64,000 nucleotides of DNA from positions 1-64,000 of the forward strand of contig NZ_KI518170.1 in NCBI RefSeq assembly GCF_000479045.1, written 5' to 3'. Made by a program: the position numbers and the translations under genes. Below, piece after piece: positions 1 through 64,000 of the stretch. Positions within the stretch are counted from its first letter, which is position 1. Every line of letters begins with the position of its first letter. This DNA comes from Cetobacterium somerae ATCC BAA-474. GTDB taxonomy: Bacteria > Fusobacteriota > Fusobacteriia > Fusobacteriales > Fusobacteriaceae. Below the pieces are notes generated by a model. That model did not search any database and had not been told where the DNA came from. It worked only from the letters and a program-made list of their open reading frames with translations.

Positions 1-40
1 CAATTCCAAAGTAAAAAAATATTGGAGTTGCTCTTTTTAT
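1..40. terminator. Probable terminator hairpin at window edge
   Basis: Bases 1-9 (CAATTCCAA) pair with 22-30 (TTGGAGTTG), with one G-U, across an A-rich loop. A T-rich tract follows on the + strand at 31-38. It probably ends a gene lying left of the window, and may also end the minus-strand gene at 52-462. Confidence 0.4.
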
Positions 41-51
41 TATAAACTTAT

Positions 52-462
52 TTATTTTTTTTTCATAAATTTTTGAAAATAATTATTTTGAGAATCTTTA
101 TTAACCTGGTTTTCTTTTATTTTTCCAGATTTTTTTGAATCGGACTTATTTCCTAAAGATCCTACTTTGAAATACTTAGGAAATTTTTCATAAATATTTT
201 TTTGTACTTTTGAATAATCACTTCCATCGCCAATAACAAATTCTTCATATACCTCATCTTCATCATCAACGTAAATAGTAATCTCTAGTAAATCGTTTTT
301 CTTTGTTTTTATAAGATTAAAATCTTTTATATTTTCAATTAAAAACTCATCAGCTTCATCGTCAACTTTATTTAGTACAACTAACTCTCCATCTAATTTT
401 TTTGCTAATTTAATATATCCTTCTAAAATTTCAATTAACATATCTCTTGTAACATTATACAT
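52..462 (-). CDS. Hypothetical acidic protein with basic C-terminal tail
   Basis: A 136-residue protein I do not recognise. Residues 1-85 are strongly acidic, with runs such as DDEDEVYEEF, and alternate hydrophobic and charged residues like a small alpha/beta domain. The last 30 residues are Lys/Ser/Asn-rich and probably disordered, ending in KKK. There is no signal peptide or membrane segment. The ATG at 462 is preceded by AAGGAGG at good spacing, which supports translation. It is a single gene facing away from the purine permease, and no function can be assigned from sequence or context. Confidence 0.75.
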   Translation of the reverse strand: MYNVTRDMLIEILEGYIKLAKKLDGELVVLNKVDDEADEFLIENIKDFNLIKTKKNDLLEITIYVDDEDEVYEEFVIGDGSDYSKVQKNIYEKFPKYFKVGSLGNKSDSKKSGKIKENQVNKDSQNNYFQKFMKKK

Positions 463-588
463 AGCTAAAAACCTCCTTATTATATGTTTTATACTGTATT
501 ATTATCTCATATTTTATAAAAACTTACAATATTTTCAATATTATTAAAAATAACAATTATTTTCAATTAATAAAACTTCAGATAAGAG

Positions 589-612
589 GCATTATATGTA
601 GTTTTATAATGC
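589..612. repeat. Inverted repeat in the 463-846 intergenic region
   Basis: GCATTATA (589-596) and TATAATGC (605-612) form a perfect 8-bp inverted repeat with an 8-nt spacer. It lies between two divergently transcribed genes and could be an operator or weak hairpin. The rest of 463-729 is featureless AT-rich DNA to my eye. Confidence 0.4.
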
Positions 613-729
613 GATTTAATTTATTGTAATTATTATTTTTACTTATCATTAATTTTATTAAAAATAAGCGAATAAAACAACTCACTATTATTTATATTTT
701 TATATTTTAAATACTCAAAAACAAAAAAG

Positions 730-758
730 TTGACAAATTTTGTGAAATATAGTACAAT
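730..758 (+). promoter_or_regulatory. Sigma-70-type promoter for purine permease
   Basis: TTGACA at 730-735 and TACAAT at 753-758 are separated by exactly 17 bp. The predicted start near 765 places the riboswitch at the very 5' end of the transcript. Confidence 0.85.
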
Positions 759-773
759 AGTCTGTATTTTTAT

Positions 774-842
774 CACTGATATAATCCTGTAATAAGGTCA
801 GGAGTTTCTACAAGCCACCGTAAATGGCTTATTATTAGGAGG
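774..842 (+). promoter_or_regulatory. Purine riboswitch, adenine-type specificity base
   Basis: The three-way junction is clear. P1 is 776-780 with 834-838, J1/2 is ATATAATC, P2 is CCTG/CAGG, J2/3 is AGTTTCTAC, P3 is AAGCCA/TGGCTT, and L3 is CCGTAAA. L2 carries the GG expected to pair with CC of L3. By alignment with the B. subtilis xpt aptamer, the base equivalent to C74 is T at 832; U74 is the adenine-specifying state. The 3' strand of P1 includes 837-838, the first two bases of the Shine-Dalgarno AGGAGG (837-842). Ligand-stabilised P1 would therefore tend to block ribosome binding, an inferred translational OFF switch. No terminator T-run is present. Confidence 0.9.
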
Positions 843-846
843 AGTA

Positions 847-2175
847 ATGGAAAACATTAAACAAAAGAATAATGGTGTGCTAAGGGCTATTGATTCTTAC
901 TTTCAACTTAGCCATTATAACACTACAATTTCAACAGAAATAACTGCTGGAATTACAACTTTTATGACGATGGCATACATCTTAATAGTTCAGCCTTTAT
1001 TTATGAGTGCTGCTGGAATGGATGTTAAAGCTGTTACTATTGTAACTGCTCTGCTATCAGCTGCTTTTTCTATCGTTATGGGTCTTTATACAAATAGACC
1101 ATTTGCTATGGCACCAGCTATGGGAGGAAATGCATTTTTCGCCTATACTCTAGTCGCTGGAGGAATGGTTAATTGGCAAACAGCTATGGGAATGGTATTT
1201 TTATCTGGAATAGGTTTTTTAGTTCTTACAGTTTTCGGATTAAGAGGACTTATTGTAGAAGCAATTCCTAAAAACTTAAAGTTTGCTATAGGAGTAGCTG
1301 TTGGATTTTTTATAGCTATGGTAGGATTTAAAAATGGTCAAATAATGACAATTTCTAATGGAACTATATCTATGGGAAGTATCTATAATCCAAATACTAT
1401 ATTATCTTTAATCGGACTTTTTATTACAATTGCACTTGTTTTAAATAAAGTTAGAGGTGGAGTTTTAATTGGTATAGTGATTACTACACTACTTGGAATT
1501 CCAATGGGGATAACTCAAATACCTGAGAGCTTTTTCTCTATGCCACCATCAATATCTAGTATAGCTTTTAAACTTGATATAATGGGAGCATTAAAATTTG
1601 CATTTTTACCTTTAATATTCACATTTTTCGTAGGAGATTTCTTCTGTACTCTAGGGACTTTATTAGGAGTTTCAGCACAAGCTGGACTTTTAGATGAAAA
1701 TGGTAATTTACCAGAAGTAGATAAGCCTTTCCTAGTTGATTCTATAGCAACTATTGTTGGAGCATTATTTGGTTCTACAACAATAACAACATTTTTAGAG
1801 TCAGCAGCTGGAGTTGAAGAGGGAGGAAGAACAGGTCTAACTGCAATATCTACAGGAATTTGCTTTATATTTACAATTTTCTTAACACCAATTGTTTATA
1901 TAATTCCATCTGCTGCAACAGCACCAGCATTAATTTTTATAGGTATCCTTATGATGACAAGTATGAAGTTTATCGATATGGACGATATGACTGAATTTGT
2001 TCCAGCTGTTATTACAGTTATGTTTACTGTATTTACAGATAACATGGCATCTGGAATGAGCATGGGTATTATATCTCATGTAATTATAAAGGTATTAACT
2101 GGAAGATATAAAGAATTAAACATACCTGTGTTAATTTTAACACTACCACTATTAGGATATTTTATATTCTTATAA
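847..2175 (+). CDS. AzgA-type purine (adenine/guanine/hypoxanthine) permease, NCS2 superfamily
   Basis: A 442-residue inner-membrane proton symporter for purine bases, of the PbuG/PbuO/AdeP/GhxP group. Signatures are the N-terminal TTFMTMAYILIVQP, the AMAPAMGGNAFFAY segment of the first half, and ESAAGVEEGGRTGL near residue 318, which corresponds to the conserved substrate-site motif. About 12-14 hydrophobic segments run the length of the protein, and length is normal for the family. The ATG at 847 follows AGGAGGAG. The gene is monocistronic between its own promoter/riboswitch and a terminator. The riboswitch base T832 favours adenine as the sensed ligand, so adenine is a likely substrate, although family members also carry guanine or hypoxanthine. 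Confidence 0.93.
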   Translation: MENIKQKNNGVLRAIDSYFQLSHYNTTISTEITAGITTFMTMAYILIVQPLFMSAAGMDVKAVTIVTALLSAAFSIVMGLYTNRPFAMAPAMGGNAFFAYTLVAGGMVNWQTAMGMVFLSGIGFLVLTVFGLRGLIVEAIPKNLKFAIGVAVGFFIAMVGFKNGQIMTISNGTISMGSIYNPNTILSLIGLFITIALVLNKVRGGVLIGIVITTLLGIPMGITQIPESFFSMPPSISSIAFKLDIMGALKFAFLPLIFTFFVGDFFCTLGTLLGVSAQAGLLDENGNLPEVDKPFLVDSIATIVGALFGSTTITTFLESAAGVEEGGRTGLTAISTGICFIFTIFLTPIVYIIPSAATAPALIFIGILMMTSMKFIDMDDMTEFVPAVITVMFTVFTDNMASGMSMGIISHVIIKVLTGRYKELNIPVLILTLPLLGYFIFL

Positions 2176-2211
2176 CAAAATTAATCAAATATCAGATTGA
2201 ATAAAATTACA

Positions 2212-2245
2212 AAAGCTGAAGAATTAAAACTCTTCAGCTTTCTTT
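2212..2245. terminator. Bidirectional rho-independent terminator
   Basis: AAAGCTGAAGA (2212-2222) pairs with TCTTCAGCTTT (2231-2241) across an 8-nt loop. T-runs flank it on either strand. It separates the permease from the convergent opuC genes. Confidence 0.85.
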
Positions 2246-2253
2246 TATTTTTA

Positions 2254-3807
2254 TTATTTTATAATACCTTTATTTTGGAGAAATTTGTTAATAATATTTT
2301 CAATAGGTTCATTTCCTTCAATTGCTAAAAGATTCAACTCTTGCATCTCATCTTCATTTAAAGCTTCTACAAGAGAGTCTAACGCTTCAATAACATCTCC
2401 TTTTGTATTTTCAAACCCCTTTCTCATTGTAACTACAACTTCGTAAGGTGGAAAAAACTTTAAATCATCCTCTAAAAGAAGTAACTTATGTTTAGCTATC
2501 AATCCATCTGTAGAATAAACTAAAGCAACCTCAATCTTATCTGAAACTAAAGAGTTAATAACCAATCCCTGATCCATAGACAAAATACTTTTAAATCTTA
2601 TATTGTAAGCTTTTTGTATTCCTAAAAGTCCATCTTCTCTCTCCATAAACTCATGAGGACCACTTAAAACCATATTATTTGCATATCTTTTTAAATCACT
2701 AATAGTTTTTATTCCATACTTTTGAGCTACTTCTGGTTTCATAGCAAAAGCATATGTATTTTCAAATCCCATAGGTTCTCTAATATCTAAATTGTGATCT
2801 GCTAAATATTCAGATTTTATAATATCAAATACAGTTTTAGCATCTGCCTTCTCTTTCTTTCCTAAATAAGCTGCGTATGCTACACCTGTATATTCAGGGT
2901 ACACATCAATATCTCCACTTTTAATAGCCTCAAATATAACTGTTCCTGTTCCAAGCTCTACTGTTTTTACTTTATAATTAGTTTTAGCTTCTATTACTTG
3001 AGACATCATAACACCTAAAATTCTTTGCTCATTATAATTTTTATGTCCCACAACAATTGTTGGAATACCTCTATTTTTATTATTTTCATATATTCTAAAT
3101 CCAATTCCTAGTATTAAAATAGCTAGAACTATTTTTAAAATTTTTACATTTTTCTTTTTTTCTTTCGGATTTGTTAGCATTCCACTAGGAGTCAATACTT
3201 TTTCCAAAACTCCTAAAAAATAATTTGCTACAAAAGCTAAAATAGCAGTTGGAATAGCTCCTGTTAAAACCAAATTATTATTACTTGTAGATATTCCTCT
3301 AAATATAAGTTCTCCTAATCCGCCAGCTCCAATTAGTGCTGCAATTGTAGCTGTGCCTATTGTAGCAACAGTTGAAATTCTAATTCCACCCATTATAACT
3401 GCTACAGCAATTGGTAATTTAACCTTAGTCAAAACTTGGAAATTAGTCATCCCCATACCAATAGCAGATTGAATTGTAGATTTATCTACACCTTTTATTC
3501 CAATATACGTATTTGTTATAATTGGTAATAGCGAGTATAAAAAAAGTACAAATACTGCTGGCTTTATTCCGATTCCCATAATAGGAATTATCAGACCAAA
3601 TAATGCTAAACTAGGTATTGTTTGAAATATTCCAGCTATAGTTAAAACTACTTTAGAAAGTCGTTCACTTCTAATTATAAAAATCCCTATTGGAACCCCA
3701 ATTATAATTGCTATAGCTACAGCAAGACCTGTTATCTCTATATGCTGCATAAGTGCAACATGAACCTCAGGTAGTTTTTCTATAAAATATTTTATAAATG
3801 AGTTCAT
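2254..3807 (-). CDS. Glycine betaine/carnitine/choline ABC transporter, fused permease and substrate-binding protein
   Basis: A 517-residue fusion. Residues 1-215 form a MetI-like permease (OpuCB/OpuBB type) with about six membrane segments and the inner-membrane-component EAA-like region around IQSAIGMGMTNFQVLTKVKLP. Residues 225-240 form a further membrane segment, and 248-517 form an OsmF/OpuCC-type quaternary-ammonium-binding domain (IVVGHKNYNEQRILGVMMSQ; GDIDVYPEYTG). This tethered architecture is common in OpuC systems. It imports osmoprotectants such as betaine or choline. The start overlaps the stop of the upstream ATPase gene by 4 bp, so the two are translationally coupled. The exact solute cannot be read from sequence. 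Confidence 0.92.
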   Translation of the reverse strand: MNSFIKYFIEKLPEVHVALMQHIEITGLAVAIAIIIGVPIGIFIIRSERLSKVVLTIAGIFQTIPSLALFGLIIPIMGIGIKPAVFVLFLYSLLPIITNTYIGIKGVDKSTIQSAIGMGMTNFQVLTKVKLPIAVAVIMGGIRISTVATIGTATIAALIGAGGLGELIFRGISTSNNNLVLTGAIPTAILAFVANYFLGVLEKVLTPSGMLTNPKEKKKNVKILKIVLAILILGIGFRIYENNKNRGIPTIVVGHKNYNEQRILGVMMSQVIEAKTNYKVKTVELGTGTVIFEAIKSGDIDVYPEYTGVAYAAYLGKKEKADAKTVFDIIKSEYLADHNLDIREPMGFENTYAFAMKPEVAQKYGIKTISDLKRYANNMVLSGPHEFMEREDGLLGIQKAYNIRFKSILSMDQGLVINSLVSDKIEVALVYSTDGLIAKHKLLLLEDDLKFFPPYEVVVTMRKGFENTKGDVIEALDSLVEALNEDEMQELNLLAIEGNEPIENIINKFLQNKGIIK

Positions 3808-4982
3808 ACAGCATCACCCATTCCTATAGATTCCTCTTCAACTTCAGGAGATGGAGCTATTTTACTAATAGCATTAACCAGTCCTAAATTTGTTATAACT
3901 CCCGTTAATCTATTTCTATCATCAACAACAGGTATAACTTTTGCATTTATACTAGACATCTTATTTAAAACATCCAGTAAATTACTATCTTTATCTATAG
4001 TAGTAAACTCTTTATCCATAATATCTCTTACTCTTAAAATATTATTTTCCATAGCATAAATCAAATTTTTTCTAAATATTATCCCAATAGGTTCACTATA
4101 TCTTCCACCCTCAGTTTCAGTAACAATAAGAAAATCTGTATCGTGAGTTTTTAAAAGATTAAAAGCTCTAGAGATATTACTTCTTTTTTCAATTGTCCAA
4201 TAGTGTTTAGACATTATATCTGAAACAAGTAACTTTTTAGGAGTTTTCCAAATTCTATCTTTTCCAATAAACTGCTCTATATACTCAGAAGCTGGCCTTT
4301 TTAAAATTTCATCTGGAGTATCAAATTGCAAAATCTCTCCATCTTTTAGAAACGCTATTCTCTCTCCTAATTTTATAGCTTCATCCATATCATGAGTAAC
4401 AAATATAATAGTTTTTCCTAACTCTTTTTGTAGTTTTAAAACTTCATCTTGAATACTTTCTCTAGTTATAGGATCTAATGCGGAAAATGGTTCATCCATC
4501 AAAATTATATCAGGATTTGTAGCCAAAGCTCTAGCTATTCCAACTCTTTGCTTTTGACCTCCCGATACTTCATGAGGATATTTTTCATAGTATATTTCAG
4601 GATCAAGATTTAAAAGATTTAATAATTCATAAGCTCTATTTTTTCTTCTTTCTTTTTCCCATTTTAAAAGTTTAGGAACGAGCTCTATATTCTCACCAAT
4701 AGTCATATGAGGCATAAGTCCCTCTTTTTGTATAACATACCCAATTCTTCTTCTAAGAATTATTGGATCCACTGTACTTATATCTTCTCCATCTATAAGT
4801 ACAACACCACTAGATGGATCAATAAGTCTATTTATTAATTTCATTGTTGTTGTTTTCCCACAACCAGATTCTCCAATTAAAACGACAAACTCTCCAGTTT
4901 TTATTTTAAAATCTATATTTTTTAAAATAAGTGTTCTTTTATCATAAGATTTTGTAACTTTTTTAAACTCAATCATACTCAA
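3804..4982 (-). CDS. opuCA: Osmoprotectant ABC transporter ATPase with tandem CBS domains (OpuCA/ProV type)
   Basis: A 392-residue cytoplasmic ATPase energising the permease encoded immediately downstream. Walker A is GESGCGKTTT near residue 38, the signature is VSGGQKQR, Walker B is IILMDEPFSALDP, and the switch histidine is in FVTHD. Residues about 255-375 form two CBS motifs, which in OpuA relatives sense ionic strength or cyclic di-AMP. The last residues are acidic, a feature of OpuA-type regulation. Start 4982 (or Met3 at 4976) lies just after a GAGGTG ribosome site. Which signal the CBS pair reads here is unknown. Confidence 0.92.
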   Translation of the reverse strand: MSMIEFKKVTKSYDKRTLILKNIDFKIKTGEFVVLIGESGCGKTTTMKLINRLIDPSSGVVLIDGEDISTVDPIILRRRIGYVIQKEGLMPHMTIGENIELVPKLLKWEKERRKNRAYELLNLLNLDPEIYYEKYPHEVSGGQKQRVGIARALATNPDIILMDEPFSALDPITRESIQDEVLKLQKELGKTIIFVTHDMDEAIKLGERIAFLKDGEILQFDTPDEILKRPASEYIEQFIGKDRIWKTPKKLLVSDIMSKHYWTIEKRSNISRAFNLLKTHDTDFLIVTETEGGRYSEPIGIIFRKNLIYAMENNILRVRDIMDKEFTTIDKDSNLLDVLNKMSSINAKVIPVVDDRNRLTGVITNLGLVNAISKIAPSPEVEEESIGMGDAV

Positions 4983-5076
4983 TCACCTCAAAATATAAAT
5001 TTTTGTAAAACAAAACCTAATACAGTGTTTGTACTTAAAAATCTTATTTTTCCTTTTTATTTTTTTGTTTTTTTAT

Positions 5077-6279
5077 TTAAGAATTTTCTAACAGTTTTTT
5101 ATATGTAGAGTTTATACCTATAGCACCTAAAGGAGCTGTTATTAAAACGCTTAAAATGGCTATAGCTTGCATTACTTCTCCACCAACAACTCCCATTTGA
5201 AGTGGAATACCAGCTTTTGCTGATTGAACAGTAGCTTTAGGTAAATATGCAATAACACAAAACAATCTCTCTCTGTATGTTAAATTTGTACCAATTAAAG
5301 CAATTAAAACTCCAATTGATCTTATAGATAAAGAATAAGTTAAAATTGTTAATCCAATAAAAAAGTAACCACCTACTAATCCTGGATTTATAGCCATTCC
5401 TACAAAAGTAAATAGATATATTTTTCCATATTTCCATATCTCATTCATTCCTTTATGAATCTCTTTATACTTTTCTACTTGATAATAACGAATAAAAAAT
5501 CCCAGAGACATTATTGTTAATAGTGAATTATATAAAGTAAAATGAAACGTATTTTCTATAAATCTAAGGACTAAGCAAATTGTAAAAACTACAGCTATTT
5601 TTATCTTGTTATTATTTATTTTTAAATAACTATATTTCCCAATCAATCCCACTAACCACCCAATTATTAAACTGACTACAATAGATACTGGTATAAGAAA
5701 TATTTGAGTTTTAAAATCAAAAGTTCCACCATCGAGTTTTTGAAAATATATTGCTAAAAAAGATGTAAATAGAGTAATAGCTATTGTATCATCTGCAGAT
5801 GCTCCCACTAATAATAACTGTGGAATAGATTTTTTTTGACCAATATTTTTATCTATTAAACTTACCATAGATGGAATCAAAACTGCTGGGCTAACAGCAG
5901 CTATAATAAACCCTAAAATAGCTCCTTGAATAAAAGTAAAACCTAAAAAAATAGTTGATAAATATGCTATTGCAAAACCTTCTAAAGTTGCAGGAATAAT
6001 ACTTAACAATATAGCTGGTCGGCCTATTTTTTTTATTTGATCTGCACCTATACCAAGTCCCCCAATAAATAAAACGATTATTAAAGCTATATCTTTTAAA
6101 ATTGGTGCTAATTCAAGAGCTAACTCTGGTGTTTTATTTAAACCATATGGTCCAATTAAAACTCCTGCAATCATCATTCCAATTAAAGACGGGAACTTAA
6201 TCTTTTCAAAAATCTTCCCTACATAATTTGAATAAAATGCTAAAAAAATAAAAAAAAGTAAAACAATAAAGTAATTCAT
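5077..6279 (-). CDS. Monovalent cation:proton antiporter under fluoride riboswitch control
   Basis: A 400-residue inner-membrane protein of the CPA (NhaP/KefB-like) superfamily with 11-13 hydrophobic segments. Recognisable parts are FPSLIGMMIAGVLIGPYGL at the N-terminus and LVGASADDTIAITLF near residue 157, which carries the paired acidic residues (DD) of the ion-binding site. There is no C-terminal TrkA-N or cytosolic domain. The SD CAAGGAGGAGAGA precedes the ATG. The leader is a fluoride riboswitch with its own terminator, so expression is predicted to rise with fluoride. Antiporters of this superfamily are known members of fluoride-riboswitch regulons. The role could be fluoride/proton homeostasis, with the transported cation undetermined. 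Confidence 0.88.
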   Translation of the reverse strand: MNYFIVLLFFIFLAFYSNYVGKIFEKIKFPSLIGMMIAGVLIGPYGLNKTPELALELAPILKDIALIIVLFIGGLGIGADQIKKIGRPAILLSIIPATLEGFAIAYLSTIFLGFTFIQGAILGFIIAAVSPAVLIPSMVSLIDKNIGQKKSIPQLLLVGASADDTIAITLFTSFLAIYFQKLDGGTFDFKTQIFLIPVSIVVSLIIGWLVGLIGKYSYLKINNNKIKIAVVFTICLVLRFIENTFHFTLYNSLLTIMSLGFFIRYYQVEKYKEIHKGMNEIWKYGKIYLFTFVGMAINPGLVGGYFFIGLTILTYSLSIRSIGVLIALIGTNLTYRERLFCVIAYLPKATVQSAKAGIPLQMGVVGGEVMQAIAILSVLITAPLGAIGINSTYKKLLENS

Positions 6280-6297
6280 CTCTCTCCTCCTTGAAAT

Positions 6298-6368
6298 AAA
6301 AAAGACTCCTACCCTTAAAAAAGAGTAGGAGTCATTAGCTTTCGCGTTTAATGGCGAACTCCATCGCC
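6298..6368 (-). promoter_or_regulatory. Fluoride riboswitch (crcB motif) with overlapping terminator
   Basis: Read on the minus strand, the leader starts GGCGATGGAGTTCGCC (6368-6353) and continues with an AAACGC-GAAA-GCTAATGA segment. It closes with ACTCCTAC (6332-6325), matching the crcB-motif core. GGAGT (6362-6358) can form the aptamer pseudoknot with ACTCC (6332-6328). The same ACTCC is the 5' arm of a strong terminator (6304-6333, then T-run to 6298). The two structures are mutually exclusive, so fluoride binding should prevent termination, giving a transcriptional ON switch. Confidence 0.95.
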
Positions 6369-6478
6369 TATTTATTAAATTAATCTTTTATTATTATATC
6401 ATATTTTCAAATAAAGTAAAGAAATAATTTTACTGTATACAATATAACTAATATGTTCTATTAAAATATGAATTGTAC

Positions 6479-6507
6479 TTGACACAATAATTCTTTTATT
6501 ATAAAAT
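6479..6507 (+). promoter_or_regulatory. Promoter for the PTS gene
   Basis: TTGACA (6479-6484), 17 bp, then TAAAAT (6502-6507). It lies 47 bp before the start codon, and AGGAGG precedes the ATG. Confidence 0.7.
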
Positions 6508-6553
6508 ATGTTAGAAATAAAATTTCAAAAACAAATATATTTAGGAGGGAAAA

Positions 6554-8011
6554 ATGTTTAGTTATTTACAAAAAATAGGTAAAGCACTAATGGTTCCTGT
6601 TGCAGTTTTACCAGCTGCTGCAATTTTATTAGGATTAGGTTACTTTATTGACCCAACTGGTTGGGGAGGAAATAGTGCGTTAGCTGCATTTTTAATTAAA
6701 TCGGGGGCTGCGATAATAGATCAAATGCCTATATTATTTGCTGTTGGTGTTGCCTTTGGAATGTCTAAAGACAAAAATGGTTCTGCTGCTTTAACAGGTT
6801 TAGTAGGTTTCTTAGTACTTACTACATTATTATCACCTGGTGCTGTTGGACAAATTATGAAAATAGACAATGTACCTGTTGGATTTAGTAAAATAAATAA
6901 CCAATTTATAGGTATCTTAGTTGGAGTTATCTCTTCAGCTTTATATAACAGATTTAGCGATGTTGAGTTACCTAAGGCTTTATCATTCTTTAGTGGAAAG
7001 AGATTAGTTCCAATCATTACATCATTTGTTATGATTATAGTTGCTTTCCTTTTAATGTATGTATGGCCAACAATTTATGATGGGCTAGTTAACTTTGGAG
7101 AGGGAATCAGTGGAATGGGAGCTGTTGGAGCTGGAATCTACGGATTCTTAAACAGACTTTTAATTCCTGTTGGATTACACCATGCTTTAAACTCAGTATT
7201 CTGGTTTGACGTTGCTGGAATCAATGATATCCCTAAATTCTTAGGTGGAGCTCAATCAATTGCAAATGGAACTGGAATCCCTGGAGTTACTGGAATGTAT
7301 CAAGCTGGATTCTTCCCAATTATGATGTTTGGTCTTTTAGGAGCAGCAGTTGCTTTCGTAAAAACAGCTAAACCAGAGAATAAAGATAAAATTAAATCTA
7401 TCATGATTGCTGCTGGATTTGCAACTTTCTTAACAGGAGTTACTGAGCCACTAGAGTTTGCATTCATGTTCGTTGCACCTGGATTATATTTAGTTCATGC
7501 TATATTAACTGGAATCTCTTTATTTATAGCTGCTACTATGCACTGGATTGCTGGATTTGGATTCTCTGCTGGATTAATAGATATGCTTTTATCATCTAGA
7601 AACCCACTAGCTACAGGATGGTATATGTTAGTTATACAAGGTATTGTATTCTTCTTCTTATACTACTTTATCTTCTACTTTATCATTACAAGATTTAATC
7701 TTAAAACTCCTGGAAGAGAGGATGCTGATCCTTCTGAAGAGGAAAATGCTCCATCAAAAGCTTCTACAAATGATGAGTTAGCTGAAAGAATGTTACCACT
7801 TTTAGGTGGAACTGATAACTTAGTGACTATAGATAACTGTATCACTAGATTAAGACTTGATGTTAAAGATAGTTCATTAGTAAATGAAGTAGAAATTAAG
7901 AAATTAGGAGTAGCTGGAGTATTAAAACCAAGTAAAACTTCTGTTCAAATTATAGTTGGAACTCAAGTTGAGTTTGTAGCTAATGCTTTAAAAAGAATGA
8001 CAGGAAAATAG
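6554..8011 (+). CDS. nagE: PTS EIICB, N-acetylglucosamine/glucose family
   Basis: A 485-residue sugar phosphotransferase permease. The N-terminal IIC domain (1-375) has the family segments MVPVAVLPAAAILLGLGY, PVGLHHALNSVFWFDVAG and GVTEPLEFAFMFVAP. A charged linker (390-410) leads to the IIB domain (411-485), whose phosphorylated cysteine is Cys429 in DNCITRLRL. The GLHHALN and FFPIMMFGL features fit the GlcNAc-type (NagE) subfamily better than glucose (PtsG), but specificity is inferred. There is no fused IIA domain, so a separate EIIA is required and is not encoded in this window. The gene stands alone between its promoter and a terminator. Confidence 0.88.
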   Translation: MFSYLQKIGKALMVPVAVLPAAAILLGLGYFIDPTGWGGNSALAAFLIKSGAAIIDQMPILFAVGVAFGMSKDKNGSAALTGLVGFLVLTTLLSPGAVGQIMKIDNVPVGFSKINNQFIGILVGVISSALYNRFSDVELPKALSFFSGKRLVPIITSFVMIIVAFLLMYVWPTIYDGLVNFGEGISGMGAVGAGIYGFLNRLLIPVGLHHALNSVFWFDVAGINDIPKFLGGAQSIANGTGIPGVTGMYQAGFFPIMMFGLLGAAVAFVKTAKPENKDKIKSIMIAAGFATFLTGVTEPLEFAFMFVAPGLYLVHAILTGISLFIAATMHWIAGFGFSAGLIDMLLSSRNPLATGWYMLVIQGIVFFFLYYFIFYFIITRFNLKTPGREDADPSEEENAPSKASTNDELAERMLPLLGGTDNLVTIDNCITRLRLDVKDSSLVNEVEIKKLGVAGVLKPSKTSVQIIVGTQVEFVANALKRMTGK

Positions 8012-8022
8012 TTTTAAAATGA

Positions 8023-8050
8023 AAAGGTTGTCTTATAGACAGCCTTTTTT
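8023..8050 (+). terminator. Rho-independent terminator after the PTS gene
   Basis: AAAGGTTGTC (8023-8032) pairs with GACAGCCTTT (8038-8047), with one G-U. A T-run follows. Confidence 0.85.
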
Positions 8051-8065
8051 ATTTTACCTTAAAAT

Positions 8066-8094
8066 TTGAATTTTGCTAAATTCAGTGATACACT
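8066..8094 (+). promoter_or_regulatory. Promoter for sbcDC operon
   Basis: TTGAAT (8066-8071), 17 bp, then TACACT (8089-8094), 35 bp before the sbcD start. Confidence 0.6.
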
Positions 8095-8128
8095 GTATTA
8101 AAGAAGAAATAATTTAGGAGGGGCTTTT

Positions 8129-9304
8129 ATGAGAGTACTTCACACTTCTGATTGGCATTTAGGCAAAAAGCTTGAAGGACAATCAAGAATATTAGAACAA
8201 AAACTATTTATTAATGCTCTAGAGACAGTTATAAAAGAGGAAAACATTGATTTAATTCTTTTAGCGGGAGACATATACGACACTTATAATCCATCAGCTG
8301 AAGCTGAGAAGCTATTTTTTGACAGTATAAAACAGTTATCTTTAAATGGTGAAGTAGGAATTATTATAATTCCTGGAAATCATGATAATCCTCAAAGATT
8401 AACTGCTGTATCTCACTTAGCTAAAGACTATGGAGTTATAATCTATGATAGTGCATTTCAAGAAATTAATATCGGAAAATACGGCACTCTAAATATTTAC
8501 AACTCTGTTCCAGGTGGAATTTTCATAGAAAAAAACAATAAAAAAATATATATATACAATCTTCCATTTCCAAGTGAAGCTACTTTAAATGAAACTTTTG
8601 ATGATGTCAAGTTCAATACTAGAATCAAAGAGATTTTAGAAGAGGGTGTTCGTTACAATAACGAAAATATACCTAGTGTAGTAATGACTCATATCTATGT
8701 GGCTGGATCTATGGGAGAGGGTGAAGTTGCTTTAGAACTTGGAGGCTCACGTGCAATTTCTACTAGTGATTTACCTGATGTCGATTATATAGCTTTAGGA
8801 CATGTTCATAAACCAATGTGCTTTGCAAACAAAAAAGCTTACTATTGTGGTTCTCCTATCGAGTATAGGGTAACTGAAAATAAATTTGATAAAAAGGTTT
8901 TTGTAGTTGATATATTAAAAGATTCAACTACTGTAAAGGAAATACCTTTAGAAAATTATAAGCCTATTAGAGAATATGATGTAATTGGAGCAGATGAGGC
9001 TATCAATAAATCACTAGAACTTATCGATAAAAACGAATGGATCTATTTAAATGTAGAGTTAGAAGAACCTCTTACAAATTCTGTTATTAGAAAAATTAAA
9101 TCTAATAAAAATATTTTAGAAATAGTTCCAATCGTAAAAACAAAATCAAAAGAAATTGAAGTTACAAATTGTAACGAACAAACTCTTGAAGAGGCTTTTA
9201 TTGAGTTTTATAAAGAAGAAACAATGGGATTACCTCCAAATGACAACATAACGAAACTTTTCTTAGAAATTTTAGAGGAGGGAGAAAGTAATGAGACCAA
9301 TTAG
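8129..9304 (+). CDS. sbcD: SbcD nuclease subunit of the SbcCD DNA repair complex
   Basis: A 391-residue Mre11-family, Mn-dependent endo/exonuclease that cleaves hairpins and protein-blocked DNA ends with SbcC. Phosphoesterase motifs are in order: DWHLGK (residues 7-12), AGDIYD, PGNHDNPQR, MTHIYVAGS and GHVHKP. The C-terminal third is the less conserved capping domain. AGGAGGGG precedes the ATG. The last 14 bp overlap sbcC, the usual coupled arrangement. Confidence 0.96.
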   Translation: MRVLHTSDWHLGKKLEGQSRILEQKLFINALETVIKEENIDLILLAGDIYDTYNPSAEAEKLFFDSIKQLSLNGEVGIIIIPGNHDNPQRLTAVSHLAKDYGVIIYDSAFQEINIGKYGTLNIYNSVPGGIFIEKNNKKIYIYNLPFPSEATLNETFDDVKFNTRIKEILEEGVRYNNENIPSVVMTHIYVAGSMGEGEVALELGGSRAISTSDLPDVDYIALGHVHKPMCFANKKAYYCGSPIEYRVTENKFDKKVFVVDILKDSTTVKEIPLENYKPIREYDVIGADEAINKSLELIDKNEWIYLNVELEEPLTNSVIRKIKSNKNILEIVPIVKTKSKEIEVTNCNEQTLEEAFIEFYKEETMGLPPNDNITKLFLEILEEGESNETN

Positions 9305-12299
9305 ATTAGAAATAACTGGATTGCAAAGCTTTTCTAAAAAGCAGGTAGTTGACTTTGATGCCCTTACAACTCTTGGACTTTTTGGTATTTTTGGTGAAAC
9401 TGGAAGTGGAAAATCTACAATATTAGATGCCATGATTTTTGCAATATTTGATGAAATACCAAGAACTATGGGTAGTAAAGGAAAAAATATAAGACCATGT
9501 TTAAACCAAGATAGTAATACTTTAGAGGTTTATTTTAAATTTGCACTTGGAAAAGATATCTTTGAAATAACTAGATGTTATAAGAAAAAGTTTTCTAGAA
9601 AGGGTGAAGAGAAGTTTGAACAAAGTAATCCCATTTTAATTTTAAATGGAGATGTTATAGCTGATACAGTTAAAAATGTAGAAAGTAAAATAAATGAATT
9701 CTTTGGTATAAATGTAAATGATTTTACGAGATCAGTTGTTTTACCTCAGGGTAAGTTCAGTGAGTTTTTAAAATTAAAAGGTGCTGACAAAATGACTATG
9801 TTAGAAAATATCTTCGATTTAGAAAGATATGGAACTAAAATGTCTGAAAAAATAAAAATTAGAAATAATAAATTGAAAGAGGAGATCACCTCTTTAGAAA
9901 ACCAAATTAAAGGAAAAGGTGATTGTTCCTTAGAAACAATAAATAATCTTAAAACCACTTTAACAACTAAAGAGGAAGAATATAATAATCTTTTGTCGAG
10001 TAAAAAAGAACTATCTCAGGAATATAATGAATTAAAAGAACTAAAAGTTTTATTTGAAAAACTAGAGTCATATATATATGAACTTCAAAGATTAGATTTA
10101 GACAAAGAGGATATTAATCTATGTAAAAATATCTTAAGTAAGCACGAAGTTGCACAATCTTTCAAAAGTATTATTGATGAAATAACAAATCTTAAAGAAA
10201 GTATTTTAAATAATCAGACTAGTCTTTTAAAATCAAAAAATACTTTAGAGAATCTAAACTCCGCTCTTGAAATTCTTAAAGAACAAGAAAAAGAAAAACA
10301 ACTTGAATTAGACAAATTAATGTTAGAACTAGATAATTTAAAAGTGGATTATACTGAACTTGATAACTTACGTAAAGGAGATCAATATATTAGATCATTA
10401 AAGTTTAAAGAAAAGCTTTTAGAAGAAACTTTAAAGGATTCTGACTCAATATCTTCTGATTTAAAATCTTTATATGAAAAATTAAAAATTGATAGTGTAT
10501 CACTGGAAAGTGAAAATAATAATCTTCAAAATCTTGAGAAAATAGATAAAGATAAGCTAATCTCTCTTGAAAATGAAATAAAAAAATTAAACACTGATAT
10601 TAAATTATTAGAGGAAAAATTAAAAGAAAAAAATAAATTAGAGGCTGAGATTAAAAAAGAAAAGGCTTTAAAAGATTCAATAGTAATAGAGTTAGATAGT
10701 TATTTGAAAAAAATAGAAAATATTAACAAACAGCATCTTGAAAGTAAAGCTTTCGAAATATCTAAAAATCTTATCCATGGAGAATCTTGTCCTGTTTGTG
10801 GATCAAAGGATCATCCAAATCCAGCTAAAGAGATTCAAAGTATAGACACATCTATTTTAGATGAATTATCTAAAACAAAGGAGCAGTTAGAACGAACTAT
10901 AGTAGAAATAGATACAAAACTTAATTATCATCTTGAAAAATTAAGTGAATTAAATGAATTAGATAATATAGATAATCTAAAAAATGAGCTTCAAATTAAA
11001 GAAAATATGATAGGTGATTTAAAAGTTAAAGAAAAAGAGCTTTTAGAAAATGAAAAAGAGTTAAATAATAAAATTTCTACTTTAAAATCAAATATAAAAA
11101 ATTATTCATCTAATATAGCTCAAAAAGAAAGTGAGTTAAATAAGATTAAAGAAAAATTAACTATATATGAAAAGGAAATTTTAGAGGAGAGAGAGAATAT
11201 ATCTTTACTTAAACTTGAAAGTGATTCTTTAGATTTTATTAGTAGTAGAAAAACCCTACTAGAAAATATGGATAGAGAGTATCGTGAGGTTTCTAATAAG
11301 AAGGAAAGTTTAGATATATCTCTTCGAAAAGTAAGAGATAATATCTTCAAGGATTTTAATACTATTCAAACTCTTTCTCTTGAAGTAATTAGTTTAGAAG
11401 AAAAGAATAATCATTTAAAAGATACTTATAATGATAAAAAAGAGTGGCTGAAAATAGAAGCTACTAAAAATGGATTTTTGTCTATTGAAGACATATTAAA
11501 ACATATCTTAGAGGATAGTAAAATAAACATATTAAAGGATAAAATATCATTATATGAAATAGATAGTATAAGATATCAAAGTTTAAAAGACGAGATAATA
11601 AAATCTATTGATAATAGAGTTTTTAATAAAGAAAGATGGAATGAGTTAGAAGAAAAACTTGAAGCTTTAACAACTCAAGAGCAAAATCTTTTTAAAGAGA
11701 TTACAGAGCACAAAGGCGATTTAAATAGACTTGAACAACTAGCTCAAGAGTCTAAAGAGCTTTTAGAAAAAATAGATAAACTTACTTTAAAACAAGATGA
11801 TATCATTATTCTTCAGAAAAAATTTGAAGGAAGAAAATTTGTAAAATTTTTAGCTAGAAAAAAATTAGATTATATTGCTTACGAAGCATCTAAAAGATTA
11901 CAAAAAATTACAAGAGGTCGATATATTTTAACAGTTGACAATAACTGTGATTTTAATATTATAGATGCTTTTAATAGTAATTTTACTAGAGAGTGTTCAA
12001 CACTTTCAGGGGGAGAAACTTTTATTGTATCTCTTGTATTAGCACTAGCTTTATCTAGCCAACTACAGTTAAAAGGAAAAATACAACTTGAATTTTTCTT
12101 TTTAGATGAAGGATTTGGAACTTTAGATGCCACTCTTCTTGATAGGGTTATTGAAATTCTAGAGGAGATTAGATGGAAAGATGCAATGAAAATAGGAATT
12201 ATAAGTCACGTTGAGGACTTAAAAATTAGAATTCCAAGAAGATTAGAAGTTACTCCAGCAATTCCTGGAGAATCAGGTAGTATAATAAAATTAATATAA
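9291..12299 (+). CDS. sbcC: SbcC ATPase subunit of the SbcCD complex
   Basis: A 1002-residue Rad50-like SMC protein. Walker A GETGSGKST is near residue 35. Two long Leu/Lys/Glu heptad coiled coils (about 180-490 and 515-840) flank a zinc hook with Cys500-Pro-Val-Cys503. The C-terminal lobe has the signature LSGGETF and Walker B FFLDEGFGTLD. It dimerises through the hook and drives the SbcD nuclease. Length is normal for the family. Because it overlaps sbcD, the two are made together. Low-complexity Lys/Glu/Leu content is explained by the coiled coils. Confidence 0.96.
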   Translation: MRPIRLEITGLQSFSKKQVVDFDALTTLGLFGIFGETGSGKSTILDAMIFAIFDEIPRTMGSKGKNIRPCLNQDSNTLEVYFKFALGKDIFEITRCYKKKFSRKGEEKFEQSNPILILNGDVIADTVKNVESKINEFFGINVNDFTRSVVLPQGKFSEFLKLKGADKMTMLENIFDLERYGTKMSEKIKIRNNKLKEEITSLENQIKGKGDCSLETINNLKTTLTTKEEEYNNLLSSKKELSQEYNELKELKVLFEKLESYIYELQRLDLDKEDINLCKNILSKHEVAQSFKSIIDEITNLKESILNNQTSLLKSKNTLENLNSALEILKEQEKEKQLELDKLMLELDNLKVDYTELDNLRKGDQYIRSLKFKEKLLEETLKDSDSISSDLKSLYEKLKIDSVSLESENNNLQNLEKIDKDKLISLENEIKKLNTDIKLLEEKLKEKNKLEAEIKKEKALKDSIVIELDSYLKKIENINKQHLESKAFEISKNLIHGESCPVCGSKDHPNPAKEIQSIDTSILDELSKTKEQLERTIVEIDTKLNYHLEKLSELNELDNIDNLKNELQIKENMIGDLKVKEKELLENEKELNNKISTLKSNIKNYSSNIAQKESELNKIKEKLTIYEKEILEERENISLLKLESDSLDFISSRKTLLENMDREYREVSNKKESLDISLRKVRDNIFKDFNTIQTLSLEVISLEEKNNHLKDTYNDKKEWLKIEATKNGFLSIEDILKHILEDSKINILKDKISLYEIDSIRYQSLKDEIIKSIDNRVFNKERWNELEEKLEALTTQEQNLFKEITEHKGDLNRLEQLAQESKELLEKIDKLTLKQDDIIILQKKFEGRKFVKFLARKKLDYIAYEASKRLQKITRGRYILTVDNNCDFNIIDAFNSNFTRECSTLSGGETFIVSLVLALALSSQLQLKGKIQLEFFFLDEGFGTLDATLLDRVIEILEEIRWKDAMKIGIISHVEDLKIRIPRRLEVTPAIPGESGSIIKLI

Positions 12300-12318
12300 A
12301 AATGAATGCGAGGTTTTA

Positions 12319-13092
12319 ATGAGAACAATTGGAGTATTTGATTCTGGAGTAGGGGGAGTTTCAGTATTAAAAGAGGTTATAAAAGAGTTTCCCTATGATA
12401 ATATCATCTATTTTGGAGATAGTTTACATGCTCCTTATGGGGATAGAGAGATTGAAGAGATTCGTGCGCTCTGTCTAAAGGTCTCAGACTTCTTAGTTTA
12501 TGAAAAAAAAGTTGATGCCATCGTTATAGCTTGTAATACAGCTACTGGAGCTGCTATGCATATAATGAAGGGAAGATATCATATCCCTGTTGTGGGAGTG
12601 GTTAATAATGGTGTTAAAGAGGGAATAAGAGTAACAAAAAATAAAAATATAGGAGTTATTGCTACTCCTGCCACAATTAAAATGGATATCTATTTAAAAG
12701 AGTTTAATAGAATTGACAAAAATTTAAATATCTATCAAGTCAAATGTCCACTTTTTGTTGGAATGATTGAAAAAGGATGGATTGATAATGATGAGAGTAA
12801 TCAATTAATAAAAGGTTATTTAAGTAATCTCCCTGAAAATGTTGATACTCTTATTTTAGGATGTACTCATTATCCATTAATTGAAAAATATATAAAGAGG
12901 CATTTTATTGGAAATATTGTAGATCCAGCTAAAGAAACTGCAAAATCTTTGAAACTAATTATAGGTGAAGGAGCATCTTCTAAAAAAATATCTATAAAGT
13001 TTTTTGTTAGTGGTGATTCTCAAAAATTCAAAGAAGTTGCTCAGGAGTTTTTAGGAACAGCTATTGATGAAGTCGAAAAAATTATCTTATAG
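12319..13092 (+). CDS. murI: Glutamate racemase
   Basis: A 257-residue cofactor-independent racemase that makes D-glutamate for peptidoglycan. Motifs are FDSGVGGVSVLKE at the N-terminus, ACNTAT with catalytic Cys72, and GCTHYPLI with catalytic Cys182. Length is typical (250-270). It starts 20 bp after sbcC with a weak SD-like GCGAGG, and a putative peptide-binding protein follows 12 bp later. It may be co-transcribed with sbcDC, as no terminator separates them. Confidence 0.96.
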   Translation: MRTIGVFDSGVGGVSVLKEVIKEFPYDNIIYFGDSLHAPYGDREIEEIRALCLKVSDFLVYEKKVDAIVIACNTATGAAMHIMKGRYHIPVVGVVNNGVKEGIRVTKNKNIGVIATPATIKMDIYLKEFNRIDKNLNIYQVKCPLFVGMIEKGWIDNDESNQLIKGYLSNLPENVDTLILGCTHYPLIEKYIKRHFIGNIVDPAKETAKSLKLIIGEGASSKKISIKFFVSGDSQKFKEVAQEFLGTAIDEVEKIIL

Positions 13093-13103
13093 GGGAGGAG
13101 TTT

Positions 13104-14579
13104 ATGAAAAGGATTTGTTTGTTTTTATTTCTTATTTTTACAATGAGTGTTGCTATTTTTTCAGCAACAATTAATATAGTACAAGAGGGAGACCCTCGAA
13201 CATTTGATCCACACTTTGGAAACGATGGATTTTCTTTAAGAATAAATCGTTTGTTATATTCAAGACTTTTAGAAAAAAATTCAAATATGGAAACTGTTTT
13301 AGGAGTAGCTAAAAGCTATAAGTTTATAGATAATAAAACTATTAACTTTACTTTAAAAGACAATGTTTTTTTTCAAAATGGAGAAAACTTAACTTCTGAA
13401 GATGTTAAGTTTTCCTTTGAAAGAATGAAAAAATCTCCTAGAATTGCAGGTATATTACCTCCTATTAAAGAGATTATTATAAAGGATAAGTATAACTTTC
13501 AAATGATTTTAGAGAAACCATTTTCATCTATTATAGATCAACTTACACATCCTGCGCTAAGCATTGTAAGTAAAAATTATCTAACAAAAAATCCAGATAT
13601 TTTAGTTGAACAACCTATGGGAAGCGGTAAATATATTTTAGAAAGTTGGTCTCCAGGGGAGGGTTTGGTACTTGAACGATTTGAAAACTATTTTGATACT
13701 AAGCCAACTTATGAAAAAATAAATATAAAAACAATACCTTTAGCAACAAATAGAACTATAGCTCTTGAAACAGGAGAAGCTGATATAGCCTTTTCACTAC
13801 CACCTCAAGATGAAAAAACTATTAATAGTAATGAAAATTTAAAATTTATATCTAAACCATCATATTCATATACATATATGGGTTTAAATTTAAAAAAAGA
13901 TATTTTTAAAGACTCTAATATAAGAAAAGGAATAAATTTAGCTATTGACAAAGAAGCTATTTTAGAAGTAGTTTTAAATGGAGAGGGAAAAATTGCTAAC
14001 TCTCCAGTTGCTAAAGGAGTAAAAGGTCATAATCCAAATTTAAAAAATTTAGGATATGATAAAAATGAAGCTTCAAAACTTCTAACACCTTTAAAAGATA
14101 AAATTCTTACTTTAGCTACAATGAGTAATAATATAGATATTCAAACTGCTGAAATTATCGCCGGATATTTAAATGATATTGGAGTGAGTGTTCAAATTAC
14201 TGTTTTAGAGCCTAGTATTTATTGGTTTAAAACTAATAGTGGAGAGTTTGATATGTTTATAGGATCTTGGGGAAGCGTTACAGGAGATTCTGACTACGCT
14301 CTTTATCCAACTCACCACTCAAGCGCTTTTGGTGCACCAGGAAATCGTACATTTTTTAGTGATGAAAAAGTAGATAAACTTTTAGAAGAGGCTAGAAGCA
14401 CTTTAGATAAAAATAAAAGAGAAATAATCTATCAACAGATTCAAGAGATTATTGTAAATAATAATAGCGAAGTAATGCTATTTTATAGAGATTTAAATGG
14501 TGCACTTAATAAAAAAGTACAAGGATTTGAAATGTATCCAATCCCAATACATGATTATTCTTTAGGAACTATTTATTAG
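13104..14579 (+). CDS. Periplasmic peptide/glutathione-type ABC substrate-binding protein (SBP family 5), orphan
   Basis: A 491-residue exported protein with a classic signal peptide (KRICLFLFLIFTMSVAIFSA) and no lipobox cysteine. It then shows the DppA/OppA/GsiB fold: VQEGDPRTFDPH, LTSEDVKFSFERM and GSGKYILESWSPG are characteristic of family 5. Substrates of the family include di- and oligopeptides, glutathione and nickel chelates. No permease or ATPase gene is adjacent, so it probably docks on a transporter encoded elsewhere; the complete set at 28.9-33.9 kb is one candidate. An AGGGGAGGAG site precedes the ATG. It sits 12 bp after murI, compatible with recycling of cell-wall peptides, which is only a contextual guess. 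Confidence 0.85.
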   Translation: MKRICLFLFLIFTMSVAIFSATINIVQEGDPRTFDPHFGNDGFSLRINRLLYSRLLEKNSNMETVLGVAKSYKFIDNKTINFTLKDNVFFQNGENLTSEDVKFSFERMKKSPRIAGILPPIKEIIIKDKYNFQMILEKPFSSIIDQLTHPALSIVSKNYLTKNPDILVEQPMGSGKYILESWSPGEGLVLERFENYFDTKPTYEKINIKTIPLATNRTIALETGEADIAFSLPPQDEKTINSNENLKFISKPSYSYTYMGLNLKKDIFKDSNIRKGINLAIDKEAILEVVLNGEGKIANSPVAKGVKGHNPNLKNLGYDKNEASKLLTPLKDKILTLATMSNNIDIQTAEIIAGYLNDIGVSVQITVLEPSIYWFKTNSGEFDMFIGSWGSVTGDSDYALYPTHHSSAFGAPGNRTFFSDEKVDKLLEEARSTLDKNKREIIYQQIQEIIVNNNSEVMLFYRDLNGALNKKVQGFEMYPIPIHDYSLGTIY

Positions 14580-14607
14580 AATGATGATTCAAATTAAAGG
14601 AAAGCAT

Positions 14608-14636
14608 TTGACTTTATGGTATCTATGAGGTAATAC
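14608..14636 (+). promoter_or_regulatory. Promoter that fixes the start of the next gene
   Basis: TTGACT (14608-14613), 17 bp, then TAATAC (14631-14636). The predicted transcript begins near 14643, downstream of the upstream in-frame ATG at 14639. Confidence 0.65.
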
Positions 14637-14671
14637 ATATGGTAATTAAGATAATAGAAGGGGTTGATACC

Positions 14672-15037
14672 ATGATTATAGCTTATGAAAAATTAACTAA
14701 CTCTTACAGAAATATTGTTAAGGAAAATCTATTCCATATTGGAGAGGGACTTATTCTAGATAGAGAGAATAATGTTTTACATAGATTTGAAAATATCAAC
14801 GATATTACCTTAGATACTTTAAAAACACTTAATAAGCTTAAAGAGGAGATTGTTATAGTATATCCTTGCAATTTAAGAGATAGAAAAACAACTTTAGATG
14901 TCTGTGTAGAATCTTATGTAATTAGACATTATAACTTAGAAACTATATTTGATGCGATTCATGGCTGCCAGTGCACAAAGAGAAACATCAAGCTTTTATG
15001 GAATGTAGATTTAAGACATTGTAATGTTTTCTTTTAA
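14672..15037 (+). CDS. Conserved-looking small protein of unknown function, Cys-containing C-terminus
   Basis: A 121-residue soluble protein I do not recognise. An in-frame ATG at 14639 lies inside or before the predicted transcription start. The ATG at 14672, preceded by GAAGGGG at 8-nt spacing, is therefore the better start. The C-terminal half has CNLRDR, DVCVES, a CQC pair in IHGCQCTKR, and LRHCNVFF. Five cysteines in this stretch suggest metal or redox chemistry but no known motif. It is monocistronic, bracketed by its own promoter and a palindromic terminator. It lies just upstream of the FNT channel gene. Confidence 0.7.
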   Translation: MIIAYEKLTNSYRNIVKENLFHIGEGLILDRENNVLHRFENINDITLDTLKTLNKLKEEIVIVYPCNLRDRKTTLDVCVESYVIRHYNLETIFDAIHGCQCTKRNIKLLWNVDLRHCNVFF

Positions 15038-15091
15038 AAGATACAGTTAGATTACATTTTAATCCACAAAAAATCTTTTTTTACACAATTT

Positions 15092-15127
15092 AGCATAGTG
15101 TGATTTAAATCACACTATGTTTTTTTA
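15092..15127 (+). promoter_or_regulatory. Perfect palindrome: Crp/Fnr-type operator, also terminator-like
   Basis: Bases 15092-15121 form a near-perfect 30-bp palindrome whose core is TGTGA (15099-15103), TTTAAA, TCACA (15110-15114). This is the consensus E. coli CRP half-site arrangement. Its centre (15106.5) is 40.5 bp upstream of the start predicted from TATAAA at 15135-15140, the class II activator position. A T-run follows at 15120-15127, so the same DNA can also end transcription of the upstream small gene. Confidence 0.75.
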
Positions 15128-15173
15128 TTTTTAATATAAAATGCTAGTATATCATTTAATTGAGGAGGAATAT

Positions 15174-15950
15174 ATGTTTTTTGAGGCAGTTGAAAAAGTT
15201 GCAAATGCAGGGGTTAGCAAATCTAATTTTTTAAAAAATAGTTTTGGAAAATACTTTGTCTTATCAACTTTTGCTGGATTTTTTGTTGGATTAGGAATTT
15301 TATTAATTTTCTCTATTGGTGGATTAGCAGCACCAGTTATTGGACCTTTAGGTGCTAGAACACTTATGGGAGCTTGCTTTGGAGTAGCACTGAGTTTAGT
15401 TATTATGTGTGGTAGTGAACTTTTTACTGGAAATAACTTTGTTATGACAATATCTACACTATCTAAAAAAACAACTTGGGCTGATACTATTAAACTTTGG
15501 GTTGTATGTTATTTCGGAAACTTAGCTGGATCTATTTTATGTGGATATTTATTCTCTCTAACAAATTTAACTGTTCACTTTGTTCCTGGAGCTGAAAGTG
15601 TTGGTAAATTTATGGGAACTATAGCTACATTAAAAGCTACAGCACCTTTCTGGGATCTATTTTATAGAGGAATACTTTGTAATATACTTGTTTGTTTAGC
15701 TGTTTGGTGTTCTATAAAAATGACATCTGAGTCAGGTAAATTAATCATGATTTGGTGGTGTCTATTTGCCTTTATAACTGTTGGTTTAGAGCATAGTATT
15801 GCAAACATGACTCTTTTCTCAGCACTAATGTTTAAAGAACCACAATTTTTTATGGGAATGATTGTTAACTTAATTCCAGTAACTTTAGGAAACATAGTTG
15901 GAGGAGTTGGATTAGGAGCAGCATATTATTACGTATCTAAAAAAGATTAA
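15174..15950 (+). CDS. Formate/nitrite/hydrosulfide channel (FNT family)
   Basis: A 258-residue pentameric inner-membrane channel subunit. The first in-frame ATG (15141) overlaps the promoter region. The start at 15174 follows TTGAGGAGGAAT and gives MFFEAVEKVANAG, a normal FNT N-terminus. Six membrane helices are evident. SELFTGNNFVMT matches FNT signature 1, and GLEHSIANM carries the conserved pore histidine. Family members carry formate (FocA), nitrite (NirC) or hydrosulfide (HSC, linked to asrABC in Clostridioides difficile). A TGTGA/TCACA operator shared with asrABC, 5 kb away, makes sulfide export a reasonable hypothesis. Formate export in a fermenter is the main alternative. Confidence 0.9.
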   Translation: MFFEAVEKVANAGVSKSNFLKNSFGKYFVLSTFAGFFVGLGILLIFSIGGLAAPVIGPLGARTLMGACFGVALSLVIMCGSELFTGNNFVMTISTLSKKTTWADTIKLWVVCYFGNLAGSILCGYLFSLTNLTVHFVPGAESVGKFMGTIATLKATAPFWDLFYRGILCNILVCLAVWCSIKMTSESGKLIMIWWCLFAFITVGLEHSIANMTLFSALMFKEPQFFMGMIVNLIPVTLGNIVGGVGLGAAYYYVSKKD

Positions 15951-15965
15951 TTTTAAAAGATTAAT

Positions 15966-16012
15966 AAAAGGTATCTATTTTGTCAAAAATAAAATAGATA
16001 CCTTTTTTATTT
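15966..16012. terminator. Rho-independent terminator after FNT gene
   Basis: AAAAGGTATCTATTTT (15966-15981) pairs perfectly with AAAATAGATACCTTTT (15991-16006). A T-run follows on the + strand. Confidence 0.9.
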
Positions 16013-16063
16013 TTAATGATATAATATAATAATATTGTAATAAATAAAATCCCAGGAGGATGT

Positions 16064-17890
16064 ATGAATAAATTCCTAGCAAAAGAAAATTTAATTCTAA
16101 AAAAATACTTTGGATATGATGAGTTTAGAAAAGGACAACATGACATCATTAAAAATATTTTACAAAGAAAAGATACTCTAGCTATTATGCCAACAGGTGG
16201 TGGAAAATCTATATGTTTTCAAATACCAGCCTTAATTTTTGAGGGAGTTACTGTTGTTATATCTCCTTTAATATCACTTATGAAAGATCAAGTTGATGCT
16301 TTAAATGAAAATGGTATCCCTTCTGTATTTATAAATAGTAGTCTTTCAAATTCACAATGTGAGATTATTTATAATGCTCTTCTTTTTAATAAATACAAAA
16401 TAATTTATATTGCACCTGAGAGACTTGAAAATTCAAGATTTTTATCAGTTATAAAAAATATTAATGTATCACAAATTGCTGTTGACGAAGCACACTGTAT
16501 ATCTCAATGGGGACATGACTTTAGAGTTAGCTATAAAAACATTAAAAATTTTATTCAATCTTTAAATAGTAATCCAGTAATATCTGCTTTCACTGCCACT
16601 GCTACTCCTGAAGTTACTGAAGATATTTTAGAAAGTTTAAATATTAAAGCAACTATATTTAAAAATGGATTTAAGAGGGATAATCTAAAGTTTTCTGTTT
16701 TCAAAAATGTAGATAATTTTAAATTTATACAAAAATTTATTGAAGAACATCCTGAAGAAAGTGGAATAATATATACTTCTACAAGAAAAGAGTGTGAACA
16801 AATTTATGAATTTCTTTCTAAAGGAAAGAGTATTGCTAAATATCATGCTGGCCTTTCTGATAATGAGAGAATGAGTAATCAAGAGGATTTTCTTTTAGAT
16901 AGATGTAAAATAATTGTCGCAACTAATGCCTTTGGAATGGGTATTGATAAATCCAATGTAAGATGGGTTATTCATAATAATCTACCAAAAGATATTGAAA
17001 GTTATTATCAAGAAGCTGGTAGAGCCGGTAGAGATGGGCTTATTTCAAGTTGTATTCTACTTTATAATCCCAAAGATATTATTATTCAAAAACTATTTAT
17101 TGAAAATGAAAACTTATCTCCAGAAATAGCTAAAATTAGATATAGTAAACTTTCTGCTATGGAAAATTATACTAGAACTAATGGCTGTCTTATTGAATAC
17201 ATTGTAAACTATTTTGAAAATAAACCTTTGGCTGAAAATTGTGGAATGTGTGGAAATTGTGAAAATAAAGGTGAACTTATTGATATAACTATTGACGCTC
17301 AAAAAATTATTTCATGTGTTGGAAGATTGAATAATAAATATGGTGCAAAATTAATTTTAGATATTCTAAAAGGTTCTAACAATGCAAGAATTAGAGACAA
17401 TCGTTTAAATGAACAATCTACATATGGATGCTTAAAAGATAAATCCTCTACCTATATTAAAACAATTATGGATTACCTTATAGGAAGTGATTTTATCGAA
17501 AGTACTGAGGGAAAATACCCACTTTTAAAATTAAAAGAAAGTGCTTATATTTTTATAAAATCTAAAGAAACCTTATCTATGAGGGTTTTAAACAATGATG
17601 ACGATTCTATTACGAAAAAAGAAAGACCTAATGATAAAAAAACTTCATTACCTCTTATTCCTGGTGGAGAGCAGTTATTTAATCTTCTATCAGAATACAG
17701 AAGTAAAACCGCTCATAACAACCATGTTCCATCTTATATAATTTTTTCTGATAAAACTATAATTGATATTTGCAATTATAAACCTAGAGAAAAAGATGAA
17801 CTTTTAAAAATAAATGGTATTGGAGAAGCTAAATTTGAAAAATATGGCAACGATATCCTTTCTATTGTAAATAACTATATAAAAAAATAA
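16064..17890 (+). CDS. recQ: RecQ-type ATP-dependent DNA helicase
   Basis: A 608-residue 3'-5' helicase of the RecF repair pathway. In order it shows YFGYDEFRKGQ (Q/motif 0 region), Walker A MPTGGGKSICFQ, VDEAHCISQWGHDFR (DEAH plus aromatic-rich loop), FTATATPEV, and QEAGRAGRDG (motif VI). The zinc cysteines lie in NGCLIEYI and CGMCGNCENKG. The RQC winged helix occupies about 410-510. A C-terminal HRDC domain (about 535-608) contains NGIGEAKFEKYG. Length is typical. AGGAGG precedes the ATG. It is a single gene between terminators. Confidence 0.95.
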   Translation: MNKFLAKENLILKKYFGYDEFRKGQHDIIKNILQRKDTLAIMPTGGGKSICFQIPALIFEGVTVVISPLISLMKDQVDALNENGIPSVFINSSLSNSQCEIIYNALLFNKYKIIYIAPERLENSRFLSVIKNINVSQIAVDEAHCISQWGHDFRVSYKNIKNFIQSLNSNPVISAFTATATPEVTEDILESLNIKATIFKNGFKRDNLKFSVFKNVDNFKFIQKFIEEHPEESGIIYTSTRKECEQIYEFLSKGKSIAKYHAGLSDNERMSNQEDFLLDRCKIIVATNAFGMGIDKSNVRWVIHNNLPKDIESYYQEAGRAGRDGLISSCILLYNPKDIIIQKLFIENENLSPEIAKIRYSKLSAMENYTRTNGCLIEYIVNYFENKPLAENCGMCGNCENKGELIDITIDAQKIISCVGRLNNKYGAKLILDILKGSNNARIRDNRLNEQSTYGCLKDKSSTYIKTIMDYLIGSDFIESTEGKYPLLKLKESAYIFIKSKETLSMRVLNNDDDSITKKERPNDKKTSLPLIPGGEQLFNLLSEYRSKTAHNNHVPSYIIFSDKTIIDICNYKPREKDELLKINGIGEAKFEKYGNDILSIVNNYIKK

Positions 17891-17907
17891 ATTTTCAAAC
17901 AGTATAT

Positions 17908-17945
17908 AAAGAGATAACTCTATTACATAATAAAGTTATCTCTTT
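17908..17945. terminator. Bidirectional terminator
   Basis: AAAGAGATAACT (17908-17919) pairs with AGTTATCTCTTT (17934-17945) between convergent recQ and the phosphoesterase gene. Confidence 0.85.
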
Positions 17946-17953
17946 AATTAGCT

Positions 17954-19024
17954 TTATTTAAAGATCATTATCTGACTACTACTTCCAATTCTGTATGGAA
18001 TCATCCAAGTTCCCAATCCTGAACTTACATATGTATGTGTCTCTCCTATCTTCCTATATCCACCTGAGTTTTCATACATATAATCTACCACTAAATTAAA
18101 AGGGAATAGTTGGCCTTTGTGTGTATGACCTGATAAGTACAAATCCACTTTTTCATTTCCTAACTCTTTTAAAGATTGAGGATTATGATCAACAACTATA
18201 ACAGAACTTTTTTTATCGACATTTTTTAAAAGTTCATCTAATGATTTTCTCTTTTTATTATATCTGTCATCTCTTCCTACAATTGTTATTCCTTCAATCT
18301 CCACTATCTCATCTCTTAAAATATTTATTCCAAGATTTTTTATATATTCAATATTTCCCTCTATTCCACCATAGTATTCATGATTTCCTAAAACTAAATA
18401 AATTCCATGTTTAAAGTTTGTTTCATCAATTATACTTTTAATATCATCTGTTACACTCTTATATGAATTATCTAAAAAATCTCCACCTATAAGAACTAAC
18501 TCAACATCTTCATTTTTCATTTTTTCAAAAGCTGTTTTTAATTTACTCCCATCAAATTTCCCATTTAAATGAACATCACTTATAAAAACAAATTTTAAGT
18601 TTTTTTCATTTCTAATTATCTCTTTTGGTGTTTCATAATTTTCTACAGAAATATTTTTAAAATTTTTATATCCTAAAATCGACAGAATACCTAAACTAAA
18701 AATTATAAAAATATGAAAACTCGTCTTTCTATAACTAACTTCTTTTAAAATATCAATTGAAAACATCTTAAAAATAAGGGCAATTGATAAAAGAATTAAA
18801 GCTCCAAATACTATATAATTAAGATAAAATAGATAATGCCCTAAAAAAACTTCTAAAGATACGCTTCTTTTATTTCGATAAAAATAAAAGAGAACAAAAG
18901 GTAAAAAAGTAAAAATTGGTATAAATAGAAAATACCATAAGCTTCCATATATTTTATAAAAAATATATGCTACTCCTAATATTGGAAGTATTAATAGTAG
19001 CAATCTCTGTAAAATCCAAATCAT
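17954..19024 (-). CDS. Membrane-anchored calcineurin-like metallophosphoesterase
   Basis: A 356-residue protein. Residues 1-125 hold four hydrophobic segments, followed by a phosphoesterase domain with all dinuclear-metal motifs: FISDVHLNG, GGDFLDN, GNHEYYGG, VDHNP and SGHTHKGQLFPFN. The layout matches the YkuE/YaeI group, which hydrolyses phospholipid headgroups such as UDP-diacylglucosamine in some members. The substrate here is unknown. An AGGGAAG-type SD is adjacent to the ATG. It is monocistronic, with a candidate operator palindrome upstream. Confidence 0.88.
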   Translation of the reverse strand: MIWILQRLLLLILPILGVAYIFYKIYGSLWYFLFIPIFTFLPFVLFYFYRNKRSVSLEVFLGHYLFYLNYIVFGALILLSIALIFKMFSIDILKEVSYRKTSFHIFIIFSLGILSILGYKNFKNISVENYETPKEIIRNEKNLKFVFISDVHLNGKFDGSKLKTAFEKMKNEDVELVLIGGDFLDNSYKSVTDDIKSIIDETNFKHGIYLVLGNHEYYGGIEGNIEYIKNLGINILRDEIVEIEGITIVGRDDRYNKKRKSLDELLKNVDKKSSVIVVDHNPQSLKELGNEKVDLYLSGHTHKGQLFPFNLVVDYMYENSGGYRKIGETHTYVSSGLGTWMIPYRIGSSSQIMIFK

Positions 19025-19073
19025 CTTCCCTCCATTTTAGTGAATTAATTTTTAAATTGTAAAATATTATACC

Positions 19074-19093
19074 ACTTAGAGTAAACTCTAAGT
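19074..19093. repeat. Inverted repeat upstream of the phosphoesterase gene
   Basis: ACTTAGAGT (19074-19082) and ACTCTAAGT (19085-19093) form a perfect 9-bp inverted repeat with a 2-bp centre, 50 bp before the phosphoesterase start. It has no T-run of its own, so an operator is more likely than a terminator. Confidence 0.45.
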
Positions 19094-19097
19094 CAAT

Positions 19098-19136
19098 AAA
19101 AAAACTGTAGCTTGATTTTACTCACTCTACAGTTTT
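19098..19136 (-). terminator. Terminator of the asr operon
   Basis: On the minus strand AAAACTGTAG (19136-19127) pairs with CTACAGTTTT (19110-19101), followed by a T-run. It lies 12 bp after the asrC stop. Confidence 0.85.
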
Positions 19137-19147
19137 AGTTAGTTTAA

Positions 19148-20140
19148 TTATTTACCAATATCATTTTCAGCACCAGAGTAGATAATTCCATTCCAGTTAA
19201 CCATATTTCTTTCAATTGCCACTTCTTCTAAGTTAACACCTTCTAATGCAAACTTTTTAAACTCATTGAATCCTGTTCTATCAACAATATATCCAATATG
19301 TTCTTTTGGAAGTGCTCTGTTAATATACGTATCTACATATCTATATGTATTTTTAATAATTTTTATTATACTTTCTTCATCAGCCCATAAAATCCAATCT
19401 TCAGCAAGTCTTGGATTTTTCTTTCCTGTTCTACCCATAATAGCAAGTCTGTAGTACTTTTTCTCATCTCTAACCCAAGATGATGTCGGACAGTTTAAAA
19501 CACACTCTCCACACCCTATACATTTACTATGTTCTCTTACAACTGTATAATTTTCTGCTCTTAAAGCACCTGTTGATAATCCTTTACATTTTTTTACACA
19601 TGCTCCACATGAAACACATCTCTCTTTTTCGTATAAAGGCATAGTCATTCCAATTATACCAAAGTCATGCATTCTTGCTTTGATACAATCATTTGGACAT
19701 CCTGTTAAAGCAATTTTAAAATGGAAATCATTAGGGAAAACTTCTTTCTCTATTTTTTTAGCAAAGTTTGTTGTATTATATTGAGCCTTAGGACAAACAC
19801 TGTTTCCAATACAAGCTGTTATATTTCTTGTTCCAGCTGCTGGATATCCATTTCCCTCTCCATTTGGTTGATTAATATCAAAACCATCAATTAAAACTTG
19901 AATCTCTTTATTTACTTCATCAATTTTTGTAATATCAATACCTTTAATTTCAAATCCTTGACGAGTTGTTATATGAACTTTTCCATTTCCATATTTTGAA
20001 GCTATTTCAGAAACTTTTAAAAGTAGTTCTGCTGTTATCTCTCCACCAGGAACTCTAACTCTTAAAGCTGTTTTTTTTCTATCTTTTGTTATTCTATACG
20101 CATTTTTTGTAAAACTTTTTCTACTTAACTCTAAAGCCAT
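19148..20140 (-). CDS. asrC: Anaerobic sulfite reductase subunit C (sirohaem catalytic subunit)
   Basis: A 330-residue subunit carrying out six-electron reduction of sulfite to sulfide. The sirohaem/[4Fe-4S] ligands are Cys110, Cys116 (C-x5-C) and Cys148, Cys152 (C-x3-C). Two ferredoxin clusters sit in CVSCGACVKKCKG and CIGCGECVLNCPTS (about 185-230). VRVPGGEITAE at the N-terminus is characteristic. AGGAGG precedes the ATG, 9 bp after asrB. It is the last gene of the operon. Confidence 0.96.
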   Translation of the reverse strand: MALELSRKSFTKNAYRITKDRKKTALRVRVPGGEITAELLLKVSEIASKYGNGKVHITTRQGFEIKGIDITKIDEVNKEIQVLIDGFDINQPNGEGNGYPAAGTRNITACIGNSVCPKAQYNTTNFAKKIEKEVFPNDFHFKIALTGCPNDCIKARMHDFGIIGMTMPLYEKERCVSCGACVKKCKGLSTGALRAENYTVVREHSKCIGCGECVLNCPTSSWVRDEKKYYRLAIMGRTGKKNPRLAEDWILWADEESIIKIIKNTYRYVDTYINRALPKEHIGYIVDRTGFNEFKKFALEGVNLEEVAIERNMVNWNGIIYSGAENDIGK

Positions 20141-20149
20141 GGTCTCCTC

Positions 20150-20944
20150 CTAATCTAAAAGCGTTTTAGCTTTTACATAATTAAATATAGGTCCTTCTAA
20201 ACAAACATATGTTTCATCAATTTTACAATGTCCACACTTTCCTACAGCACAAGACATATTTCTTTCAAAAGAAACCCAAATTTTGTCCTCTGGAATTCCT
20301 AACTTTAAAAACTCTAATGCAGAGTATTTCATCATCATAGGAGGTCCTACTATAACAACTTCTAAATTATCAAAATTTTCATACATTTTTAGATGAGGAA
20401 TATACTCAGTTACAAGTCCTACACACTCTCCATCAATTCCACAACCTTTATCCACAGTTAAAATCATTGGAGCTTTTTTTCTCCACTCATCTATCTCTTT
20501 TTTAAATAGAATAGATTCTTGATCTTTAAATCCAAAAATTAGCTCAATATCTGTATTCTCATCATCTATAAAATGTTTTATTAGTGGTCTTACTGGAGCA
20601 GTTCCACTTCCACCAGCAACTACAATTACTCTTTTTCCAGAGTATGTATCCATAGGGAAACAATTTCCATAAGCTCCTCTTAAAAATATTGAATCTCCTG
20701 GTTGAAGATTAAATATTGCATCAGTAACTTTTCCAACTTTTCTTATTAGAAACTCAATCCATTCTTCGTCATGATTATAATTAGCAACAGATATTGGTGC
20801 CTCTCCTACCATATGAATAGATAGTTGTATAAATTGTCCTGGAGCTGGTTTTATAGTTGTTTTAACTTTAAATAACCACTCAATTGGACTCTCTTGAACT
20901 ATTGATAAAATTTCTCCTCTTTCAGGCATATATATATTACTCAT
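20150..20944 (-). CDS. asrB: Anaerobic sulfite reductase subunit B (FAD/NAD-binding)
   Basis: A 264-residue ferredoxin-reductase-like subunit that passes electrons from NADH through FAD and a [2Fe-2S] cluster towards AsrC. Motifs are GQFIQLSIHMVGEAPIS (flavin), VVAGGSGTAPVRPL (pyridine-nucleotide binding), and a C-terminal cluster motif with cysteines in CAVGKCGHC and YVCLEGP. An upstream in-frame GTG at 20953 is possible. The ATG at 20944, preceded by AGGTGAT, matches the usual start. It overlaps asrA by 8 bp. Confidence 0.95.
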   Translation of the reverse strand: MSNIYMPERGEILSIVQESPIEWLFKVKTTIKPAPGQFIQLSIHMVGEAPISVANYNHDEEWIEFLIRKVGKVTDAIFNLQPGDSIFLRGAYGNCFPMDTYSGKRVIVVAGGSGTAPVRPLIKHFIDDENTDIELIFGFKDQESILFKKEIDEWRKKAPMILTVDKGCGIDGECVGLVTEYIPHLKMYENFDNLEVVIVGPPMMMKYSALEFLKLGIPEDKIWVSFERNMSCAVGKCGHCKIDETYVCLEGPIFNYVKAKTLLD

Positions 20945-21944
20945 TATTATCACCTAACTTTTTCGATAGTTTATTTATACAGTTTATATAAGAGATGTAC
21001 TCAGGACAAGCATCATCACATCTTCCACATCCAATACACATATGTGTTCCAAATCTTTTTTTATAGTCAGAGATTTTATGCATAACTTTAAATCTCATTC
21101 TATCTCCAGATTTTTGTCTAAATTCATGTCCACCAGCCATAGTTGAAAATCCATCTACATGGCAAGAAGCCCAAACTCTTCTTCTCTCTCCAGTTTTAGA
21201 GTTATCTCTATTAAAGATATCTTGAGTTGTAAAACAAGTACAAGTAGGACAAACAAAATTACATCTTCCACACTTAATACATCTATCGTAATCTCTCCAC
21301 ATCTCATCATTTATAATATCTTCTAACTTTATATTTTCAGGAACTGTAACTTTTTCAACATTTTCTGTTACAAACTCCATTTGAAACTCTTCTTCTTTCC
21401 CATCATTAAAGAACTCGTTTAACTCTTCATCTTTTATATGAGTATAAACTGCACCATCTTTAAATGTAAGACCTAAGTTATAATTCTCTGTTGTATTTGT
21501 TCCCATTGAAGCGCAGAAGCAGCTCTCCCATCCTTTTCCTGGGCAGCCAATAACTGCAAATTTAACCATTTTTTTTGCATCTGCATAATATTCATCTGCA
21601 AATTTGTTATTTAAATATATATTATCTACTCTTTCAATAGCATGAAGGTCGCAACTTCTTAGTAAAACTAAAGCTTTTTTTGTTCTTCCCTCTGGTTTTT
21701 TAAACTCATTTTCATTAAAGTAAAATATTGTTTGTCTTATAGGTAGTAGAATCTCTTTAGCTGAATAGTAACTTTTATCTTTTAGATTGATCTCTTCTAA
21801 TTTAGTTATCTTCTCATATTTAACTAAATCAGTATCAGAGAACGTTCCTTTAAAAGGAAGTGTAACTGGAGCATAGATATCATACTCTTTTGATAAACTT
21901 AATAATGCTCTATTAAATTCATCATTTGTTAATAATTTTTTCAT
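20937..21944 (-). CDS. asrA: Anaerobic sulfite reductase subunit A (ferredoxin-like)
   Basis: A 335-residue iron-sulfur subunit and first gene of asrABC. It shows two ferredoxin-type cysteine clusters, CIKCGRCNFVCPTCTCF near residue 220 and CIGCGRCDDACP near 305. The N-terminal region, with LRSCDLHAIERVD, is typical of the AsrA/HydB beta-subunit family. It probably relays electrons to AsrB and AsrC. GAGGTGAAGAG precedes the ATG. A TGTGA/TCACA palindrome upstream is suited to activation by a Crp/Fnr-type regulator. Confidence 0.94.
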   Translation of the reverse strand: MKKLLTNDEFNRALLSLSKEYDIYAPVTLPFKGTFSDTDLVKYEKITKLEEINLKDKSYYSAKEILLPIRQTIFYFNENEFKKPEGRTKKALVLLRSCDLHAIERVDNIYLNNKFADEYYADAKKMVKFAVIGCPGKGWESCFCASMGTNTTENYNLGLTFKDGAVYTHIKDEELNEFFNDGKEEEFQMEFVTENVEKVTVPENIKLEDIINDEMWRDYDRCIKCGRCNFVCPTCTCFTTQDIFNRDNSKTGERRRVWASCHVDGFSTMAGGHEFRQKSGDRMRFKVMHKISDYKKRFGTHMCIGCGRCDDACPEYISYINCINKLSKKLGDNNE

Positions 21945-21984
21945 CTCTTCACCTCTTATACAACTGTTTTTATACTAGTATCTC

Positions 21985-22033
21985 ATTCTATTACTTTATA
22001 TAGAAAAAAATGTGTGACTCTAGTCACACATTT
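21985..22033 (-). promoter_or_regulatory. Crp/Fnr-type operator and -10 element for asrABC
   Basis: TGTGA (22013-22017), six bases, TCACA (22024-22028) lies within a 12-bp-arm palindrome (22008-22019 with 22022-22033). On the minus strand a TAGAAT -10 element at 21990-21985 predicts a start near 21978. That places the palindrome centre at about -42, the class II activator position. On the minus strand a T-run follows the palindrome, so it may also terminate the upstream DUF1456 gene. Confidence 0.75.
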
Positions 22034-22080
22034 CTATATTGACAAAAAATAAATTTTTTTAAGATCAATTTGTAATCTTA

Positions 22081-22557
22081 TTATTTTTCCCCTCTGAAAA
22101 GTTCAGTGATTCCCTTAATAAATACTCTAACATATTTATCTCCAGCTTCTCTGTAATTTTTATGGTCTGGTCTTCTGAAGATTGCACTTAATTCTGATTC
22201 AGACATATTAATTCCACCTGTCTTAAATGCATCTATCATATCTTCACTTCTAAAAGCTAAAGCAATCTTTAACTTTCTTAGGATGTAGTTATTTATATTT
22301 TTATTATTTGGTACTTCCTCTGTTTTTTCTGGAGCATTTTTTTGTGGTCCTCTTTTATAAGTTATAAGTCCACTTAAAAATACATCTAAAGTTTTATTAT
22401 TACAAGTTTTAAAGTTTTCATCTTCAGGCTTACTTAAAAGAGCTGTTAACTCTTCTAAAGAGATATTCATTCCTCCTAATTTGAAAACTTCCATCATAGC
22501 TTTATCATTTATTCTTAAAGCATATCTAACTCTTCTTAGAACGTCATTATTTGTCAT
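22081..22557 (-). CDS. DUF1456 (YehS-like) protein
   Basis: A 158-residue protein made of two copies of the DUF1456 domain. MTNNDVLRRVRYALRIND begins the first and NYILRKLKIALAFRSED the second (from about residue 91). Each is followed by an acidic helix ending in a PDHKNYREAGDK-like loop. E. coli YehS has the same two-repeat design and no established function. AGGAGG precedes the ATG. The gene lies between crp and asrA on the same strand, separated from asrA by the operator/terminator palindrome. Confidence 0.88.
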   Translation of the reverse strand: MTNNDVLRRVRYALRINDKAMMEVFKLGGMNISLEELTALLSKPEDENFKTCNNKTLDVFLSGLITYKRGPQKNAPEKTEEVPNNKNINNYILRKLKIALAFRSEDMIDAFKTGGINMSESELSAIFRRPDHKNYREAGDKYVRVFIKGITELFRGEK

Positions 22558-22629
22558 TTGTTCCTCCTAATTTTTTTAAATTTTACTCATAATTATACCA
22601 CAAATATAGGAGTATTCCTATTTTTTATT

Positions 22630-23295
22630 TTAACGTCTATAAAAATCTCTAATTTCTGTTTTTAAAATAAAGATTTGTCCATTCTCAACTTTAACAAGAC
22701 CTAGCTCTTTAAGTTTTTTTATACCTCTTGAAACAGTTTCTCTATTAGTTCCTAACATATCTGCCAAATAGGTGTTATTTACTTTTACTGTAAAACCATG
22801 AAATTCCTTGTATTCATATCCAAAATCTTTTGCTAATTTCCATAGTTTTGCAGCAATTCTTTTATCCATAGATATAGTTGTTGTATTTTTTAATTGTCGA
22901 TATAAACGTTTTGTCTTTTTTGAAAGAGATTTTATCATTAAGATAGCTAAATCTGGATATTTTAAAATTAATCTTTTAAGCTCTTTTATTGGAATAATCA
23001 TCACTTTAACATCAGTAAAAGCATCACAACTAACACTTGTTTTTTGTGATTCATCATATACCATAGTATCATTTAAAAATGAATCTTTTCCCAGCAAATA
23101 GATTATTTTTCTTTTTCCATCTGAATTATCTTTATATACTGTAACATTTCCACTAATTATGAAATATATACTCTCACAAAATGAGTGCTCTAAAAAAAGA
23201 GTTTCTCCCTGCTTAAACTCTTGGCATTGAGAAACTCTTAATAAATTATCTAAGCACTCCTTTGAAAGGGAACTACTTAAGTAATCTTGATTCAT
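22630..23295 (-). CDS. Crp/Fnr-family transcription regulator predicted to bind TGTGA sites
   Basis: A 221-residue regulator. Residues 1-130 form a cyclic-nucleotide-binding-type beta barrel, without an obvious cAMP pocket motif and without an FNR-type N-terminal Cys cluster (Cys15, 24, 40, 90 only). It continues with a dimer helix and a winged helix (145-215). The recognition helix NRETVSRGI has Arg185, Glu186 and Arg190, equivalent to E. coli CRP Arg180, Glu181 and Arg185, which read TGTGA. Two TGTGA-N6-TCACA palindromes lie near asrA and the FNT gene. The start is 2 bp after deoC's stop with no clear SD, suggesting coupled translation. Confidence 0.9.
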   Translation of the reverse strand: MNQDYLSSSLSKECLDNLLRVSQCQEFKQGETLFLEHSFCESIYFIISGNVTVYKDNSDGKRKIIYLLGKDSFLNDTMVYDESQKTSVSCDAFTDVKVMIIPIKELKRLILKYPDLAILMIKSLSKKTKRLYRQLKNTTTISMDKRIAAKLWKLAKDFGYEYKEFHGFTVKVNNTYLADMLGTNRETVSRGIKKLKELGLVKVENGQIFILKTEIRDFYRR

Positions 23296-23297
23296 AA

Positions 23298-23963
23298 TTA
23301 GTATTTATTTGGGTCAGCAGTTCCAGTTGTCACTAATTCAACACCTGAACTTGTTCCTAATCTTGTTACACCTAAAGATATATATTTCTCTGCAGTTGCT
23401 AAATCTCTTACTCCACCTGCAGCTTTTAATTCAGCTTTATCTCCAACAATCTCTTTCATTAACATTATATCTTCAAAAGTAGCTCCACCTGTTCCAAAAC
23501 CTGTTGATGTTTTTACAAAATCAGCCTTTGCATCTAAACATAACTGAGTCGCTATTTTTTTCTCCTCATCAGTTAAATAACAATTCTCTATTATAACTTT
23601 CAATACATTTGTTCCAATAGCTTCTTTAATAGCTGCTATTTCATTTTTAACATACTCTGTCTCACCAGCTTTTAACATTCCAATATTGATAACCATATCA
23701 ATTTCAGATGCACCATCTTCTATACAAGTTTTTGCTTCAAAAACTTTTGACTTTGTTGACATAGCTCCTAAAGGGAAACCAATTACAGCACAAACTTTAA
23801 CATCTGTTCCTGTAAGTTCTTTTGCTGCTAATTCAACATAACATCCATTTACACAAACTGAAAAGAATTTATGTTCTTTAGCTTCCGCACATAATTTTAT
23901 AATATCCTTTGGTTCTGTTGTAGCTTTTAATACTGTGTGATCAATATATTTACTTAAATTCAT
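23298..23963 (-). CDS. deoC: Deoxyribose-phosphate aldolase
   Basis: A 221-residue class I aldolase splitting 2-deoxyribose-5-phosphate into glyceraldehyde-3-phosphate and acetaldehyde. The Schiff-base lysine is Lys151 in DFVKTSTGF. The second active-site lysine is Lys180 in ELKAAGG, and Asp89 lies in EIDMVINIG. AGGAGG precedes the ATG. It follows pdp and precedes crp in one run, so deoxyribonucleoside breakdown is co-expressed with a regulator. Confidence 0.97.
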   Translation of the reverse strand: MNLSKYIDHTVLKATTEPKDIIKLCAEAKEHKFFSVCVNGCYVELAAKELTGTDVKVCAVIGFPLGAMSTKSKVFEAKTCIEDGASEIDMVINIGMLKAGETEYVKNEIAAIKEAIGTNVLKVIIENCYLTDEEKKIATQLCLDAKADFVKTSTGFGTGGATFEDIMLMKEIVGDKAELKAAGGVRDLATAEKYISLGVTRLGTSSGVELVTTGTADPNKY

Positions 23964-23992
23964 TTTTCCTCCTAAAATATTCTTTATATTTA

Positions 23993-25306
23993 TTATAACC
24001 CAATATTAGATAAAATTTCTAGAATTACTTTATTTTTTTCTACTTTTTCATCCACTATTGTATAAGCACCTTCTAAAAATCTAATAGATGATTCTAAATT
24101 TTTATCATTGTGTTGAACAAAAGCTAAAACTTCTCCCGCTTCAACATAGTCTCCAACTTTTTTAGTTAATAAAACTCCAACAGAATGATCAATTATATCA
24201 TCTTTAGTCGCTCTTCCAGCTCCTAAAACCATTGCTGCTTTTCCGATCTCTTCAGCTTCAATCTTAGAAATCCATCCTGATTTTTTAGCTTTAAACTCAT
24301 ATTCTGATTTAAACTTTGGAAGTAATGTATAGTCATCAACTAATTTTGGATTTCCTCCTGCTGCTTCTATGAAATCTTTTAAGTGTTGAATAGCTGCACC
24401 ATTAGATATAACTTCAGCAACCTTCTCTTTTCCTTCTTCTAAAGACTTAACATCACCTTTAATTTGAAGAGCAGTCGCAACTATTGTTTCTACAAGCTCA
24501 GTGAAATCTTTTGGTCCTCTTCCTTTTAAAGTTTCAATCGCTTCAATTATTTCATTAGCATTTCCAACAGCATATCCAAGTGGTTGATCCATATCTGTTA
24601 ATAAAGTTACTACTTTTCTATCAAAAGAATCTCCAATATCAATCATAGTTTTTGCTAACTCTTCAGCTGTTTTTAAGTTTTTCATAAATGCTCCAGAACC
24701 AACTTTAACATCTAAAATAATTCCATCAGCATAAACTGCTAGCTTTTTACTCATAATAGAACTTGCTATTAAAGGTATGCTTGATACTGTTGCAGTTACA
24801 TCTCTAAGAGAATATAATTTTTTATCTAAAGGAACTATTGTATCCGAATATCCCATAATACCTGTTCCAACTTTATTTACCATTTTTACCAATTCATCTC
24901 TTGTTTCTGGGAAAACAAATCCAGGAATAGCCTCAAATTTATCTATTGTTCCTCCAGTGTGTCCCAAACCTCTTCCAGAAAGTTTTGCAGTTCCTATATT
25001 AAAGGCTGCAAATAATCCTGCTAAAGCAATAGTAGTTTTATCTCCTACTCCACCTGTTGAATGTTTATCAATTAAGAACTTTTCTATTCCATCAAACTTT
25101 ATAACTTCTCCACTATTCATCATAAGTTCTGTAAATACTTTTAGCTCATCCTTTGTCATTCCATTAAAATAAACTGCCATTAGAAATGAAGACATTTGAT
25201 AATCAGGAACTCTATTTTGTAAATACTCTCCTAGTAAGAAGCTCATCTCTTCAGATGTTAACTCAATATTGTCTCTCTTTTTTTGAATAATATCTACCGC
25301 TCTCAT
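23993..25306 (-). CDS. pdp: Pyrimidine-nucleoside (thymidine) phosphorylase
   Basis: A 437-residue enzyme that phosphorolyses thymidine, deoxyuridine and possibly uridine, feeding DeoC. The family signature lies at SGRGLGHTGGTIDKFEAIPG, and KHSTGGVGDKTT binds phosphate. The reading frame stays open upstream to 25438, but that extension overlaps the divergent gene. The ATG at 25306, with SD GAGGTGG, gives the canonical MRAVDIIQKKRD start. DeoA (thymidine-only) is an alternative name. The length and the DIIQKKRD N-terminus fit the Pdp group. Confidence 0.93.
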   Translation of the reverse strand: MRAVDIIQKKRDNIELTSEEMSFLLGEYLQNRVPDYQMSSFLMAVYFNGMTKDELKVFTELMMNSGEVIKFDGIEKFLIDKHSTGGVGDKTTIALAGLFAAFNIGTAKLSGRGLGHTGGTIDKFEAIPGFVFPETRDELVKMVNKVGTGIMGYSDTIVPLDKKLYSLRDVTATVSSIPLIASSIMSKKLAVYADGIILDVKVGSGAFMKNLKTAEELAKTMIDIGDSFDRKVVTLLTDMDQPLGYAVGNANEIIEAIETLKGRGPKDFTELVETIVATALQIKGDVKSLEEGKEKVAEVISNGAAIQHLKDFIEAAGGNPKLVDDYTLLPKFKSEYEFKAKKSGWISKIEAEEIGKAAMVLGAGRATKDDIIDHSVGVLLTKKVGDYVEAGEVLAFVQHNDKNLESSIRFLEGAYTIVDEKVEKNKVILEILSNIGL

Positions 25307-25420
25307 ACTCCACCTCGTTTTATTTTCATATTTTATATATTTTTCTAGCATTTTTTCTATTTTTATGATATATAAATTCTTATATAATAGATAGGACAAT
25401 TGGCCCATTAAGGAGAATTT

Positions 25421-26029
25421 ATGAAAAAAATAGAACAATACATAAACTTTTATAATTTAGACGATATTTTAATTAAAGAAGTTCATGAAAAATTATTAAT
25501 AAAACATTATAAAAAAGGAGAGTATATTTTAGAAGCTCATAAAGGAACTAATAGCATCTATTTTATAGTAGAAGGAACTGTTGAGGTTTCTTGTATTCTT
25601 GATAATGGAAATCAAATATGTTTAAATATACTTAGACCTTTAGAAATCTTTGGAGATATTGAATACATTAATAAAGAGGAAGTATTATTTGATGTAGTTG
25701 CTAAAAGTGATGTGGCAGTTATTCTTCTACCTTTTCAATTAGCAAAAGACTATCTTGAAGATAATATTAACTTTTGGAGATTTTTAGCTATTGAAGGGAA
25801 CAAAAAACTTTTAAATACAAATAGAGCTATATTTTATAAAAGTACTTTAAAAGCAAAAGATATTTTTATAAAATATCTTGAAGATAATGGAGGAGAAATA
25901 ACTTTTAAATCTCTAGATGAACTTTCTGGTAGACTTAATATAAGCTATAGAAACCTAACTAGAATAATTAAATTTTATATTAATAAAGGTACCATAGTTA
26001 AGGATAGAAATTTTATTAAAATTTTATAG
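25421..26029 (+). CDS. Crp/Fnr-family regulator, divergent type
   Basis: A 202-residue protein with an N-terminal cyclic-nucleotide-binding-like barrel (about 15-120; IYFIVEGTVEVS) and a C-terminal winged helix (about 150-200). Its recognition helix (ISYRNLTRIIKF) lacks the R-E-x3-R of CRP, so it should read a different site. Its general look is that of the YeiL-like branch. AAGGAG precedes the ATG, and TATAAT at 25383-25388 is a likely -10. The iron-dependent dehydrogenase gene begins 12 bp downstream and is a probable target or partner. Confidence 0.85.
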   Translation: MKKIEQYINFYNLDDILIKEVHEKLLIKHYKKGEYILEAHKGTNSIYFIVEGTVEVSCILDNGNQICLNILRPLEIFGDIEYINKEEVLFDVVAKSDVAVILLPFQLAKDYLEDNINFWRFLAIEGNKKLLNTNRAIFYKSTLKAKDIFIKYLEDNGGEITFKSLDELSGRLNISYRNLTRIIKFYINKGTIVKDRNFIKIL

Positions 26030-26041
26030 GAGGATTTTATT

Positions 26042-27214
26042 ATGAAAAATTTTATTTATGATGTTCCAACGAGAGTTCTATTTGGAGATGGGCAAGTATC
26101 AAATGTAGGAAAAGAAGTTAAAAAACATGCAAGTAAAATTTTACTTCTTTATGGGAAAAATAGTATTAAAAAAAATGGATTATATGATGAGGTTATAAAG
26201 TTTTTAACTGAAGAAAACATTGAAATTATTGAACTTTCTGGAGTTGATCCTAATCCTAGAATTGAAACAGTTAGAGAAGGAGCTGATCTTTGTAGAAAAC
26301 ACAATTTAGAATTAGTTTTAGCTGTTGGAGGTGGAAGTACTATCGATTGTGCAAAGGGAATCGCTGCTCAAACTAAATATCATGGAGATATTTGGAAAGA
26401 CCTTTGTGTGGATAAAAAATTTAATCTATTAACTGAAGCACTACCTGTAGCTTCTATCTTAACTCTTGCTGCAACAGGAAGCGAAATGAATGGGAATAGT
26501 GTCTTATCTAACTCAAAAGAAAATTTAAAATTAGGATTTAACAGTTATATTTTAAGACCTGTTTTTTCTATACTTGACCCAACTTATACTTTTTCAGTTA
26601 ACAAATATCAAACTGCAGCTGGTGCTGTAGATATAATGAGTCATCTTTTTGAACAATATTTTTCACCAGATAAAAAAGGTTATCTGCAATCTCGTATAAT
26701 GGAAGGTCTTTTAAAAACAGTTATTCATTATGCACCAATTGCTTATGAAAATCCTACTAATTATGATGCAAGAGCCAATATTATGTGGGCAAGTTCTTTA
26801 TCATTAAATGGATTAACATCTGCTGGAAAAGAATCTACTGATTGGGCAACACATCAAATGGAACACGAACTAAGTGCTAAGTATGATATAACACATGGTG
26901 TTGGTTTAGGAATTTTAACACCTTATTGGATGGAGTATGTTCTTGATAAAGAAAATGTTCATAGATTTGTAGAATATGCCAATAATGTTTGGGGTATTTT
27001 TGGAGACGATGATTTCCAAGTTGCTAAAAAAGTAATCACAAAAACAAGAGAATTTTTTAATTCCTTAGATATTCCATCTACTCTAACAGATATAGGAATT
27101 GATAGTTCAAAATTTGAAGATATGGCAACTAGCGCAACAAGATTAGGCCCAATTGGAACTATGAAAAAATTAGAATATAAAGATGTATTAGAGATATTAA
27201 CAATGGCTTTATAA
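26042..27214 (+). CDS. Iron-containing alcohol dehydrogenase (butanol dehydrogenase-like)
   Basis: A 390-residue group III NAD(P)-dependent dehydrogenase of the BdhA/YqhD type. The nucleotide-binding GGGSTIDCAKGIAA is near residue 95. Metal ligands are an Asp in the AAGAVDIMSHLFEQYF segment and histidines there, in WATHQMEHELSAKYDITHGVGLG and nearby. Such enzymes reduce aldehydes to alcohols in fermentation or detoxification. Acetaldehyde from DeoC, encoded divergently, is an attractive but unproven substrate. It is co-transcribed with the preceding Crp-type regulator (12-bp gap, AGGAGG) and ends at a strong terminator. Confidence 0.9.
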   Translation: MKNFIYDVPTRVLFGDGQVSNVGKEVKKHASKILLLYGKNSIKKNGLYDEVIKFLTEENIEIIELSGVDPNPRIETVREGADLCRKHNLELVLAVGGGSTIDCAKGIAAQTKYHGDIWKDLCVDKKFNLLTEALPVASILTLAATGSEMNGNSVLSNSKENLKLGFNSYILRPVFSILDPTYTFSVNKYQTAAGAVDIMSHLFEQYFSPDKKGYLQSRIMEGLLKTVIHYAPIAYENPTNYDARANIMWASSLSLNGLTSAGKESTDWATHQMEHELSAKYDITHGVGLGILTPYWMEYVLDKENVHRFVEYANNVWGIFGDDDFQVAKKVITKTREFFNSLDIPSTLTDIGIDSSKFEDMATSATRLGPIGTMKKLEYKDVLEILTMAL

Positions 27215-27220
27215 TATGGT

Positions 27221-27256
27221 AATAGTCTGAGAAATTTTCTCAGACTATTATTTTTT
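27221..27256. terminator. Bidirectional terminator
   Basis: AATAGTCTGAGAA (27221-27233) pairs with TTCTCAGACTATT (27237-27249), then a T-run. It overlaps the end of the convergent vanZ-like gene. Confidence 0.88.
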
Positions 27257-27676
27257 CTTATTTAATTTGATTATAGGATTTTTATTGAAATTAAAAAATA
27301 AAAATATTGATATTATTCCTAAACTTCCCCCTAACGTATCTATTAATACATCTTTTATTGCTGGTCCTCTTCCTGGTATAAATCCTTGGTGAAATTCATC
27401 TGTACAAGCATATAAAAATGTTAAAATTATACTTATTAAAACAGATTTTTTATCTAAAACTTTGAAACTTAAAAAATAGCTACTACCTAAGATTAGGTAT
27501 ATTGTAAAATGTGCTAACTTTCTAACATCTAAACCAAATATCTCTAGAAAATCTTTTAAATATTGAAGTATAAAATTAGATTGTTTTAAAGATTCTTCAC
27601 CATTTTGATGAGAAAACCAGAAAATCAAAATCATAGTAGCAATAGAAATAAATCTAAATAATCTTGTTCGACTCAT
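27248..27676 (-). CDS. VanZ-family membrane protein
   Basis: A 142-residue protein with four hydrophobic segments. Family motifs are FWFSHQNGEES, KLAHFTIYLILGSS and DEFHQGFIPGRGPAIKDVLIDTLGG. VanZ-like proteins influence teicoplanin or detergent sensitivity in some bacteria, but their biochemical role is unsettled. AAGGGAGA precedes the ATG. It lies 12 bp after the GGDEF gene and is probably co-transcribed with it. Confidence 0.88.
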   Translation of the reverse strand: MSRTRLFRFISIATMILIFWFSHQNGEESLKQSNFILQYLKDFLEIFGLDVRKLAHFTIYLILGSSYFLSFKVLDKKSVLISIILTFLYACTDEFHQGFIPGRGPAIKDVLIDTLGGSLGIISIFLFFNFNKNPIIKLNKKK

Positions 27677-27688
27677 TAAGTATCTCCC

Positions 27689-28756
27689 TTATTTTATTTT
27701 TTGTTTTTTATCTTTCATTTTATATAATTCAATGTCCGCTTTTTTATATAAACTATTTAAACTTTCATTTTCATATCTTTCTGCCATTCCTACACTAACA
27801 CTAAATTTTAAATCATTTGATAAATTCTCTTTTTCTAAATCTTTTTGTATTCTTTCATAAATTTTTTCTAAATCCTCTAAAGTCCCATCTATAATTATTG
27901 ACAATTCATCTCCACCTATTCGAATTATGAAATCATTTGATTTTCTTACATTTCTTTTTAAAATCTCAGATATTTTTTTTAAAACTAGATCACCAATATC
28001 ATGACCGTTATTATCATTTATCTCTTTAAATTTATCAATATCTAGAATCATCATTGAAAAAATAGTGTTTTTTTTATTTTCTAAAAGTTTATTTATTTTT
28101 TCTTCATAAAAATTTCTATTATATAGTCCAGTTAAAAGATCTTTATAAACTTTCTCTTTCAAATCTAATGTTTTCTTTTTAGAATCTGTAATCTCTTTTA
28201 TCATTCCTAAAATACCATACTTATCATTTCCTAAGTCAACTCTAGATTTAAATGTTTGATACCACCTTCCTTGAAATTTTTCCTCTTCATAAAAATTCCC
28301 ATTTTCTAAAGCTTTTCTGTTGTTAATTTCACACTTCTCTGCCATCTTTTTTGGAAAAAATTCACTCTCTTTTTTTCCAATTATCTCTAAATAAGATTTG
28401 CCTAGATAATTTGCATAAGATTCATTGAAATACTCTATTCTACCTTTTGAATCTAAATAAAATATGAAATCTTGAACTGTATCTAACATTGTTACTAATT
28501 TATATTCAGATTTTTCCATTATTTCATGGAATTCCATTTGGACAAACTTCTCATTTTCTACTTCTATATCGTAAGTTCTTACTTGATAATTTTCAATTAA
28601 ACTAAATTCTTTTACTGACAAATTTAAACGTTTTTCGTCAATATTCTGCTCTTTTAAAATATTTCTCATTTTTTTATTTAAATATTTAACTTCTAAGTTA
28701 CTATCTAAAACTAATATTCCTATTGTCAGATTGTCTAATAATATATTTTTAAACAT
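27689..28756 (-). CDS. PAS-GGDEF diguanylate cyclase
   Basis: A 355-residue soluble protein. Residues about 1-80 form a degenerate PAS-like region and 85-190 a PAS domain (TMLDTVQDFIFYLDSKGRIEYFN). A GGDEF domain spans 200-355 with DLLTGLYNRN, LDIDKFKEIND and the catalytic GGDEL at 281-285. It is predicted to make cyclic di-GMP. The position of the inhibitory RxxD site reads K272-S-N-D275, so product inhibition may be weak or altered. It is the only GGDEF protein in the window with an intact catalytic motif. It lies 7 kb from a Pel-like operon whose PelD carries an RxxD site. Confidence 0.93.
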   Translation of the reverse strand: MFKNILLDNLTIGILVLDSNLEVKYLNKKMRNILKEQNIDEKRLNLSVKEFSLIENYQVRTYDIEVENEKFVQMEFHEIMEKSEYKLVTMLDTVQDFIFYLDSKGRIEYFNESYANYLGKSYLEIIGKKESEFFPKKMAEKCEINNRKALENGNFYEEEKFQGRWYQTFKSRVDLGNDKYGILGMIKEITDSKKKTLDLKEKVYKDLLTGLYNRNFYEEKINKLLENKKNTIFSMMILDIDKFKEINDNNGHDIGDLVLKKISEILKRNVRKSNDFIIRIGGDELSIIIDGTLEDLEKIYERIQKDLEKENLSNDLKFSVSVGMAERYENESLNSLYKKADIELYKMKDKKQKIK

Positions 28757-28865
28757 CTTACACCTCTTAACTTTTTATATTTACTCCATATTTTATCATA
28801 TTTTAAAAAATATAAAAAATTTTTTATTTTTCAAAATATTTTAATTTCTATACTACAAGTAGAAT

Positions 28866-28901
28866 TTCTTGTAAAACTATGCTAAACTTAATACAGTTTA
28901 G
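28866..28901 (+). promoter_or_regulatory. Promoter with palindrome over the -10 for the peptide/nickel-type transporter
   Basis: TTCTTG (28866-28871), 17 bp, TAATAC (28889-28894). The -10 hexamer is exactly the spacer of a 7-bp inverted repeat, CTAAACT (28882-28888) and AGTTTAG (28895-28901). A protein bound there would block the promoter. Confidence 0.5.
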
Positions 28902-28921
28902 ATAAAAATTTTGGAGGCATT

Positions 28922-30442
28922 ATGAAAAAGAAAATTATGGCTGCTTTAATAGCAATATCACTACTTTCTTTAGGTGGATGTAAGGAAGAACAAATTGAGA
29001 ATAAAACAAAAATAATAATTCCTATTAAAGTCGGATTTAACTCAATCGCTCCAGATACTGATGTTTCGGCTGCTACAAAAGAGGTCATTAGAAATATGAA
29101 TACTGGATTAATTCGATTTGATCCTAACTCTAAAACTCTCGTTCCCGCTTTAGCTGAATCTTATGAAATTAAAAATAATGGACGAAGCTATATTTTCAAA
29201 CTAAGAAATGATATTACATTTCATAATAAGCAAAAAATTACTCCTGAAGATGTTAAATACTCTTTTGAAAGAGTCGCTGGGACAAATAGTGGAAAAGCCA
29301 TTGTTGGAGAATGGAATAAAAAATTAGAAAGTATAAACATATTAGATACTAATACTATTGAGATAAATATAAAAGATACTGAACATAGTAGCTCTGATAT
29401 ATATAATATTACTGATGTTTCTATTATACCAAAAGGAATTAGCGAAAGCGAATTAGAAAAAAATCCAATTGGAGCAGGACCATATAAATTTGTTGAATAT
29501 ATCCCTGGACAAAAAATTGTGTTAGAGGCTTTTGAAGACTATTATTTAGGTGCTCCTGAAATAAAAGAGGTTGAATTTAAAGTCTATAAAGAAGGAGCTA
29601 GTAGACTTCTTTCATTTAAAAATGGTGAAATCGATTTTCTTCCTTTAAATTTAGAATCTTTAAAAGAAGTTACAAAAGATAAAAATATAGAAGTGGTATC
29701 ATCTTTAGGTAATGATGTTAATATTTTATATTTAAATAACTCTTTTAAACCTTTCCAAAATAAAAAAGTTAGACAAGCTATTTGGGAAGCTATTGATATG
29801 GATAGAATTATTGAAAATTTAGCTTTACCTAAAGCTGAAAAGTTATATACACATATGTCTCCATATTTAAAAGAATTTTATAAGAATGGACTAGAAAAAA
29901 ATTATCCCTATAATCCAGAAACTGCTAAAGAGCTTCTAAAAGAAGCTGGTTACAGTAACTTAAGTTTTACTTTAACAACTATTTCAGAAAATACTTTTGA
30001 AAATGATTTAGCTCTTTTTATTAAAGAGGATTTATCTAAAATTGGTGTTAATGTAAGTATTAATCCAATTCCATGGGGACAGTATCTTCCAGAAGTTTAC
30101 AAAGGTCATAAATATGAAGCTGCTCTTTTAAGAGTTGCAGGATACCCTGATCCACAAAGAATTCTTCAAAGATATAAGACAAATTACTCTTCAAATATGG
30201 GGAATTATTCAAATAAAAAAGTGGATGAACTTTTATTAGAAGCGACTGAAACTTATGATACTCAAAGAAAAATTGAAATTTATAAAGAGATTCAAAAATT
30301 GTTAAATGAAGATATTGCATCTGTTTATTTAATGGATCAGGGAGTCGCCGTAGCTCTCTCATCTAAATATACAGGATATAAAACATACCCTTTTGCTTTT
30401 ATAGATGTTTCAACTATAAAATTAAAAAAAATTAATAAGTAG
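28922..30442 (+). CDS. Lipoprotein substrate-binding protein, peptide/nickel ABC transporter (SBP family 5)
   Basis: A 506-residue lipoprotein. The signal peptide ends LLSLGGC with the lipid-attachment Cys20, followed by a family 5 fold with LTFHN-like (ITFHNKQKITPEDVKYSFERV) and GAGPYKFVEYIPGQ segments. It is the first gene of a five-gene operon with two permeases and two ATPases. Substrates of this family range from di- and oligopeptides to nickel or haem. No decisive specificity residue is visible. TTTGGAGGC precedes the ATG. Confidence 0.92.
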   Translation: MKKKIMAALIAISLLSLGGCKEEQIENKTKIIIPIKVGFNSIAPDTDVSAATKEVIRNMNTGLIRFDPNSKTLVPALAESYEIKNNGRSYIFKLRNDITFHNKQKITPEDVKYSFERVAGTNSGKAIVGEWNKKLESINILDTNTIEINIKDTEHSSSDIYNITDVSIIPKGISESELEKNPIGAGPYKFVEYIPGQKIVLEAFEDYYLGAPEIKEVEFKVYKEGASRLLSFKNGEIDFLPLNLESLKEVTKDKNIEVVSSLGNDVNILYLNNSFKPFQNKKVRQAIWEAIDMDRIIENLALPKAEKLYTHMSPYLKEFYKNGLEKNYPYNPETAKELLKEAGYSNLSFTLTTISENTFENDLALFIKEDLSKIGVNVSINPIPWGQYLPEVYKGHKYEAALLRVAGYPDPQRILQRYKTNYSSNMGNYSNKKVDELLLEATETYDTQRKIEIYKEIQKLLNEDIASVYLMDQGVAVALSSKYTGYKTYPFAFIDVSTIKLKKINK

Positions 30443-30451
30443 GTGAAATCT

Positions 30452-31405
30452 TTGATATACTTAAAAAAATTTTTTTCATCTATTATTACTATTTTTATAG
30501 TATCTTTAATTATTTTTTTACTTTTTGAATCATTACCTGGAGACCCAGTTTTAATTAGACTAGGAATTGAAAGTGATCCTATTTTAGAAGCTCGTTTGAG
30601 AGAGGAGCTTGGCTTAAATGCTCCTTTTTATATTCGATTTTTTAAATGGTGTTTTCAACTTTTAAAAGGAGATTTAGGTAACTCTTTTTCTTATTCTAGT
30701 TATACTGTTGTTGAACTAATAAAGTCTAGATTTTTAACTACTTTTATAATTACAATTTCAACTTTAGTAATTGTATTGGTTACATCTATACCATTAGGAA
30801 CAATTTTAGCTAAAAATCATAAGTTTAAGACTTTTAAATTTTTAAAAGTTTTTTCTCAAATTGGGTTTTCAATCCCTGCGTTTTGGACTGCAATAGTTTT
30901 AATGTATATCTTCTCATTAAAGCTAAAACTTCTTCCTACTTTAGGAAGTGTTAATTGGAATAGATACCCAATTACATCTTTAAAATCTCTTATTCTCCCG
31001 ATACTTACTCTTAGCATAAGTAAGGTGCCTTTAGTCAGTCACTACCTTTGTAATAGTATGATTGAGGAAAGTTCAAAGGATTATGTTCGAGTAGCAAAAA
31101 GTAAAGGTTTAAATCAAAATGAGATATATAAAAAACATATATTAAGAAACTCTTTGATTAGTGTTATCACTGTAATTGGTATGATTACGATTTATCTTAT
31201 TACTGGAACTATCGTTATTGAAAATGTTTTTGCATTACCAGGATTAGGAACCCTTTTAATGGAAGGAATAAGTCGAAAAGATTATCCACTTGTTCAAGGT
31301 ATTGTTCTTTATATAAGTTTTTCTGTTATTTTGATAAATTTTATTATAGATATTATGTATTCTATTATCGATCCAAGAATTAGAAAAGAAGGAGAAAAAA
31401 GATGA
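30452..31405 (+). CDS. ABC transporter permease, DppB/NikB type
   Basis: A 317-residue inner-membrane permease with six membrane helices and the family EAA loop near DYVRVAKSKGLNQNEIYKKHILRN. The N-terminus (FFSSIITIFIVSLIIFLLF, then LPGDPV) is typical. No ATG is near the start. A GTG at 30443 directly abuts the preceding stop and has no SD. A TTG at 30452 follows TAGGTGA at good spacing and is preferred. It overlaps the next permease by 4 bp. Confidence 0.9.
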   Translation: MIYLKKFFSSIITIFIVSLIIFLLFESLPGDPVLIRLGIESDPILEARLREELGLNAPFYIRFFKWCFQLLKGDLGNSFSYSSYTVVELIKSRFLTTFIITISTLVIVLVTSIPLGTILAKNHKFKTFKFLKVFSQIGFSIPAFWTAIVLMYIFSLKLKLLPTLGSVNWNRYPITSLKSLILPILTLSISKVPLVSHYLCNSMIEESSKDYVRVAKSKGLNQNEIYKKHILRNSLISVITVIGMITIYLITGTIVIENVFALPGLGTLLMEGISRKDYPLVQGIVLYISFSVILINFIIDIMYSIIDPRIRKEGEKR

Positions 31406-32205
31406 ATCTATCTAAAAATACTAACTTAAAAATTGGTTTATCTATTATTGGTGTTCTTTTCTTTTTTATGATTTTAAGTATATTTTGGACTCCATATAAT
31501 CCATACTTAATTGATGAGTTAAATAGATTAAAACCGCCATCTTTTTCCCATATATTAGGAACTGATCAGTTGGGAAGAGATATTTTATCTAGAGTTATGG
31601 TTGCTTCTCAAGGAGCTTTTTATGTTGGTTTTATTTCTGTTCTTATTGGTGGAATTATCGGAAGTTTTTTAGGAACTATATCGGGGTATTTCTCCAACTG
31701 GATTGATGAAATAATCTCTAAAATAATTGATGCTTTTATGTCTATTCCATCTATCTTATTTTTATTAGTTTTTATAACCATATTTGGAAAAGATCTTAAA
31801 AACACAGCCATTTCAATTGGCATTTTAAATATTCCTACTTTTTTCAGAATTAGCAGAAGTAAAGTTATGGAAATTAAAAATCTACCATATATAACTTGGG
31901 CTAGAATAATAGGGGTTAAAGAGATTCAAATTATTTTTTCACATATTTTTCCAAATATACTATCTACATTAATTGTTGTTGGTGCATTATCTTTTTCAAC
32001 AGCAATTCTAACAGAAGCTAGTCTTAGTTATTTAGGAATGGGAGCTAATCCTCCTGAACCTACTTGGGGTGAGATTATTTACAGAGCTCAGGAGTATATA
32101 ACAACAAATCCATTTTATGCTTTTGTTCCTGGAGTTTTAATTAGTTTAGTAGCTATTGGCTTTAATCTTCTTGGCGAAGGTATCAAAGAGTATATAAAAA
32201 AATAG
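31402..32205 (+). CDS. ABC transporter permease, DppC/NikC type
   Basis: A 267-residue partner permease. HILGTDQLGRDILSRVM is the DppC/OppC signature segment. The EAA loop is at LPYITWARIIGVKEIQIIFSHIFPN, and membrane helices follow. It starts with ATGA overlapping the previous stop. With the preceding gene it forms the heterodimeric channel. Confidence 0.92.
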   Translation: MNLSKNTNLKIGLSIIGVLFFFMILSIFWTPYNPYLIDELNRLKPPSFSHILGTDQLGRDILSRVMVASQGAFYVGFISVLIGGIIGSFLGTISGYFSNWIDEIISKIIDAFMSIPSILFLLVFITIFGKDLKNTAISIGILNIPTFFRISRSKVMEIKNLPYITWARIIGVKEIQIIFSHIFPNILSTLIVVGALSFSTAILTEASLSYLGMGANPPEPTWGEIIYRAQEYITTNPFYAFVPGVLISLVAIGFNLLGEGIKEYIKK

Positions 32206-32219
32206 GAGTATATATAAAT

Positions 32220-33197
32220 ATGGTTATTTTAAATGTTACAAATCTATCCATAGAGGAGATTTCAAAAATTAATAGAGTTGTTGTTGATGAAATATCTTTC
32301 TCTTTAAAAAAGGGTGAAGTTCTAGGAATAGTTGGTGAAAGTGGAAGTGGTAAAACTGTTACAGCAATGAGTCTTTTAAATTTATTATCAGATGATTTAA
32401 AAATTTCAAAAGGAACCATTAATTTTTTAGGTACTGATATTTGTAAAGCTTCTGAAAAAGAACTTGAAAAAATTAGAGGTAATAGTTTTTCTATTATATT
32501 TCAAAATCCAATTAGTTCATTAAATCCTCTAATGAAAGTTGGAAAACAAATCTTAGAAGTAATTGAAAAACATCAAAATTTAGATAAAAAACAGATGTTA
32601 AATAGAACTTTTGAAGTTCTATCTGATGTTGGTTTTAAAGATAATTTTATGGAGATATATAATAAATATCCACATGAACTTAGTGGAGGACAGGGTCAAA
32701 GAATCGGTATTGCAATGGCAATTGCCAATAATCCCAAAATTATTATTGCAGATGAACCAACAACAGCACTTGATAAAAATACTCAAGCACAAATTTTAAA
32801 TCTTTTAAAAGAGATTCAAAATAAATATCAAACTTCTATAATTCTAATATCTCATGATTTAGAGATTATTAAGAATTTTACTGACAATGCTTTAATTATG
32901 TATTTTGGACAAATTGTAGAAAGTGGTAGTACCTATGACATCTTTCTTAATCCTAATCATCACTATACTAAAGGACTTCTGGATTCTCTTCCTGAAAATT
33001 TTAAAAAAGGAGAGTCTATTAAAGTGATGAAAGGAGGAATCCCAAATATAAATGACAATATCGAAGGATGCTTTTTTTCTCCTAGATGTCCTGCTGCTAT
33101 AGAGAATTGTAAAAAAAATAGAATTATGTATAATTTTGATAAAAAAAATCATAAAGGAATTCGATGTATCAATCCTTTAAAGGAAAAGAATCTATGA
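32220..33197 (+). CDS. ABC transporter ATPase, DppD/OppD type
   Basis: A 325-residue ATPase with Walker A GESGSGKTVT, ABC signature LSGGQGQR, Walker B IIIADEPTTALD and the switch in LISHD. The C-terminal oligopeptide-transporter domain holds the expected cysteines (GCFFSPRCPAAIENCKK, then IRCIN), which bind a [4Fe-4S] cluster in characterised DppD proteins. Its stop overlaps the start of the partner ATPase (ATGA at 33194). Confidence 0.93.
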   Translation: MVILNVTNLSIEEISKINRVVVDEISFSLKKGEVLGIVGESGSGKTVTAMSLLNLLSDDLKISKGTINFLGTDICKASEKELEKIRGNSFSIIFQNPISSLNPLMKVGKQILEVIEKHQNLDKKQMLNRTFEVLSDVGFKDNFMEIYNKYPHELSGGQGQRIGIAMAIANNPKIIIADEPTTALDKNTQAQILNLLKEIQNKYQTSIILISHDLEIIKNFTDNALIMYFGQIVESGSTYDIFLNPNHHYTKGLLDSLPENFKKGESIKVMKGGIPNINDNIEGCFFSPRCPAAIENCKKNRIMYNFDKKNHKGIRCINPLKEKNL

Positions 33198-33874
33198 AAA
33201 ATAAAATAATCTTTAAAATAAAAAATCTAAACAAAAAATTTAAAAACTCTTTGGTTTTAAATAACGTTACTTTTAATATTTTTGAAGGTGAAACTCTTGG
33301 AATTGTAGGACCTAGTGGATGCGGCAAAAGTACTTTTGGAAAAATATTACTACTACTTTTATCACCTGATTCTGGTGAAATCATATATAAAAATAAAAAT
33401 ATATTTGCTTATAATAAAAATGAAATTTTAGAGTTTCGTAAAGATATTCAAATGGTCCTACAAGATCCCTATCTTTCTCTAAATCCTAAAAAAAATATTC
33501 AGTGGCATTTAGAAGAACCTTTATCTGTTTTAAATTTTCCTAAACATGAACGACTTGAAAAAATTCTTTCTATGTTAGAATTAGTTGGTTTATCTAGAGA
33601 TTACTTAAATAAATATCCAAATCAGCTAAGTGGAGGACAAAAACAAAGAGTTTTAATTCTAGCAGCTCTACTTATAAATCCTAAAGTTATTGTTTTAGAT
33701 GAATCTGTTTCAGCTTTAGATATCTCTGTTCAGGCTCAAATTCTAAATCTTTTAAGTGAGCTACAAAAAAAATTAAATCTAACATATATTTTTATATCTC
33801 ATGATTTAAATGTTGTAAAGTATATGTGTGACCGTATTATTTCTTTTGAAAATGGAAAAGTTATAGATATATAA
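33194..33874 (+). CDS. ABC transporter ATPase, DppF/NikE type, short form
   Basis: A 226-residue ATPase with Walker A GPSGCGKST, signature LSGGQKQR, Walker B VIVLDESVSALD and FISHD. The open frame begins at 33164. The ATGA overlap with the preceding stop, and an AAAGGAAAAG site, make 33194 the likely start. It ends soon after the switch region and lacks the C-terminal Cys-containing extension usual in OppF/DppF, closer to NikE in size. Last gene before a strong terminator. Confidence 0.9.
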   Translation: MKNKIIFKIKNLNKKFKNSLVLNNVTFNIFEGETLGIVGPSGCGKSTFGKILLLLLSPDSGEIIYKNKNIFAYNKNEILEFRKDIQMVLQDPYLSLNPKKNIQWHLEEPLSVLNFPKHERLEKILSMLELVGLSRDYLNKYPNQLSGGQKQRVLILAALLINPKVIVLDESVSALDISVQAQILNLLSELQKKLNLTYIFISHDLNVVKYMCDRIISFENGKVIDI

Positions 33875-33899
33875 AAAAAGGGTTTATGCAACCCTTTTT
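33875..33899. terminator. Bidirectional terminator
   Basis: AAAAAGGGTT (33875-33884) pairs with AACCCTTTTT (33890-33899) across a 5-nt loop. A- and T-runs flank both sides. Confidence 0.88.
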
Positions 33900-35582
33900 T
33901 TATTGTTGATTTATAAATTTAACTGCGTTCTCTCCTGCAATACGTCCAAATATAACTGCAGCACTGTATGCAGCACTACTGTTTGTAACTTCTCCTGCAG
34001 CGAATACTCCTGGAACTACATTTCCTTCTACATCTAAAACTTCAGTTTTTTCGTTTGCTACTACTCCACCTCTAGTCATATGAACAGCTGATTCAACCTG
34101 AACACCATAGAATGGTCCCTCTGTTCTGAACTCTCTTTTAAATGGTTTTGCTCTAAATGGATCTTCTTCTTCTCCACGTATCGCTTTATTGAAATGATCT
34201 CTTGTAGCTACTAGCTTATCTGCTGGTACACCTAATTTTTGTGCTAATTCTTCTAAAGTATCAGCCTTTACATGATATCCTTTTGCAGTGTGCTTTTGTA
34301 AACGGTAACTTGCTTCATATAAAGCTTGATCATATATATAGAATGCCTTTCCATCTGGTTGAGCTAATATTGTTTGAGCAGCTTTAAATCTATCATTTTT
34401 AGAGATATTTTCATTTAAGAATCTTTCTCCCTTTGCATTTACAAGCATAAATCCATCTCCACCACCAGTTAAATCTCTAGTAGTTCTAACTATAAATGGG
34501 AATAAATTTAGTTCATCTAAATTAGCTAATTGCATATTATTTTCTTCAAATACAGGAATAAAATCACCCGTTGCTCCAAGTTGATTTGAAGTTTGAAGTT
34601 TTTCAGTTCCAGGAGAGTATTTAGCTAACAACTCCTTATTTGATGAAAATCCTCCAGTTGCCATAACAACAGCTTTTGCCTTTATATCATAAAAGTTATT
34701 TCCATTTTGAACCTTAACTCCTTTAATAGCTCCATTCTCTACTATTAAATCTGTTCCTTTTGTCCCTGTTCTTATATCTATACCTAAACTTTTAGCTTTT
34801 GCTTCCATTCCATCTTGTACTTCTTCTCCAGCATAAGCATCTTTTTCAGCCATATGCCCTCTTTTTCCGTAATAATGATTTAATTTTACTCCCATTTCTC
34901 TTAACCAAGAATCTAATTTTGAAGCTCCTTCTGCTTGAGCTCTAGTTCTTTCTGGAGTATCCATCCAGTTTGTATTATCAGCAATTAATTTCTCAACAGA
35001 ATCCTCTACACCTGCTTTTTTCTCTGCTTCTGAATTAATTAAGTCATAGAAATTCATATCGTACTTTCCATTTCCACTTAATATATCTAATTTTTCAATT
35101 AATATTATATTATTTAATCCAGCTTCTTTTGCAGATATTGCTGCTGCAAGACCTGCTGGTCCTCCACCAACTATAACTAGGTCTGTAGATACTGGCTCTA
35201 AATATGCCACTGGTTGCTCTGGTCCTGCTGTTTTTACAGTTATTCTACCAAAATCTTTTCCACCCTCTTTTAATGCTGCAGCCACTGCTCTTTTAACTCC
35301 TAAAGATGTGTATGTTGCTCCTGATACACTATCAACTATTGGAGATTGAGCTTTTAAAATTCTATCTTTTAAAATTGGAAATGATCTTGACATTATATGT
35401 GAAGTTTCATTATCTGAAACTAATTCAAGATTTTCAATCTTATCTCCTTTTGTGATTACATTTACTTTAATCTCTCCAGAAAATCCATTTCCTTTACCTA
35501 TAATAGACTTTTCCTTCTCACCGCAAGCCATTAACATTAAACTTGCTAACAAAATTGCTAATTTACACCTGTTTACTTTCAT
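33900..35582 (-). CDS. Flavinylated, FAD-dependent fumarate/urocanate-reductase-like lipoprotein
   Basis: A 560-residue exported lipoprotein with lipobox LMLMAC (Cys20). Residues 35-105 form an FMN-binding domain containing D84-SVSGA-T90, matching the ApbE flavinylation motif Dxx(S/T)GAT. Thr90 should therefore carry covalent FMN. Residues 115-560 are a flavocytochrome-c-type FAD reductase (VIVGGGPAGLAAAISAKEAG; ATGGFSSNKELL; HMTRGGVV near the substrate site). Relatives reduce fumarate, urocanate, acrylates or other alkenes as respiratory acceptors outside the cytoplasmic membrane. The actual acceptor is not predictable by eye. It stands alone, with a long inverted repeat before its start codon. 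Confidence 0.9.
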   Translation of the reverse strand: MKVNRCKLAILLASLMLMACGEKEKSIIGKGNGFSGEIKVNVITKGDKIENLELVSDNETSHIMSRSFPILKDRILKAQSPIVDSVSGATYTSLGVKRAVAAALKEGGKDFGRITVKTAGPEQPVAYLEPVSTDLVIVGGGPAGLAAAISAKEAGLNNIILIEKLDILSGNGKYDMNFYDLINSEAEKKAGVEDSVEKLIADNTNWMDTPERTRAQAEGASKLDSWLREMGVKLNHYYGKRGHMAEKDAYAGEEVQDGMEAKAKSLGIDIRTGTKGTDLIVENGAIKGVKVQNGNNFYDIKAKAVVMATGGFSSNKELLAKYSPGTEKLQTSNQLGATGDFIPVFEENNMQLANLDELNLFPFIVRTTRDLTGGGDGFMLVNAKGERFLNENISKNDRFKAAQTILAQPDGKAFYIYDQALYEASYRLQKHTAKGYHVKADTLEELAQKLGVPADKLVATRDHFNKAIRGEEEDPFRAKPFKREFRTEGPFYGVQVESAVHMTRGGVVANEKTEVLDVEGNVVPGVFAAGEVTNSSAAYSAAVIFGRIAGENAVKFINQQ

Positions 35583-35594
35583 TATTACCCCTTT

Positions 35595-35628
35595 AAATTT
35601 TCTTTGAACAAATATTCAAAGAAAATTT
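35595..35628. promoter_or_regulatory. 14-bp inverted repeat in the reductase leader
   Basis: AAATTTTCTTTGAA (35595-35608) and TTCAAAGAAAATTT (35615-35628) form a perfect inverted repeat around CAAATA, 12 bp before the reductase start codon. It could be a repressor operator (TetR-like TTTGAA/TTCAAA symmetry) or an RNA hairpin abutting the SD (AAAGGGG). There is no terminator T-run in the reductase direction. Confidence 0.6.
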
Positions 35629-35671
35629 TAGCACATAATGACTTTTTTATCAATGTTTTTAACTATTTTTT

Positions 35672-36598
35672 TTAAAAAACATATTCAAAACCACATCTAA
35701 TTTTCATATATAGTCCAGATTCTGAAACATTTGAAAATTTTGTTTTTACTTCTTCAAAATTATATCCAGTTATTCCAATTTTTGCAAAAATTCTCAACTT
35801 CTCCGTTATATCTTGACTGTATAATAAGTACGGTCCTACATTGAATTTAAATGATTTATCTTGATCTGTATTCTTGTAGTAGTTATATGAATCAATTTCT
35901 GAATCTAATGAAAATGCAAAATTTTCATTTAAATCATATGTCCATCTAAAATTGTTTTCAATTCTAAATAAATAGGTTCCTCTATTATTTCCATAATCTA
36001 AATACTCATTATATATTGTGAAAAAATTCTGGAATCCATAACCTAAATTTATACTTCCTGTTAAGTTACCCTCTAAGGAATATCCATCTCTAGAATTTGT
36101 ATCAATAGATGAAAGAAAAAAATCAAATCCCCAATAAGCTCCACCCAATCCTATATCTGAATTAGTACGAACTCTATATCTCAATGAGTATTTATTTTCT
36201 TTAAAGTTCTCTCCAAAATCACTCGATATATCACTTACATTATATTTAATGTAGGGGCCTATATCGCTAAACCAATTTTTTCCAAAAACTTCTTTTTCCT
36301 CTAATTTCCTATATAAAGAAAAGGTATTTTCCCATCCATCTGTATTAGAATTTTTATCATATTTTTTTTCAATATCATAATCAAAAGTCCAATTGTCATT
36401 TAGTTTTGATGTACCCGTTCCTATTTTCCATTTGTAATATTTTTTTCCATCTTTATTTTCTAGCTCTCCATAGCTCTGATATAGATTGTTTTCTGGTTCT
36501 TCTAAATAAAAATTTAATATCTCCCGTCCAACACCAAAAGAACTTAAATGAAGTAGTAGAAATGTACATATAATATTTTTAATATTCATCTCCAACAT
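35672..36598 (-). CDS. Outer-membrane beta-barrel-like protein at the end of the Pel-like operon
   Basis: A 308-residue exported protein. The signal peptide is about residues 1-24 (KNIICTFLLLHLSSFGVG). The rest alternates aromatic and polar residues in 10-12-residue strands (YSLRYRVRTNSDIGLGGAYW; FFTIYNEYLDYG) and ends in Phe (CGFEYVF), as outer-membrane barrels do. I do not recognise a named family. Its 5' end overlaps pelG by 20 bp, so it belongs to the operon. It could be the export pore or a surface anchor, replacing the missing PelB porin, which is inference only. Met4 at 36589 is an alternative start. Confidence 0.8.
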   Translation of the reverse strand: MLEMNIKNIICTFLLLHLSSFGVGREILNFYLEEPENNLYQSYGELENKDGKKYYKWKIGTGTSKLNDNWTFDYDIEKKYDKNSNTDGWENTFSLYRKLEEKEVFGKNWFSDIGPYIKYNVSDISSDFGENFKENKYSLRYRVRTNSDIGLGGAYWGFDFFLSSIDTNSRDGYSLEGNLTGSINLGYGFQNFFTIYNEYLDYGNNRGTYLFRIENNFRWTYDLNENFAFSLDSEIDSYNYYKNTDQDKSFKFNVGPYLLYSQDITEKLRIFAKIGITGYNFEEVKTKFSNVSESGLYMKIRCGFEYVF

Positions 36599-38690
36599 AC
36601 ACTCCTTTTCTATTAAATCCTTCTCTATCTACTCCATTTTCATCATAACCATTTTTATCGTAACCATCTTTATCATAAATATTCTCATATGACGCGTCAT
36701 TTTCATTTTCAAAACCTTCTATTGGTTTTTTGTTTCCATCTTTATCATAACCACTTTTATTATAACCCTCTTCATTATATCCTTCATAGTTATACCCATT
36801 CTTATTATAATAATTATTTGTTTCTTTATTTAAACCATACCACGTCCATCCATTTTTATCAAACTCTGTTTTTGTTTCCTTGTTTAACCCTTGAAAATCA
36901 AATCCTTTTTTATCATATTTAGACTTAGTTATTCTATTATATCCGTTATAATCAAATCCTCTTTCGTCAATATTTTTTCCTGTATCACTGTTTATTCCAC
37001 TAAAATCAAAATTAAAATAGTCATACGGTGAGTCTGTATATATGTTCCATCCCTCTTTTGTAAATCCTCTTGAATTAATTCCCTCTTGATTATATCCATC
37101 ATAATTATATCCTTCTTTATTATAATAACTCATTGTATTCCAATTTCTTTTAGTTTTTCTATTAAATCCATCTTTTGTATGAGTACTTGTACAACCACTT
37201 AAAAATAAGAGTATAACTATTATTAGCGGAAAAATTAATTTGCGATTTAGTATCTTTTCTAGTTTCTCAAGAAAAGGAGCTTTAATATTAAAAGAAAAAT
37301 TTTGCTTATAAAAAGTAATATAATTTAACTCTTGAGCTATTCTATCTAGCATTATTTCTGATAAAATAAGGGATAAAAAAGCTGCTACAAAAAATCCAAG
37401 TCCTGTATATTCATTTCCCATTAATGATGTTATTATTGAAAAAAAGGTACTTAAAATGAAAAATACAATTGATATTAATAACGCCTCTTTTCTAGAATCA
37501 AAATATAAAAATATAGTTATATATACAGATATAAAAACCGTACAATAAGCTGCAAAAATCATGACTCTAAATAGATCTAGTAAATATAAATCCATTCCAT
37601 ATTTTAAAAATATTACTTTAGATAAAAGAGCTACTGAAAATGAAACAAAAAATTGAAGCTCCATTATATAGTAAATCTCCTCTTTTAATACATCAATCAT
37701 TTTTTTCTTTTCAACATCTATATCTACTAAGTTTCCATTTAAAGTTAGAAGAGCGTAATATCTTTTATAAATTGGAAAAAACTTAGTTTCCATAAATACT
37801 AAAAAATAAATCATAGTTGGAATTGTTAAAAAGAAAGCATAAAATACTGCAACCTCATATAATGGAGAGCTTAAAAATACTCCTCCTACTCTATATGAAT
37901 CACCATATATCCAATTTACAAATATATGAGACCACATTCCAAAATTAAAAAATATTCCAATAAAACTTAAAGAGGTATATCTCTTGAAAGCTCTTAAAAA
38001 CTCAAACTCACTTTCATCTGAATCTTCAAATATATATGTTAAATATGAAAAAAGCATAAAAAATGTTATTCCTATTCCAATTGTATAAGCTAAAATAATT
38101 GAATAAGCTAGATTATTTTTAAAAAATTCATTATTTGAATATTTTAAAATATATCCTCCTAAACCTACCGCTACAACATTTCCTATAACATAAGCTAATA
38201 TCGAATAACTATAGTTCTTTACAGCTGATATATAATTCATACTTACCCAAATTCCTGATAAAAAACAAAATAATGCAGTTAATGTATATATGTAAAACCA
38301 CGATAAATCCTGTCCTTTAAAATATAAAACACCTATAAAAAATGATATTATAGTTATAAATTTTATTGTTCCTATATATGTTGATTTTAATTTTTTTTGT
38401 TCTCCTGAGTATATACAATCAGATATAAATCTCGTTATTAAATATTGAACTGCTCCAGTTAAAAGTTGAGAAAATATGAACGAATAAACTATTCCTGTCA
38501 TAAATAGATTTCTCTCTCCTCTTGAAAGAATATATTGTTTTCCTATAAACATAAGAATATTTAAAGTTATAACAGTTATGAGCCATGGACCTACTCCAAT
38601 AAGGGCTGAATAGGCCATGGCCTTTATATCTTGAAACGTATTATTATCCTCTGAAAACAGATTTTTCAACTCAAATCCTATTCCTGCCAT
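36579..38690 (-). CDS. pelG: PelG-like polysaccharide membrane protein fused to a lipobox-bearing repeat domain
   Basis: A 703-residue protein. Residues 1-460 match PelG: start MAGIGFELKNLF, SALIGVGPWLITV, QYLITRFISDCIY, and about 12 membrane segments in the polysaccharide-transport (MOP-like) fold that helps polymerise and export Pel with PelD, PelE and PelF. Known PelG proteins end near 456 residues. Here the frame continues through a further hydrophobic segment (484-499) ending in a lipobox-like LFLSGC (Cys500), then about 200 acidic Tyr/Gly/Asn/Asp-rich repeat residues. The fusion is in frame with no stop. The next gene starts inside its last 20 bp. Whether the protein is cleaved at Cys500 is unknown. 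Confidence 0.88.
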   Translation of the reverse strand: MAGIGFELKNLFSEDNNTFQDIKAMAYSALIGVGPWLITVITLNILMFIGKQYILSRGERNLFMTGIVYSFIFSQLLTGAVQYLITRFISDCIYSGEQKKLKSTYIGTIKFITIISFFIGVLYFKGQDLSWFYIYTLTALFCFLSGIWVSMNYISAVKNYSYSILAYVIGNVVAVGLGGYILKYSNNEFFKNNLAYSIILAYTIGIGITFFMLFSYLTYIFEDSDESEFEFLRAFKRYTSLSFIGIFFNFGMWSHIFVNWIYGDSYRVGGVFLSSPLYEVAVFYAFFLTIPTMIYFLVFMETKFFPIYKRYYALLTLNGNLVDIDVEKKKMIDVLKEEIYYIMELQFFVSFSVALLSKVIFLKYGMDLYLLDLFRVMIFAAYCTVFISVYITIFLYFDSRKEALLISIVFFILSTFFSIITSLMGNEYTGLGFFVAAFLSLILSEIMLDRIAQELNYITFYKQNFSFNIKAPFLEKLEKILNRKLIFPLIIVILLFLSGCTSTHTKDGFNRKTKRNWNTMSYYNKEGYNYDGYNQEGINSRGFTKEGWNIYTDSPYDYFNFDFSGINSDTGKNIDERGFDYNGYNRITKSKYDKKGFDFQGLNKETKTEFDKNGWTWYGLNKETNNYYNKNGYNYEGYNEEGYNKSGYDKDGNKKPIEGFENENDASYENIYDKDGYDKNGYDENGVDREGFNRKGVYVGDEY
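36590..37178 (-). repeat. Degenerate YDxxGYN-type repeats encoding the PelG C-terminal domain
   Basis: Residues about 505-700 are built from an imperfect unit of roughly 7-8 residues, with examples YNKEGYN, YDGYNQEG, FDYNGYN, YDKKGFD, YDKDGYDKNGYDENG and REGFNRKG. The composition is rich in Tyr, Gly, Asn, Asp and Lys, net acidic. At DNA level the repeats are diverged, so this is an old array rather than a recent slippage tract. Confidence 0.85.
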
Positions 38691-38691
38691 A

Positions 38692-40104
38692 TTATTCTCC
38701 TAACTCTTTATATAATCTTTTATATGAATCTATAAATTTCTTTTTTGAATAGTATTTTTTAACTATCTCTTTTCCATTTTTTCCCATCTCATTTATTTTT
38801 TCTCTATTTTGAAAAAGTGAAACTATAGCATCTCCTAAATCAGAGTATGAAGTTGGTGGTACAATTATTCCTGCTTCTCCTTCAGATTTTTCTTTTAAAA
38901 TTTCTCTACAATTTCCAACATCTGTAGCTATAAAAGGAATTCCACAAGCTAATCCTTCTAATATGCTAAGTGGTTGTCCTTCTGAAATTGATGTTAACAT
39001 TAAAAAATCTAAAAATTTATAATAATCTTTTACATCTGCTCTTCCTGTAAAAGTAACATAATCTTTCAAATCTAAATTTTCTACTAATTCTAAGCACTCG
39101 TTATAATACTCCTCATTTTCCTCTGTAGGTCCTATTAAAAAAAGTTTAGTATTTCTCAGCTTAGGTAACGCCATTTTAAATCCCTTTAGCATCATTTTTA
39201 CATCTTTTATAGGAACGACTCTTAAAACTGAACCAATATTAAACCCTTCTCTTTTTTCTCTTATAACTTTAGAATAAGATTCAATATCAATACCATTTGG
39301 AATTACTTCACACTTTTTTGAATCTGCTCCATTTTCAATTTGAAGTTCTTTATTGTAGTCAAATAAAGATATTATTTTATCACACTCATCATAGGTTAAT
39401 CTTGATAAAAAGTAAAAAAAATCTATCCATATTTTTTTAAAATCTTTCTCTATCCATTTAGCACCAATAACTTCTTCCTCTCTTTCACGTGGATAAATTC
39501 CATGTTCTGTTAAAAGCAATGATCCACCATTTTTTATTTTTCCTAGTGCGGATACATATCCAGAGTACCCTGTTGCCACAGGATGATATATATCAGCTTT
39601 TGGCAACTCCTCTTGAGATAAAGATATTAAATTTAAAAATATATTTCTATATGTCCAATAAAAAGTATTAAATCCAATTCCATCATAATTTTGCTTGTAG
39701 TATTTTAATAAACTATTCCAAAAACTCTTATTTATTATTATCTCCAATGGATTTCCATATTTTTTATCTGATATTTTTTCTATTATTTTTATAACTTCTT
39801 CAGAATCAAGATTATTAAAATTTAAAATTTTTTCTATCTCTTCCTCTAATTTCTTAAATTTAAATCTATTTTTAAAAACTTTAAACGGTGAAATCTCATA
39901 ATTTTTATCCAAAATTATATTTTTAATCTCTGTAACATTTTTAGGTATTTCATATTTTATTTTTGCAAAATCTAAATTTGGTATTATACATACAATTGAG
40001 AATAAATGTTCTTCATTGGATTTTACTAAATCCTGAATCCATGAAGATACTCCACCTACAACATATGGATAAGACCCTTCGCATATTAAACAGATTTTTG
40101 CCAT
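38692..40104 (-). CDS. pelF: PelF-like cytoplasmic glycosyltransferase
   Basis: A 470-residue GT4-type enzyme that polymerises the Pel backbone from UDP-hexosamines at the membrane. The N-terminal half begins with CEGSYPYVVGGVSSWIQDL, hallmark of PelF (DUF3492). NGIDIESYSKVIRE and SVLRVVPIKDVKMMLKGF precede the catalytic E-x7-E segment EGQPLSILEGLACGIPFIATDVG. It is soluble. The start overlaps the PelE-like gene by 19 bp and the stop is 1 bp before pelG. Confidence 0.94.
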   Translation of the reverse strand: MAKICLICEGSYPYVVGGVSSWIQDLVKSNEEHLFSIVCIIPNLDFAKIKYEIPKNVTEIKNIILDKNYEISPFKVFKNRFKFKKLEEEIEKILNFNNLDSEEVIKIIEKISDKKYGNPLEIIINKSFWNSLLKYYKQNYDGIGFNTFYWTYRNIFLNLISLSQEELPKADIYHPVATGYSGYVSALGKIKNGGSLLLTEHGIYPREREEEVIGAKWIEKDFKKIWIDFFYFLSRLTYDECDKIISLFDYNKELQIENGADSKKCEVIPNGIDIESYSKVIREKREGFNIGSVLRVVPIKDVKMMLKGFKMALPKLRNTKLFLIGPTEENEEYYNECLELVENLDLKDYVTFTGRADVKDYYKFLDFLMLTSISEGQPLSILEGLACGIPFIATDVGNCREILKEKSEGEAGIIVPPTSYSDLGDAIVSLFQNREKINEMGKNGKEIVKKYYSKKKFIDSYKRLYKELGE

Positions 40105-40964
40105 TTTTTAACCTCTTTCAACATTTCATAATCATTTAAATCATAGTAATATTTTTCTATAAATTCCACTATTTTCTCATCTAAATCTTTTTTTTCTATA
40201 AGTTCTTGAATTAGTCTATTACACGCTTTATAATCTTTCATATCTTTATAAATAGTTAAAAGATTATATTTATCAATTATATCTAAATTTTCTTTTGACT
40301 TTGCAATATCTATGTATTTATTTTGATAAAATTCTAAAATCTCTCCAAGCAAAAGTCCTGAAGTACAATAATCATAATATATTTTAGAAAGTTCATTTGA
40401 GTCTTTTAACATCTCTTTTTCCTTTATAACCTTTTGAAAATTTTCATCAATTTTATTTATCTCTGTTGCTGCATAGTGTATAACTTCTATATCTTCATCC
40501 CACAGTGCTTTTTTTAGAACATCGACCTTAAACTTTAAATTTTGAGTTTCAAAACCAATTAAAAAGTTTTTCTTTTCTGTTGGAGTTCCAACTGCCAAGA
40601 TATCATAAGCTCCTATTAAATTAAGATCAATTGAGCTATTTACAATTATTTCTTTCTCTTCATTTAAAATATATTTTTCTAAATTCTCATTTATTTCAAT
40701 ATCACTTTTAAAATATTCTCTAAAAAATAAAAAATTATTTATTAAAGCCATAACATATCCAACTATAGGAAAAATTAAAATAAAAATATCAAATTGATTT
40801 TCTCCTAAAAATAATCTATTTAAATATATAAAAATTAAAGCTAATGAAAAATGAGAAATCCAAAAGTATGATCTGAAACTTAAGAGTCCATTTTTAAAAT
40901 AAAAAAATATTAGAATATCTAATATAAGAAATATAAATATGAGGAATATCTTTTTTATTTTCAT
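40086..40964 (-). CDS. pelE: PelE-like membrane/helical-repeat protein
   Basis: A 292-residue protein. Three hydrophobic segments (about 5-25, 33-50, 58-80) precede a long cytoplasmic helical region that looks TPR- or HEAT-like (YDYCTSGLLLGEILEFYQ; YNLLTIYKDMKDYKACNRLIQEL). PelE proteins have two membrane helices and TPRs, and stabilise the PelD-E-F-G synthase complex. Sequence identity is too low for assignment without context. Position between the deacetylase-like gene and pelF supports it. Confidence 0.7.
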   Translation of the reverse strand: MKIKKIFLIFIFLILDILIFFYFKNGLLSFRSYFWISHFSLALIFIYLNRLFLGENQFDIFILIFPIVGYVMALINNFLFFREYFKSDIEINENLEKYILNEEKEIIVNSSIDLNLIGAYDILAVGTPTEKKNFLIGFETQNLKFKVDVLKKALWDEDIEVIHYAATEINKIDENFQKVIKEKEMLKDSNELSKIYYDYCTSGLLLGEILEFYQNKYIDIAKSKENLDIIDKYNLLTIYKDMKDYKACNRLIQELIEKKDLDEKIVEFIEKYYYDLNDYEMLKEVKKWQKSV

Positions 40965-42793
40965 TATAAATCCTCCAATATTATTTTAACTTCTGGGTCT
41001 TTTGCTGTCACAATATAAAAAGATTCATTTTCACTTTTGTTAATAAATTTAAAATCGCCACCTAGGACTTTAATTATTTTTTTATTTTTTATTTTAAAAT
41101 GTGAATCAAATTGTCCTCTATAGTTTTTTATATTTATGAAAACATTGTTATCCTTCTTTTCATATTCTAAATCAATATTTTCTATAACACTATAATCATA
41201 TGTCATTTCACTTTGAATTTGTGATTTTAAAACTGGATAGTTACTATTTACAGTTGAAAATATTCTTTCAAACTCTGCTTTTAACTCTTCCCAAGATTTA
41301 CCATTTCCTCTCTCTTTATCCATAATATCGTCTGGATGTATAAAATGTGAAAGATATCCATATGCTCCAATAGCATTATATATTTGCCAAATAACTGTAT
41401 CTGTATAGAAAAATCCAGATGACATTCTAGGAAGGGAGTATATATTTTTAAAATCTGGATCTCTTCCTACTTCTTGTAACAGTAATCCCGGTTCATTCTC
41501 TCCATAAAAAATTCCACAAAATACTTTTAAATTTGTAAATGTTTCCACTATAGCTTTCTTCCCACTTACAGGTAATAGATTACTTGGTGCTACATAACTA
41601 TAAATATTAAAATTTTCACCATAAATATTTTCTATTTCATCCTTTGCTACTGTTAATCCTTTTTTCATTGCATCAATGCTTTCCCATGGTGTATATCCAT
41701 AATCTTCATAATCAATCTCTTTTTCCAATCCTAAAGAGTAATGATTATATCCATGTAATCCTAATTCTCCACCTATCGATTTTAGTTCTCTTCCTCTTTT
41801 ACTAAGATCATCAAACGTCTTTTTTCCAACTCTGACTATTTTATCTTTAATAGTTAAATCGTTATACTCAATTATAATAAATCCTGTCATTTTTAATCTT
41901 TGTCTTTCTGCAATTCCCATCATATCTTGCCACCAAATAAGATTAAAAAATCCTGAAGTATCCATTCCATACTCTTTTTTTATAATTTCATTTTGAACTA
42001 CTGGAATTGGTGATGGGAAATCATCAATTTGAAGTATTTTAGAATTTAAAATTGGAAAAAATGTAACATCTTCAATATAAGCTATTAATTGCTTCATTAC
42101 TCCTCTAAAAATTTTACCTTGAAATAATGTGGTATTACTAAAAAATACTTTTCCCTCTCCATATTTTCTAATCCACATTAAAGGTTCATTATTATCTGTT
42201 GTAGCTATCACATCAATATCTTTTTTTAAATTCATTTTTAGTCCCGAGCTACCAAAGATAATACTTCCAGGTTTTAAATCCTTTAATCCTGGAAATATAT
42301 CTTTTTTTAAATTGAAACTTTTAGTTTCAATAAATTCACCAATTTTTTCTATCCCAGCCATTTGATTAAAAGGACTTCTATAAGATCTTTGAGTTATAAA
42401 AAGATTTCCACCTTTTTCAACTCTCTCTTTTATTCCTAAAAAGTTTTCCTTTAATAAACCACTATAATTTTCTACTGCTAAGATTATTAAACTATACTCA
42501 GAAAAATCTAAAGCTTTATCTGTTGAAATTGAAATTGAGTCATACTTAACTTTTGAAAAATTAAAAACCTCTTCTAATCCATCTTTTATATCTTGACTTC
42601 CCTCACTTCCATCTCCGTATAAAATAAGATATTTTTCAGGTTTTTCTATTTTTAAATTTCCAGATACTGGAGTTGGAAGACTAAAATTATAAATCTGTTT
42701 TAAATTAAATATATCTTCCAAATTTTTTATTCTTAACTCTTGAAAAAAGAATACTGCTATTAGTACTAGACCTAATATATATTTAGATTTCAT
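40964..42793 (-). CDS. DUF2194/PelA-like polysaccharide deacetylase, membrane-anchored
   Basis: A 609-residue protein with an N-terminal membrane or signal segment (ILGLVLIAVFFF). Residues about 50-245 form a flavodoxin/GATase-like domain and 250-510 a NodB-like deacetylase region. Candidate metal residues are Asp-Asp in ILQIDDFPS, His-x3-His in GLHGYNHYS, and His in SHFIHPDD. A C-terminal beta domain follows. It resembles the deacetylase half of PelA, which removes acetyl groups from Pel in the periplasm. The frame has a TTG at 42802. The ATG at 42793, with AGGAG nine bases upstream, is preferred and overlaps pelD by 11 bp. Confidence 0.85.
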   Translation of the reverse strand: MKSKYILGLVLIAVFFFQELRIKNLEDIFNLKQIYNFSLPTPVSGNLKIEKPEKYLILYGDGSEGSQDIKDGLEEVFNFSKVKYDSISISTDKALDFSEYSLIILAVENYSGLLKENFLGIKERVEKGGNLFITQRSYRSPFNQMAGIEKIGEFIETKSFNLKKDIFPGLKDLKPGSIIFGSSGLKMNLKKDIDVIATTDNNEPLMWIRKYGEGKVFFSNTTLFQGKIFRGVMKQLIAYIEDVTFFPILNSKILQIDDFPSPIPVVQNEIIKKEYGMDTSGFFNLIWWQDMMGIAERQRLKMTGFIIIEYNDLTIKDKIVRVGKKTFDDLSKRGRELKSIGGELGLHGYNHYSLGLEKEIDYEDYGYTPWESIDAMKKGLTVAKDEIENIYGENFNIYSYVAPSNLLPVSGKKAIVETFTNLKVFCGIFYGENEPGLLLQEVGRDPDFKNIYSLPRMSSGFFYTDTVIWQIYNAIGAYGYLSHFIHPDDIMDKERGNGKSWEELKAEFERIFSTVNSNYPVLKSQIQSEMTYDYSVIENIDLEYEKKDNNVFINIKNYRGQFDSHFKIKNKKIIKVLGGDFKFINKSENESFYIVTAKDPEVKIILEDL

Positions 42794-43994
42794 ATATTTC
42801 AACTCCTGGAAGAATTTCAGAAACCCTTTTTATTAAAACATCTTTACTTTCTCTATTAGCATTTACAAAAAGAAATTTTATAGTCTCCTCACTCATTCCT
42901 ACAACATCTATATCTCTAACTTTTCCTTTTAACTTTTCATTCAATTCTTTTGGTGTAAAATTTGGATTTCCAGCTTCTAATGCTATATATTCAGATCCAA
43001 ATAATTTTTTTCTTTTCTTATCCTCTTCTAAAATATATGAAAAATATTGTAAATTATATATTCTTGTGTTTTCATATGAATTTTTTAATATTTCAATCTC
43101 TGCCTTATCAAAAGCATTTACTAAAGCATTATTAATCCACTGGCTTATTACCTTAAACAATTCTAATAGATATTTTTCTTGATTATTATATTTTAATCTT
43201 TCTATGTTTACAATTCCAACAACTTCTTCGCCCTTCAAAATTGGAGCTACATAAACAGGATTTTTTATATTTAAATCTCTATTCCCTTCTAGTGTTTCTT
43301 TACTTTTTAAAACTTTAGAGTATATATCTCCCTCTTCTACTATTATAAAGTTTGGAATTACGCTATTTCCTATTTTTACTCTTGCTCTAAACGTATTTCT
43401 CTCTTTATTGTATATATATATCGATACTACGTCACTTCCTAAAAAATCTGTTAATATCTGCAAAATTTGTGTAAATATTTTTTCTACATTTTTAGTTAAT
43501 ATTGAAGATGTTATTTGATGTAGAGTTAAAATGCTTTCTTTACTTCCCACTATTCTACTTTTTAATCTTTCATTTATATTCACTAATTCTAAATTTTTTT
43601 CTCTTTGATTTTGATTTTTTTCTTCTAAGATTTTATTCTCATCTTTTAAATCATCAATTTTTTTTCTAAGATTATCAGAAAATCTTCCAAGGGATAGGGC
43701 AATAAAAAAGAAAAGCAAAATAAATTTATAATAACTAAAATCTAAAAAGAACACAACTAAATCATTGCCTAATTGATAGTAAGCAAGAATATAAAATAAT
43801 GAGGCTATTATAACCGTTTGTAGACTAATATAGACTCCATATTTTAATGCCATTATTCCTATAACAATAGTTAATGGTTGAATATTCATATTTAAGAAAT
43901 CACTTTTAAAATTTGAAAAATAAAAAAATATTAAATATATTGCTAGACAATATACAATACTTTCAACTATACTTAAAATAAAATTTTTTTTCAT
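42783..43994 (-). CDS. pelD: PelD-like c-di-GMP receptor (TM-coiled coil-GAF-degenerate GGDEF)
   Basis: A 403-residue inner-membrane protein. Four hydrophobic segments lie in 1-100, a coiled coil at about 108-145 (FSDNLRKKIDDLKDENKILE), a GAF domain at about 155-295, and a degenerate GGDEF domain at 310-403 without a catalytic GGDEF. R360-D-I-D363 is an RxxD motif in the region equivalent to the inhibitory site that binds cyclic di-GMP in Pseudomonas PelD. It is predicted to switch on the Pel synthase when cyclic di-GMP rises. It lies 12 bp after the hydrolase gene. Confidence 0.9.
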   Translation of the reverse strand: MKKNFILSIVESIVYCLAIYLIFFYFSNFKSDFLNMNIQPLTIVIGIMALKYGVYISLQTVIIASLFYILAYYQLGNDLVVFFLDFSYYKFILLFFFIALSLGRFSDNLRKKIDDLKDENKILEEKNQNQREKNLELVNINERLKSRIVGSKESILTLHQITSSILTKNVEKIFTQILQILTDFLGSDVVSIYIYNKERNTFRARVKIGNSVIPNFIIVEEGDIYSKVLKSKETLEGNRDLNIKNPVYVAPILKGEEVVGIVNIERLKYNNQEKYLLELFKVISQWINNALVNAFDKAEIEILKNSYENTRIYNLQYFSYILEEDKKRKKLFGSEYIALEAGNPNFTPKELNEKLKGKVRDIDVVGMSEETIKFLFVNANRESKDVLIKRVSEILPGVEIYEI

Positions 43995-44006
43995 AAAATA
44001 CCACCT

Positions 44007-44906
44007 TTAAAACTGCTCATAAGTGTCTATAGTATCTAAATAGTACCCATCTACTCCTATGTCATCTAATTTTTTCTGATAATTTCTTATAATCTCTTTC
44101 CACTGAGGACTCCAATATTTTATTATAAAATTACCTTCCCAATTCTCATTCTCTTTAACTATCCATTCAGGTAGTTTTTTATTCCAAGAATTATGCCAAT
44201 AACCTCTATAATTTTCTGCTTCTCCTATACTAAAATAAGCAATTATCAATCTTCGAGTTCCATTTTTTCTTATTTTTAAAGATTTGATTTGTTCTTTTGT
44301 TAAAAATTTACCATTTAAACTAGGTTCTATAATTAATAAATCAAAATCTGTATTCTTTAAAACTCTATAGTAATCATCTACATTCTTAAATTTTTCAGGA
44401 TTTAAAAGATATAAAAAATTTTTAACTTCCTTTAAGTTAGTTACATTTTTTAAACTATTTTTTTGAAGAGGTTGAAAAATACTATTAGCACTATATGAAG
44501 AAACTGCTTCTCCCACAAAATTATATTTCTCTGTATCCTTTAAAATTTTACCTCTCAACTTTTTATCGTTAGCATAATTTACTGAAAATACTACTTTTCC
44601 CTCTTTTTCTATTTCAATTAAATTCTTTAAAAGATAATTTTTTTCATCTTCAGGAGTTGCTTCATTTATACCTCCAACACCATAAAACAATGATTCTTGG
44701 GAAACCCCATCTACATTTTTTATAAATTCCATATCCAATTTATCTCCATTAAAAAAAATATTAGTTCCATTTTGTGGCACTAATATTTTCTCTTTGGATT
44801 GGGTTTTTATCTGCTTTATAAGTTCTCTCATTTTTATTTTACTCACTTCATCCCCTTTTACAAAAGATATCATCGAAATAAATAGGAAAACTATAATTTT
44901 TTTCAT
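44007..44906 (-). CDS. Exported GH114/PelA-hydrolase-like glycosidase
   Basis: A 299-residue secreted protein. The signal peptide MKKIIVFLFISMISFVKG is followed by an alpha/beta region and the TIM-barrel hallmark segments IAYFSIGEAENYRGYW and GVDGYYLDTID with acidic catalytic-site residues. It resembles endo-alpha-1,4-polygalactosaminidases (GH114/GH166) and the hydrolase half of PelA. It probably trims or processes the exported polymer. An ATG at 44918 is in frame, but the GGAGAGG site points to 44906. Here the hydrolase and deacetylase of PelA are separate genes flanking pelD. Confidence 0.85.
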   Translation of the reverse strand: MKKIIVFLFISMISFVKGDEVSKIKMRELIKQIKTQSKEKILVPQNGTNIFFNGDKLDMEFIKNVDGVSQESLFYGVGGINEATPEDEKNYLLKNLIEIEKEGKVVFSVNYANDKKLRGKILKDTEKYNFVGEAVSSYSANSIFQPLQKNSLKNVTNLKEVKNFLYLLNPEKFKNVDDYYRVLKNTDFDLLIIEPSLNGKFLTKEQIKSLKIRKNGTRRLIIAYFSIGEAENYRGYWHNSWNKKLPEWIVKENENWEGNFIIKYWSPQWKEIIRNYQKKLDDIGVDGYYLDTIDTYEQF

Positions 44907-44926
44907 AAACCTCTCCATTCTTAAAA

Positions 44927-46213
44927 TTAATAATTTTTTAATAATTTCTCTAGGTAAACTGATTTCATCTGTTTACTCGCCATAATTTTATGCACAGGAG
45001 ATAGTTTTAAAATTGCTCCTAGTATGGCCGCCATAGCTCTATGACTAAATAAAGCTTTATTATCAAATATCAACTCTTGAAGCATACCTTTCTCAATTGC
45101 CATTAAAACTGATCTATGAACAGAGTTTATTGGAGTTATCACTCTTGTTTCACGAGGCATTAATAATATACTACTTTTAGGACAAGCTCTTCCACATACT
45201 CCACATCCTAAACAAAGTTCCTCTTGAACTACGTATTCTCCCTCTATTTTCTTTATAGCATTAACAGGGCAAACCTTTAAACACTTACCGCAATTTATAC
45301 ATGTCTCATGATTTATTTTAGGTAAAAAGTTTGTTGTTTCTACGGGATGCATCATTCCAAATTTTTTAGCTGCCACTAAAGCTTCACAGCAACATCCACA
45401 ACAATTACAAATAAATGTTACTCCCTCTCTTACATTTTCGCCACATTGAACTAAATTACTATCATATGCTTGCTGAAGTAAATCCATTCCCTCTATTTTA
45501 TCAACTCTTCTTGCGTAACCATTATTTATCAATGAGTTTGCTACATTTCCAAAAGTCATACAAATATCCATTGGTGCATCACAAGCTTTTCCCACATGTT
45601 GCATTTTATGTCTGCAATAACACATACTAATTCCCATATGGTCTGATGTTTCTATTATATGTGAAGCTTTTTCATAATCTAAAACTTGAACTAAATTATC
45701 TAAAGTATTTGAAGACATGGTATTTTGTGTCTCTCTAGTTTTTTCTAGAGCATCTTCATTTACAAAAACTCTTCCTAATTTTGTTTCCGAACTATAAAAA
45801 AGATCCTTTATAAAATCCTCTTCTACATTCATATACTGGTATAAAAGTTCTCCTAAAAGTTTTTGATCAATATCTCCTCTAGTTCTCATCATAGAAAATT
45901 CTATAAATCCAGCCATTGGTGGTGGTAGTATATAAGTTTGAACCCCTTTATGTACCGTATCTAATAAAATCGCTCTTGATGCTAGTGTATCTAAAATATT
46001 TTTAGCATCTTTTTCTGATATCTTCCAAATTGATGCTGCCTTTTTTAATGTAAAAGGCTTTATTGGAAGTTGTGCTACTAACTCTGCCTCTTTTTCTGAA
46101 AATAGTATCGCTAGTATATCATATAGGACTTTAGATGGTGGTGCTCCTTGAGGAAATCTGTTAAGTCTCTCCTCTAAACTTTTATATGCTGACTTACCTA
46201 CAATATGGCTCAT
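44927..46213 (-). CDS. Multi-cluster 4Fe-4S protein with N-terminal winged-helix-like region
   Basis: A 428-residue protein. Residues 30-110 look like a winged helix (FTLKKAASIWKISEKDAKNILDTLASRAIL). The middle carries MCYCRHKMQHVGKACDAPMDIC, FICNCCGCCC, and two ferredoxin clusters, CINCGKCLKVCP and CLGCGVCGRACP. Proteins of this type are widespread in anaerobes. The function is not established; electron transfer or redox-sensing roles are possible. AGGAGG precedes the ATG. It lies 20 bp after the DMT gene and 20 bp before the Pel-like operon on the same strand, so read-through is likely. Confidence 0.85.
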   Translation of the reverse strand: MSHIVGKSAYKSLEERLNRFPQGAPPSKVLYDILAILFSEKEAELVAQLPIKPFTLKKAASIWKISEKDAKNILDTLASRAILLDTVHKGVQTYILPPPMAGFIEFSMMRTRGDIDQKLLGELLYQYMNVEEDFIKDLFYSSETKLGRVFVNEDALEKTRETQNTMSSNTLDNLVQVLDYEKASHIIETSDHMGISMCYCRHKMQHVGKACDAPMDICMTFGNVANSLINNGYARRVDKIEGMDLLQQAYDSNLVQCGENVREGVTFICNCCGCCCEALVAAKKFGMMHPVETTNFLPKINHETCINCGKCLKVCPVNAIKKIEGEYVVQEELCLGCGVCGRACPKSSILLMPRETRVITPINSVHRSVLMAIEKGMLQELIFDNKALFSHRAMAAILGAILKLSPVHKIMASKQMKSVYLEKLLKNY

Positions 46214-46233
46214 GTTTTCCTCCTAATTAACTT

Positions 46234-47097
46234 TTATCGTTTTTTGACTTCTGTTAATAGTATAGATGTAAAAATTAGTAATCCACCTATTACAACTTGA
46301 AAAGTCATCTTGTCTCCTAAAAGTAAAACAGAGAATAATGCTCCAAATATTATCTCTGTTGTTAAAATTAAAGAAACCTGACTAGGATTAATCTCTTTTT
46401 GAGCATATGTTTGAATTGAATAACAGATGAAAGTATTAAAAAGAATTATGTATACTAATGCTAAAATCTGTTTAAAATCATATGTTCTAGTAAAGATTGT
46501 TGCTCCTTCAAATATTATATTCAGCAAGATTCCAATAATTCCTGCTGAAAACATTTGAAATCCATTAATTGTAAAGGGATTTTTATTTTTTATTCTGCTT
46601 CCTATAACTACAATTTGAAGAGCAAAGCATATAGCACATATAAAAGTTAAGAAATCTCCAAAATTAATTGTTAAATTCTTTTCAAAAGAAAGAAACCCTA
46701 TACCTATAAAGCACATTATAGATGATAGTATGTAAATTAACTTTGGTTTTTCTTTTGTGATAATCCATACAATATATGGTACAAAAATAACATTTGCTCC
46801 AGTTATAAAAGCATTTTTAGATGAAGTTGTATAAACTAATCCAACCGTTTGAAAAGCAAAGGCTGAAAATAAAATTAAGCCCGCTATTAATCCTAAGTTT
46901 CTTTCAGTTTTTTCAATTTTTATTTTTTTTATTTTCATAATACAAAACATGACTACTGCTGTTATAAAAAATCTTATTCCTAAAAATTCAAATGGTTTTA
47001 TTCCACTATCTAAAATTATTTTTGTAGCTGGAAATCCACTTCCCCAAATCATGGCAACTAAAAGTAATAATAGTTTACTTAAATTTTCTTTTTTCAT
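46234..47097 (-). CDS. EamA/DMT-superfamily transporter
   Basis: A 287-residue inner-membrane protein with ten hydrophobic segments in two five-helix EamA repeats. MIWGSGFPATKIILDSG in helix 1 and QEINPSQVSLILTTEIIFGALFSVLLLGD in the second repeat are typical. Members export metabolites or amino acids, and the substrate is unknown. GGGGGAT precedes the ATG. It is the first gene after the minE terminator, and it begins a same-strand run that continues into the Pel-like operon. Confidence 0.88.
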   Translation of the reverse strand: MKKENLSKLLLLLVAMIWGSGFPATKIILDSGIKPFEFLGIRFFITAVVMFCIMKIKKIKIEKTERNLGLIAGLILFSAFAFQTVGLVYTTSSKNAFITGANVIFVPYIVWIITKEKPKLIYILSSIMCFIGIGFLSFEKNLTINFGDFLTFICAICFALQIVVIGSRIKNKNPFTINGFQMFSAGIIGILLNIIFEGATIFTRTYDFKQILALVYIILFNTFICYSIQTYAQKEINPSQVSLILTTEIIFGALFSVLLLGDKMTFQVVIGGLLIFTSILLTEVKKR

Positions 47098-47140
47098 TTT
47101 TATCCCCCTGTATTATTTAATTTTATCCCCTCATTTATTA

Positions 47141-47170
47141 AAAAAAAATAGCACCGTAGTACTATTTTTT
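47141..47170 (-). terminator. Terminator of the min operon
   Basis: On the minus strand AATAGTAC (47166-47159) pairs with GTGCTATT (47154-47147), including one G-U, around a TACG loop. A T-run follows. The 5' arm includes the minE stop codon. Confidence 0.75.
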
Positions 47171-47416
47171 TATTTTTATAGGTATATTTGCTATCAATGC
47201 TGTTTCTCTTCCCGTTTCCGCCTCTTGAGAAACTTCAATATTTAAAGAATCTCTATCTATATCCACATATTTAGATATTACTGCAATTATTTCATCTTTT
47301 AAAGTTTCAAGCATTTTGGGAGAAAGCATAGCTCTATCATGTATCAGTACTAACTTTAAACGGTCTTTAGCTACTGAACTAGATTTTTCTTTATTCAAAA
47401 AACTAAAAAATCCCAT
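47162..47416 (-). CDS. minE: Cell division topological specificity factor MinE
   Basis: An 84-residue protein that stimulates MinD ATPase and drives MinCD away from midcell. The N-terminal membrane-targeting part (MGFFSFLNKEKSSSVAKDRLKLVLIHDRA) contains the contact-helix sequence, and the remainder is the dimerisation domain (VDIDRDSLNIEVSQE). Length is normal. It starts 13 bp after minD. SD-like GGGGAGG precedes the ATG. Confidence 0.95.
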   Translation of the reverse strand: MGFFSFLNKEKSSSVAKDRLKLVLIHDRAMLSPKMLETLKDEIIAVISKYVDIDRDSLNIEVSQEAETGRETALIANIPIKIKK

Positions 47417-47429
47417 ATTTCGCCTCCCC

Positions 47430-48221
47430 TTATTTTTTAAATATTTCTTTTATCTTATCAAAAAATCCAACTTTAGGATCTAAATCTAAAAACTCAACAT
47501 TTTGTCCAAGTGTTCTTGAAGCTATATTTACATATGCTCTAGCTGCTAAAGATTCCCCTTTATACACTAAAGGTTCTCCTTTATTTGTTGATATAACTAT
47601 ATTTTCATCATCTGGAACAATTCCAATAGGTTTTATTCCTAAAATATCTGTTACATCATCCACACTTAACATATTTCCATCTTTAACCATTTCTACTCTT
47701 AAACGATTAACTATTAATTTTGGATTTCTAATTTCATTTGCTTCTAATAATCCAATAATACGATCTGCATCTCTAACTGCAGAAATTTCTGGTGTTGTTA
47801 CAACATAAGCTTCTTCTGCCGCTGCGATAGCATTTTTAAATCCTTGCTCTATTCCTGCTGGACAATCAACTAATACAAAATCATATTCAGCTTTTAGTAT
47901 TTCAATTAACTCTCTCATTTGCTCTGGAGTTACCGCATTTTTATCTCTTGATTGAGCTGCTGGTAAAAGATGTAAATTATCATTTCTTTTATCTTTTATT
48001 ATAGCTTGCTTAGGCTTACAAACACCCTCTATAACGTCGATTAAATCATAAACTATTCTATTTTCTAATCCCATAACAACATCTAAATTTCTTAAACCTA
48101 TATCTGTATCAATTAATAGTGTCTTTTGATTTTGCATAGCTAGTGCAGCCCCTAAGTTAGCACTACTCGTCGTTTTACCTACTCCACCTTTTCCTGAAGT
48201 AATTACTATAACTTTTCCCAT
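47430..48221 (-). CDS. minD: Septum site-determining ATPase MinD
   Basis: A 263-residue deviant-Walker ATPase. KGGVGKTT (residues 11-18) is the signature P-loop. VDCPAGIEQGFKNA and the final amphipathic helix (FFDKIKEIFKK) for membrane binding are present. It recruits MinC to block FtsZ assembly near poles. It lies between minC and minE, with 18- and 13-bp gaps. Confidence 0.97.
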   Translation of the reverse strand: MGKVIVITSGKGGVGKTTSSANLGAALAMQNQKTLLIDTDIGLRNLDVVMGLENRIVYDLIDVIEGVCKPKQAIIKDKRNDNLHLLPAAQSRDKNAVTPEQMRELIEILKAEYDFVLVDCPAGIEQGFKNAIAAAEEAYVVTTPEISAVRDADRIIGLLEANEIRNPKLIVNRLRVEMVKDGNMLSVDDVTDILGIKPIGIVPDDENIVISTNKGEPLVYKGESLAARAYVNIASRTLGQNVEFLDLDPKVGFFDKIKEIFKK

Positions 48222-48239
48222 AATTCCTCCTATTTCCCT

Positions 48240-48929
48240 TTATATTTTTACCATATGCTCTAAAGTTGCTTTATTGAATTTTTCAATAAAAATATTTCCA
48301 TCTTTTAAATAAGCTACTTCAAAATCTAAGGTTTTTTTAACTTTATTAACATCTAATACATTTGTACTTGGATTTTTCGCTATAACTTGTCCTATTTTTA
48401 TTTGAATAGGATTTAAAGAAAAAGCTCCTACAAAGGCCTCTGAACCATCATCTTCTCCTGCATAAACTGTTCCATTTAAATATCCTAATACAACAACGTT
48501 TCCTTTAGATTTAATTACTGCACCTGGATTCACATCCCCTAATACAACTACATTTCCATCAAATTCTAAATTATGTCCAGAACGTAAAGTTCCTTTATGA
48601 AACTTTGTACATCCCTCATCTGTTACATCTTTTATATTACTAAATGGAAGTTGTCCTCCTGGTAACTGCGAAAAAGTAGATTTTTCAGAAAAAATGAATG
48701 CTATCTTTATATTCGTCTCTCTATTTATTACTCCGATTAAAATATTTTCCTCTATTTCTGTTAGTTTTCTATTAGTAAATTCAATGGCTATTTTCGCATC
48801 GCCTATGAATGCTTCAGCCTGTTTAATCTTTTCAGAAAATTTATCTTTTAAAGAGCTAAAATCGATGTTACTATCTAATTGCACAACTAACCTGTCCTTT
48901 TTTCCCTTTAGAATTACACAGTCATTCAT
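48240..48929 (-). CDS. minC: Septum inhibitor MinC
   Basis: A 229-residue FtsZ antagonist. Residues 1-105 are the variable N-terminal domain. Residues 115-229 form the right-handed beta helix (RSGHNLEFDGNVVVLGDVNPGAVIKSKGNVVVLGYLNGTVYAG is split by Gly turns) that binds MinD. First gene of minCDE, with AGGAG nine bases before the ATG. Confidence 0.95.
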   Translation of the reverse strand: MNDCVILKGKKDRLVVQLDSNIDFSSLKDKFSEKIKQAEAFIGDAKIAIEFTNRKLTEIEENILIGVINRETNIKIAFIFSEKSTFSQLPGGQLPFSNIKDVTDEGCTKFHKGTLRSGHNLEFDGNVVVLGDVNPGAVIKSKGNVVVLGYLNGTVYAGEDDGSEAFVGAFSLNPIQIKIGQVIAKNPSTNVLDVNKVKKTLDFEVAYLKDGNIFIEKFNKATLEHMVKI

Positions 48930-48968
48930 ATTTGTACGCTCCTAATTTCATTTTTTACATATTACCAA

Positions 48969-48997
48969 ATTATAGCACTTTTATGTTCAAACTTCAA
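48969..48997 (-). promoter_or_regulatory. Promoter for minCDE
   Basis: On the minus strand TTGAAG (48997-48992), 17 bp, then TATAAT (48974-48969), 40 bp before the minC start. Confidence 0.8.
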
Positions 48998-49049
48998 TCA
49001 TTTTATAACTATATAGTTTTTTTTTATTGGATAATTTTTTATATTTTTT

Positions 49050-49088
49050 ACAAAAAAAAGAGTTATGAAAATTCTCCACAACTCTTTT
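49050..49088. terminator. Terminator of the beta-galactosidase gene
   Basis: AAAAGAGTT (49056-49064) pairs with AACTCTTTT (49080-49088). On the minus strand a T-run follows. The rest of 48930-49110 holds the minC promoter and AT-rich spacer. Confidence 0.8.
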
Positions 49089-49110
49089 TCTAATTAATTA
49101 TTTTAGCATT

Positions 49111-52880
<3,770 letters not shown>

Positions 52881-52900
52881 TTGTAAAGAGCATATAAATA

Positions 52901-52946
52901 AAAATATGAAACTAATTTTACCTAGGTGAAATTAGTTTCATATTTT
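52901..52946. terminator. Bidirectional terminator between lacZ leader and BCCT gene
   Basis: An 18-bp arm AAAATATGAAACTAATTT (52901-52918) pairs perfectly with 52929-52946 across TACCTAGGTG. T-runs follow. In the minus direction it ends the BCCT gene. Confidence 0.88.
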
Positions 52947-52958
52947 TTCATTTTAAAA

Positions 52959-54599
52959 TTATTCTTCTTTGCAAATTCTTAAATCTTTTACTGTATCTGA
53001 AAGATATCCTATCTCTTCTAAAGACATCTTTTTTATTTCATTTTTCAATTTTATACGCTTTTTTATAAAAATATCTCTCTTAAGAGAGTAAAAAAGTGAA
53101 AAAATCATTATAGGAAGTAGTATCAAAAGTGGAAAAGCTATTATTATAGATGCTGTTTTTAACATATCTAACCCTCCAGCAGATATAAGAGCTATTGCCA
53201 AAAGAGATTGAAAAACTCCCCAAATTAACTTTTTATATTTTGGAGGATTTAAATCTCCATCTGAGCTCATCATTCCTAAAACATATGTTGCTGAATCTGC
53301 TGAGGTTATAAAAAATGAAGCTAATAAAACAATAGCTACTCCACTCATTAAATCTCCCAAAGGATACTCACCAAAAACTAAAAATAACGCTGTTTCAGTA
53401 TGCTCTATTGCTACTTTTGCAAACTCTCTTCCCAAAGATATTCCTAATGTTCCAAAAGCTGAAAACCATATAAATGAAACTAGCGATGGGATTACCACAA
53501 CTCCTATAATAAACTCTCTTATAGTTCTTCCTTTAGATATTCTAGCTATAAATGTTCCAACAAAAGGTGTCCAAGCAACCCAATTAGACCAATAAAAGAT
53601 TGTCCATGAAGATAACCATGTTTTATCACCAAAGCTATTTGTTCTTAAACTTATCTTCAAAAAATTATTCAAATAATTTCCTAAACTCTCTGAAAAAACA
53701 TTGAAAATTCCTATTGTAGGTCCTAAAACAATTACAATAAACAATAATAAAAATGATATTAACACATTTAAATTCGATAAAGTTTTTATTCCCTTATCCA
53801 GTGACCCCAATGCTGAGTATACAAAAATAACTGTAACAACACCTATTATTATAATTTGACTTATTATATTGTTTGGAATATTAAAAAGATAATTTAGTCC
53901 ACTATTTATTTGAAGTGCTCCAAATCCTAAAGTTGTCGCTACTCCTGTTATTGTTGCCAAAATAGCTATCACATCTATTATCATTTTTAACTGTTTTTCA
54001 TATTTTTTCCCTTTTAAAATCGGTGAAAATAGTGAGCTAATAAGTCCTTTTTCTCCTTTTCTAAATTGAAAATAAGCCATTCCTAGGGCCAAAAAACTAT
54101 AAATAGCCCATGGATGTATTCCCCAATGAAAAAATGATGTATTAAACGCAAAATCTATTGCCGATTTAGAACCACTTTCTATTCCACCTATTGGATTTAC
54201 AAAATGAGTCATAGGCTCTGCTACCCCAAAGAATACTAGCCCTACTCCCATTCCAGCTGAAAAAAGCATTGAAAACCAAGAAATATTTGAATATTCTGGT
54301 TTTGAGTCATCTTTCCCTAATCTAATATCACCGTAACTACTACAACAAAGATATAAACATACTAATGCTATTAACAATACTATTATTAAATATAAAAATC
54401 CAAAATTTGTTATTATGGAATTTAATAATACTTTTGTTATCTTTTCAAACTGGGATTTATTTAATCCAATAACTGATAAAATTGTAAAAATGATAAAAAA
54501 CGAAATGTAAAAAATGGGATTCTCTCTTAATAAAAAATTTTTGAAAGTTTTTGTTTTTTCGATATCTAACCCTATATTTTCTCCTTTGTTCACACTCAT
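52959..54599 (-). CDS. BCCT-family betaine/carnitine/choline transporter
   Basis: A 546-residue secondary transporter with 12 membrane segments. Family segments are FSAGMGVGLVFFGVAEPM, FHWGIHPWAIYS, and the conserved SNWVAWTPFVGTFIARISKGRT, with the tryptophans that cage trimethylammonium groups. It imports or exchanges glycine betaine, carnitine or choline. The frame is open to 54641. The ATG at 54599, with AGGGAGG, is the proper start. It is monocistronic with a consensus-like promoter, and it complements the OpuC ABC system at 2.2-5.0 kb. Confidence 0.93.
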   Translation of the reverse strand: MSVNKGENIGLDIEKTKTFKNFLLRENPIFYISFFIIFTILSVIGLNKSQFEKITKVLLNSIITNFGFLYLIIVLLIALVCLYLCCSSYGDIRLGKDDSKPEYSNISWFSMLFSAGMGVGLVFFGVAEPMTHFVNPIGGIESGSKSAIDFAFNTSFFHWGIHPWAIYSFLALGMAYFQFRKGEKGLISSLFSPILKGKKYEKQLKMIIDVIAILATITGVATTLGFGALQINSGLNYLFNIPNNIISQIIIIGVVTVIFVYSALGSLDKGIKTLSNLNVLISFLLLFIVIVLGPTIGIFNVFSESLGNYLNNFLKISLRTNSFGDKTWLSSWTIFYWSNWVAWTPFVGTFIARISKGRTIREFIIGVVVIPSLVSFIWFSAFGTLGISLGREFAKVAIEHTETALFLVFGEYPLGDLMSGVAIVLLASFFITSADSATYVLGMMSSDGDLNPPKYKKLIWGVFQSLLAIALISAGGLDMLKTASIIIAFPLLILLPIMIFSLFYSLKRDIFIKKRIKLKNEIKKMSLEEIGYLSDTVKDLRICKEE

Positions 54600-54631
54600 G
54601 TAAAACCTCCCTTTTTTTAGATAATGTATAT

Positions 54632-54660
54632 ATTGTAACATGATTTATAGTTTCAGTCAA
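54632..54660 (-). promoter_or_regulatory. Promoter for the BCCT gene
   Basis: On the minus strand TTGACT (54660-54655), exactly 17 bp, then TACAAT (54637-54632). Confidence 0.82.
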
Positions 54661-54672
54661 ATTAGTGACATT

Positions 54673-54700
54673 TATAAAAATAACGAAGTTATTAACTTCG
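54673..54700 (-). terminator. Terminator of the sirohaem/DUF1858 operon
   Basis: CGAAGTT (54684-54690) pairs with AACTTCG (54694-54700). On the minus strand TTATTTTTAT follows. Confidence 0.65.
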
Positions 54701-54721
54701 CTACGTTTAAGTACTTATTTT

Positions 54722-55360
54722 TTAATTCTTTTTTAATATTTTATACTCTCCTAAAGGTTCTTCTAAATACTCAAAATTATTGTTTAATTCCTTTACAAAG
54801 TTTTTTATCCAAATGTTTCTTAAATTATAAAAAAACCTTACATCTACACCTTCTTTACTCCAAATTTCTTCGTGTACACAAATTCTTCTTTTCCAACTCA
54901 CAAGATTTTCCTCAGAAACTGATACAACATTTACTCTATCACAAGGCATCCCATCTAAAATATAATTATTTATACTATTATATATATCAGTAGCACTAAT
55001 ATAGTCTATTTCAATTTTCGCCTCTCTTGCTGCTAAAACACCTTGTTCTTGAAAAATTTTCTCTAATTTTATTTGAGCATCTAAATCATTTTGTAAAATA
55101 ATTTTTATCCATGCTGCTAATCTTGCTTCTGATGAATGTATTCTATTTTGTAACCATCCGTGTATATTTTCTAAATCAATAATCTCTTCTAAATTTCTAT
55201 TTTCAAGTTTTTTTCCATATTTACTTTCAATTTCATTTCTAATATTTTTAACGTCCATTCCCTCTTCTAAAGCTAAAGTAATAACACACTCTTCTATATT
55301 TTCAAACCATAATATTTTATTAAAAAGCCAATAGTGTATTTTTCCTAAAAATAAACTCAT
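54722..55360 (-). CDS. Protein of unknown function in the sirohaem-reductase/DUF1858 operon
   Basis: A 212-residue soluble protein I do not recognise. It starts MSLFLGKIHYWLFNKILWFENIEE, and the remainder is mainly helical with LHGWLQ-like (IHGWLQNRIHSSEARLAAWIK), YISATDIYNSINNYILDGMPCDR and VSWKRRICVHEEIW segments. Two cysteines (in MPCDRV and RRICVH), several His and conserved-looking aromatics could bind a small molecule or cofactor. It lies 11 bp after the DUF1858 gene, so it is co-transcribed with two redox proteins. A role in that redox step is inferred from context only. Confidence 0.8.
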   Translation of the reverse strand: MSLFLGKIHYWLFNKILWFENIEECVITLALEEGMDVKNIRNEIESKYGKKLENRNLEEIIDLENIHGWLQNRIHSSEARLAAWIKIILQNDLDAQIKLEKIFQEQGVLAAREAKIEIDYISATDIYNSINNYILDGMPCDRVNVVSVSEENLVSWKRRICVHEEIWSKEGVDVRFFYNLRNIWIKNFVKELNNNFEYLEEPLGEYKILKKN

Positions 55361-55371
55361 TTTACACCTCT

Positions 55372-55557
55372 CTATTTTTTATTTAATTTTTCTAAAACTT
55401 CATTTATATTCAATCCATGAATCTCACATGCCTGTTCTAAAGTTTCCATTTGTGCTGACGGGCATCCTATACATCCCATCCCATATCCCATTAAAATTTC
55501 TACTGCCATTGGATTTATTTCAATAATATCTGCTATTATAGTATCCTTAGTTATCAT
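55372..55557 (-). CDS. DUF1858 small redox-disulfide protein
   Basis: A 61-residue protein matching the hybrid-cluster-protein-associated disulfide domain (DUF1858). It reads DTIIADIIEINPMAVEIL, then GMGCIGCPSAQMETLEQACEIHGLN, with a redox pair Cys29-x2-Cys32. Such domains occur alone or fused to Hcp and sulfurtransferase-type proteins. Function is probably thiol or persulfide transfer. It overlaps the sirohaem-protein gene by 11 bp. Confidence 0.92.
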   Translation of the reverse strand: MITKDTIIADIIEINPMAVEILMGYGMGCIGCPSAQMETLEQACEIHGLNINEVLEKLNKK

Positions 55558-56236
55558 TTTTTTCCTCCTTTAATTTTTTTTCTTTTATAATATCACTTCT
55601 AAACTTATCTATTGTTATTCTATCTATAAAATGACCTAACTTTTCTCCCATTTGAGCATTTTCATTATAATACTCCAATACAGTTTTTACTAAAAGGTAC
55701 GCTTCATTTTCAGAAAGATTTTTAATTAAAATATCTGCATTTCTAGGATTAAAACCTGCACTTCCACCAACTGTAATAAAAAGTTTCCCATCCATATCTA
55801 CAATAACACCAATATCTTTAGAATAAGCACTTGTACATGCGTTTCTACATCCAACTACTGCTATTTTAGTTCTACATGGAAGTTCCATTCCATGAAAATC
55901 ATTACTAATTTTCATACCTAAACCTATTGTAGGATATTTTGATCTTTTGCAAAAATTTGCAGGACAAATTTCTACATTTTTTACAGAATTTTGGGTTTTT
56001 ACAGCTGGTTCCATTTCTAACTCGTTCCAAACACTAGCTAAGTCTTCTTCTTTCAAATTTGTTATTAAAATTCTTTGTCCCGATGTAATTTTTAAAACAC
56101 CTTTATATTTTTTAGCAACTTCTGCTATTTTTATTAGTGTATTTGGTGTTACAAATCCTCCTGGAATATGGGGTGTTATTCCATATGTTTTTTTACCATT
56201 CTTAATCTTTTGTAAATTTCCTCCAAAATTTCCCAC
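55547..56236 (-). CDS. Small sirohaem/4Fe-4S nitrite-sulfite reductase-like protein
   Basis: A 229-residue single-repeat reductase domain. TPHIPGGFVTPNTLIKIAEVA and ITSGQRILI are typical of the N-terminal half. Cluster ligands are Cys91 and Cys96 (C-x4-C, one residue tighter than AsrC) and Cys130 and Cys134 (C-x3-C). It has no ferredoxin domains, unlike AsrC, so electrons must come from a partner. The longer frame from 56299 starts inside an operator palindrome. GTG at 56236, preceded by AAAGGAGAGG, is the realistic start. Substrate could be nitrite, sulfite or another oxyanion, and a non-catalytic role is possible. Confidence 0.87.
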   Translation of the reverse strand: MGNFGGNLQKIKNGKKTYGITPHIPGGFVTPNTLIKIAEVAKKYKGVLKITSGQRILITNLKEEDLASVWNELEMEPAVKTQNSVKNVEICPANFCKRSKYPTIGLGMKISNDFHGMELPCRTKIAVVGCRNACTSAYSKDIGVIVDMDGKLFITVGGSAGFNPRNADILIKNLSENEAYLLVKTVLEYYNENAQMGEKLGHFIDRITIDKFRSDIIKEKKLKEEKNDN

Positions 56237-56264
56237 AATATCCTCTCCTTTCTCTTTTGAATAT

Positions 56265-56307
56265 ATAATATATCTTTTTAGACAATTTTTCTGTAACATA
56301 AGTTACA
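56265..56307 (-). promoter_or_regulatory. TGTAAC-N4-GTTACA operator and -10 element for the sirohaem/DUF1858 operon
   Basis: TGTAAC (56292-56297), ATAA, GTTACA (56302-56307) is a perfect palindrome. On the minus strand TATTAT (56270-56265) predicts a start near 56258, placing the palindrome centre at -41.5. The symmetry fits a Crp/Fnr-superfamily activator of the HcpR or similar type, by recall of GTAAC/GTTAC-like motifs. Confidence 0.65.
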
Positions 56308-56324
56308 TTTTTTATTTTTTTATA

Positions 56325-56360
56325 TAAAAATAAGCTATTAAAATATAACTTTAATAGCTT
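56325..56360 (-). terminator. Terminator of the dha operon
   Basis: AAGCTATTAAA (56332-56342) pairs with TTTAATAGCTT (56350-56360). On the minus strand ATTTTTATAT follows, just after the dhaM stop. Confidence 0.8.
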
Positions 56361-56367
56361 GTACTCT

Positions 56368-56763
56368 CTATATCTTACTTAAAAACTTTAACTCTTTTAA
56401 TTCATCTTCTAACTCTTTTAAAGTTAATTTATCATCATTTATCGCCATTCCCATTAATACACCTTCAACTAAAGGAGCATCCATTATTTTTATTTTTTCT
56501 TTATCATAATCCTCATCTAAAAATTCTAACGCCAACTCTGCATTTAATATTGAACTTCCTAAATCACCAAAAATAGCAACTCCTCCTTTTATATATGCTT
56601 TTTTTATGGCTTCCGCTATAATTAAAGGATTTGATCCTAGATAATCTTCATCTGTTCCACTTCCATTTACTACAGGAAAGTTATATTTTTTCATTTCATT
56701 ACAAAGTTCGATAACTTCATCAGCTAAACGTTTACTATGAGAAACAATTACGAAACCTAACAT
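56368..56763 (-). CDS. dhaM: Dihydroxyacetone kinase phosphotransfer subunit DhaM (EIIA type)
   Basis: A 131-residue EIIA-mannose-like protein that carries phosphate from HPr to the ADP on DhaL. The phosphorylated histidine is His9 (VSHSKRLADE). GDLGSSILNAELALE and the final DAPLVEGVLMGM segment are typical. It is the single-domain form, without HPr or EI fusions. It lies 8 bp after dhaL. Confidence 0.94.
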   Translation of the reverse strand: MLGFVIVSHSKRLADEVIELCNEMKKYNFPVVNGSGTDEDYLGSNPLIIAEAIKKAYIKGGVAIFGDLGSSILNAELALEFLDEDYDKEKIKIMDAPLVEGVLMGMAINDDKLTLKELEDELKELKFLSKI

Positions 56764-56771
56764 TTTATCAC

Positions 56772-57380
56772 CTACTTTAAATTTTTACAGATTGTATCAA
56801 TAATTAAATATGAAGACATTGCTCCTGGATCTATGTGACCAATACTCCTTGCTCCTAGGTAGCTCGCTCTTCCTTTTGTTGCTAACATATTTTCAGTTGA
56901 TTCCATTCCATCTTTTGCTGTTATTTGAATTTTTTTTAATAATGCATCTAAAGAATCTTCTTTATTATTTTTTAATACCTCAACTACTGGTACTATTGTA
57001 TCTAGCATTGTTTTCTCGCCACACTGAGCCTTCCCTCTCATTTTTATCCCTTCTACCATTGCTTCAGCTGCTTTTACTATGTTATTCCTATCTAATATAT
57101 CAACTCCCTTTAAAGTTTGAGCTACTTTCATTAATCCAGTTCCATATATTGCTCCTGATGCTCCACCTACATTAGATATTAGTATCATTGCCATTTTATT
57201 GAAACAATCTGAATAATTAAGGCTTTTTAATATTTCACTTTCATCTTTAATTTTTTGAAAACCTCTAGATAGATTTACACCATGATCACTATCACCAATT
57301 TCTCTATCTAATTCACTTAAATAATCTTTATTTTCATATATTCTATCTGCTATTTTATCTATTAAAGTTATTAATTCCAT
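56772..57380 (-). CDS. dhaL: Dihydroxyacetone kinase ADP-binding subunit DhaL
   Basis: A 202-residue subunit that keeps ADP bound as a coenzyme between DhaM and DhaK. The Mg/ADP-binding aspartates are Asp25, Asp30 and Asp32 in LDREIGDSDHGVN. NVGGASGAIYGT and GARSIGHIDPGAMS line the nucleotide site. Eight-base gaps separate it from dhaK and dhaM. Confidence 0.95.
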   Translation of the reverse strand: MELITLIDKIADRIYENKDYLSELDREIGDSDHGVNLSRGFQKIKDESEILKSLNYSDCFNKMAMILISNVGGASGAIYGTGLMKVAQTLKGVDILDRNNIVKAAEAMVEGIKMRGKAQCGEKTMLDTIVPVVEVLKNNKEDSLDALLKKIQITAKDGMESTENMLATKGRASYLGARSIGHIDPGAMSSYLIIDTICKNLK

Positions 57381-57388
57381 CTGTCCTC

Positions 57389-58381
57389 CTAGAATGTTTT
57401 TAACGCCACAGTATCAGATTTAGCATTTAATAATTTTTCAATTTCATCATTAAGTTTTAATATTGTAATTGAAAATCCTCCCATATCTAAAGATGTCATA
57501 TAATTTCCTACTAAAGTTTTTTCTATGATAATATTTTTTTCCTTTAAAATATCTGTAACTCTATTATTAACTATAAATAGTTCTATTAAAGTGGTTTCTC
57601 CTAATCCATTTATCAAAACCGCCACTTTCTCATTCTCTATTTTAGACTCTTTCAATATTTTTTCTAAAAGATGATCTACATGTGTATTTGCATCTACAAA
57701 CTTTTCTCTATGCGTCCCAGGTTCTCCATGTATTCCTAATCCAATTTCAACTTCATCTTCCGCTAAATCAAAACTATTTTTTTCAGTAGTAAATACCATA
57801 CACGACTTCAAAGACATTCCCATTGTTTTTATATTTTCTACAACAACTTTTCCAAGTTTTTCAAGATTTTCCAAAGAATATCCAGCCTCTGCTGCTGCTC
57901 CTAAAATTTTATGTACAAATACAGTTCCTGCAATTCCTCTTCTACCAACTGTATATGTACTATTTTCTACTGCTATATCATCGTCAACAATTACCTTCCC
58001 TACTTTTATTCCTTCCATTTCTGCCATTTCTGCAGCCATCTCAAAATTCATTACATCTCCACTATAATTTTTAATTATAAGAAGAACCCCTGCACCTGAG
58101 TCAACTGCTTTTATTGCTTCATAAACCTTATCAGCACTAGGAGAAGTAAATATCTCTCCAGCTACTGCCGCGTCTAACATCCCATATCCTACAAATCCTG
58201 CATGAGCTGGTTCATGACCACTTCCTCCTCCACTAATTAAAGCTACCTTTTTGTTTTTCTTTTCTTTTCTCACAATAATTGGCAAATCTTTTACACTTTC
58301 AATACTATTTGGAAATGCCTTTATCATTCCATCAATCATCTCTTTTACGATATTTTCTTTTTTATTGATAAGTTTCTTCAT
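57389..58381 (-). CDS. dhaK: Dihydroxyacetone kinase substrate-binding subunit DhaK
   Basis: A 330-residue subunit that holds dihydroxyacetone as a hemiaminal on His218 (GLGIHGEPGTH), exactly the E. coli position. LISGGGSGHEPAHAGFVGYGML and IKNYSGDVMNFEMA are family segments. With DhaL and DhaM it makes dihydroxyacetone phosphate from PEP-derived phosphate. AGGAGGAG precedes the ATG. No dhaR regulator or glycerol dehydrogenase is adjacent. Confidence 0.96.
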   Translation of the reverse strand: MKKLINKKENIVKEMIDGMIKAFPNSIESVKDLPIIVRKEKKNKKVALISGGGSGHEPAHAGFVGYGMLDAAVAGEIFTSPSADKVYEAIKAVDSGAGVLLIIKNYSGDVMNFEMAAEMAEMEGIKVGKVIVDDDIAVENSTYTVGRRGIAGTVFVHKILGAAAEAGYSLENLEKLGKVVVENIKTMGMSLKSCMVFTTEKNSFDLAEDEVEIGLGIHGEPGTHREKFVDANTHVDHLLEKILKESKIENEKVAVLINGLGETTLIELFIVNNRVTDILKEKNIIIEKTLVGNYMTSLDMGGFSITILKLNDEIEKLLNAKSDTVALKTF

Positions 58382-58416
58382 AAATCTCCTCCTATTTTGA
58401 GTTATTTCAATATCTC

Positions 58417-58445
58417 TATATACTTTAATTTTTCTTTTTTGTCAA
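58417..58445 (-). promoter_or_regulatory. Promoter for dhaKLM
   Basis: On the minus strand TTGACA (58445-58440), 17 bp, TATATA (58422-58417). Confidence 0.78.
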
Positions 58446-58466
58446 ATACAATAAAAACTATAAAAT
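58439..58466 (+). promoter_or_regulatory. Promoter for the small acidic protein gene
   Basis: TTGTCA (58439-58444), 16 bp, TAAAAT (58461-58466). Its -35 box overlaps that of dhaKLM, so the two divergent promoters may compete. Confidence 0.55.
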
Positions 58467-58537
58467 TCTTTGTAGGATTTTTATCAATTCTTTAGTAGAA
58501 AGTAACATAAGCTAATTAAGCTAAGGGAGGAATAAAA

Positions 58538-58765
58538 ATGGAAATGAATAAGAGTGAAGCTTTAAAAATTTATAAACAATATTTTAATGATGGAGAGTTT
58601 ATTGATTTTTTAGAATCTCCATATATTGTTGAAGACTCAGATGACTTCGAAGATTATTATCCAGAAGGAACACCTAATCTATTTTCAAAAGAAGCAAGTT
58701 CTTTGTTTTTTACAGCTTATAAATTAAACGAAGATTTGTTATCTATTACAGTAGAAAATAAATAA
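58538..58765 (+). CDS. Small acidic hypothetical protein
   Basis: A 75-residue protein I do not recognise. It is acidic, with DSDDFEDYYPEG in the middle, and reads like a small globular protein (EALKIYKQYFNDGEFIDFLESPYIVE; LFFTAYKLNEDLLSITVE). No membrane segment or signal. GGGAGG precedes the ATG, and Met3 is a less likely alternative. Its own promoter and terminator support a real gene. Confidence 0.75.
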   Translation: MEMNKSEALKIYKQYFNDGEFIDFLESPYIVEDSDDFEDYYPEGTPNLFSKEASSLFFTAYKLNEDLLSITVENK

Positions 58766-58777
58766 AGTTAACATAAG

Positions 58778-58810
58778 AAAGAGGCCTTTAAAAAAAGACC
58801 TCTTTTTATA
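58778..58810. terminator. Terminator after the small acidic gene
   Basis: AAAGAGG (58778-58784) pairs with CCTCTTT (58799-58805), extended inside by CTTT/AAAG, then a T-run. Convergent with the sugar ATPase gene. Confidence 0.82.
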
Positions 58811-58819
58811 TTCATACTA

Positions 58820-59944
58820 TTAAATTGTTATATTTTTTTCTGTTTCTATATCAAATAAATGACACTTATCCATTTCGAAATAGAAATTTTCTTGTTGATT
58901 AAAGTTTGCTCCTGTAGATTTCTCTGCTGGAATTCTTGCTGTATATTGTGCATCTCCTATAAAGAAATAGATAAACTCTTCATTACCCATTTGCTCTACT
59001 ATATTTACTTTTCCTACTAATGATGAATCACCAGGTTTTGCTGTATTTTTATTTCCTACATTTTCTGGTCTTATTCCAAACCATACATCTTTCCCTACGT
59101 GTCCTTTTACTTTTTCAGCTTTTTCCTTTGGTAACTCTAATTCATCCCCATTAGTTAATTTTACAAATAATTTGTTTTCTTTTGATATTAAAGATGCCTT
59201 CACAATATTCATTGCTGGCGAACCAATAAATCCTGCTACGAATTTATTTGCCGGAGTATTATATAGATTTAATGGTGTATCAACTTGCATAATTTTTCCA
59301 TAATTTAATACACAAATTCTATCTCCCATTGTCATAGCTTCAACCTGATCATGTGTTACGTAAATCATTGTTGCATTTTGACCTTCTTCTTTTAATTGCT
59401 TATGAAGTTGAGTTATTCTTACTCTCATAGAAACTCTTAATTTTGCATCTAAGTTTGATAGTGGTTCATCAAATAAAAATACTTCTGGCTTTCTTACAAT
59501 AGCTCTTCCTACAGCAACCCTTTGTCTTTGTCCTCCAGACATCTCTTTAGGTTTTCTATCTAAAAGATCTGTAATCTCAAGTTTCTCAGCTGCCTCTTTA
59601 ACTCTTTTATCAATCTCATTTTTAGGAACTTTTGCCATTTTAAGTCCAAATGCCATGTTATCATAAACTGTCATATGTGGATATAGAGCATAGTTTTGGA
59701 AAACCATTGCGATTCCTCTATCTTTTGGAGGTAAGTCATTAACTAGCTTCTCTCCTATATAGATTTCTCCACCTGTAATCTCTTCTAAACCTGCAACCAT
59801 TCTAAGAGTAGTTGATTTTGCACAACCAGATGGTCCTACAAATACCATGAACTCTCCATCTTTAATATTAAGGTCGATACCATGAACTGCCTTAAATCCA
59901 TTAGGATACTGTTTTTCTACTTTTTTTAGTACTACTTCTGCCAT
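58820..59944 (-). CDS. Sugar ABC transporter ATPase, UgpC/MsmX/MalK type, orphan
   Basis: A 374-residue ATPase. Walker A is GPSGCAKST (an Ala in place of the usual Gly), the signature is MSGGQRQRVAVGRAIV, Walker B is FLFDEPLSNLD, and the switch is YVTHDQ. The C-terminal TOBE/MalK regulatory domain spans about 240-374. No permease or binding-protein gene is adjacent. MsmX-like multitask ATPases that energise several sugar importers have the same isolated position. The frame extends to 59995, but AAGGAGGAAG points to 59944 (MAEVVLKKVEKQ). Confidence 0.92.
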   Translation of the reverse strand: MAEVVLKKVEKQYPNGFKAVHGIDLNIKDGEFMVFVGPSGCAKSTTLRMVAGLEEITGGEIYIGEKLVNDLPPKDRGIAMVFQNYALYPHMTVYDNMAFGLKMAKVPKNEIDKRVKEAAEKLEITDLLDRKPKEMSGGQRQRVAVGRAIVRKPEVFLFDEPLSNLDAKLRVSMRVRITQLHKQLKEEGQNATMIYVTHDQVEAMTMGDRICVLNYGKIMQVDTPLNLYNTPANKFVAGFIGSPAMNIVKASLISKENKLFVKLTNGDELELPKEKAEKVKGHVGKDVWFGIRPENVGNKNTAKPGDSSLVGKVNIVEQMGNEEFIYFFIGDAQYTARIPAEKSTGANFNQQENFYFEMDKCHLFDIETEKNITI

Positions 59945-59983
59945 ATTAATTCTTCCTCCTTGTTTTTTACTAAATCTGAGGTT

Positions 59984-60012
59984 ATTATATAGCATCTTTT
60001 TATTTTTTTCAA
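59984..60012 (-). promoter_or_regulatory. Promoter for the sugar ATPase gene
   Basis: On the minus strand TTGAAA (60012-60007), 17 bp, TATAAT (59989-59984). Confidence 0.78.
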
Positions 60013-60057
60013 CTATTTTTGTTTATTTTTAACTCTTTTTTTACATTTATTTTACAA

Positions 60058-61062
60058 TTAGTTATTAAATTCGAATGTTGTATATGTATAATACTCTATT
60101 TTATTATTATAAATTTTAGCCTTTTCTGGCATAAAGTTAAAAATATCTGGATAATCTTGCATTTCAAAACATATTCCATTATGCTTTTTATCTAAAAAAT
60201 TTCCTGTATAAATAACTGCTACAGGTTCACTAGATTTTACTTTAATGTTTCTTCCTGATTCCTCATCCTTTAACTCAATATCAAAATTATATTTTTTTGA
60301 TAATTCAAAAGGATGATCAATTCCTCCTCCAACAATCTCTACTTGTTTATGTGATAACTGTAATATATCTCCTAATTTTTGAAAGTTTTCAAAATTAACA
60401 AAATTATCTTCTCTCTCCATTTTTAAAGGAACTGTATTTTCATCTACCCAACCATAACCCTCTGCATTAACTTTTAAAAATTGTTCTTTTATATCATATT
60501 TCGCTTCACCACTCAAATTAAAATATGAATGGTTTGTTAAATTTATATATGTATCTCTATCACTGTCTCCAAAATATTCTATTTTCAATTCATTTTTCTC
60601 TAAAGTATATATAACTTTAAAATCTACTTCTCCTGGAAATCCATTTTCTAAGTGAGGACTTTTATATGTTAAAGTTAAAATTCCTTTATTATCAGAAACT
60701 TTTGCATCACCCTTCCACACTTTCGCATTTAAACCATTAGGACCTCCATGTAAATTATTTCCTCCATTATTTTTTTGCAGTTCATAAATTTTATTTCCTA
60801 TTTTTAAAATTCCATCTTTTGTTCTTCCAGCTACTCTTCCTGTTATACATCCATAAAAATATTCATTTTTTTCATATTCTCCTAGAGTTTTATATCCCAA
60901 AACTATATTCTCAAAATTTCCGTTTTTATCAGAAGTTTTTAAAGATTTTATAATTCCCCCCAAAGAAATAATTTCTAAATCAACAAATTCATTTTTCAAA
61001 TTATACAAAAATACTTCTTCACCATTAAAAGTTGTTCCAAACTCTGTAATATTTAATTTCAA
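60058..61062 (-). CDS. galM: Aldose 1-epimerase (galactose mutarotase)
   Basis: A 334-residue enzyme interconverting alpha and beta anomers of galactose or glucose, the first step from beta-galactoside hydrolysis to GalK. GRVAGRTKDG near residue 75, NNLHGGPNGLN, the catalytic-His motif NLTNHSYFNL, and the late EMQDYPDIFNF are family hallmarks. It overlaps the ROK regulator by 4 bp (ATGA) and is translationally coupled to it. Confidence 0.95.
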   Translation of the reverse strand: MKLNITEFGTTFNGEEVFLYNLKNEFVDLEIISLGGIIKSLKTSDKNGNFENIVLGYKTLGEYEKNEYFYGCITGRVAGRTKDGILKIGNKIYELQKNNGGNNLHGGPNGLNAKVWKGDAKVSDNKGILTLTYKSPHLENGFPGEVDFKVIYTLEKNELKIEYFGDSDRDTYINLTNHSYFNLSGEAKYDIKEQFLKVNAEGYGWVDENTVPLKMEREDNFVNFENFQKLGDILQLSHKQVEIVGGGIDHPFELSKKYNFDIELKDEESGRNIKVKSSEPVAVIYTGNFLDKKHNGICFEMQDYPDIFNFMPEKAKIYNNKIEYYTYTTFEFNN

Positions 61063-62231
61063 ACCTCATCCCTCCACATATTTTTTTTAAATAAATTATG
61101 TCTTACAACCGATATTGGGTTATAAGTATGCATTTCATCTAACATATTTGAAACTATTAAATCATATTTTTGTTCCTCTAAAGTAACTTTTTGTAATTCT
61201 AATTTCAAAGTATTTAAAAGTAAATTTTCTTTAAATAATTCACCTACTAAAATTATTTTTTCTGGATTTATTAAAGAGATTATCATATCTATACTGTGAG
61301 CAATTATAACCATAGCTTCTGTGCTAACCTTTGTACTTAAAAAATCTCTCTCTTTAACTCCTTGTAATACATCTAGAATCCCAATTGTTCCTTTGGTATT
61401 TAATTTTTCTTTTAATGAACTATAGTTATTTAATTTAATCATAGAAACAAGTCTATTTATTATCGCTTTATTTGAAGCCTCAGCTTCTAAACACCCTCTT
61501 TTTCCACAAGAACATCTTCTTAAACTACTTCTATCCATAACTACATGACCAATCTCTCCAGAAATAAATCCGTGGCCTGATAATAAATTCCCATTTACAA
61601 ATATTGAACTTCCAATTCCCTCTGAAACATTTAAAACTACATAATTTTCACTATCTTGAGCTCCACCAAAATATTTTTCTGTTAATGCCATAGCTCTAAC
61701 ATCATTTTCTATCAGAGTAGGTAAATTAAATCTTTTTTCAATTCTATCTCTTATATCGATTTTTTTTCTTTTATAGTGAGGAGAAAATATAATAACTCCC
61801 TTCTCTGAGTTTATAAGTCCAGTTATTGCCATCGATATAACTTTTATTCCTTTTTCCTCTTCTAATTCTTTTTCAATAATTGTTTCTAAATAATCTATTA
61901 ACTCTTTATCTTCTGATATTTTATAACTTTTTGTTTTAACTATTTCCCCAGCTACATTTCCAACTGATATTACCAACGATGTAGGAGTTAATGATATTCC
62001 CAAAATTTTTCCTACCCAATATTTATTCAAAGATAAATCTATCGCTCTTCTCCCACCAGTTGATTCTCTTTGAGACACCTCTAAAACTATCCCACATTGT
62101 AATAAAGGTTCAATCGATTTTGTTATAGCTGCTGGTGTCAACTCTAACTCCTCTGCTATCCTTTTTCTTGATATTTTATTTTTATTTTTAATCATCTCTA
62201 ATATTCTTAGTTGAGATTGTGTAAAATCCAT
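61059..62231 (-). CDS. ROK-family transcription regulator, probable galactose control
   Basis: A 390-residue NagC/XylR-type repressor. The N-terminal winged helix (about 1-60) has IAEELELTPAAITKSIEPLLQCG as its helix-turn-helix, followed by a ROK sugar-kinase-like domain (80-380). The metal site is C-x-C-x4-C in RRCSCGKRGCLEAEAS with the preceding GEIGHVV histidine. It probably senses a sugar or sugar phosphate. It is encoded divergently from galK and coupled to galM, so control of the galactose genes is likely. GGGAGG precedes the ATG. Confidence 0.92.
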   Translation of the reverse strand: MDFTQSQLRILEMIKNKNKISRKRIAEELELTPAAITKSIEPLLQCGIVLEVSQRESTGGRRAIDLSLNKYWVGKILGISLTPTSLVISVGNVAGEIVKTKSYKISEDKELIDYLETIIEKELEEEKGIKVISMAITGLINSEKGVIIFSPHYKRKKIDIRDRIEKRFNLPTLIENDVRAMALTEKYFGGAQDSENYVVLNVSEGIGSSIFVNGNLLSGHGFISGEIGHVVMDRSSLRRCSCGKRGCLEAEASNKAIINRLVSMIKLNNYSSLKEKLNTKGTIGILDVLQGVKERDFLSTKVSTEAMVIIAHSIDMIISLINPEKIILVGELFKENLLLNTLKLELQKVTLEEQKYDLIVSNMLDEMHTYNPISVVRHNLFKKNMWRDEV

Positions 62232-62301
62232 ATATTCCTCCCTAATTCTATATAATTTATAATACCTCTATCCAAGTCTCTAAGTCAATGTATTTAACAC
62301 T

Positions 62302-62330
62302 AACTTTTTTAACTTTTTTAATTAACTTTG
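62302..62330. promoter_or_regulatory. Direct repeats in the gal divergent region
   Basis: AACTTTTTT occurs at 62302-62310 and again at 62311-62319, with a partial AACTTTG at 62324-62330. These 9-bp-period repeats lie between the ROK and galK start codons. A likely galK -10 is TATACT (62374-62379). Operator function is inferred. Confidence 0.4.
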
Positions 62331-62415
62331 TTCTAAAATTATATTTTTACTTTTAAGTAATCTATTTTTAAAGTATACTCAAATCAAAATAAACAAAATA
62401 AAGGGGAGATTATTT

Positions 62416-63603
62416 ATGGAACTTATCAATAACTTAGTAAAAAATTTTAAAAAAGAATTTAAAAAAGATGATAAAACTTCAGTTGAAGTTTTCTTTGCAC
62501 CTGGTAGAGTTAATTTAATTGGAGAACATATTGATTACAACGGTGGTAAAGTTTTTCCATGTGCATTAGACTTTGGTACTTATGCTGTTGTAACTAAGAG
62601 AGAGGATAACATTTTTAGAATGTCTTCTGAAAATTTTAAAGATTTAGGAATTATTGAATTTTCTTTAGATTCTTTAATATATGACAAAAAAGATGATTGG
62701 GCTAATTATCCAAAAGGTGTTGTAAAAACTTTTTTAGATTCTGGGTTTAATATAAATAGTGGATTTGATGTTTTATTCTTTGGAAATATTCCAAATGGTG
62801 CAGGTTTATCATCTTCTGCTTCTATTGAAGTTTTAACATCAGTTATCCTTAAATCTCTATTTAATTTAGATATTAATATGGTTGATATGGTTAAATTAAG
62901 TCAAAAAACAGAGAACGAATTTATTGGTGTTAATTGTGGAATTATGGATCAATTTTCTATTGGAATGGGTAAGAAAGATCACGCTATACTTTTAGACTGT
63001 AATACACTTGAGTATTCTTATGCTCCATTTATTTTAAATAATGCGTCTATTATTATTGCAAATACAAATAAAAGAAGAGGTCTTGGTGAATCTAAATATA
63101 ATGAAAGAAGAGCTTCTTGTGAAAACGCACTAAAAGATTTAAAAGATAATGGTATTAACATTAATGCTCTTTGTGATATGGATTCAGAAAAATTTGAAAA
63201 TACAAAACATTTTATAAAGTCTGAAGAAGCTATACCTAGAGTTAGACATGCTGTTACTGAAAATGAAAGAGTTTTAAAAGCTATGAAATGTTTAAAAGAC
63301 GGAGATATCTTAACTTTTGGAAAACTTATGAATGATTCTCACAAATCTTTAAAAGATGATTATGAAGTTACTGGTCTTGAACTTGATAGCTTAGTTGAAG
63401 CAGCTTGGGAAGAAGAGGGAACTATCGGTTCTAGAATGACAGGTGCAGGATTTGGTGGTTGTACTGTTTCTTTAGTTAAAAATGATTGTATTGAAAAATT
63501 TATTGAAAATGTTGGTAAAAAATACAAGGAAAAAACAGGGCTAGAAGCAACATTCTATATTGGTAATCCAGGAGATGGAGCTAAAAAGTTAGGTGATTTT
63601 TAA
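62416..63603 (+). CDS. galK: Galactokinase
   Basis: A 395-residue GHMP kinase phosphorylating galactose at C1. The galactokinase signature GRVNLIGEHIDYNGG is near residue 30, the ATP-binding GAGLSSSASIEV near 132, and MTGAGFGGCTVSLV near the C-terminus. Length is typical. GGGGAG precedes the ATG. Its stop overlaps the galT start by 1 base (TAATG). Confidence 0.97.
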   Translation: MELINNLVKNFKKEFKKDDKTSVEVFFAPGRVNLIGEHIDYNGGKVFPCALDFGTYAVVTKREDNIFRMSSENFKDLGIIEFSLDSLIYDKKDDWANYPKGVVKTFLDSGFNINSGFDVLFFGNIPNGAGLSSSASIEVLTSVILKSLFNLDINMVDMVKLSQKTENEFIGVNCGIMDQFSIGMGKKDHAILLDCNTLEYSYAPFILNNASIIIANTNKRRGLGESKYNERRASCENALKDLKDNGININALCDMDSEKFENTKHFIKSEEAIPRVRHAVTENERVLKAMKCLKDGDILTFGKLMNDSHKSLKDDYEVTGLELDSLVEAAWEEEGTIGSRMTGAGFGGCTVSLVKNDCIEKFIENVGKKYKEKTGLEATFYIGNPGDGAKKLGDF

Positions 63604-64000
63604 TGATTAACTCTTTAATACAAGAACTGTTAAACTACGGATTACAAAAAAAACTAATCGATTCATGTGAAGAGATTTACTCTAGAAATCTTTTACTCGA
63701 TGTTTTAAATTTAAAAGAGTGGAAAAAAGAAGAACCTAAAACAGGAAGAGATCTTGAAATTATACTTCTAGATATTTGTCATTGGGCTATTGAAAATAGT
63801 TTGATTAATGATTCTCCATCTGAAATGGAACTTTTAGATACTAAATTAATGAATTGTATCACTCCAAGACCGAAAGAAGTTATTAATAAGTTCAATAATG
63901 ATTTTAAAATTTCACCTGAAAAAGCAACAGCTAACTACTATGAATTCTCAAAAAATACCAATTATATTAGAGATGCTCGAATTAAAAGAAATTTACATTG
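63603..64000 (+). CDS. galT: Galactose-1-phosphate uridylyltransferase, class II, partial at window end
   Basis: The first 132 codons of an open frame that continues past the window. It starts MINSLIQELLNYGLQKKLI and contains NCITPRPKEVINKF and TNYIRDARIKRN, typical of the class II (Firmicutes-type) GalT rather than the class I E. coli type. The active-site histidines lie beyond the window. It transfers UMP between UDP-glucose and galactose-1-phosphate. Start overlaps galK by 1 base, so it is co-translated. Confidence 0.9.
   Translation, partial: MINSLIQELLNYGLQKKLIDSCEEIYSRNLLLDVLNLKEWKKEEPKTGRDLEIILLDICHWAIENSLINDSPSEMELLDTKLMNCITPRPKEVINKFNNDFKISPEKATANYYEFSKNTNYIRDARIKRNLH

Follow-up and report, generated by a model that had tools for sequence, protein, structure and literature searches.

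The class II promoters of E. coli CRP share with the locus described here the half-site, the N6 spacer, the position at -41.5, the residues R180/E181/R185 and the overall fold of the regulator. The HcpR and HcpR2 regulons (Rodionov 2005, PMC1274295) also consist of Crp/Fnr regulators acting on nitrogen-oxide genes in anaerobes, and the consensus reported for Desulfovibrio HcpR, wTGTGAnnnnnnTCACAw, is the same as the operator found here (PMC1274295). In C. ljungdahlii, a regulator, asrABC and narABC lie together (PMC4222884, PMC5640608, PMC9124969), and the available text of these reports indicates that the nitrate and nitrite reductase genes are up-regulated more than 400-fold on nitrate (PMC4222884), that asr is strongly nitrate-induced and was proposed there as the nitrite reductase (PMC5640608), and that nitrate is no longer reduced once the nar cluster is deleted (PMC9124969); no description of the regulator or its operator was found in that text. 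AsrABC of A. acetoxydans is also induced during nitrate reduction, and asr mutants of Salmonella, in which NrfA is also present, lose sulfite reduction and keep nitrite reduction (PMC10949509). In addition, the hydrosulfide channel HSC of C. difficile represents FNT channels that adjoin or are co-regulated with asrABC (PMC5525234), and DNA uptake sequences located in terminators (PMC1852404) provide a case of a motif with another function serving as terminator stem. The HSC–asr linkage, the nitrate induction of nar and asr, and HcpR-type regulons are known; the regulator studied here, its operator and the fusion of operator and terminator were not found described in the openly accessible papers searched.

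The locus departs from each of these systems. Unlike in E. coli CRP, the cAMP contacts are replaced, the regulon comprises three operons rather than being global, the operator is often embedded in a terminator, and the flanking G/C is fixed in Cetobacterium. In contrast to HcpR and HcpR2, hcp is not a target and carries a separate GTAAC-type site, and the regulator has Glu at position 181, where HcpR2 proteins have Pro or another residue. Compared with the C. ljungdahlii cluster, as far as its available text describes it, the Cetobacterium operons are scattered, carry one common operator and include an FNT channel; unlike the C. difficile HSC, this channel stands in one regulon with a nitrate reductase, and unlike the uptake sequences, the motif in the terminator is a transcription-factor operator in a class II promoter. 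The best explanation overall, with a probability of roughly 0.7, is that a Crp/Fnr activator independent of cAMP recognizes an 18-mer and exerts class II control of narABC, fnt and asrABC for the conversion of nitrate to ammonium.

Operators and promoters at three operons

The window is the whole stretch of DNA that was analysed, namely 64,000 nucleotides of the gut-type anaerobe Cetobacterium somerae ATCC BAA-474. Its relevant features, together with the third site on another contig, are as follows.

14639-15037, plus strand: open reading frame of 132 aa without family match; across Cetobacterium it is conserved ahead of the FNT gene
15098-15115, no strand assigned: operator 1, the 18-mer GTGTGATTTAAATCACAC, upstream of the FNT gene
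15135-15142, plus strand: predicted -10 element of the FNT promoter, TATAAA (15135-15140) or TAAAAT (15137-15142), with the site centre at about -40.5 to -42.5
15174-15950, plus strand: FNT-family anion channel, closest structure C. difficile FNT 3TDO/3TDP (216 bits), then NirC (151 bits)
19148-20140, minus strand: asrC, siroheme/4Fe-4S catalytic subunit, TIGR02912 above cut-off
20150-20953, minus strand: asrB, TIGR02911 above cut-off
20937-21944, minus strand: asrA, TIGR02910 above cut-off
21985-21990, minus strand: predicted -10 element of the asrABC promoter, TAGAAT, 22 nt after the operator, with the site centre at about -42.5
22012-22029, no strand assigned: operator 2, the 18-mer GTGTGACTAGAGTCACAC on the minus strand, upstream of asrA
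22081-22557, minus strand: DUF1456 gene between the regulator gene and asrA, likewise in nine Cetobacterium genomes
22630-23295, minus strand: Crp-family regulator with R185/E186/R190 kept, cAMP-binding residues replaced and Cys90 conserved in homologs
G000:C159:38876: third 18-mer, between rbsB and a narABC-type operon

The three profile matches identify the asr products as the subunits of an AsrABC anaerobic sulfite reductase. A second, divergent asrABC copy, which has no operator and adjoins a PF03601 membrane protein, is present at G000:C28 (L130:5565-8495) and may be devoted to sulfur. For the FNT gene, the ATG at 15141 given by the ORF finder was rejected, as this codon falls within the -10 region, and the corrected start is the ATG at 15174 with the ribosome-binding site gaggagg.

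The sequence-only reading had pointed to two perfect TGTGA-N6-TCACA palindromes, and both were recovered exactly, at 15099-15114 and 22013-22028, against a mean of 0.02 perfect 16-mers per window in dinucleotide shuffles, none of which (0/100) contained two. When up to two mismatches were allowed, the window was not enriched (21 matches, 24.9 expected), so the signal is confined to perfect sites. A pattern search across the Cetobacterium genome returned four perfect 16-mers and one match to the reversed-pattern control. With the flanking G/C included (GTGTGA-N6-TCACAC), the genome has three perfect copies. Copies with a single mismatch are lacking, and the 20 with two mismatches do not exceed background (control total 22), so the sites form a discrete set. 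The three perfect 18-mers lie at FNT, at asrABC and at the narABC-type operon, so that the genome scan for the motif which had been called for added a third operon to the two already named. The fourth perfect 16-mer (G000:C133:18625-18640, L163), which has ridA on one side and a PTS EIIC gene on the other, is without the flanking G/C and is common only to the two closest genomes, G008 and G010.

Both sites had been placed 40–43 bp upstream of predicted transcription starts, and the -10 elements listed above agree with that placement. Among 50 non-redundant YGTGA-N6-TCACR sites from Clostridia and Fusobacteriota, including the window's two, an xAxxxT hexamer stands exactly 21 nt downstream in 42, and the mean match to TATAAT at this offset is 4.2/6, compared with 1.3–3.2 at other offsets. 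With a -10 hexamer at offset 21, the site is centred at -41.5, the position of class II activators; in Cetobacterium, the distance from operator to -10 element is mostly 22 nt. From these predicted -10 elements, the promoters have the layout of class II Crp-dependent promoters, in which a regulator dimer would bind GTGTGA-N6-TCACAC centred about 41.5–42.5 bp upstream of the transcription start and activate the three operons.

The operon at the third 18-mer encodes a molybdopterin oxidoreductase, a 4Fe-4S ferredoxin and an FAD/NAD oxidoreductase, which are 58, 71 and 52% identical to products of genes that adjoin asrABC in C. ljungdahlii (L046). In its catalytic motif, RLCMATSVV, the metal-ligand Cys is followed by Met, an arrangement also seen in NapA (RHCMASAVV). 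On the basis of this CM active site, a formate dehydrogenase, which has Cys or Sec followed by His (CH/UH), was rejected. The motif, the subunits and the homology to C. ljungdahlii place the enzyme with the narABC-type soluble nitrate reductases; since its scores fall short of the NCBIfam cut-offs for NasA/NasC as well as for Fdh, nitrate is its presumed substrate.

A Crp-family regulator predicted to be independent of cAMP

The protein at 22630-23295 matches PF00027 (cNMP-binding fold) and PF13545 (Crp-type HTH) above cut-off, which places it in the Crp/Fnr superfamily, and its AlphaFold model (pLDDT 90.5) matches CRP structures; a fold search with this model returned generic CRP-type structures only and gave no pointer to the effector. 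Arg185, Glu186 and Arg190, previously proposed as equivalents of the residues by which CRP reads TGTGA, are indeed paired by alignment with CRP R180, E181 and R185. In about 70 homologs of the regulator, R180 and E181 are invariant and position 185 is R or K, and these residues together with the TGTGA-N6-TCACA sites point to a DNA specificity of the CRP type. At the cAMP contacts of CRP (G71, E72, R82, S83, T127, S128), the window regulator has N71, D72, T82, S83, L127 and Y128; none of the same homologs retains G71, R82 or T127, and S128 is almost always replaced as well. It scores 89 against a cut-off of 266 for the NCBIfam CRP equivalog, and, judged by these residues, a regulator without the cAMP pocket does not count as a CRP as the term is used for E. 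coli. Invariant in 49 non-redundant homologs are N71, R126, Q130, N133, K146, R180, E181 and S184, and a Cys at CRP position 86 (Cys90 of the window protein) is kept in 43 of these 49. No four-Cys [4Fe-4S] motif is conserved across the homologs, which sets them apart from FNR, and no 18-mer lies at hcp, the core target by which HcpR would be recognized. The nature of the target genes makes a nitrogen oxide, e.g., nitrite or NO, the most likely effector. The window also encodes a second Crp-family protein (25421-26029, plus strand), which is YeiL-like, with a cNMP-binding domain and no Pfam HTH match.

The nine Cetobacterium genomes that carry the 18-mer have 25 copies of it, every one at asrA (9), fnt (9) or narA (7), and a control pattern had no match in the same genomes; in the narABC copy of G007, no such operator was found. 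Three further genomes have neither the 18-mer nor a close regulator ortholog: G012 has a narA homolog, which, like the G007 copy, counts against the three-operon model, and in G011 a 50% homolog of the regulator and a partial asrA are divergently arranged with a 9/10 site between them. Beyond the genus, 80 asrA loci were surveyed in Clostridia and Fusobacteriota, mostly Clostridia, and a homologous Crp-family gene is present in 60 of them, usually directly ahead of the asr operon; FNT genes occur in 39 and nar genes in about 21. With start codons estimated from tblastn ends, a perfect site was detected upstream of asrA in 27/75 and upstream of fnt in 11/38 cases. The frequency in random windows was 0.7%, and 0/57 of the regions preceding the regulator gene had such a site. 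The regulator and its operator tag thus appear to be conserved across two phyla.

A different Crp/Fnr protein encoded in the genome, such as HcpR, FNR or a true CRP, might alternatively recognize the sites. The genome does contain further Crp-family genes, and the Desulfovibrio HcpR motif is the same palindrome; against this, it is the neighbouring regulator that accompanies the site in two phyla and has retained R180/E181/R185, its close orthologs are found in all nine genomes with the 18-mer and are absent from the other three, and one hcp gene bears a GTAAC-N4-GTTAC site of HcpR2 type. Another reader is therefore very improbable, and the protein at 22630-23295 is favoured as the activator. 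The hcp gene in question is located at G000:C61 (L197, L199), with GTAACATATGTTAC at 32467-32480, about 80 bp upstream, as expected from the HcpR2 regulon that a 2005 study predicted for Fusobacterium (PMC1274295).

The shared Crp-type regulon of asrABC and FNT, as put forward by the sequence-only reading, is thus supported by the invariant site core in nine genomes, the lack of other 18-mer copies, the joint presence of regulator and site in two phyla, the -41.5 spacing and the recognition residues, from which we infer both binding and activation. Two additions alter its meaning, namely the narABC operon as a third member and the fusion of the operators to intrinsic terminators.

Operators within predicted terminator stems

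Each of the two operators lies within the stem of a terminator-like hairpin at the end of the preceding gene.

15092-15121, plus strand: predicted intrinsic terminator of the open reading frame at 14639-15037, a 13-bp hairpin and T-run with operator 1 within the stem
22006-22035, minus strand: predicted intrinsic terminator of the DUF1456 gene, a 13-bp hairpin and T-run with operator 2 within the stem

The two hairpins have predicted folding energies of -16.4 and -17.9 kcal/mol (z of -6.9 and -5.4), are the strongest terminator-like sites of the region and, with a GC-containing stem and a T-run at a gene end, have the make-up of intrinsic terminators. Among 20 distinct sites from Cetobacterium, covariation is seen in the outer arm pairs, with 34 double changes against 12.9 ± 3.4 after shuffling (reached in 0/500 shuffles), and the six inner pairs G-TGTGA/TCACA-C are unchanged. 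Outside Cetobacterium, arms of at least four pairs flank 54% of sites, compared with 8.8% when flanks are shuffled between sites; T-run length did not differ there between long-arm and other sites (p=0.32), which leaves the fusion of operator and terminator firmest within Cetobacterium. In several Clostridia (e.g., L013, L017, L018, L021), the core occurs without an extended hairpin or T-run, and in L126 a separate terminator is followed by an operator without extended arms; in both situations, the -10 element is still about 21 nt away. The operator can thus stand alone, and the terminator fusion is an added feature.

The strength of these hairpins and the covariation of their arms would also suit palindromes that serve solely as intrinsic terminators of the upstream genes, their match to the CRP consensus being incidental. 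The fixed TGTGA/TCACA and flanking G/C amid varying outer arms speak against this, as does the restriction to asr, fnt and nar, which is not expected of terminators, and the -10 spacing and the hairpin-free sites already contradict it; we give it hardly any weight. Instead, one palindrome seems to act in two roles, as protein-binding DNA and as an RNA terminator hairpin, so that in Cetobacterium each operator would double as the stem of the preceding gene's terminator. This sharing is a point that the earlier reading overlooked.

Nitrite or sulfite as the substrate of AsrABC

The scattered operons of Cetobacterium are joined elsewhere, as regulator-asrABC-narABC (L132), divergent asr/nar (L122), nar-fnt-asr (L125) and regulator-fnt-asr (L126 to L129). 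The regulon would likely serve the cytoplasmic conversion of nitrate via nitrite to ammonium: NarABC would produce nitrite, the FNT channel would be the membrane passage for nitrite (or HS-), and AsrABC, a siroheme enzyme, would reduce nitrite, possibly sulfite too, using NADH. Because asrABC is predicted to be co-regulated with a nitrate reductase, AsrABC is favoured as a nitrite reductase, which suggests that it completes the path from nitrate to ammonia; as the FNT gene shares the same regulon, nitrite may be an alternative cargo of the channel. A second candidate nitrite reductase is encoded in the window at 55547-56242 (minus strand, 231 aa, PF03460+PF01077), a small siroheme reductase whose domain make-up resembles the nirA-like DEACI_1836 of A. 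acetoxydans and which has a perfect HcpR2-type site, GTAACATAAGTTAC, at 56293-56306, about 50 bp upstream.

The same regulator and sites could instead serve sulfite detoxification or respiration, with AsrABC reducing sulfite, FNT exporting hydrosulfide and narABC being accessory or acting on another substrate. The window FNT resembles the hydrosulfide channel of C. difficile more closely than it does NirC, which counts against the nitrate-to-ammonium reading; moreover, HSC-type channels are known to be linked with asrABC (PMC5525234), and the Salmonella asr is a sulfite reductase. nar and fnt also tend to exclude each other (5 loci with both, 18 with nar only, 40 with fnt only; Fisher p=0.0016), and this exclusion and the excess of fnt-linked loci make a sulfite or sulfide role possible where nar is absent. 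On the other hand, the nar operon carries the identical operator, the nar–asr linkage recurs, asr is nitrate-induced in A. acetoxydans and, by the available text, in C. ljungdahlii, and the second asrABC copy of the genome is without the site. A sulfite role is therefore rather unlikely, with some weight left to it, and nitrite is preferred as the substrate. A single nitrate-specific AsrABC clade is not supported, as the 'nar only' label needs eight changes on a quick Asr tree.

Taken jointly, these observations would describe a dedicated, cAMP-independent, CRP-like regulator of Clostridia and Fusobacteriota governing a nitrate-to-ammonium pathway with AsrABC as the nitrite reductase, whose class II operators were repeatedly fused with terminators so that one palindrome both insulates and activates a promoter; for this combination in full, we regard the odds as about even. 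A candidate regulator and operator can now be named for the asr, nar and fnt genes of many anaerobes, and the proposal that AsrABC is a physiological nitrite reductase becomes directly testable. In addition, the locus would show how an activator site can share one palindrome with a terminator, the two constraints being separable by covariation.

What the first reader, a model, noticed from the sequence alone, without database searches (positions are those of the whole stretch)
35672..44906. Rearranged Pel-like exopolysaccharide operon without PelB or PelC
Seven overlapping or abutting genes encode a GH114-like hydrolase, PelD, a DUF2194 deacetylase, a PelE-like protein, PelF, PelG and an outer-membrane-barrel-like protein. 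In Pseudomonas Pel, hydrolase and deacetylase are fused in PelA and export needs PelB (TPR plus porin) and PelC (lipoprotein ring). Here PelA is split into two genes and no PelB/PelC homologue is recognisable, although the cell appears diderm. The last two coding units may form a different outer-membrane exit.
Basis: partly seen in the sequence, partly recalled or inferred. Interest (0 to 1): 0.85.

Follow-up and report, generated by a model that had tools for sequence, protein, structure and literature searches.

The report
Pel operon with a new outer-membrane exit
A two-membraned gut bacterium carries the Pel slime-sugar operon of one-membraned bacteria, with no known outer-membrane exit gene; in its place a lipoprotein fused in frame to the inner-membrane exporter and a new pore-like protein nearly always accompany it in this phylum, which suggests that bacteria have solved this export step more than once.

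Summary
Window 35672-44906 (-), from Cetobacterium somerae (Fusobacteriota), carries seven abutting genes: a GH191/GH114-type hydrolase, PelD, DUF2194 deacetylase (PelADA), PelE, PelF, PelG and a barrel-like protein. No PelB or PelC relative was found. It is not a rearranged Pseudomonas operon: PelG phylogeny and the deacetylase match place it with the Gram-positive pelDEADAFG type.

The main new point is inside pelG. Residues 1-460 are PelG; then, in frame, come a hydrophobic helix, a lipobox (LSGC, Cys500) and a YDxxG-repeat tail. All 20 fused Fusobacteriota loci with this tail show the layout (17 lipobox, 3 signal-peptidase-I-like). In one genus the tail is a separate lipoprotein gene. The downstream barrel family is in 21 of 24 PelG genomes and essentially nowhere else. 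Two genomes instead fuse PelG to an unrelated barrel-like domain. Negativicutes and Mcinerneyibacterium also lack PelB and carry other barrel-like genes.

Best reading: PelG is a precursor that releases its own outer-membrane partner, and lineage-specific barrels replace PelBC. Cleavage and Pel transport are inferred. The barrel fold rests on sequence statistics; AlphaFold failed. The hydrolase is circularly permuted.

The parts
44007..44906 (-). circularly permuted GH191/GH114-type endo-galactosaminidase, secreted; alternative start 44918; catalytic pair expected at E75 (DGVSQES) and D295 (YYLD), numbered from the 44918 start
   Evidence: (TIGR01370 E 7e-43), (two swapped blocks against PDB 9euz/2aam; motif positions; roles by analogy with TmGH191, PMC12054363)
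42783..43994 (-). PelD: transmembrane + GAF + degenerate GGDEF with RxxD (RDID) aligned to the proteobacterial RGAD
   Evidence: GAF; hhalign 98.0%; alignment
40964..42793 (-). PelADA (DUF2194) deacetylase; alternative TTG start 42802; D, HxxxH, R and HPD motifs present
   Evidence: PF09960 E 2.5e-95; PDB 9zau, E 4.5e-72
40086..40964 (-). PelE (membrane helices + helical repeat region)
   Evidence: hhalign 94.5% over 286 columns to proteobacterial PelE
38692..40104 (-). PelF glycosyltransferase
   Evidence: NF038011 349.9 bits, cut-off 100
37311..38690 (-). PelG domain, residues 1-460, MOP/MATE-fold exporter
   Evidence: PF16933 E 7e-125; model; Z 23.3 to MATE 6ids, rmsd 4.1, 392 aligned
37191..37253 (-). 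internal signal-peptide-like segment of pelG, residues 480-500, with lipobox LSGC (Cys500)
   Evidence: hydrophobic helix + lipobox in 17 of 20 fused loci; no nearby start codon with a ribosome site
36579..37193 (-). YDxxG-repeat lipoprotein part of the pelG product, residues 500-703 and stop
   Evidence: family; pLDDT 81-87 for about 530-620; dN/dS 0.09-0.14
35672..36589 (-). outer-membrane beta-barrel-like protein with signal peptide, ending in YVF; alternative start 36598
   Evidence: co-occurrence with PelG; Fisher p 3e-17; alternation z 5.5; dN/dS 0.08-0.18

Best explanation
This is a Gram-positive-type Pel operon (pelDEADAFG) working in a diderm cell, fitted with its own outer-membrane exit. 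Steps, with status. (1) PelD, probably with c-di-GMP, and PelE activate PelF, which makes the GalNAc polymer; PelG moves it across the inner membrane (inferred by homology; RxxD site present). (2) The pelG product is a precursor: after PelG's last helix a second signal peptide leads the C-terminal YDxxG-repeat part into the periplasm, where LspA most likely cleaves before Cys500 and lipidates it (anatomy shown in 20 loci; cleavage inferred). (3) PelADA removes acetyl groups at the outer face of the inner membrane (inferred from the solved homologue). (4) The repeat lipoprotein, probably on the outer membrane, works with the barrel encoded by the overlapping next gene to pass the polymer out, in place of PelC and PelB (inferred from co-occurrence and gene order). 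(5) The permuted hydrolase trims Pel in the periplasm (inferred).
For: Operon identity. Gram-positive type: PelG tree, 100/100 split, Fusobacteriota on the Bacillota side. Internal signal peptide: hydrophobic segment (best 17-residue KD about 2.0-2.7) then Cys after G/S in 17 of 20 fused loci; the other 3 have an AxA-like site instead (GGKANA|AYD, SAKAHA|AYD, GKIKA|STYD). The same domain is a separate lipoprotein gene with its own signal peptide in four loci of one genus (MKYKIAIVISGIIFMAGCSS), and the Cys positions align. No start codon with a ribosome site near the window junction. Recurrence: Bacilli PelG fused in frame to a hydrophobic segment + lipobox + CotH, 16 of 16; one Negativicutes PelG fused through RRSVAAALAVFVAGYASPLWAGA to a coiled-coil, barrel-like protein. 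Exit candidates: barrel family in 21 of 24 PelG genomes and one other of 98 (Fisher p 3e-17); strong repeat-tail matches only behind PelG; alternation z mean 3.3 against 2.9 for PelB and -1.3 for soluble controls; purifying selection on tail and barrel. Coregulation: in F. nucleatum all seven consecutive tags, including the hypothetical gene at the barrel's position, fall 8- to 64-fold together (PMC9848294; positions inferred from the F. vincentii order). No PelB, Wza-type or PgaA-type model match in the own genome.
Against: No cleavage, location or transport has been measured. The AlphaFold model of the barrel failed (pLDDT 35, two sequences) and no PDB sequence matches it. The alternation test is not a barrel proof and fails for the g7/Mcinerneyibacterium barrel-like domain (z about 0). 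The tail's charge varies (pI 4.8-8.9), so the acidic-funnel analogy with PelC does not hold. Weaker relatives of the repeat occur away from pel in some genomes. LNGC in three loci is a poor lipobox. Co-occurrence counts genomes related by descent, so the Fisher p overstates independence. Fusion of PelG to a lipoprotein also occurs in monoderm Bacilli, so the fusion by itself does not show an outer-membrane role.
Confidence: 0.6

Rival explanations
1. The repeat tail is not released: the hydrophobic segment stays as an extra transmembrane helix and the tail remains tied to PelG, forming a periplasmic bridge towards the barrel. PelG and its exit would then be one physical unit.
For: P. aeruginosa PelB is itself suggested to keep an uncleaved N-terminal helix and bridge both membranes (PMC12141448). 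In g7 the segment before the barrel-like domain has no clear cleavage site (LLSYSAIIYYD). PelG of g14 and Mcinerneyibacterium keeps a C-terminal helix without the tail.
Against: Cys after G/S (or A) is kept in 17 of 20 Fusobacteriota and 16 of 16 Bacilli fusions, and swaps to AxA-like sites in 3, which a mere anchor would not need. One clade makes the tail from a separate lipoprotein gene.
Confidence: 0.2
2. Tail and barrel do not export Pel; they bind or hold Pel at the cell surface (retention or adhesion), and the polymer leaves by an unidentified channel.
For: The repeats are rich in aromatic residues (14-20%) and glycine, as in some sugar-binding repeats; weaker repeat relatives occur away from pel. 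In Bacilli, where no outer membrane exists, PelG is also fused to a lipoprotein (CotH), so the fusion need not mean outer-membrane passage.
Against: Tight linkage of a barrel-like gene to the PelB-less diderm pel loci examined, with unrelated barrel-like genes in three lineages, points to a required exit. No other polysaccharide exit model matched in the genome.
Confidence: 0.15
3. The barrel and tail are PelB and PelC diverged beyond recognition.
For: Same operon setting and same combination of a lipoprotein and a barrel-like protein.
Against: Profile-profile comparison: barrel against PelB 0.1%, tail against PelC 0.1%, while PelD and PelE reach 98% and 94.5% across the same distance. No TPR part. 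The PelG tree puts the operon with those that have no PelBC. hhalign against small alignments cannot exclude very remote kinship.
Confidence: 0.04
4. The operon is decayed or makes a polymer that is not exported or is not Pel.
For: Some loci are damaged (pelG with stops in G078, pelF in pieces in G040 and G019). I know of no chemical identification of the polymer in Fusobacteriota.
Against: dN/dS 0.06-0.18 for PelG, tail and barrel; operon-wide regulation in F. nucleatum in two studies (PMC9848294, PMC12826042); catalytic residues intact.
Confidence: 0.06

Closest known systems
Gram-positive pelDEADAFG operon (Bacillus cereus ATCC 10987; PMC7112168, PMC13254593)
   Same: PelD, PelE, DUF2194-type PelADA, PelF and PelG as separate genes in one operon; hydrolase as a separate gene; PelG tree places Fusobacteriota on this side
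   Different: Order is GH-D-ADA-E-F-G instead of D-E-ADA-F-G; diderm host; PelG carries a signal-peptide-like junction and repeat tail; an extra barrel-like gene; the hydrolase is in the operon and permuted
Pseudomonas aeruginosa pelABCDEFG with the PelBC export complex (PMC12141448)
   Same: PelD, PelE, PelF and PelG homologues; a diderm cell; a lipoprotein plus a barrel-like protein
   Different: No PelA fusion, no PelB TPR-porin, no PelC; lipoprotein and barrel unrelated in sequence profile
Paenibacillus/Brevibacillus/Solibacillus PelG-CotH fusions (found here)
   Same: PelG followed in frame by a hydrophobic segment, a lipobox Cys and an exported domain
   Different: The exported domain is CotH (PF08757), in monoderm cells; separate clade in the PelG tree, so most simply a separate fusion. 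CotH as a separate gene beside pel is published (PMC7112168)
TM1410/GH191 endo-galactosaminidases (PMC12054363)
   Same: Both catalytic-site blocks present; PDB 9euz/2aam best match
   Different: The two halves of the barrel are in swapped order (circular permutation)
Bradyrhizobium fbcH cytochrome b/c1 precursor (from memory, not searched)
   Same: Inner-membrane protein and exported protein made as one chain with an internal signal peptide
   Different: Not a lipoprotein, different pathway; named only as a working analogy

Membership tests
Pel biosynthesis core (PelDEFG + deacetylase) | PelF glycosyltransferase (DUF3492 + GT4) | tested here: met
Pel biosynthesis core (PelDEFG + deacetylase) | PelG exporter (PF16933, MOP fold) | tested here: met
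Pel biosynthesis core (PelDEFG + deacetylase) | PelD membrane-GAF-degenerate GGDEF with RxxD | tested here: met
   c-di-GMP binding itself not tested
Pel biosynthesis core (PelDEFG + deacetylase) | PelE | tested here: met
   94.5% over 286 columns against small alignments
Pel biosynthesis core (PelDEFG + deacetylase) | product is partially deacetylated alpha-1,4-GalNAc | not testable with these tools
   needs chemistry or lectin/hydrolase assay
Pseudomonas-type pelABCDEFG | PelA with hydrolase and deacetylase in one chain | tested here: not met
   two genes
Pseudomonas-type pelABCDEFG | PelB TPR + 16-strand barrel | tested here: not met
   PF24604 0 of 98 genomes; positive controls ring; profile comparison of the barrel 0.1%
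Pseudomonas-type pelABCDEFG | PelC lipoprotein | tested here: inconclusive
   no PelC-like gene in or beside the operon; tail against PelC 0.1%; genome-wide PelC search not run, no Pfam model passed its cut-off on a known PelC
Gram-positive pelDEADAFG | DUF2194-type PelADA with D/HxxxH/R/H motifs | tested here: met
Gram-positive pelDEADAFG | PelG clade | tested here: met
   unrooted split 100/100
Gram-positive pelDEADAFG | no outer-membrane component | tested here: not met
   a barrel-like gene or domain is linked to every Fusobacteriota pel locus that is not cut by a contig end
GH191 / TM1410 hydrolases | (beta/alpha)8 order of the solved members | tested here: not met
   blocks 183-298 and 28-115 match 23-137 and 159-240 of 9euz, i.e. 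permuted; sequence kinship otherwise clear
bacterial lipoproteins (for the PelG tail) | lipobox after a hydrophobic segment, Cys+1 | tested here: met
   17 of 20 fused loci and 4 of 4 separate genes by motif; no SignalP run
bacterial lipoproteins (for the PelG tail) | cleavage and lipidation | not testable with these tools
   needs protein chemistry
outer-membrane beta-barrels (last gene) | signal peptide, C-terminal aromatic, alternating strands | tested here: met
   17 of 17 end in F/W, alternation z 1.3-5.5
outer-membrane beta-barrels (last gene) | barrel fold | tested here: inconclusive
   AlphaFold pLDDT 35; no PDB relative

The most novel reading that the evidence does not exclude
PelG in Fusobacteriota is a polyprotein that, through an internal type II signal peptide, releases the lipoprotein subunit of its own outer-membrane exit; together with an overlapping-gene barrel of a new family it forms a Pel export route unrelated to PelBC, and other diderm lineages (Negativicutes, Mcinerneyibacteriota and one Fusobacteriota genus) have recruited different barrels, sometimes fused to PelG.
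Probability: 0.45. Interest if true: 0.82.

Novelty: new variant of a known kind. Interest (0 to 1): 0.7.

Why it matters
Export of Pel through the outer membrane has been described for PelBC. If the reading is right, PelB-less diderm bacteria, among them oral Fusobacterium and Selenomonas relatives, use other channels, so the rule 'lipoprotein ring + TPR porin' is not general, and the exit step can be compared across independent solutions. In-frame fusion of an inner-membrane exporter to a lipoprotein with a second signal peptide is also unusual, and here it recurs in lineages with and without an outer membrane. I found no paper describing it (searches limited to open-licence PMC papers).

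Tried and rejected
PDB sequence search of barrel and repeat-tail profiles: no relative. Acidic-funnel analogy with PelC: dropped, tail pI 4.8-8.9. A barrel alignment was too diverse for a genome-contig scan, so PelG was used instead. Separate translation of the tail: only ATG 447, without a ribosome site, lies near the junction. Divergent PelB/PelC: profile comparison negative. Wza-type and PgaA-type exits: no match in the own genome. Fold search of the PelG fusion returned only MOP/MATE structures covering 3-462; the tail was not tested on its own. Promoter scan: many consensus hits, not informative in this AT-rich sequence. Alternation test on the g7/Mcinerneyibacterium barrel-like domain gave z about 0, so its barrel nature is only suggested by its C-terminal residue and position.
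Full report
Setting. The window lies on contig C115 of a 3.07 Mb, 99% complete genome. Its PelF is 99.4% identical to that of Cetobacterium somerae plasmid p1 (NZ_CP143320.1), where the same gene order is annotated with the last gene as 'hypothetical protein'. The genome has LspA, Omp85 and 11 GGDEF matches, one of them in the window at 27701-28144.

The seven genes. PelF, PelG and DUF2194 are beyond doubt. PelD and PelE needed profile-profile comparison with alignments from proteobacterial operons (98.0% and 94.5%); unrelated control pairs gave 0.1%. PelD keeps RxxD (RDID) at the position of the proteobacterial RGAD. In F. nucleatum-like and Leptotrichia-like loci PelD is about 300 residues long, too short for that domain, so c-di-GMP control may be lost there. 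The deacetylase matches the solved B. cereus PelADA (9zau; PMC13254593) over 540 residues with D, HxxxH, R and HPD motifs aligned.

Permuted hydrolase. Against TM1410 (9euz, 2aam) residues 183-298 match 23-137 and residues 28-115 match 159-240 (numbered from the 44906 start). The same swap appears against the g7 hydrolase. An HMM from the Fusobacteriota enzymes runs straight through Mcinerneyibacterium and Negativicutes hydrolases but hits Desulfovibrio, Planctomycetota and KSB1 enzymes in swapped blocks. By analogy with TmGH191 (PMC12054363) the catalytic residues would be D295 and E75 (numbered from 44918). A search for papers on a permuted GH114 or GH191 found none.

PelG is longer than PelG. 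In the 24 of 98 Fusobacteriota genomes with PelG over the cut-off, the open frames are 526-1053 residues for a 452-position domain, apart from truncated or broken copies. I fetched the loci and annotated them. In 20 loci (19 from the phylum survey plus F. vincentii, L060; the window included) PelG runs in frame into a hydrophobic segment and a YDxxG-repeat tail. Seventeen have Cys after G/S at the segment's end; L042, L043 and L054 have AxA-like sites. In four loci of one genus (L049-L052) the repeat protein is a separate gene with its own lipoprotein signal peptide, whose Cys aligns with the internal one. In the window no start codon with a ribosome site lies near the junction. The AlphaFold model of the fusion (25 sequences, pLDDT 82.6) gives a MOP/MATE fold for 1-462, a short helix at 486-497, a low-confidence linker, and a repetitive tail with pLDDT 81-87 around 530-620.

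Barrel-like gene. A profile from 17 members finds strong matches (E below 1e-80) in 22 of 98 genomes; 21 of these are among the 24 with PelG. The exceptions are G039/G040 (see below), G061 (contig ends) and G056 (62% complete, barrel without PelG). All 17 end in F or W; alternation z averages 3.3 (PelB barrels 2.9, soluble controls -1.3). This is compatible with an outer-membrane barrel but does not prove it. Tail and barrel evolve under purifying selection like PelG.

Second and third solutions. In G039/G040 PelG is fused to a long linker and a domain ending in KEF, homologous (E 4e-47) to a separate gene that starts the pel operon of Candidatus Mcinerneyibacterium. In nine Negativicutes loci a 626-1194-residue coiled-coil protein with a barrel-like C-terminus follows PelG as its own gene in eight, and in frame with PelG in one (L155) through a signal-peptide-like segment; these proteins are related to each other and not detectably to the Fusobacteriota barrel. 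PelB PF24604 is absent from Mcinerneyibacterium and Anaerovibrio while it rings in the controls. Bacilli fuse PelG to CotH behind a lipobox in 16 of 16 cases.

History. A maximum-likelihood tree of 82 PelG sequences separates PelB-type PelG from a side that holds Bacillota, Negativicutes and Fusobacteriota with Mcinerneyibacterium (100/100); Fusobacteriota with the repeat tail, Bacilli with CotH and Negativicutes are each one clade. The root is unknown, so direction of change is not shown. The simplest reading is that PelB-less core operons were fitted with an exit separately in different diderm lineages.

Expression. In F. nucleatum, seven consecutive tags (CS401_RS04325 to RS04355) fall together by log2 -3.0 to -6.0 in coculture with P. 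gingivalis, including a hypothetical gene at the barrel's position (PMC9848294); assignment is by tag order against the F. vincentii locus, not by sequence. A second study reports one responsive cluster, C4N14_05285-05320, including pelG (PMC12826042).

Status of claims. Shown by sequence: operon, absence of PelB profile matches, fusion anatomy, co-occurrence, permutation. Inferred: processing, lipidation, barrel fold, Pel transport, chemical nature of the polymer. Literature searches covered only open-licence papers, so 'not described' is provisional.

Noticed in passing
L068, L069, L075, L078-L081, L084, L085, L090, L092, L096, L098, L118, L121, L132: PelG of Paenibacillus and relatives is fused in frame to a CotH-domain lipoprotein behind an internal lipobox, 16 of 16 loci.
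   Followed up: partly
L155:8899-12306 (+): Negativicutes PelG fused in frame through a Sec-type signal segment to a coiled-coil, barrel-like protein that is a separate gene in eight related loci.
   Followed up: partly
L135:10001-12652 (+): Planctomycetota PelG carries a roughly 430-residue acidic, apparently disordered tail without a hydrophobic segment.
   Followed up: no
L054, L033, L047: Damaged pel loci: pelG with stops (G078), pelF and the DUF2194 gene in pieces (G040), pelF in two pieces (G019).
   Followed up: no
L037 and L053: One genome of the window's genus (G005) carries two different pel loci.
   Followed up: no
window 27701-28144 (-): GGDEF-domain protein (361-residue frame) about 8 kb from the operon, a possible c-di-GMP source.
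   Followed up: no
L038:4073-4960, L039:3873-4799: PelD is about 300 residues long here, lacking room for the C-terminal degenerate GGDEF domain.
   Followed up: partly

What the first reader, a model, noticed from the sequence alone, without database searches (positions are those of the whole stretch)
36579..37240. PelG fused in frame to a lipobox and acidic Tyr/Gly/Asn repeat domain
The frame runs uninterrupted from PelG into LFLSGC (Cys500) and about 200 residues of degenerate YDxxGYN repeats. A lipobox in the middle of a polytopic protein is unusual. There is no ATG close upstream of the hydrophobic segment, so a separate lipoprotein start is not obvious. The acidic periplasmic tail could guide a cationic polymer, as the electronegative PelC funnel is thought to do, making this a possible functional stand-in for PelC.
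Basis: partly seen in the sequence, partly recalled or inferred. Interest (0 to 1): 0.85.

Follow-up and report, generated by a model that had tools for sequence, protein, structure and literature searches.

The report
PelG exporter with internal lipoprotein signal
In fusobacteria the membrane protein that exports the Pel biofilm sugar is made as one chain with an outer, repeat-rich lipoprotein whose lipid-attachment signal sits in the middle, and a similar fusion to a different outer protein arose separately in Paenibacillus-type bacteria, which points to an unrecognised way of building Pel secretion machines.

Summary
The 703-aa frame joins PelG (aa 1-460) to a 13th hydrophobic helix ending in a lipobox (Cys500) and about 200 residues of YDxxG repeats. 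Seventeen other fusobacterial PelGs carry the same fusion, and the junction and tail evolve under purifying selection. Cys500 is kept in 16 of 18; the two exceptions have signal-peptidase-I-like sites at the same place. A sister genus encodes the two halves as separate genes, the second with an ordinary lipoprotein signal. Independently, Paenibacillus and relatives fuse PelG through an invariant lipobox Cys (16/16) to a CotH kinase domain that close relatives encode as a separate gene, usually a lipoprotein. The best reading is a PelG/lipoprotein precursor cut by signal peptidase II. No PelC was found in 98 Fusobacteriota genomes and no convincing PelB. Where the fusion is intact, a predicted 14-strand beta-barrel is encoded directly downstream. 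A Pel export role for tail plus barrel is therefore plausible. The specific PelC stand-in idea is weak: tail charge is not conserved (pI 4.7-8.8), PelC shows no sequence resemblance, and similar fusions occur in bacteria without an outer membrane. Cleavage, lipidation and function are untested.

The parts
37311..38690 (-). PelG core, aa 1-460, 12 predicted helices, MOP/MATE-type exporter
   Evidence: PF16933 E 7e-125; AF2 helices; Foldseek MATE/MurJ/WzxE hits
37242..37310 (-). basic linker aa 461-483, expected cytoplasmic, n-region of the internal signal
   Evidence: alignment: Arg/Lys at 483 in 17 of 18 and at 484 in 18 of 18
37194..37241 (-). 13th hydrophobic segment (aa 484-499) ending in lipobox LFLSG
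   Evidence: small residue at -1 in 18 of 18
37191..37193 (-). Cys500, predicted lipidation and SPase II cleavage site
   Evidence: Cys in 16 of 18 fusobacterial fusions; analogous Cys in 16 of 16 PelG::CotH fusions
36582..37190 (-). YDxxG repeat domain aa 501-703 with conserved start GFNxxTxxNWxxM
   Evidence: purifying selection; AF2 pLDDT about 85-91 over aa 540-650
35672..36598 (-). outer-membrane beta-barrel candidate, 308 aa, signal peptide plus 14 strands, overlapping the pelG stop by 20 bp
   Evidence: AF2 pLDDT 83; CymA/OmpG Foldseek hits; homologs next to intact fused pelG genes in relatives
38692..40104 (-). PelF glycosyltransferase
   Evidence: NF038011 E 3e-104
40086..40964 (-). 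PelE-like membrane protein, assigned by position only
   Evidence: no family match
40964..42802 (-). PelA deacetylase-like protein (DUF2194)
   Evidence: PF09960 E 2.5e-95
42783..43994 (-). PelD-like protein with GAF domain
   Evidence: GAF hits and operon position
44007..44918 (-). GH114-type hydrolase, PelA hydrolase-like
   Evidence: PF03537 E 2e-11

Best explanation
pelG of Fusobacteriota encodes a precursor. The 12-helix exporter is followed by a cytoplasmic basic stretch and a 13th helix that is a lipoprotein signal peptide placed inside the chain. The helix inserts N-in/C-out, so the repeat domain is moved to the periplasm; Lgt lipidates Cys500 and LspA (SPase II) cuts before it. The products would be the PelG exporter, which keeps the signal helix as TM13, and a lipidated 204-residue repeat protein made in equal amounts beside it. 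I infer that this lipoprotein handles Pel (its aromatic content is constant at 16-20%) between PelG/PelA and the co-encoded 14-strand barrel, in place of the missing PelB/PelC. Shown here: fusion, conserved lipobox, selection, missing PelC, predicted barrel, presence of Lgt and LspA genes. Inferred: cleavage, lipidation, membrane of residence, role in export.
For: Cys500 kept in 16 of 18 fusions and residue -1 small in 18 of 18, while the rest of TM13 drifts to 33% identity. The two fusions without Cys read GGKANA-AYDKRGF and GGKIKAS-TYDS there, SPase-I-like sites. Sister genus g12 has PelG ending right after a Cys-less TM13 (513 aa), with a separate lipoprotein gene MKYIWIIIITILISGC... carrying the same GFN..T..RNWH.M start 20 bp downstream. 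Independent clade (bootstrap 100): PelG::lipobox::CotH in 16 Bacillales, Cys 16 of 16, with CotH a separate downstream gene, mostly with a lipobox, in near relatives. Lgt and LspA present in the genome. PelC 0 of 98 genomes, control 3 of 3. Barrel next door.
Against: No proteomic or lipidation data. A free N-terminus is the normal context for lipoprotein signals, and I found no paper on an internal SPase II signal in a polytopic protein. Without cleavage TM13 would serve as a simple tether. LolA was not detected in any of 98 Fusobacteriota genomes, so delivery to the outer membrane is uncertain. The repeat module also occurs in proteins unrelated to pel. The TM13 of the AF2 model has low confidence (pLDDT about 44).
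Confidence: 0.58

Rival explanations
1. Uncleaved tether: TM13 stays as an anchor and holds the repeat domain at the periplasmic mouth of PelG, as the anchoring helix of L. lactis OpuABC holds its substrate-binding domain to the permease; the lipobox is lipidated but not cut, or is inert.
For: OpuA precedent of a domain joined to a permease by an anchoring helix and short linker (PMC11065425). Two fusobacterial fusions lack Cys. Two genomes of genus g3 carry PelG fused through a Cys-less TM13 to an unrelated conserved domain.
Against: A pure anchor gives no reason for an invariant Cys with a small -1 residue in two separate fusion clades (32 of 34 Cys) or for SPase-I-like replacements where Cys is lost.
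Confidence: 0.24
2. Acidic periplasmic funnel that replaces PelC.
For: PelC absent from the phylum (control); window tail pI 4.9; a predicted barrel is encoded next door.
Against: Charge not conserved, pI 4.7-8.8; no resemblance to PelC; CotH fusions occur in bacteria with no outer membrane; AF2 shows a repeat fold of short strand bridges.
Confidence: 0.08
3. The tail is a matrix or surface lipoprotein: after processing it reaches the cell surface and binds the Pel matrix or other glycans, and is fused to PelG only for co-production.
For: Aromatic/Gly-rich repeats of variable copy number (204-409 aa); repeats occur in other envelope-type proteins of the phylum.
Against: No LolA or surface-export route identified; the conserved non-repeat start GFNxxTxxNWxxM and operon linkage suggest a dedicated partner.
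Confidence: 0.15
4. Accidental read-through with no function (missed stop or sequencing error).
For: None beyond the oddity of the layout.
Against: 18 fusions in one clade, dN/dS 0.08-0.19 in the tail, conserved Cys.
Confidence: 0.01

Closest known systems
Pel exporter PelG (PF16933) of Pseudomonas-type pelABCDEFG
   Same: 12-helix MOP/MATE exporter, same motifs, next to PelF
   Different: Proteobacterial PelG mostly ends near residue 456, three residues after the conserved end, and sits with PelB and PelC; here it continues into a lipobox and repeat domain and PelB/PelC are missing
Gram-positive-type pel operon (pelDEADAFG, B. cereus; PMC7112168)
   Same: Separate hydrolase and deacetylase genes (GH114, DUF2194), no PelB/PelC
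   Different: Gene order hydrolase-D-A-E-F-G, PelG fused to a lipoprotein, plus an outer-membrane barrel gene in a diderm
PelC dodecameric lipoprotein (PMC12141448)
   Same: Predicted lipoprotein encoded in a pel operon with a barrel
   Different: No sequence relation, different length and repeat build, no conserved electronegativity, encoded inside PelG
Pel-linked CotH proteins of Gram-positives (PMC7112168)
   Same: Secreted or lipoprotein accessory gene directly downstream of pelG, which became fused to PelG in Paenibacillus and relatives
   Different: Kinase-fold cargo instead of YDxxG repeats
OpuABC permease/substrate-binding-domain fusions (PMC11065425)
   Same: Transporter joined to an extracytoplasmic domain by an extra helix
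   Different: Importer; anchor is a plain helix and linker in the published description, no lipobox mentioned in the passages read
CymA / OmpG monomeric 14-strand porins
   Same: Strand number and overall fold of the downstream barrel model
   Different: 10-16% identity, TM-score about 0.5; transport function of the fusobacterial barrel unknown

Membership tests
PelG (PF16933) | Full-length family match above curated cut-off | tested here: met
   417.9 bits against cut-off 29, profile 1-452
PelG (PF16933) | 12-helix MOP fold, next to PelF | tested here: met
   AF2 and Foldseek; pelF adjacent
Bacterial lipoprotein | Basic n-region, hydrophobic core, lipobox with Cys | tested here: met
   LPAM_1 match sub-threshold
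Bacterial lipoprotein | Signal at the N-terminus of the protein | tested here: not met
   Internal at residue 500; separate N-terminal form exists in genus g12
Bacterial lipoprotein | Lipidation and cleavage at Cys | not testable with these tools
   Needs N-terminal mass spectrometry
PelC | Sequence/profile similarity to PelC | tested here: not met
   PelC profile: 0 of 98 Fusobacteriota, 3 of 3 control genomes
PelC | Conserved electronegative surface facing the barrel | tested here: not met
   Tail charge from -23.5 to +6.7 in homologs; surface itself not modelled
PelB | TPR scaffold plus C-terminal barrel | tested here: not met
   No full-length match in 98 genomes, only weak partial stretches in 7
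Outer-membrane beta-barrel (downstream ORF) | Signal peptide, closed antiparallel strands, C-terminal aromatic | tested here: met
   AF2 14 long strands, pLDDT 83; Foldseek; dyad-repeat z 4.1
CotH kinase (Bacillales PelG extension) | PF08757 match | tested here: met
   E 2e-64 and 2e-63 in two fusions; phmmer to all 16

The most novel reading that the evidence does not exclude
PelG is repeatedly turned into a precursor that delivers an accessory lipoprotein through an internal SPase II signal (fusobacterial repeat protein, Bacillales CotH), and Fusobacteriota export Pel by a PelB/PelC-free route made of this lipoprotein and a 14-strand barrel.
Probability: 0.42. Interest if true: 0.82.

Novelty: new variant of a known kind. 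Interest (0 to 1): 0.66.

Why it matters
Pel is one of the most widespread biofilm polymers, and how diderms without PelB/PelC move it across the outer membrane is unknown. This gives a concrete candidate machine in a phylum whose pel genes have been seen only as expression hits (PMC12826042, PMC9848294). If Cys500 is processed, it would be an SPase II-processed precursor fused to a polytopic transporter, an arrangement I found no report of, and the natural split/fused pairs in two phyla make the idea directly testable.

Tried and rejected
Missed stop or sequencing error: rejected by 17 other fused copies and purifying selection. Separate internal translation start: no ATG/GTG/TTG between 447 and 500 in the window. 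Tail as a known domain: no Pfam, NCBIfam or usable PDB-sequence match; phmmer hits to designed Pizza beta-propellers (E 7e-5, no stretch passing alone) were judged compositional. Conserved acidity: rejected. I first took the g3-genus PelG extension (L044/L045) for a fused outer-membrane barrel; profile comparison with the real barrels and dyad-repeat statistics (z about 0 to -1, against 4.1 for the window barrel) do not support that, so it is only an unclassified conserved domain; the label 'barrel' in the tree output is my earlier name for it. Paper searches for internal lipoprotein signals and for FbcH found nothing.

Full report
WHAT IS THERE. The minus-strand ORF 36579-38690 encodes 703 aa. 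Residues 1-460 are PelG (PF16933, E 7e-125). Residues 461-483 are basic; 484-499 are hydrophobic and end in LFLSG before Cys500; 501-703 hold 19 YDxxG-type motifs against 1.9 expected from shuffles, spaced mostly 5 or 13 residues apart. The operon reads GH114 hydrolase, PelD-like, DUF2194 (PelA deacetylase-like), PelE-like (by position only), PelF, PelG-tail, then a 308-aa ORF overlapping the pelG stop by 20 bp.

NOT AN ARTEFACT. A search of relatives and of 98 Fusobacteriota genomes found PelG above the family cut-off in 24 genomes. Eighteen copies including the window have the fused tail, 703-909 aa. Four genomes of one genus (g12) have PelG of 513 aa; where the downstream DNA is held it carries a separate repeat lipoprotein gene. 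Two genomes of another genus (g3) have PelG continued into a different domain (1032 and 1050 aa). A few further copies are truncated or frameshifted. Synonymous and non-synonymous differences across core, linker, TM13 and tail show purifying selection (tail dN/dS 0.08-0.19).

THE LIPOBOX IS CONSERVED AS A CLEAVAGE SIGNAL. In 18 fused proteins position 484 is Lys/Arg in all, position 499 is Gly or Ser in all and position 500 is Cys in 16, while the helix between them drifts (33% identity between the window and L032). The two proteins without Cys read ILGGKANA-AYDKRGF and IFGGKIKAS-TYDSRGF at the same place, which by the usual A-x-A rule look like SPase I sites (inference, no SignalP available). 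In genus g12 the second half is its own gene 20 bp after pelG, beginning MKYIWIIIITILISGCTSYDEKGFNDTTHRNWHSMS, homologous to the fused tails from the Cys onward; its PelG still ends in a Cys-less 13th helix. Whether fusion or fission came first cannot be decided from this tree.

A SECOND, INDEPENDENT CASE. A scan of named genomes returned 80 PelG loci. PelGs of canonical proteobacterial operons mostly end three residues after the conserved end, at 456 aa. Sixteen Paenibacillus, Brevibacillus, Psychrobacillus, Solibacillus and Rummeliibacillus PelGs instead run to 1029-1041 aa: hydrophobic helix, lipobox, then a CotH kinase domain (PF08757 E 2e-64 and 2e-63 in the two scanned; phmmer for the rest). 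Their Cys is invariant, 16 of 16, with Ala, Gly or Ser before it. Near relatives (Cohnella, Paenibacillus dauci, Brevibacillus formosus and others) have CotH as a separate gene just downstream of pelG, mostly with a lipobox. In a PelG-core tree the repeat fusions and the CotH fusions are separate single clades (bootstrap/SH-aLRT 100/99 and 100/100). These CotH-fused bacteria are Bacillales, monoderm by prior knowledge, so the common logic cannot be outer-membrane passage as such.

STRUCTURE AND TOPOLOGY. The AF2 model of the window protein (14-row alignment, mean pLDDT 76) has 12 long helices that match MATE, MurJ and WzxE structures, a low-confidence 13th helix, and a tail of many short strand bridges at pLDDT 85-91 between about 540 and 650. 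Twelve helices place the end of PelG in the cytoplasm, so TM13 carries the tail outside; the basic linker fits the positive-inside rule.

PARTNERS. The downstream ORF is predicted as a signal peptide plus 14-strand barrel (pLDDT 83), structurally nearest to CymA and OmpG, with homologs beside the intact fused pelG genes of relatives and, in genus g12, as a divergently transcribed upstream gene (profile match E 1e-44). No PelC in 98 genomes while the same profile rings in 3 of 3 controls; PelB gives only weak partial matches. Lgt and LspA are present. LolA was not detected in any of the 98 genomes although the control search works, so whether the lipoprotein leaves the inner membrane is open.

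READING. I favour a precursor: Sec insertion, lipidation at Cys500, SPase II cleavage, giving PelG with TM13 and an equimolar lipoprotein. An uncleaved tether, as in OpuABC (PMC11065425), is the main rival. Conserved aromatic content (0.16-0.20) suggests sugar contact; conserved charge does not exist (pI 4.7-8.8), which argues against the acidic PelC-like funnel. The tail could also be a matrix-binding lipoprotein. The repeat module also occurs in the phylum ahead of a helicase domain and in other small proteins, so it is not Pel-specific, although in the window's own genome it matched only here.

LITERATURE. Pel operons were described for Gram-positives including separate cotH genes (PMC7112168); the survey paper does not mention Fusobacteria (PMC7112194). 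F. nucleatum pelF/pelG appear as regulated genes without architectural comment (PMC12826042, PMC9848294). I found no description of a PelG fusion in the open library searched; subscription papers are not covered.

Noticed in passing
L095, L096, L102, L105-L108, L112, L113, L118, L120, L124, L126, L147, L150, L162: Independent PelG::lipobox::CotH fusions in Paenibacillus and relatives, Cys 16 of 16, with split forms in near relatives.
   Followed up: yes
L044:8142-11240 and L045:4198-7359: PelG of 1032-1050 aa in two species of one fusobacterial genus: Cys-less TM13, nearly neutral linker (dN/dS 0.87), then a conserved domain of about 340 aa (dN/dS 0.13) of unknown fold; no barrel signature found.
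   Followed up: partly
whole phylum Fusobacteriota (98 genomes): No LolA detected in any genome although Lgt and LspA exist in the window's genome; how lipoproteins reach the outer membrane there is unclear.
   Followed up: partly
L047:8463-11204: YDxxG repeats at the N-terminus of a 913-aa protein with an SF1-type helicase/AAA domain, presumably cytoplasmic.
   Followed up: no
L165:8001-10649: Planctomycetota PelG of 883 aa with a 433-aa, acidic, low-complexity C-terminal extension and no extra membrane helix.
   Followed up: no
window 33900-35582: 560-aa lipoprotein-like FAD-dependent reductase-type ORF downstream of the barrel gene; neighbour conserved in close relatives.
   Followed up: no
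L042 (G049) 9209-11907 and L044 pelF region: Broken pel genes: PelG interrupted in G049, PelF frame interrupted in G026.
   Followed up: no
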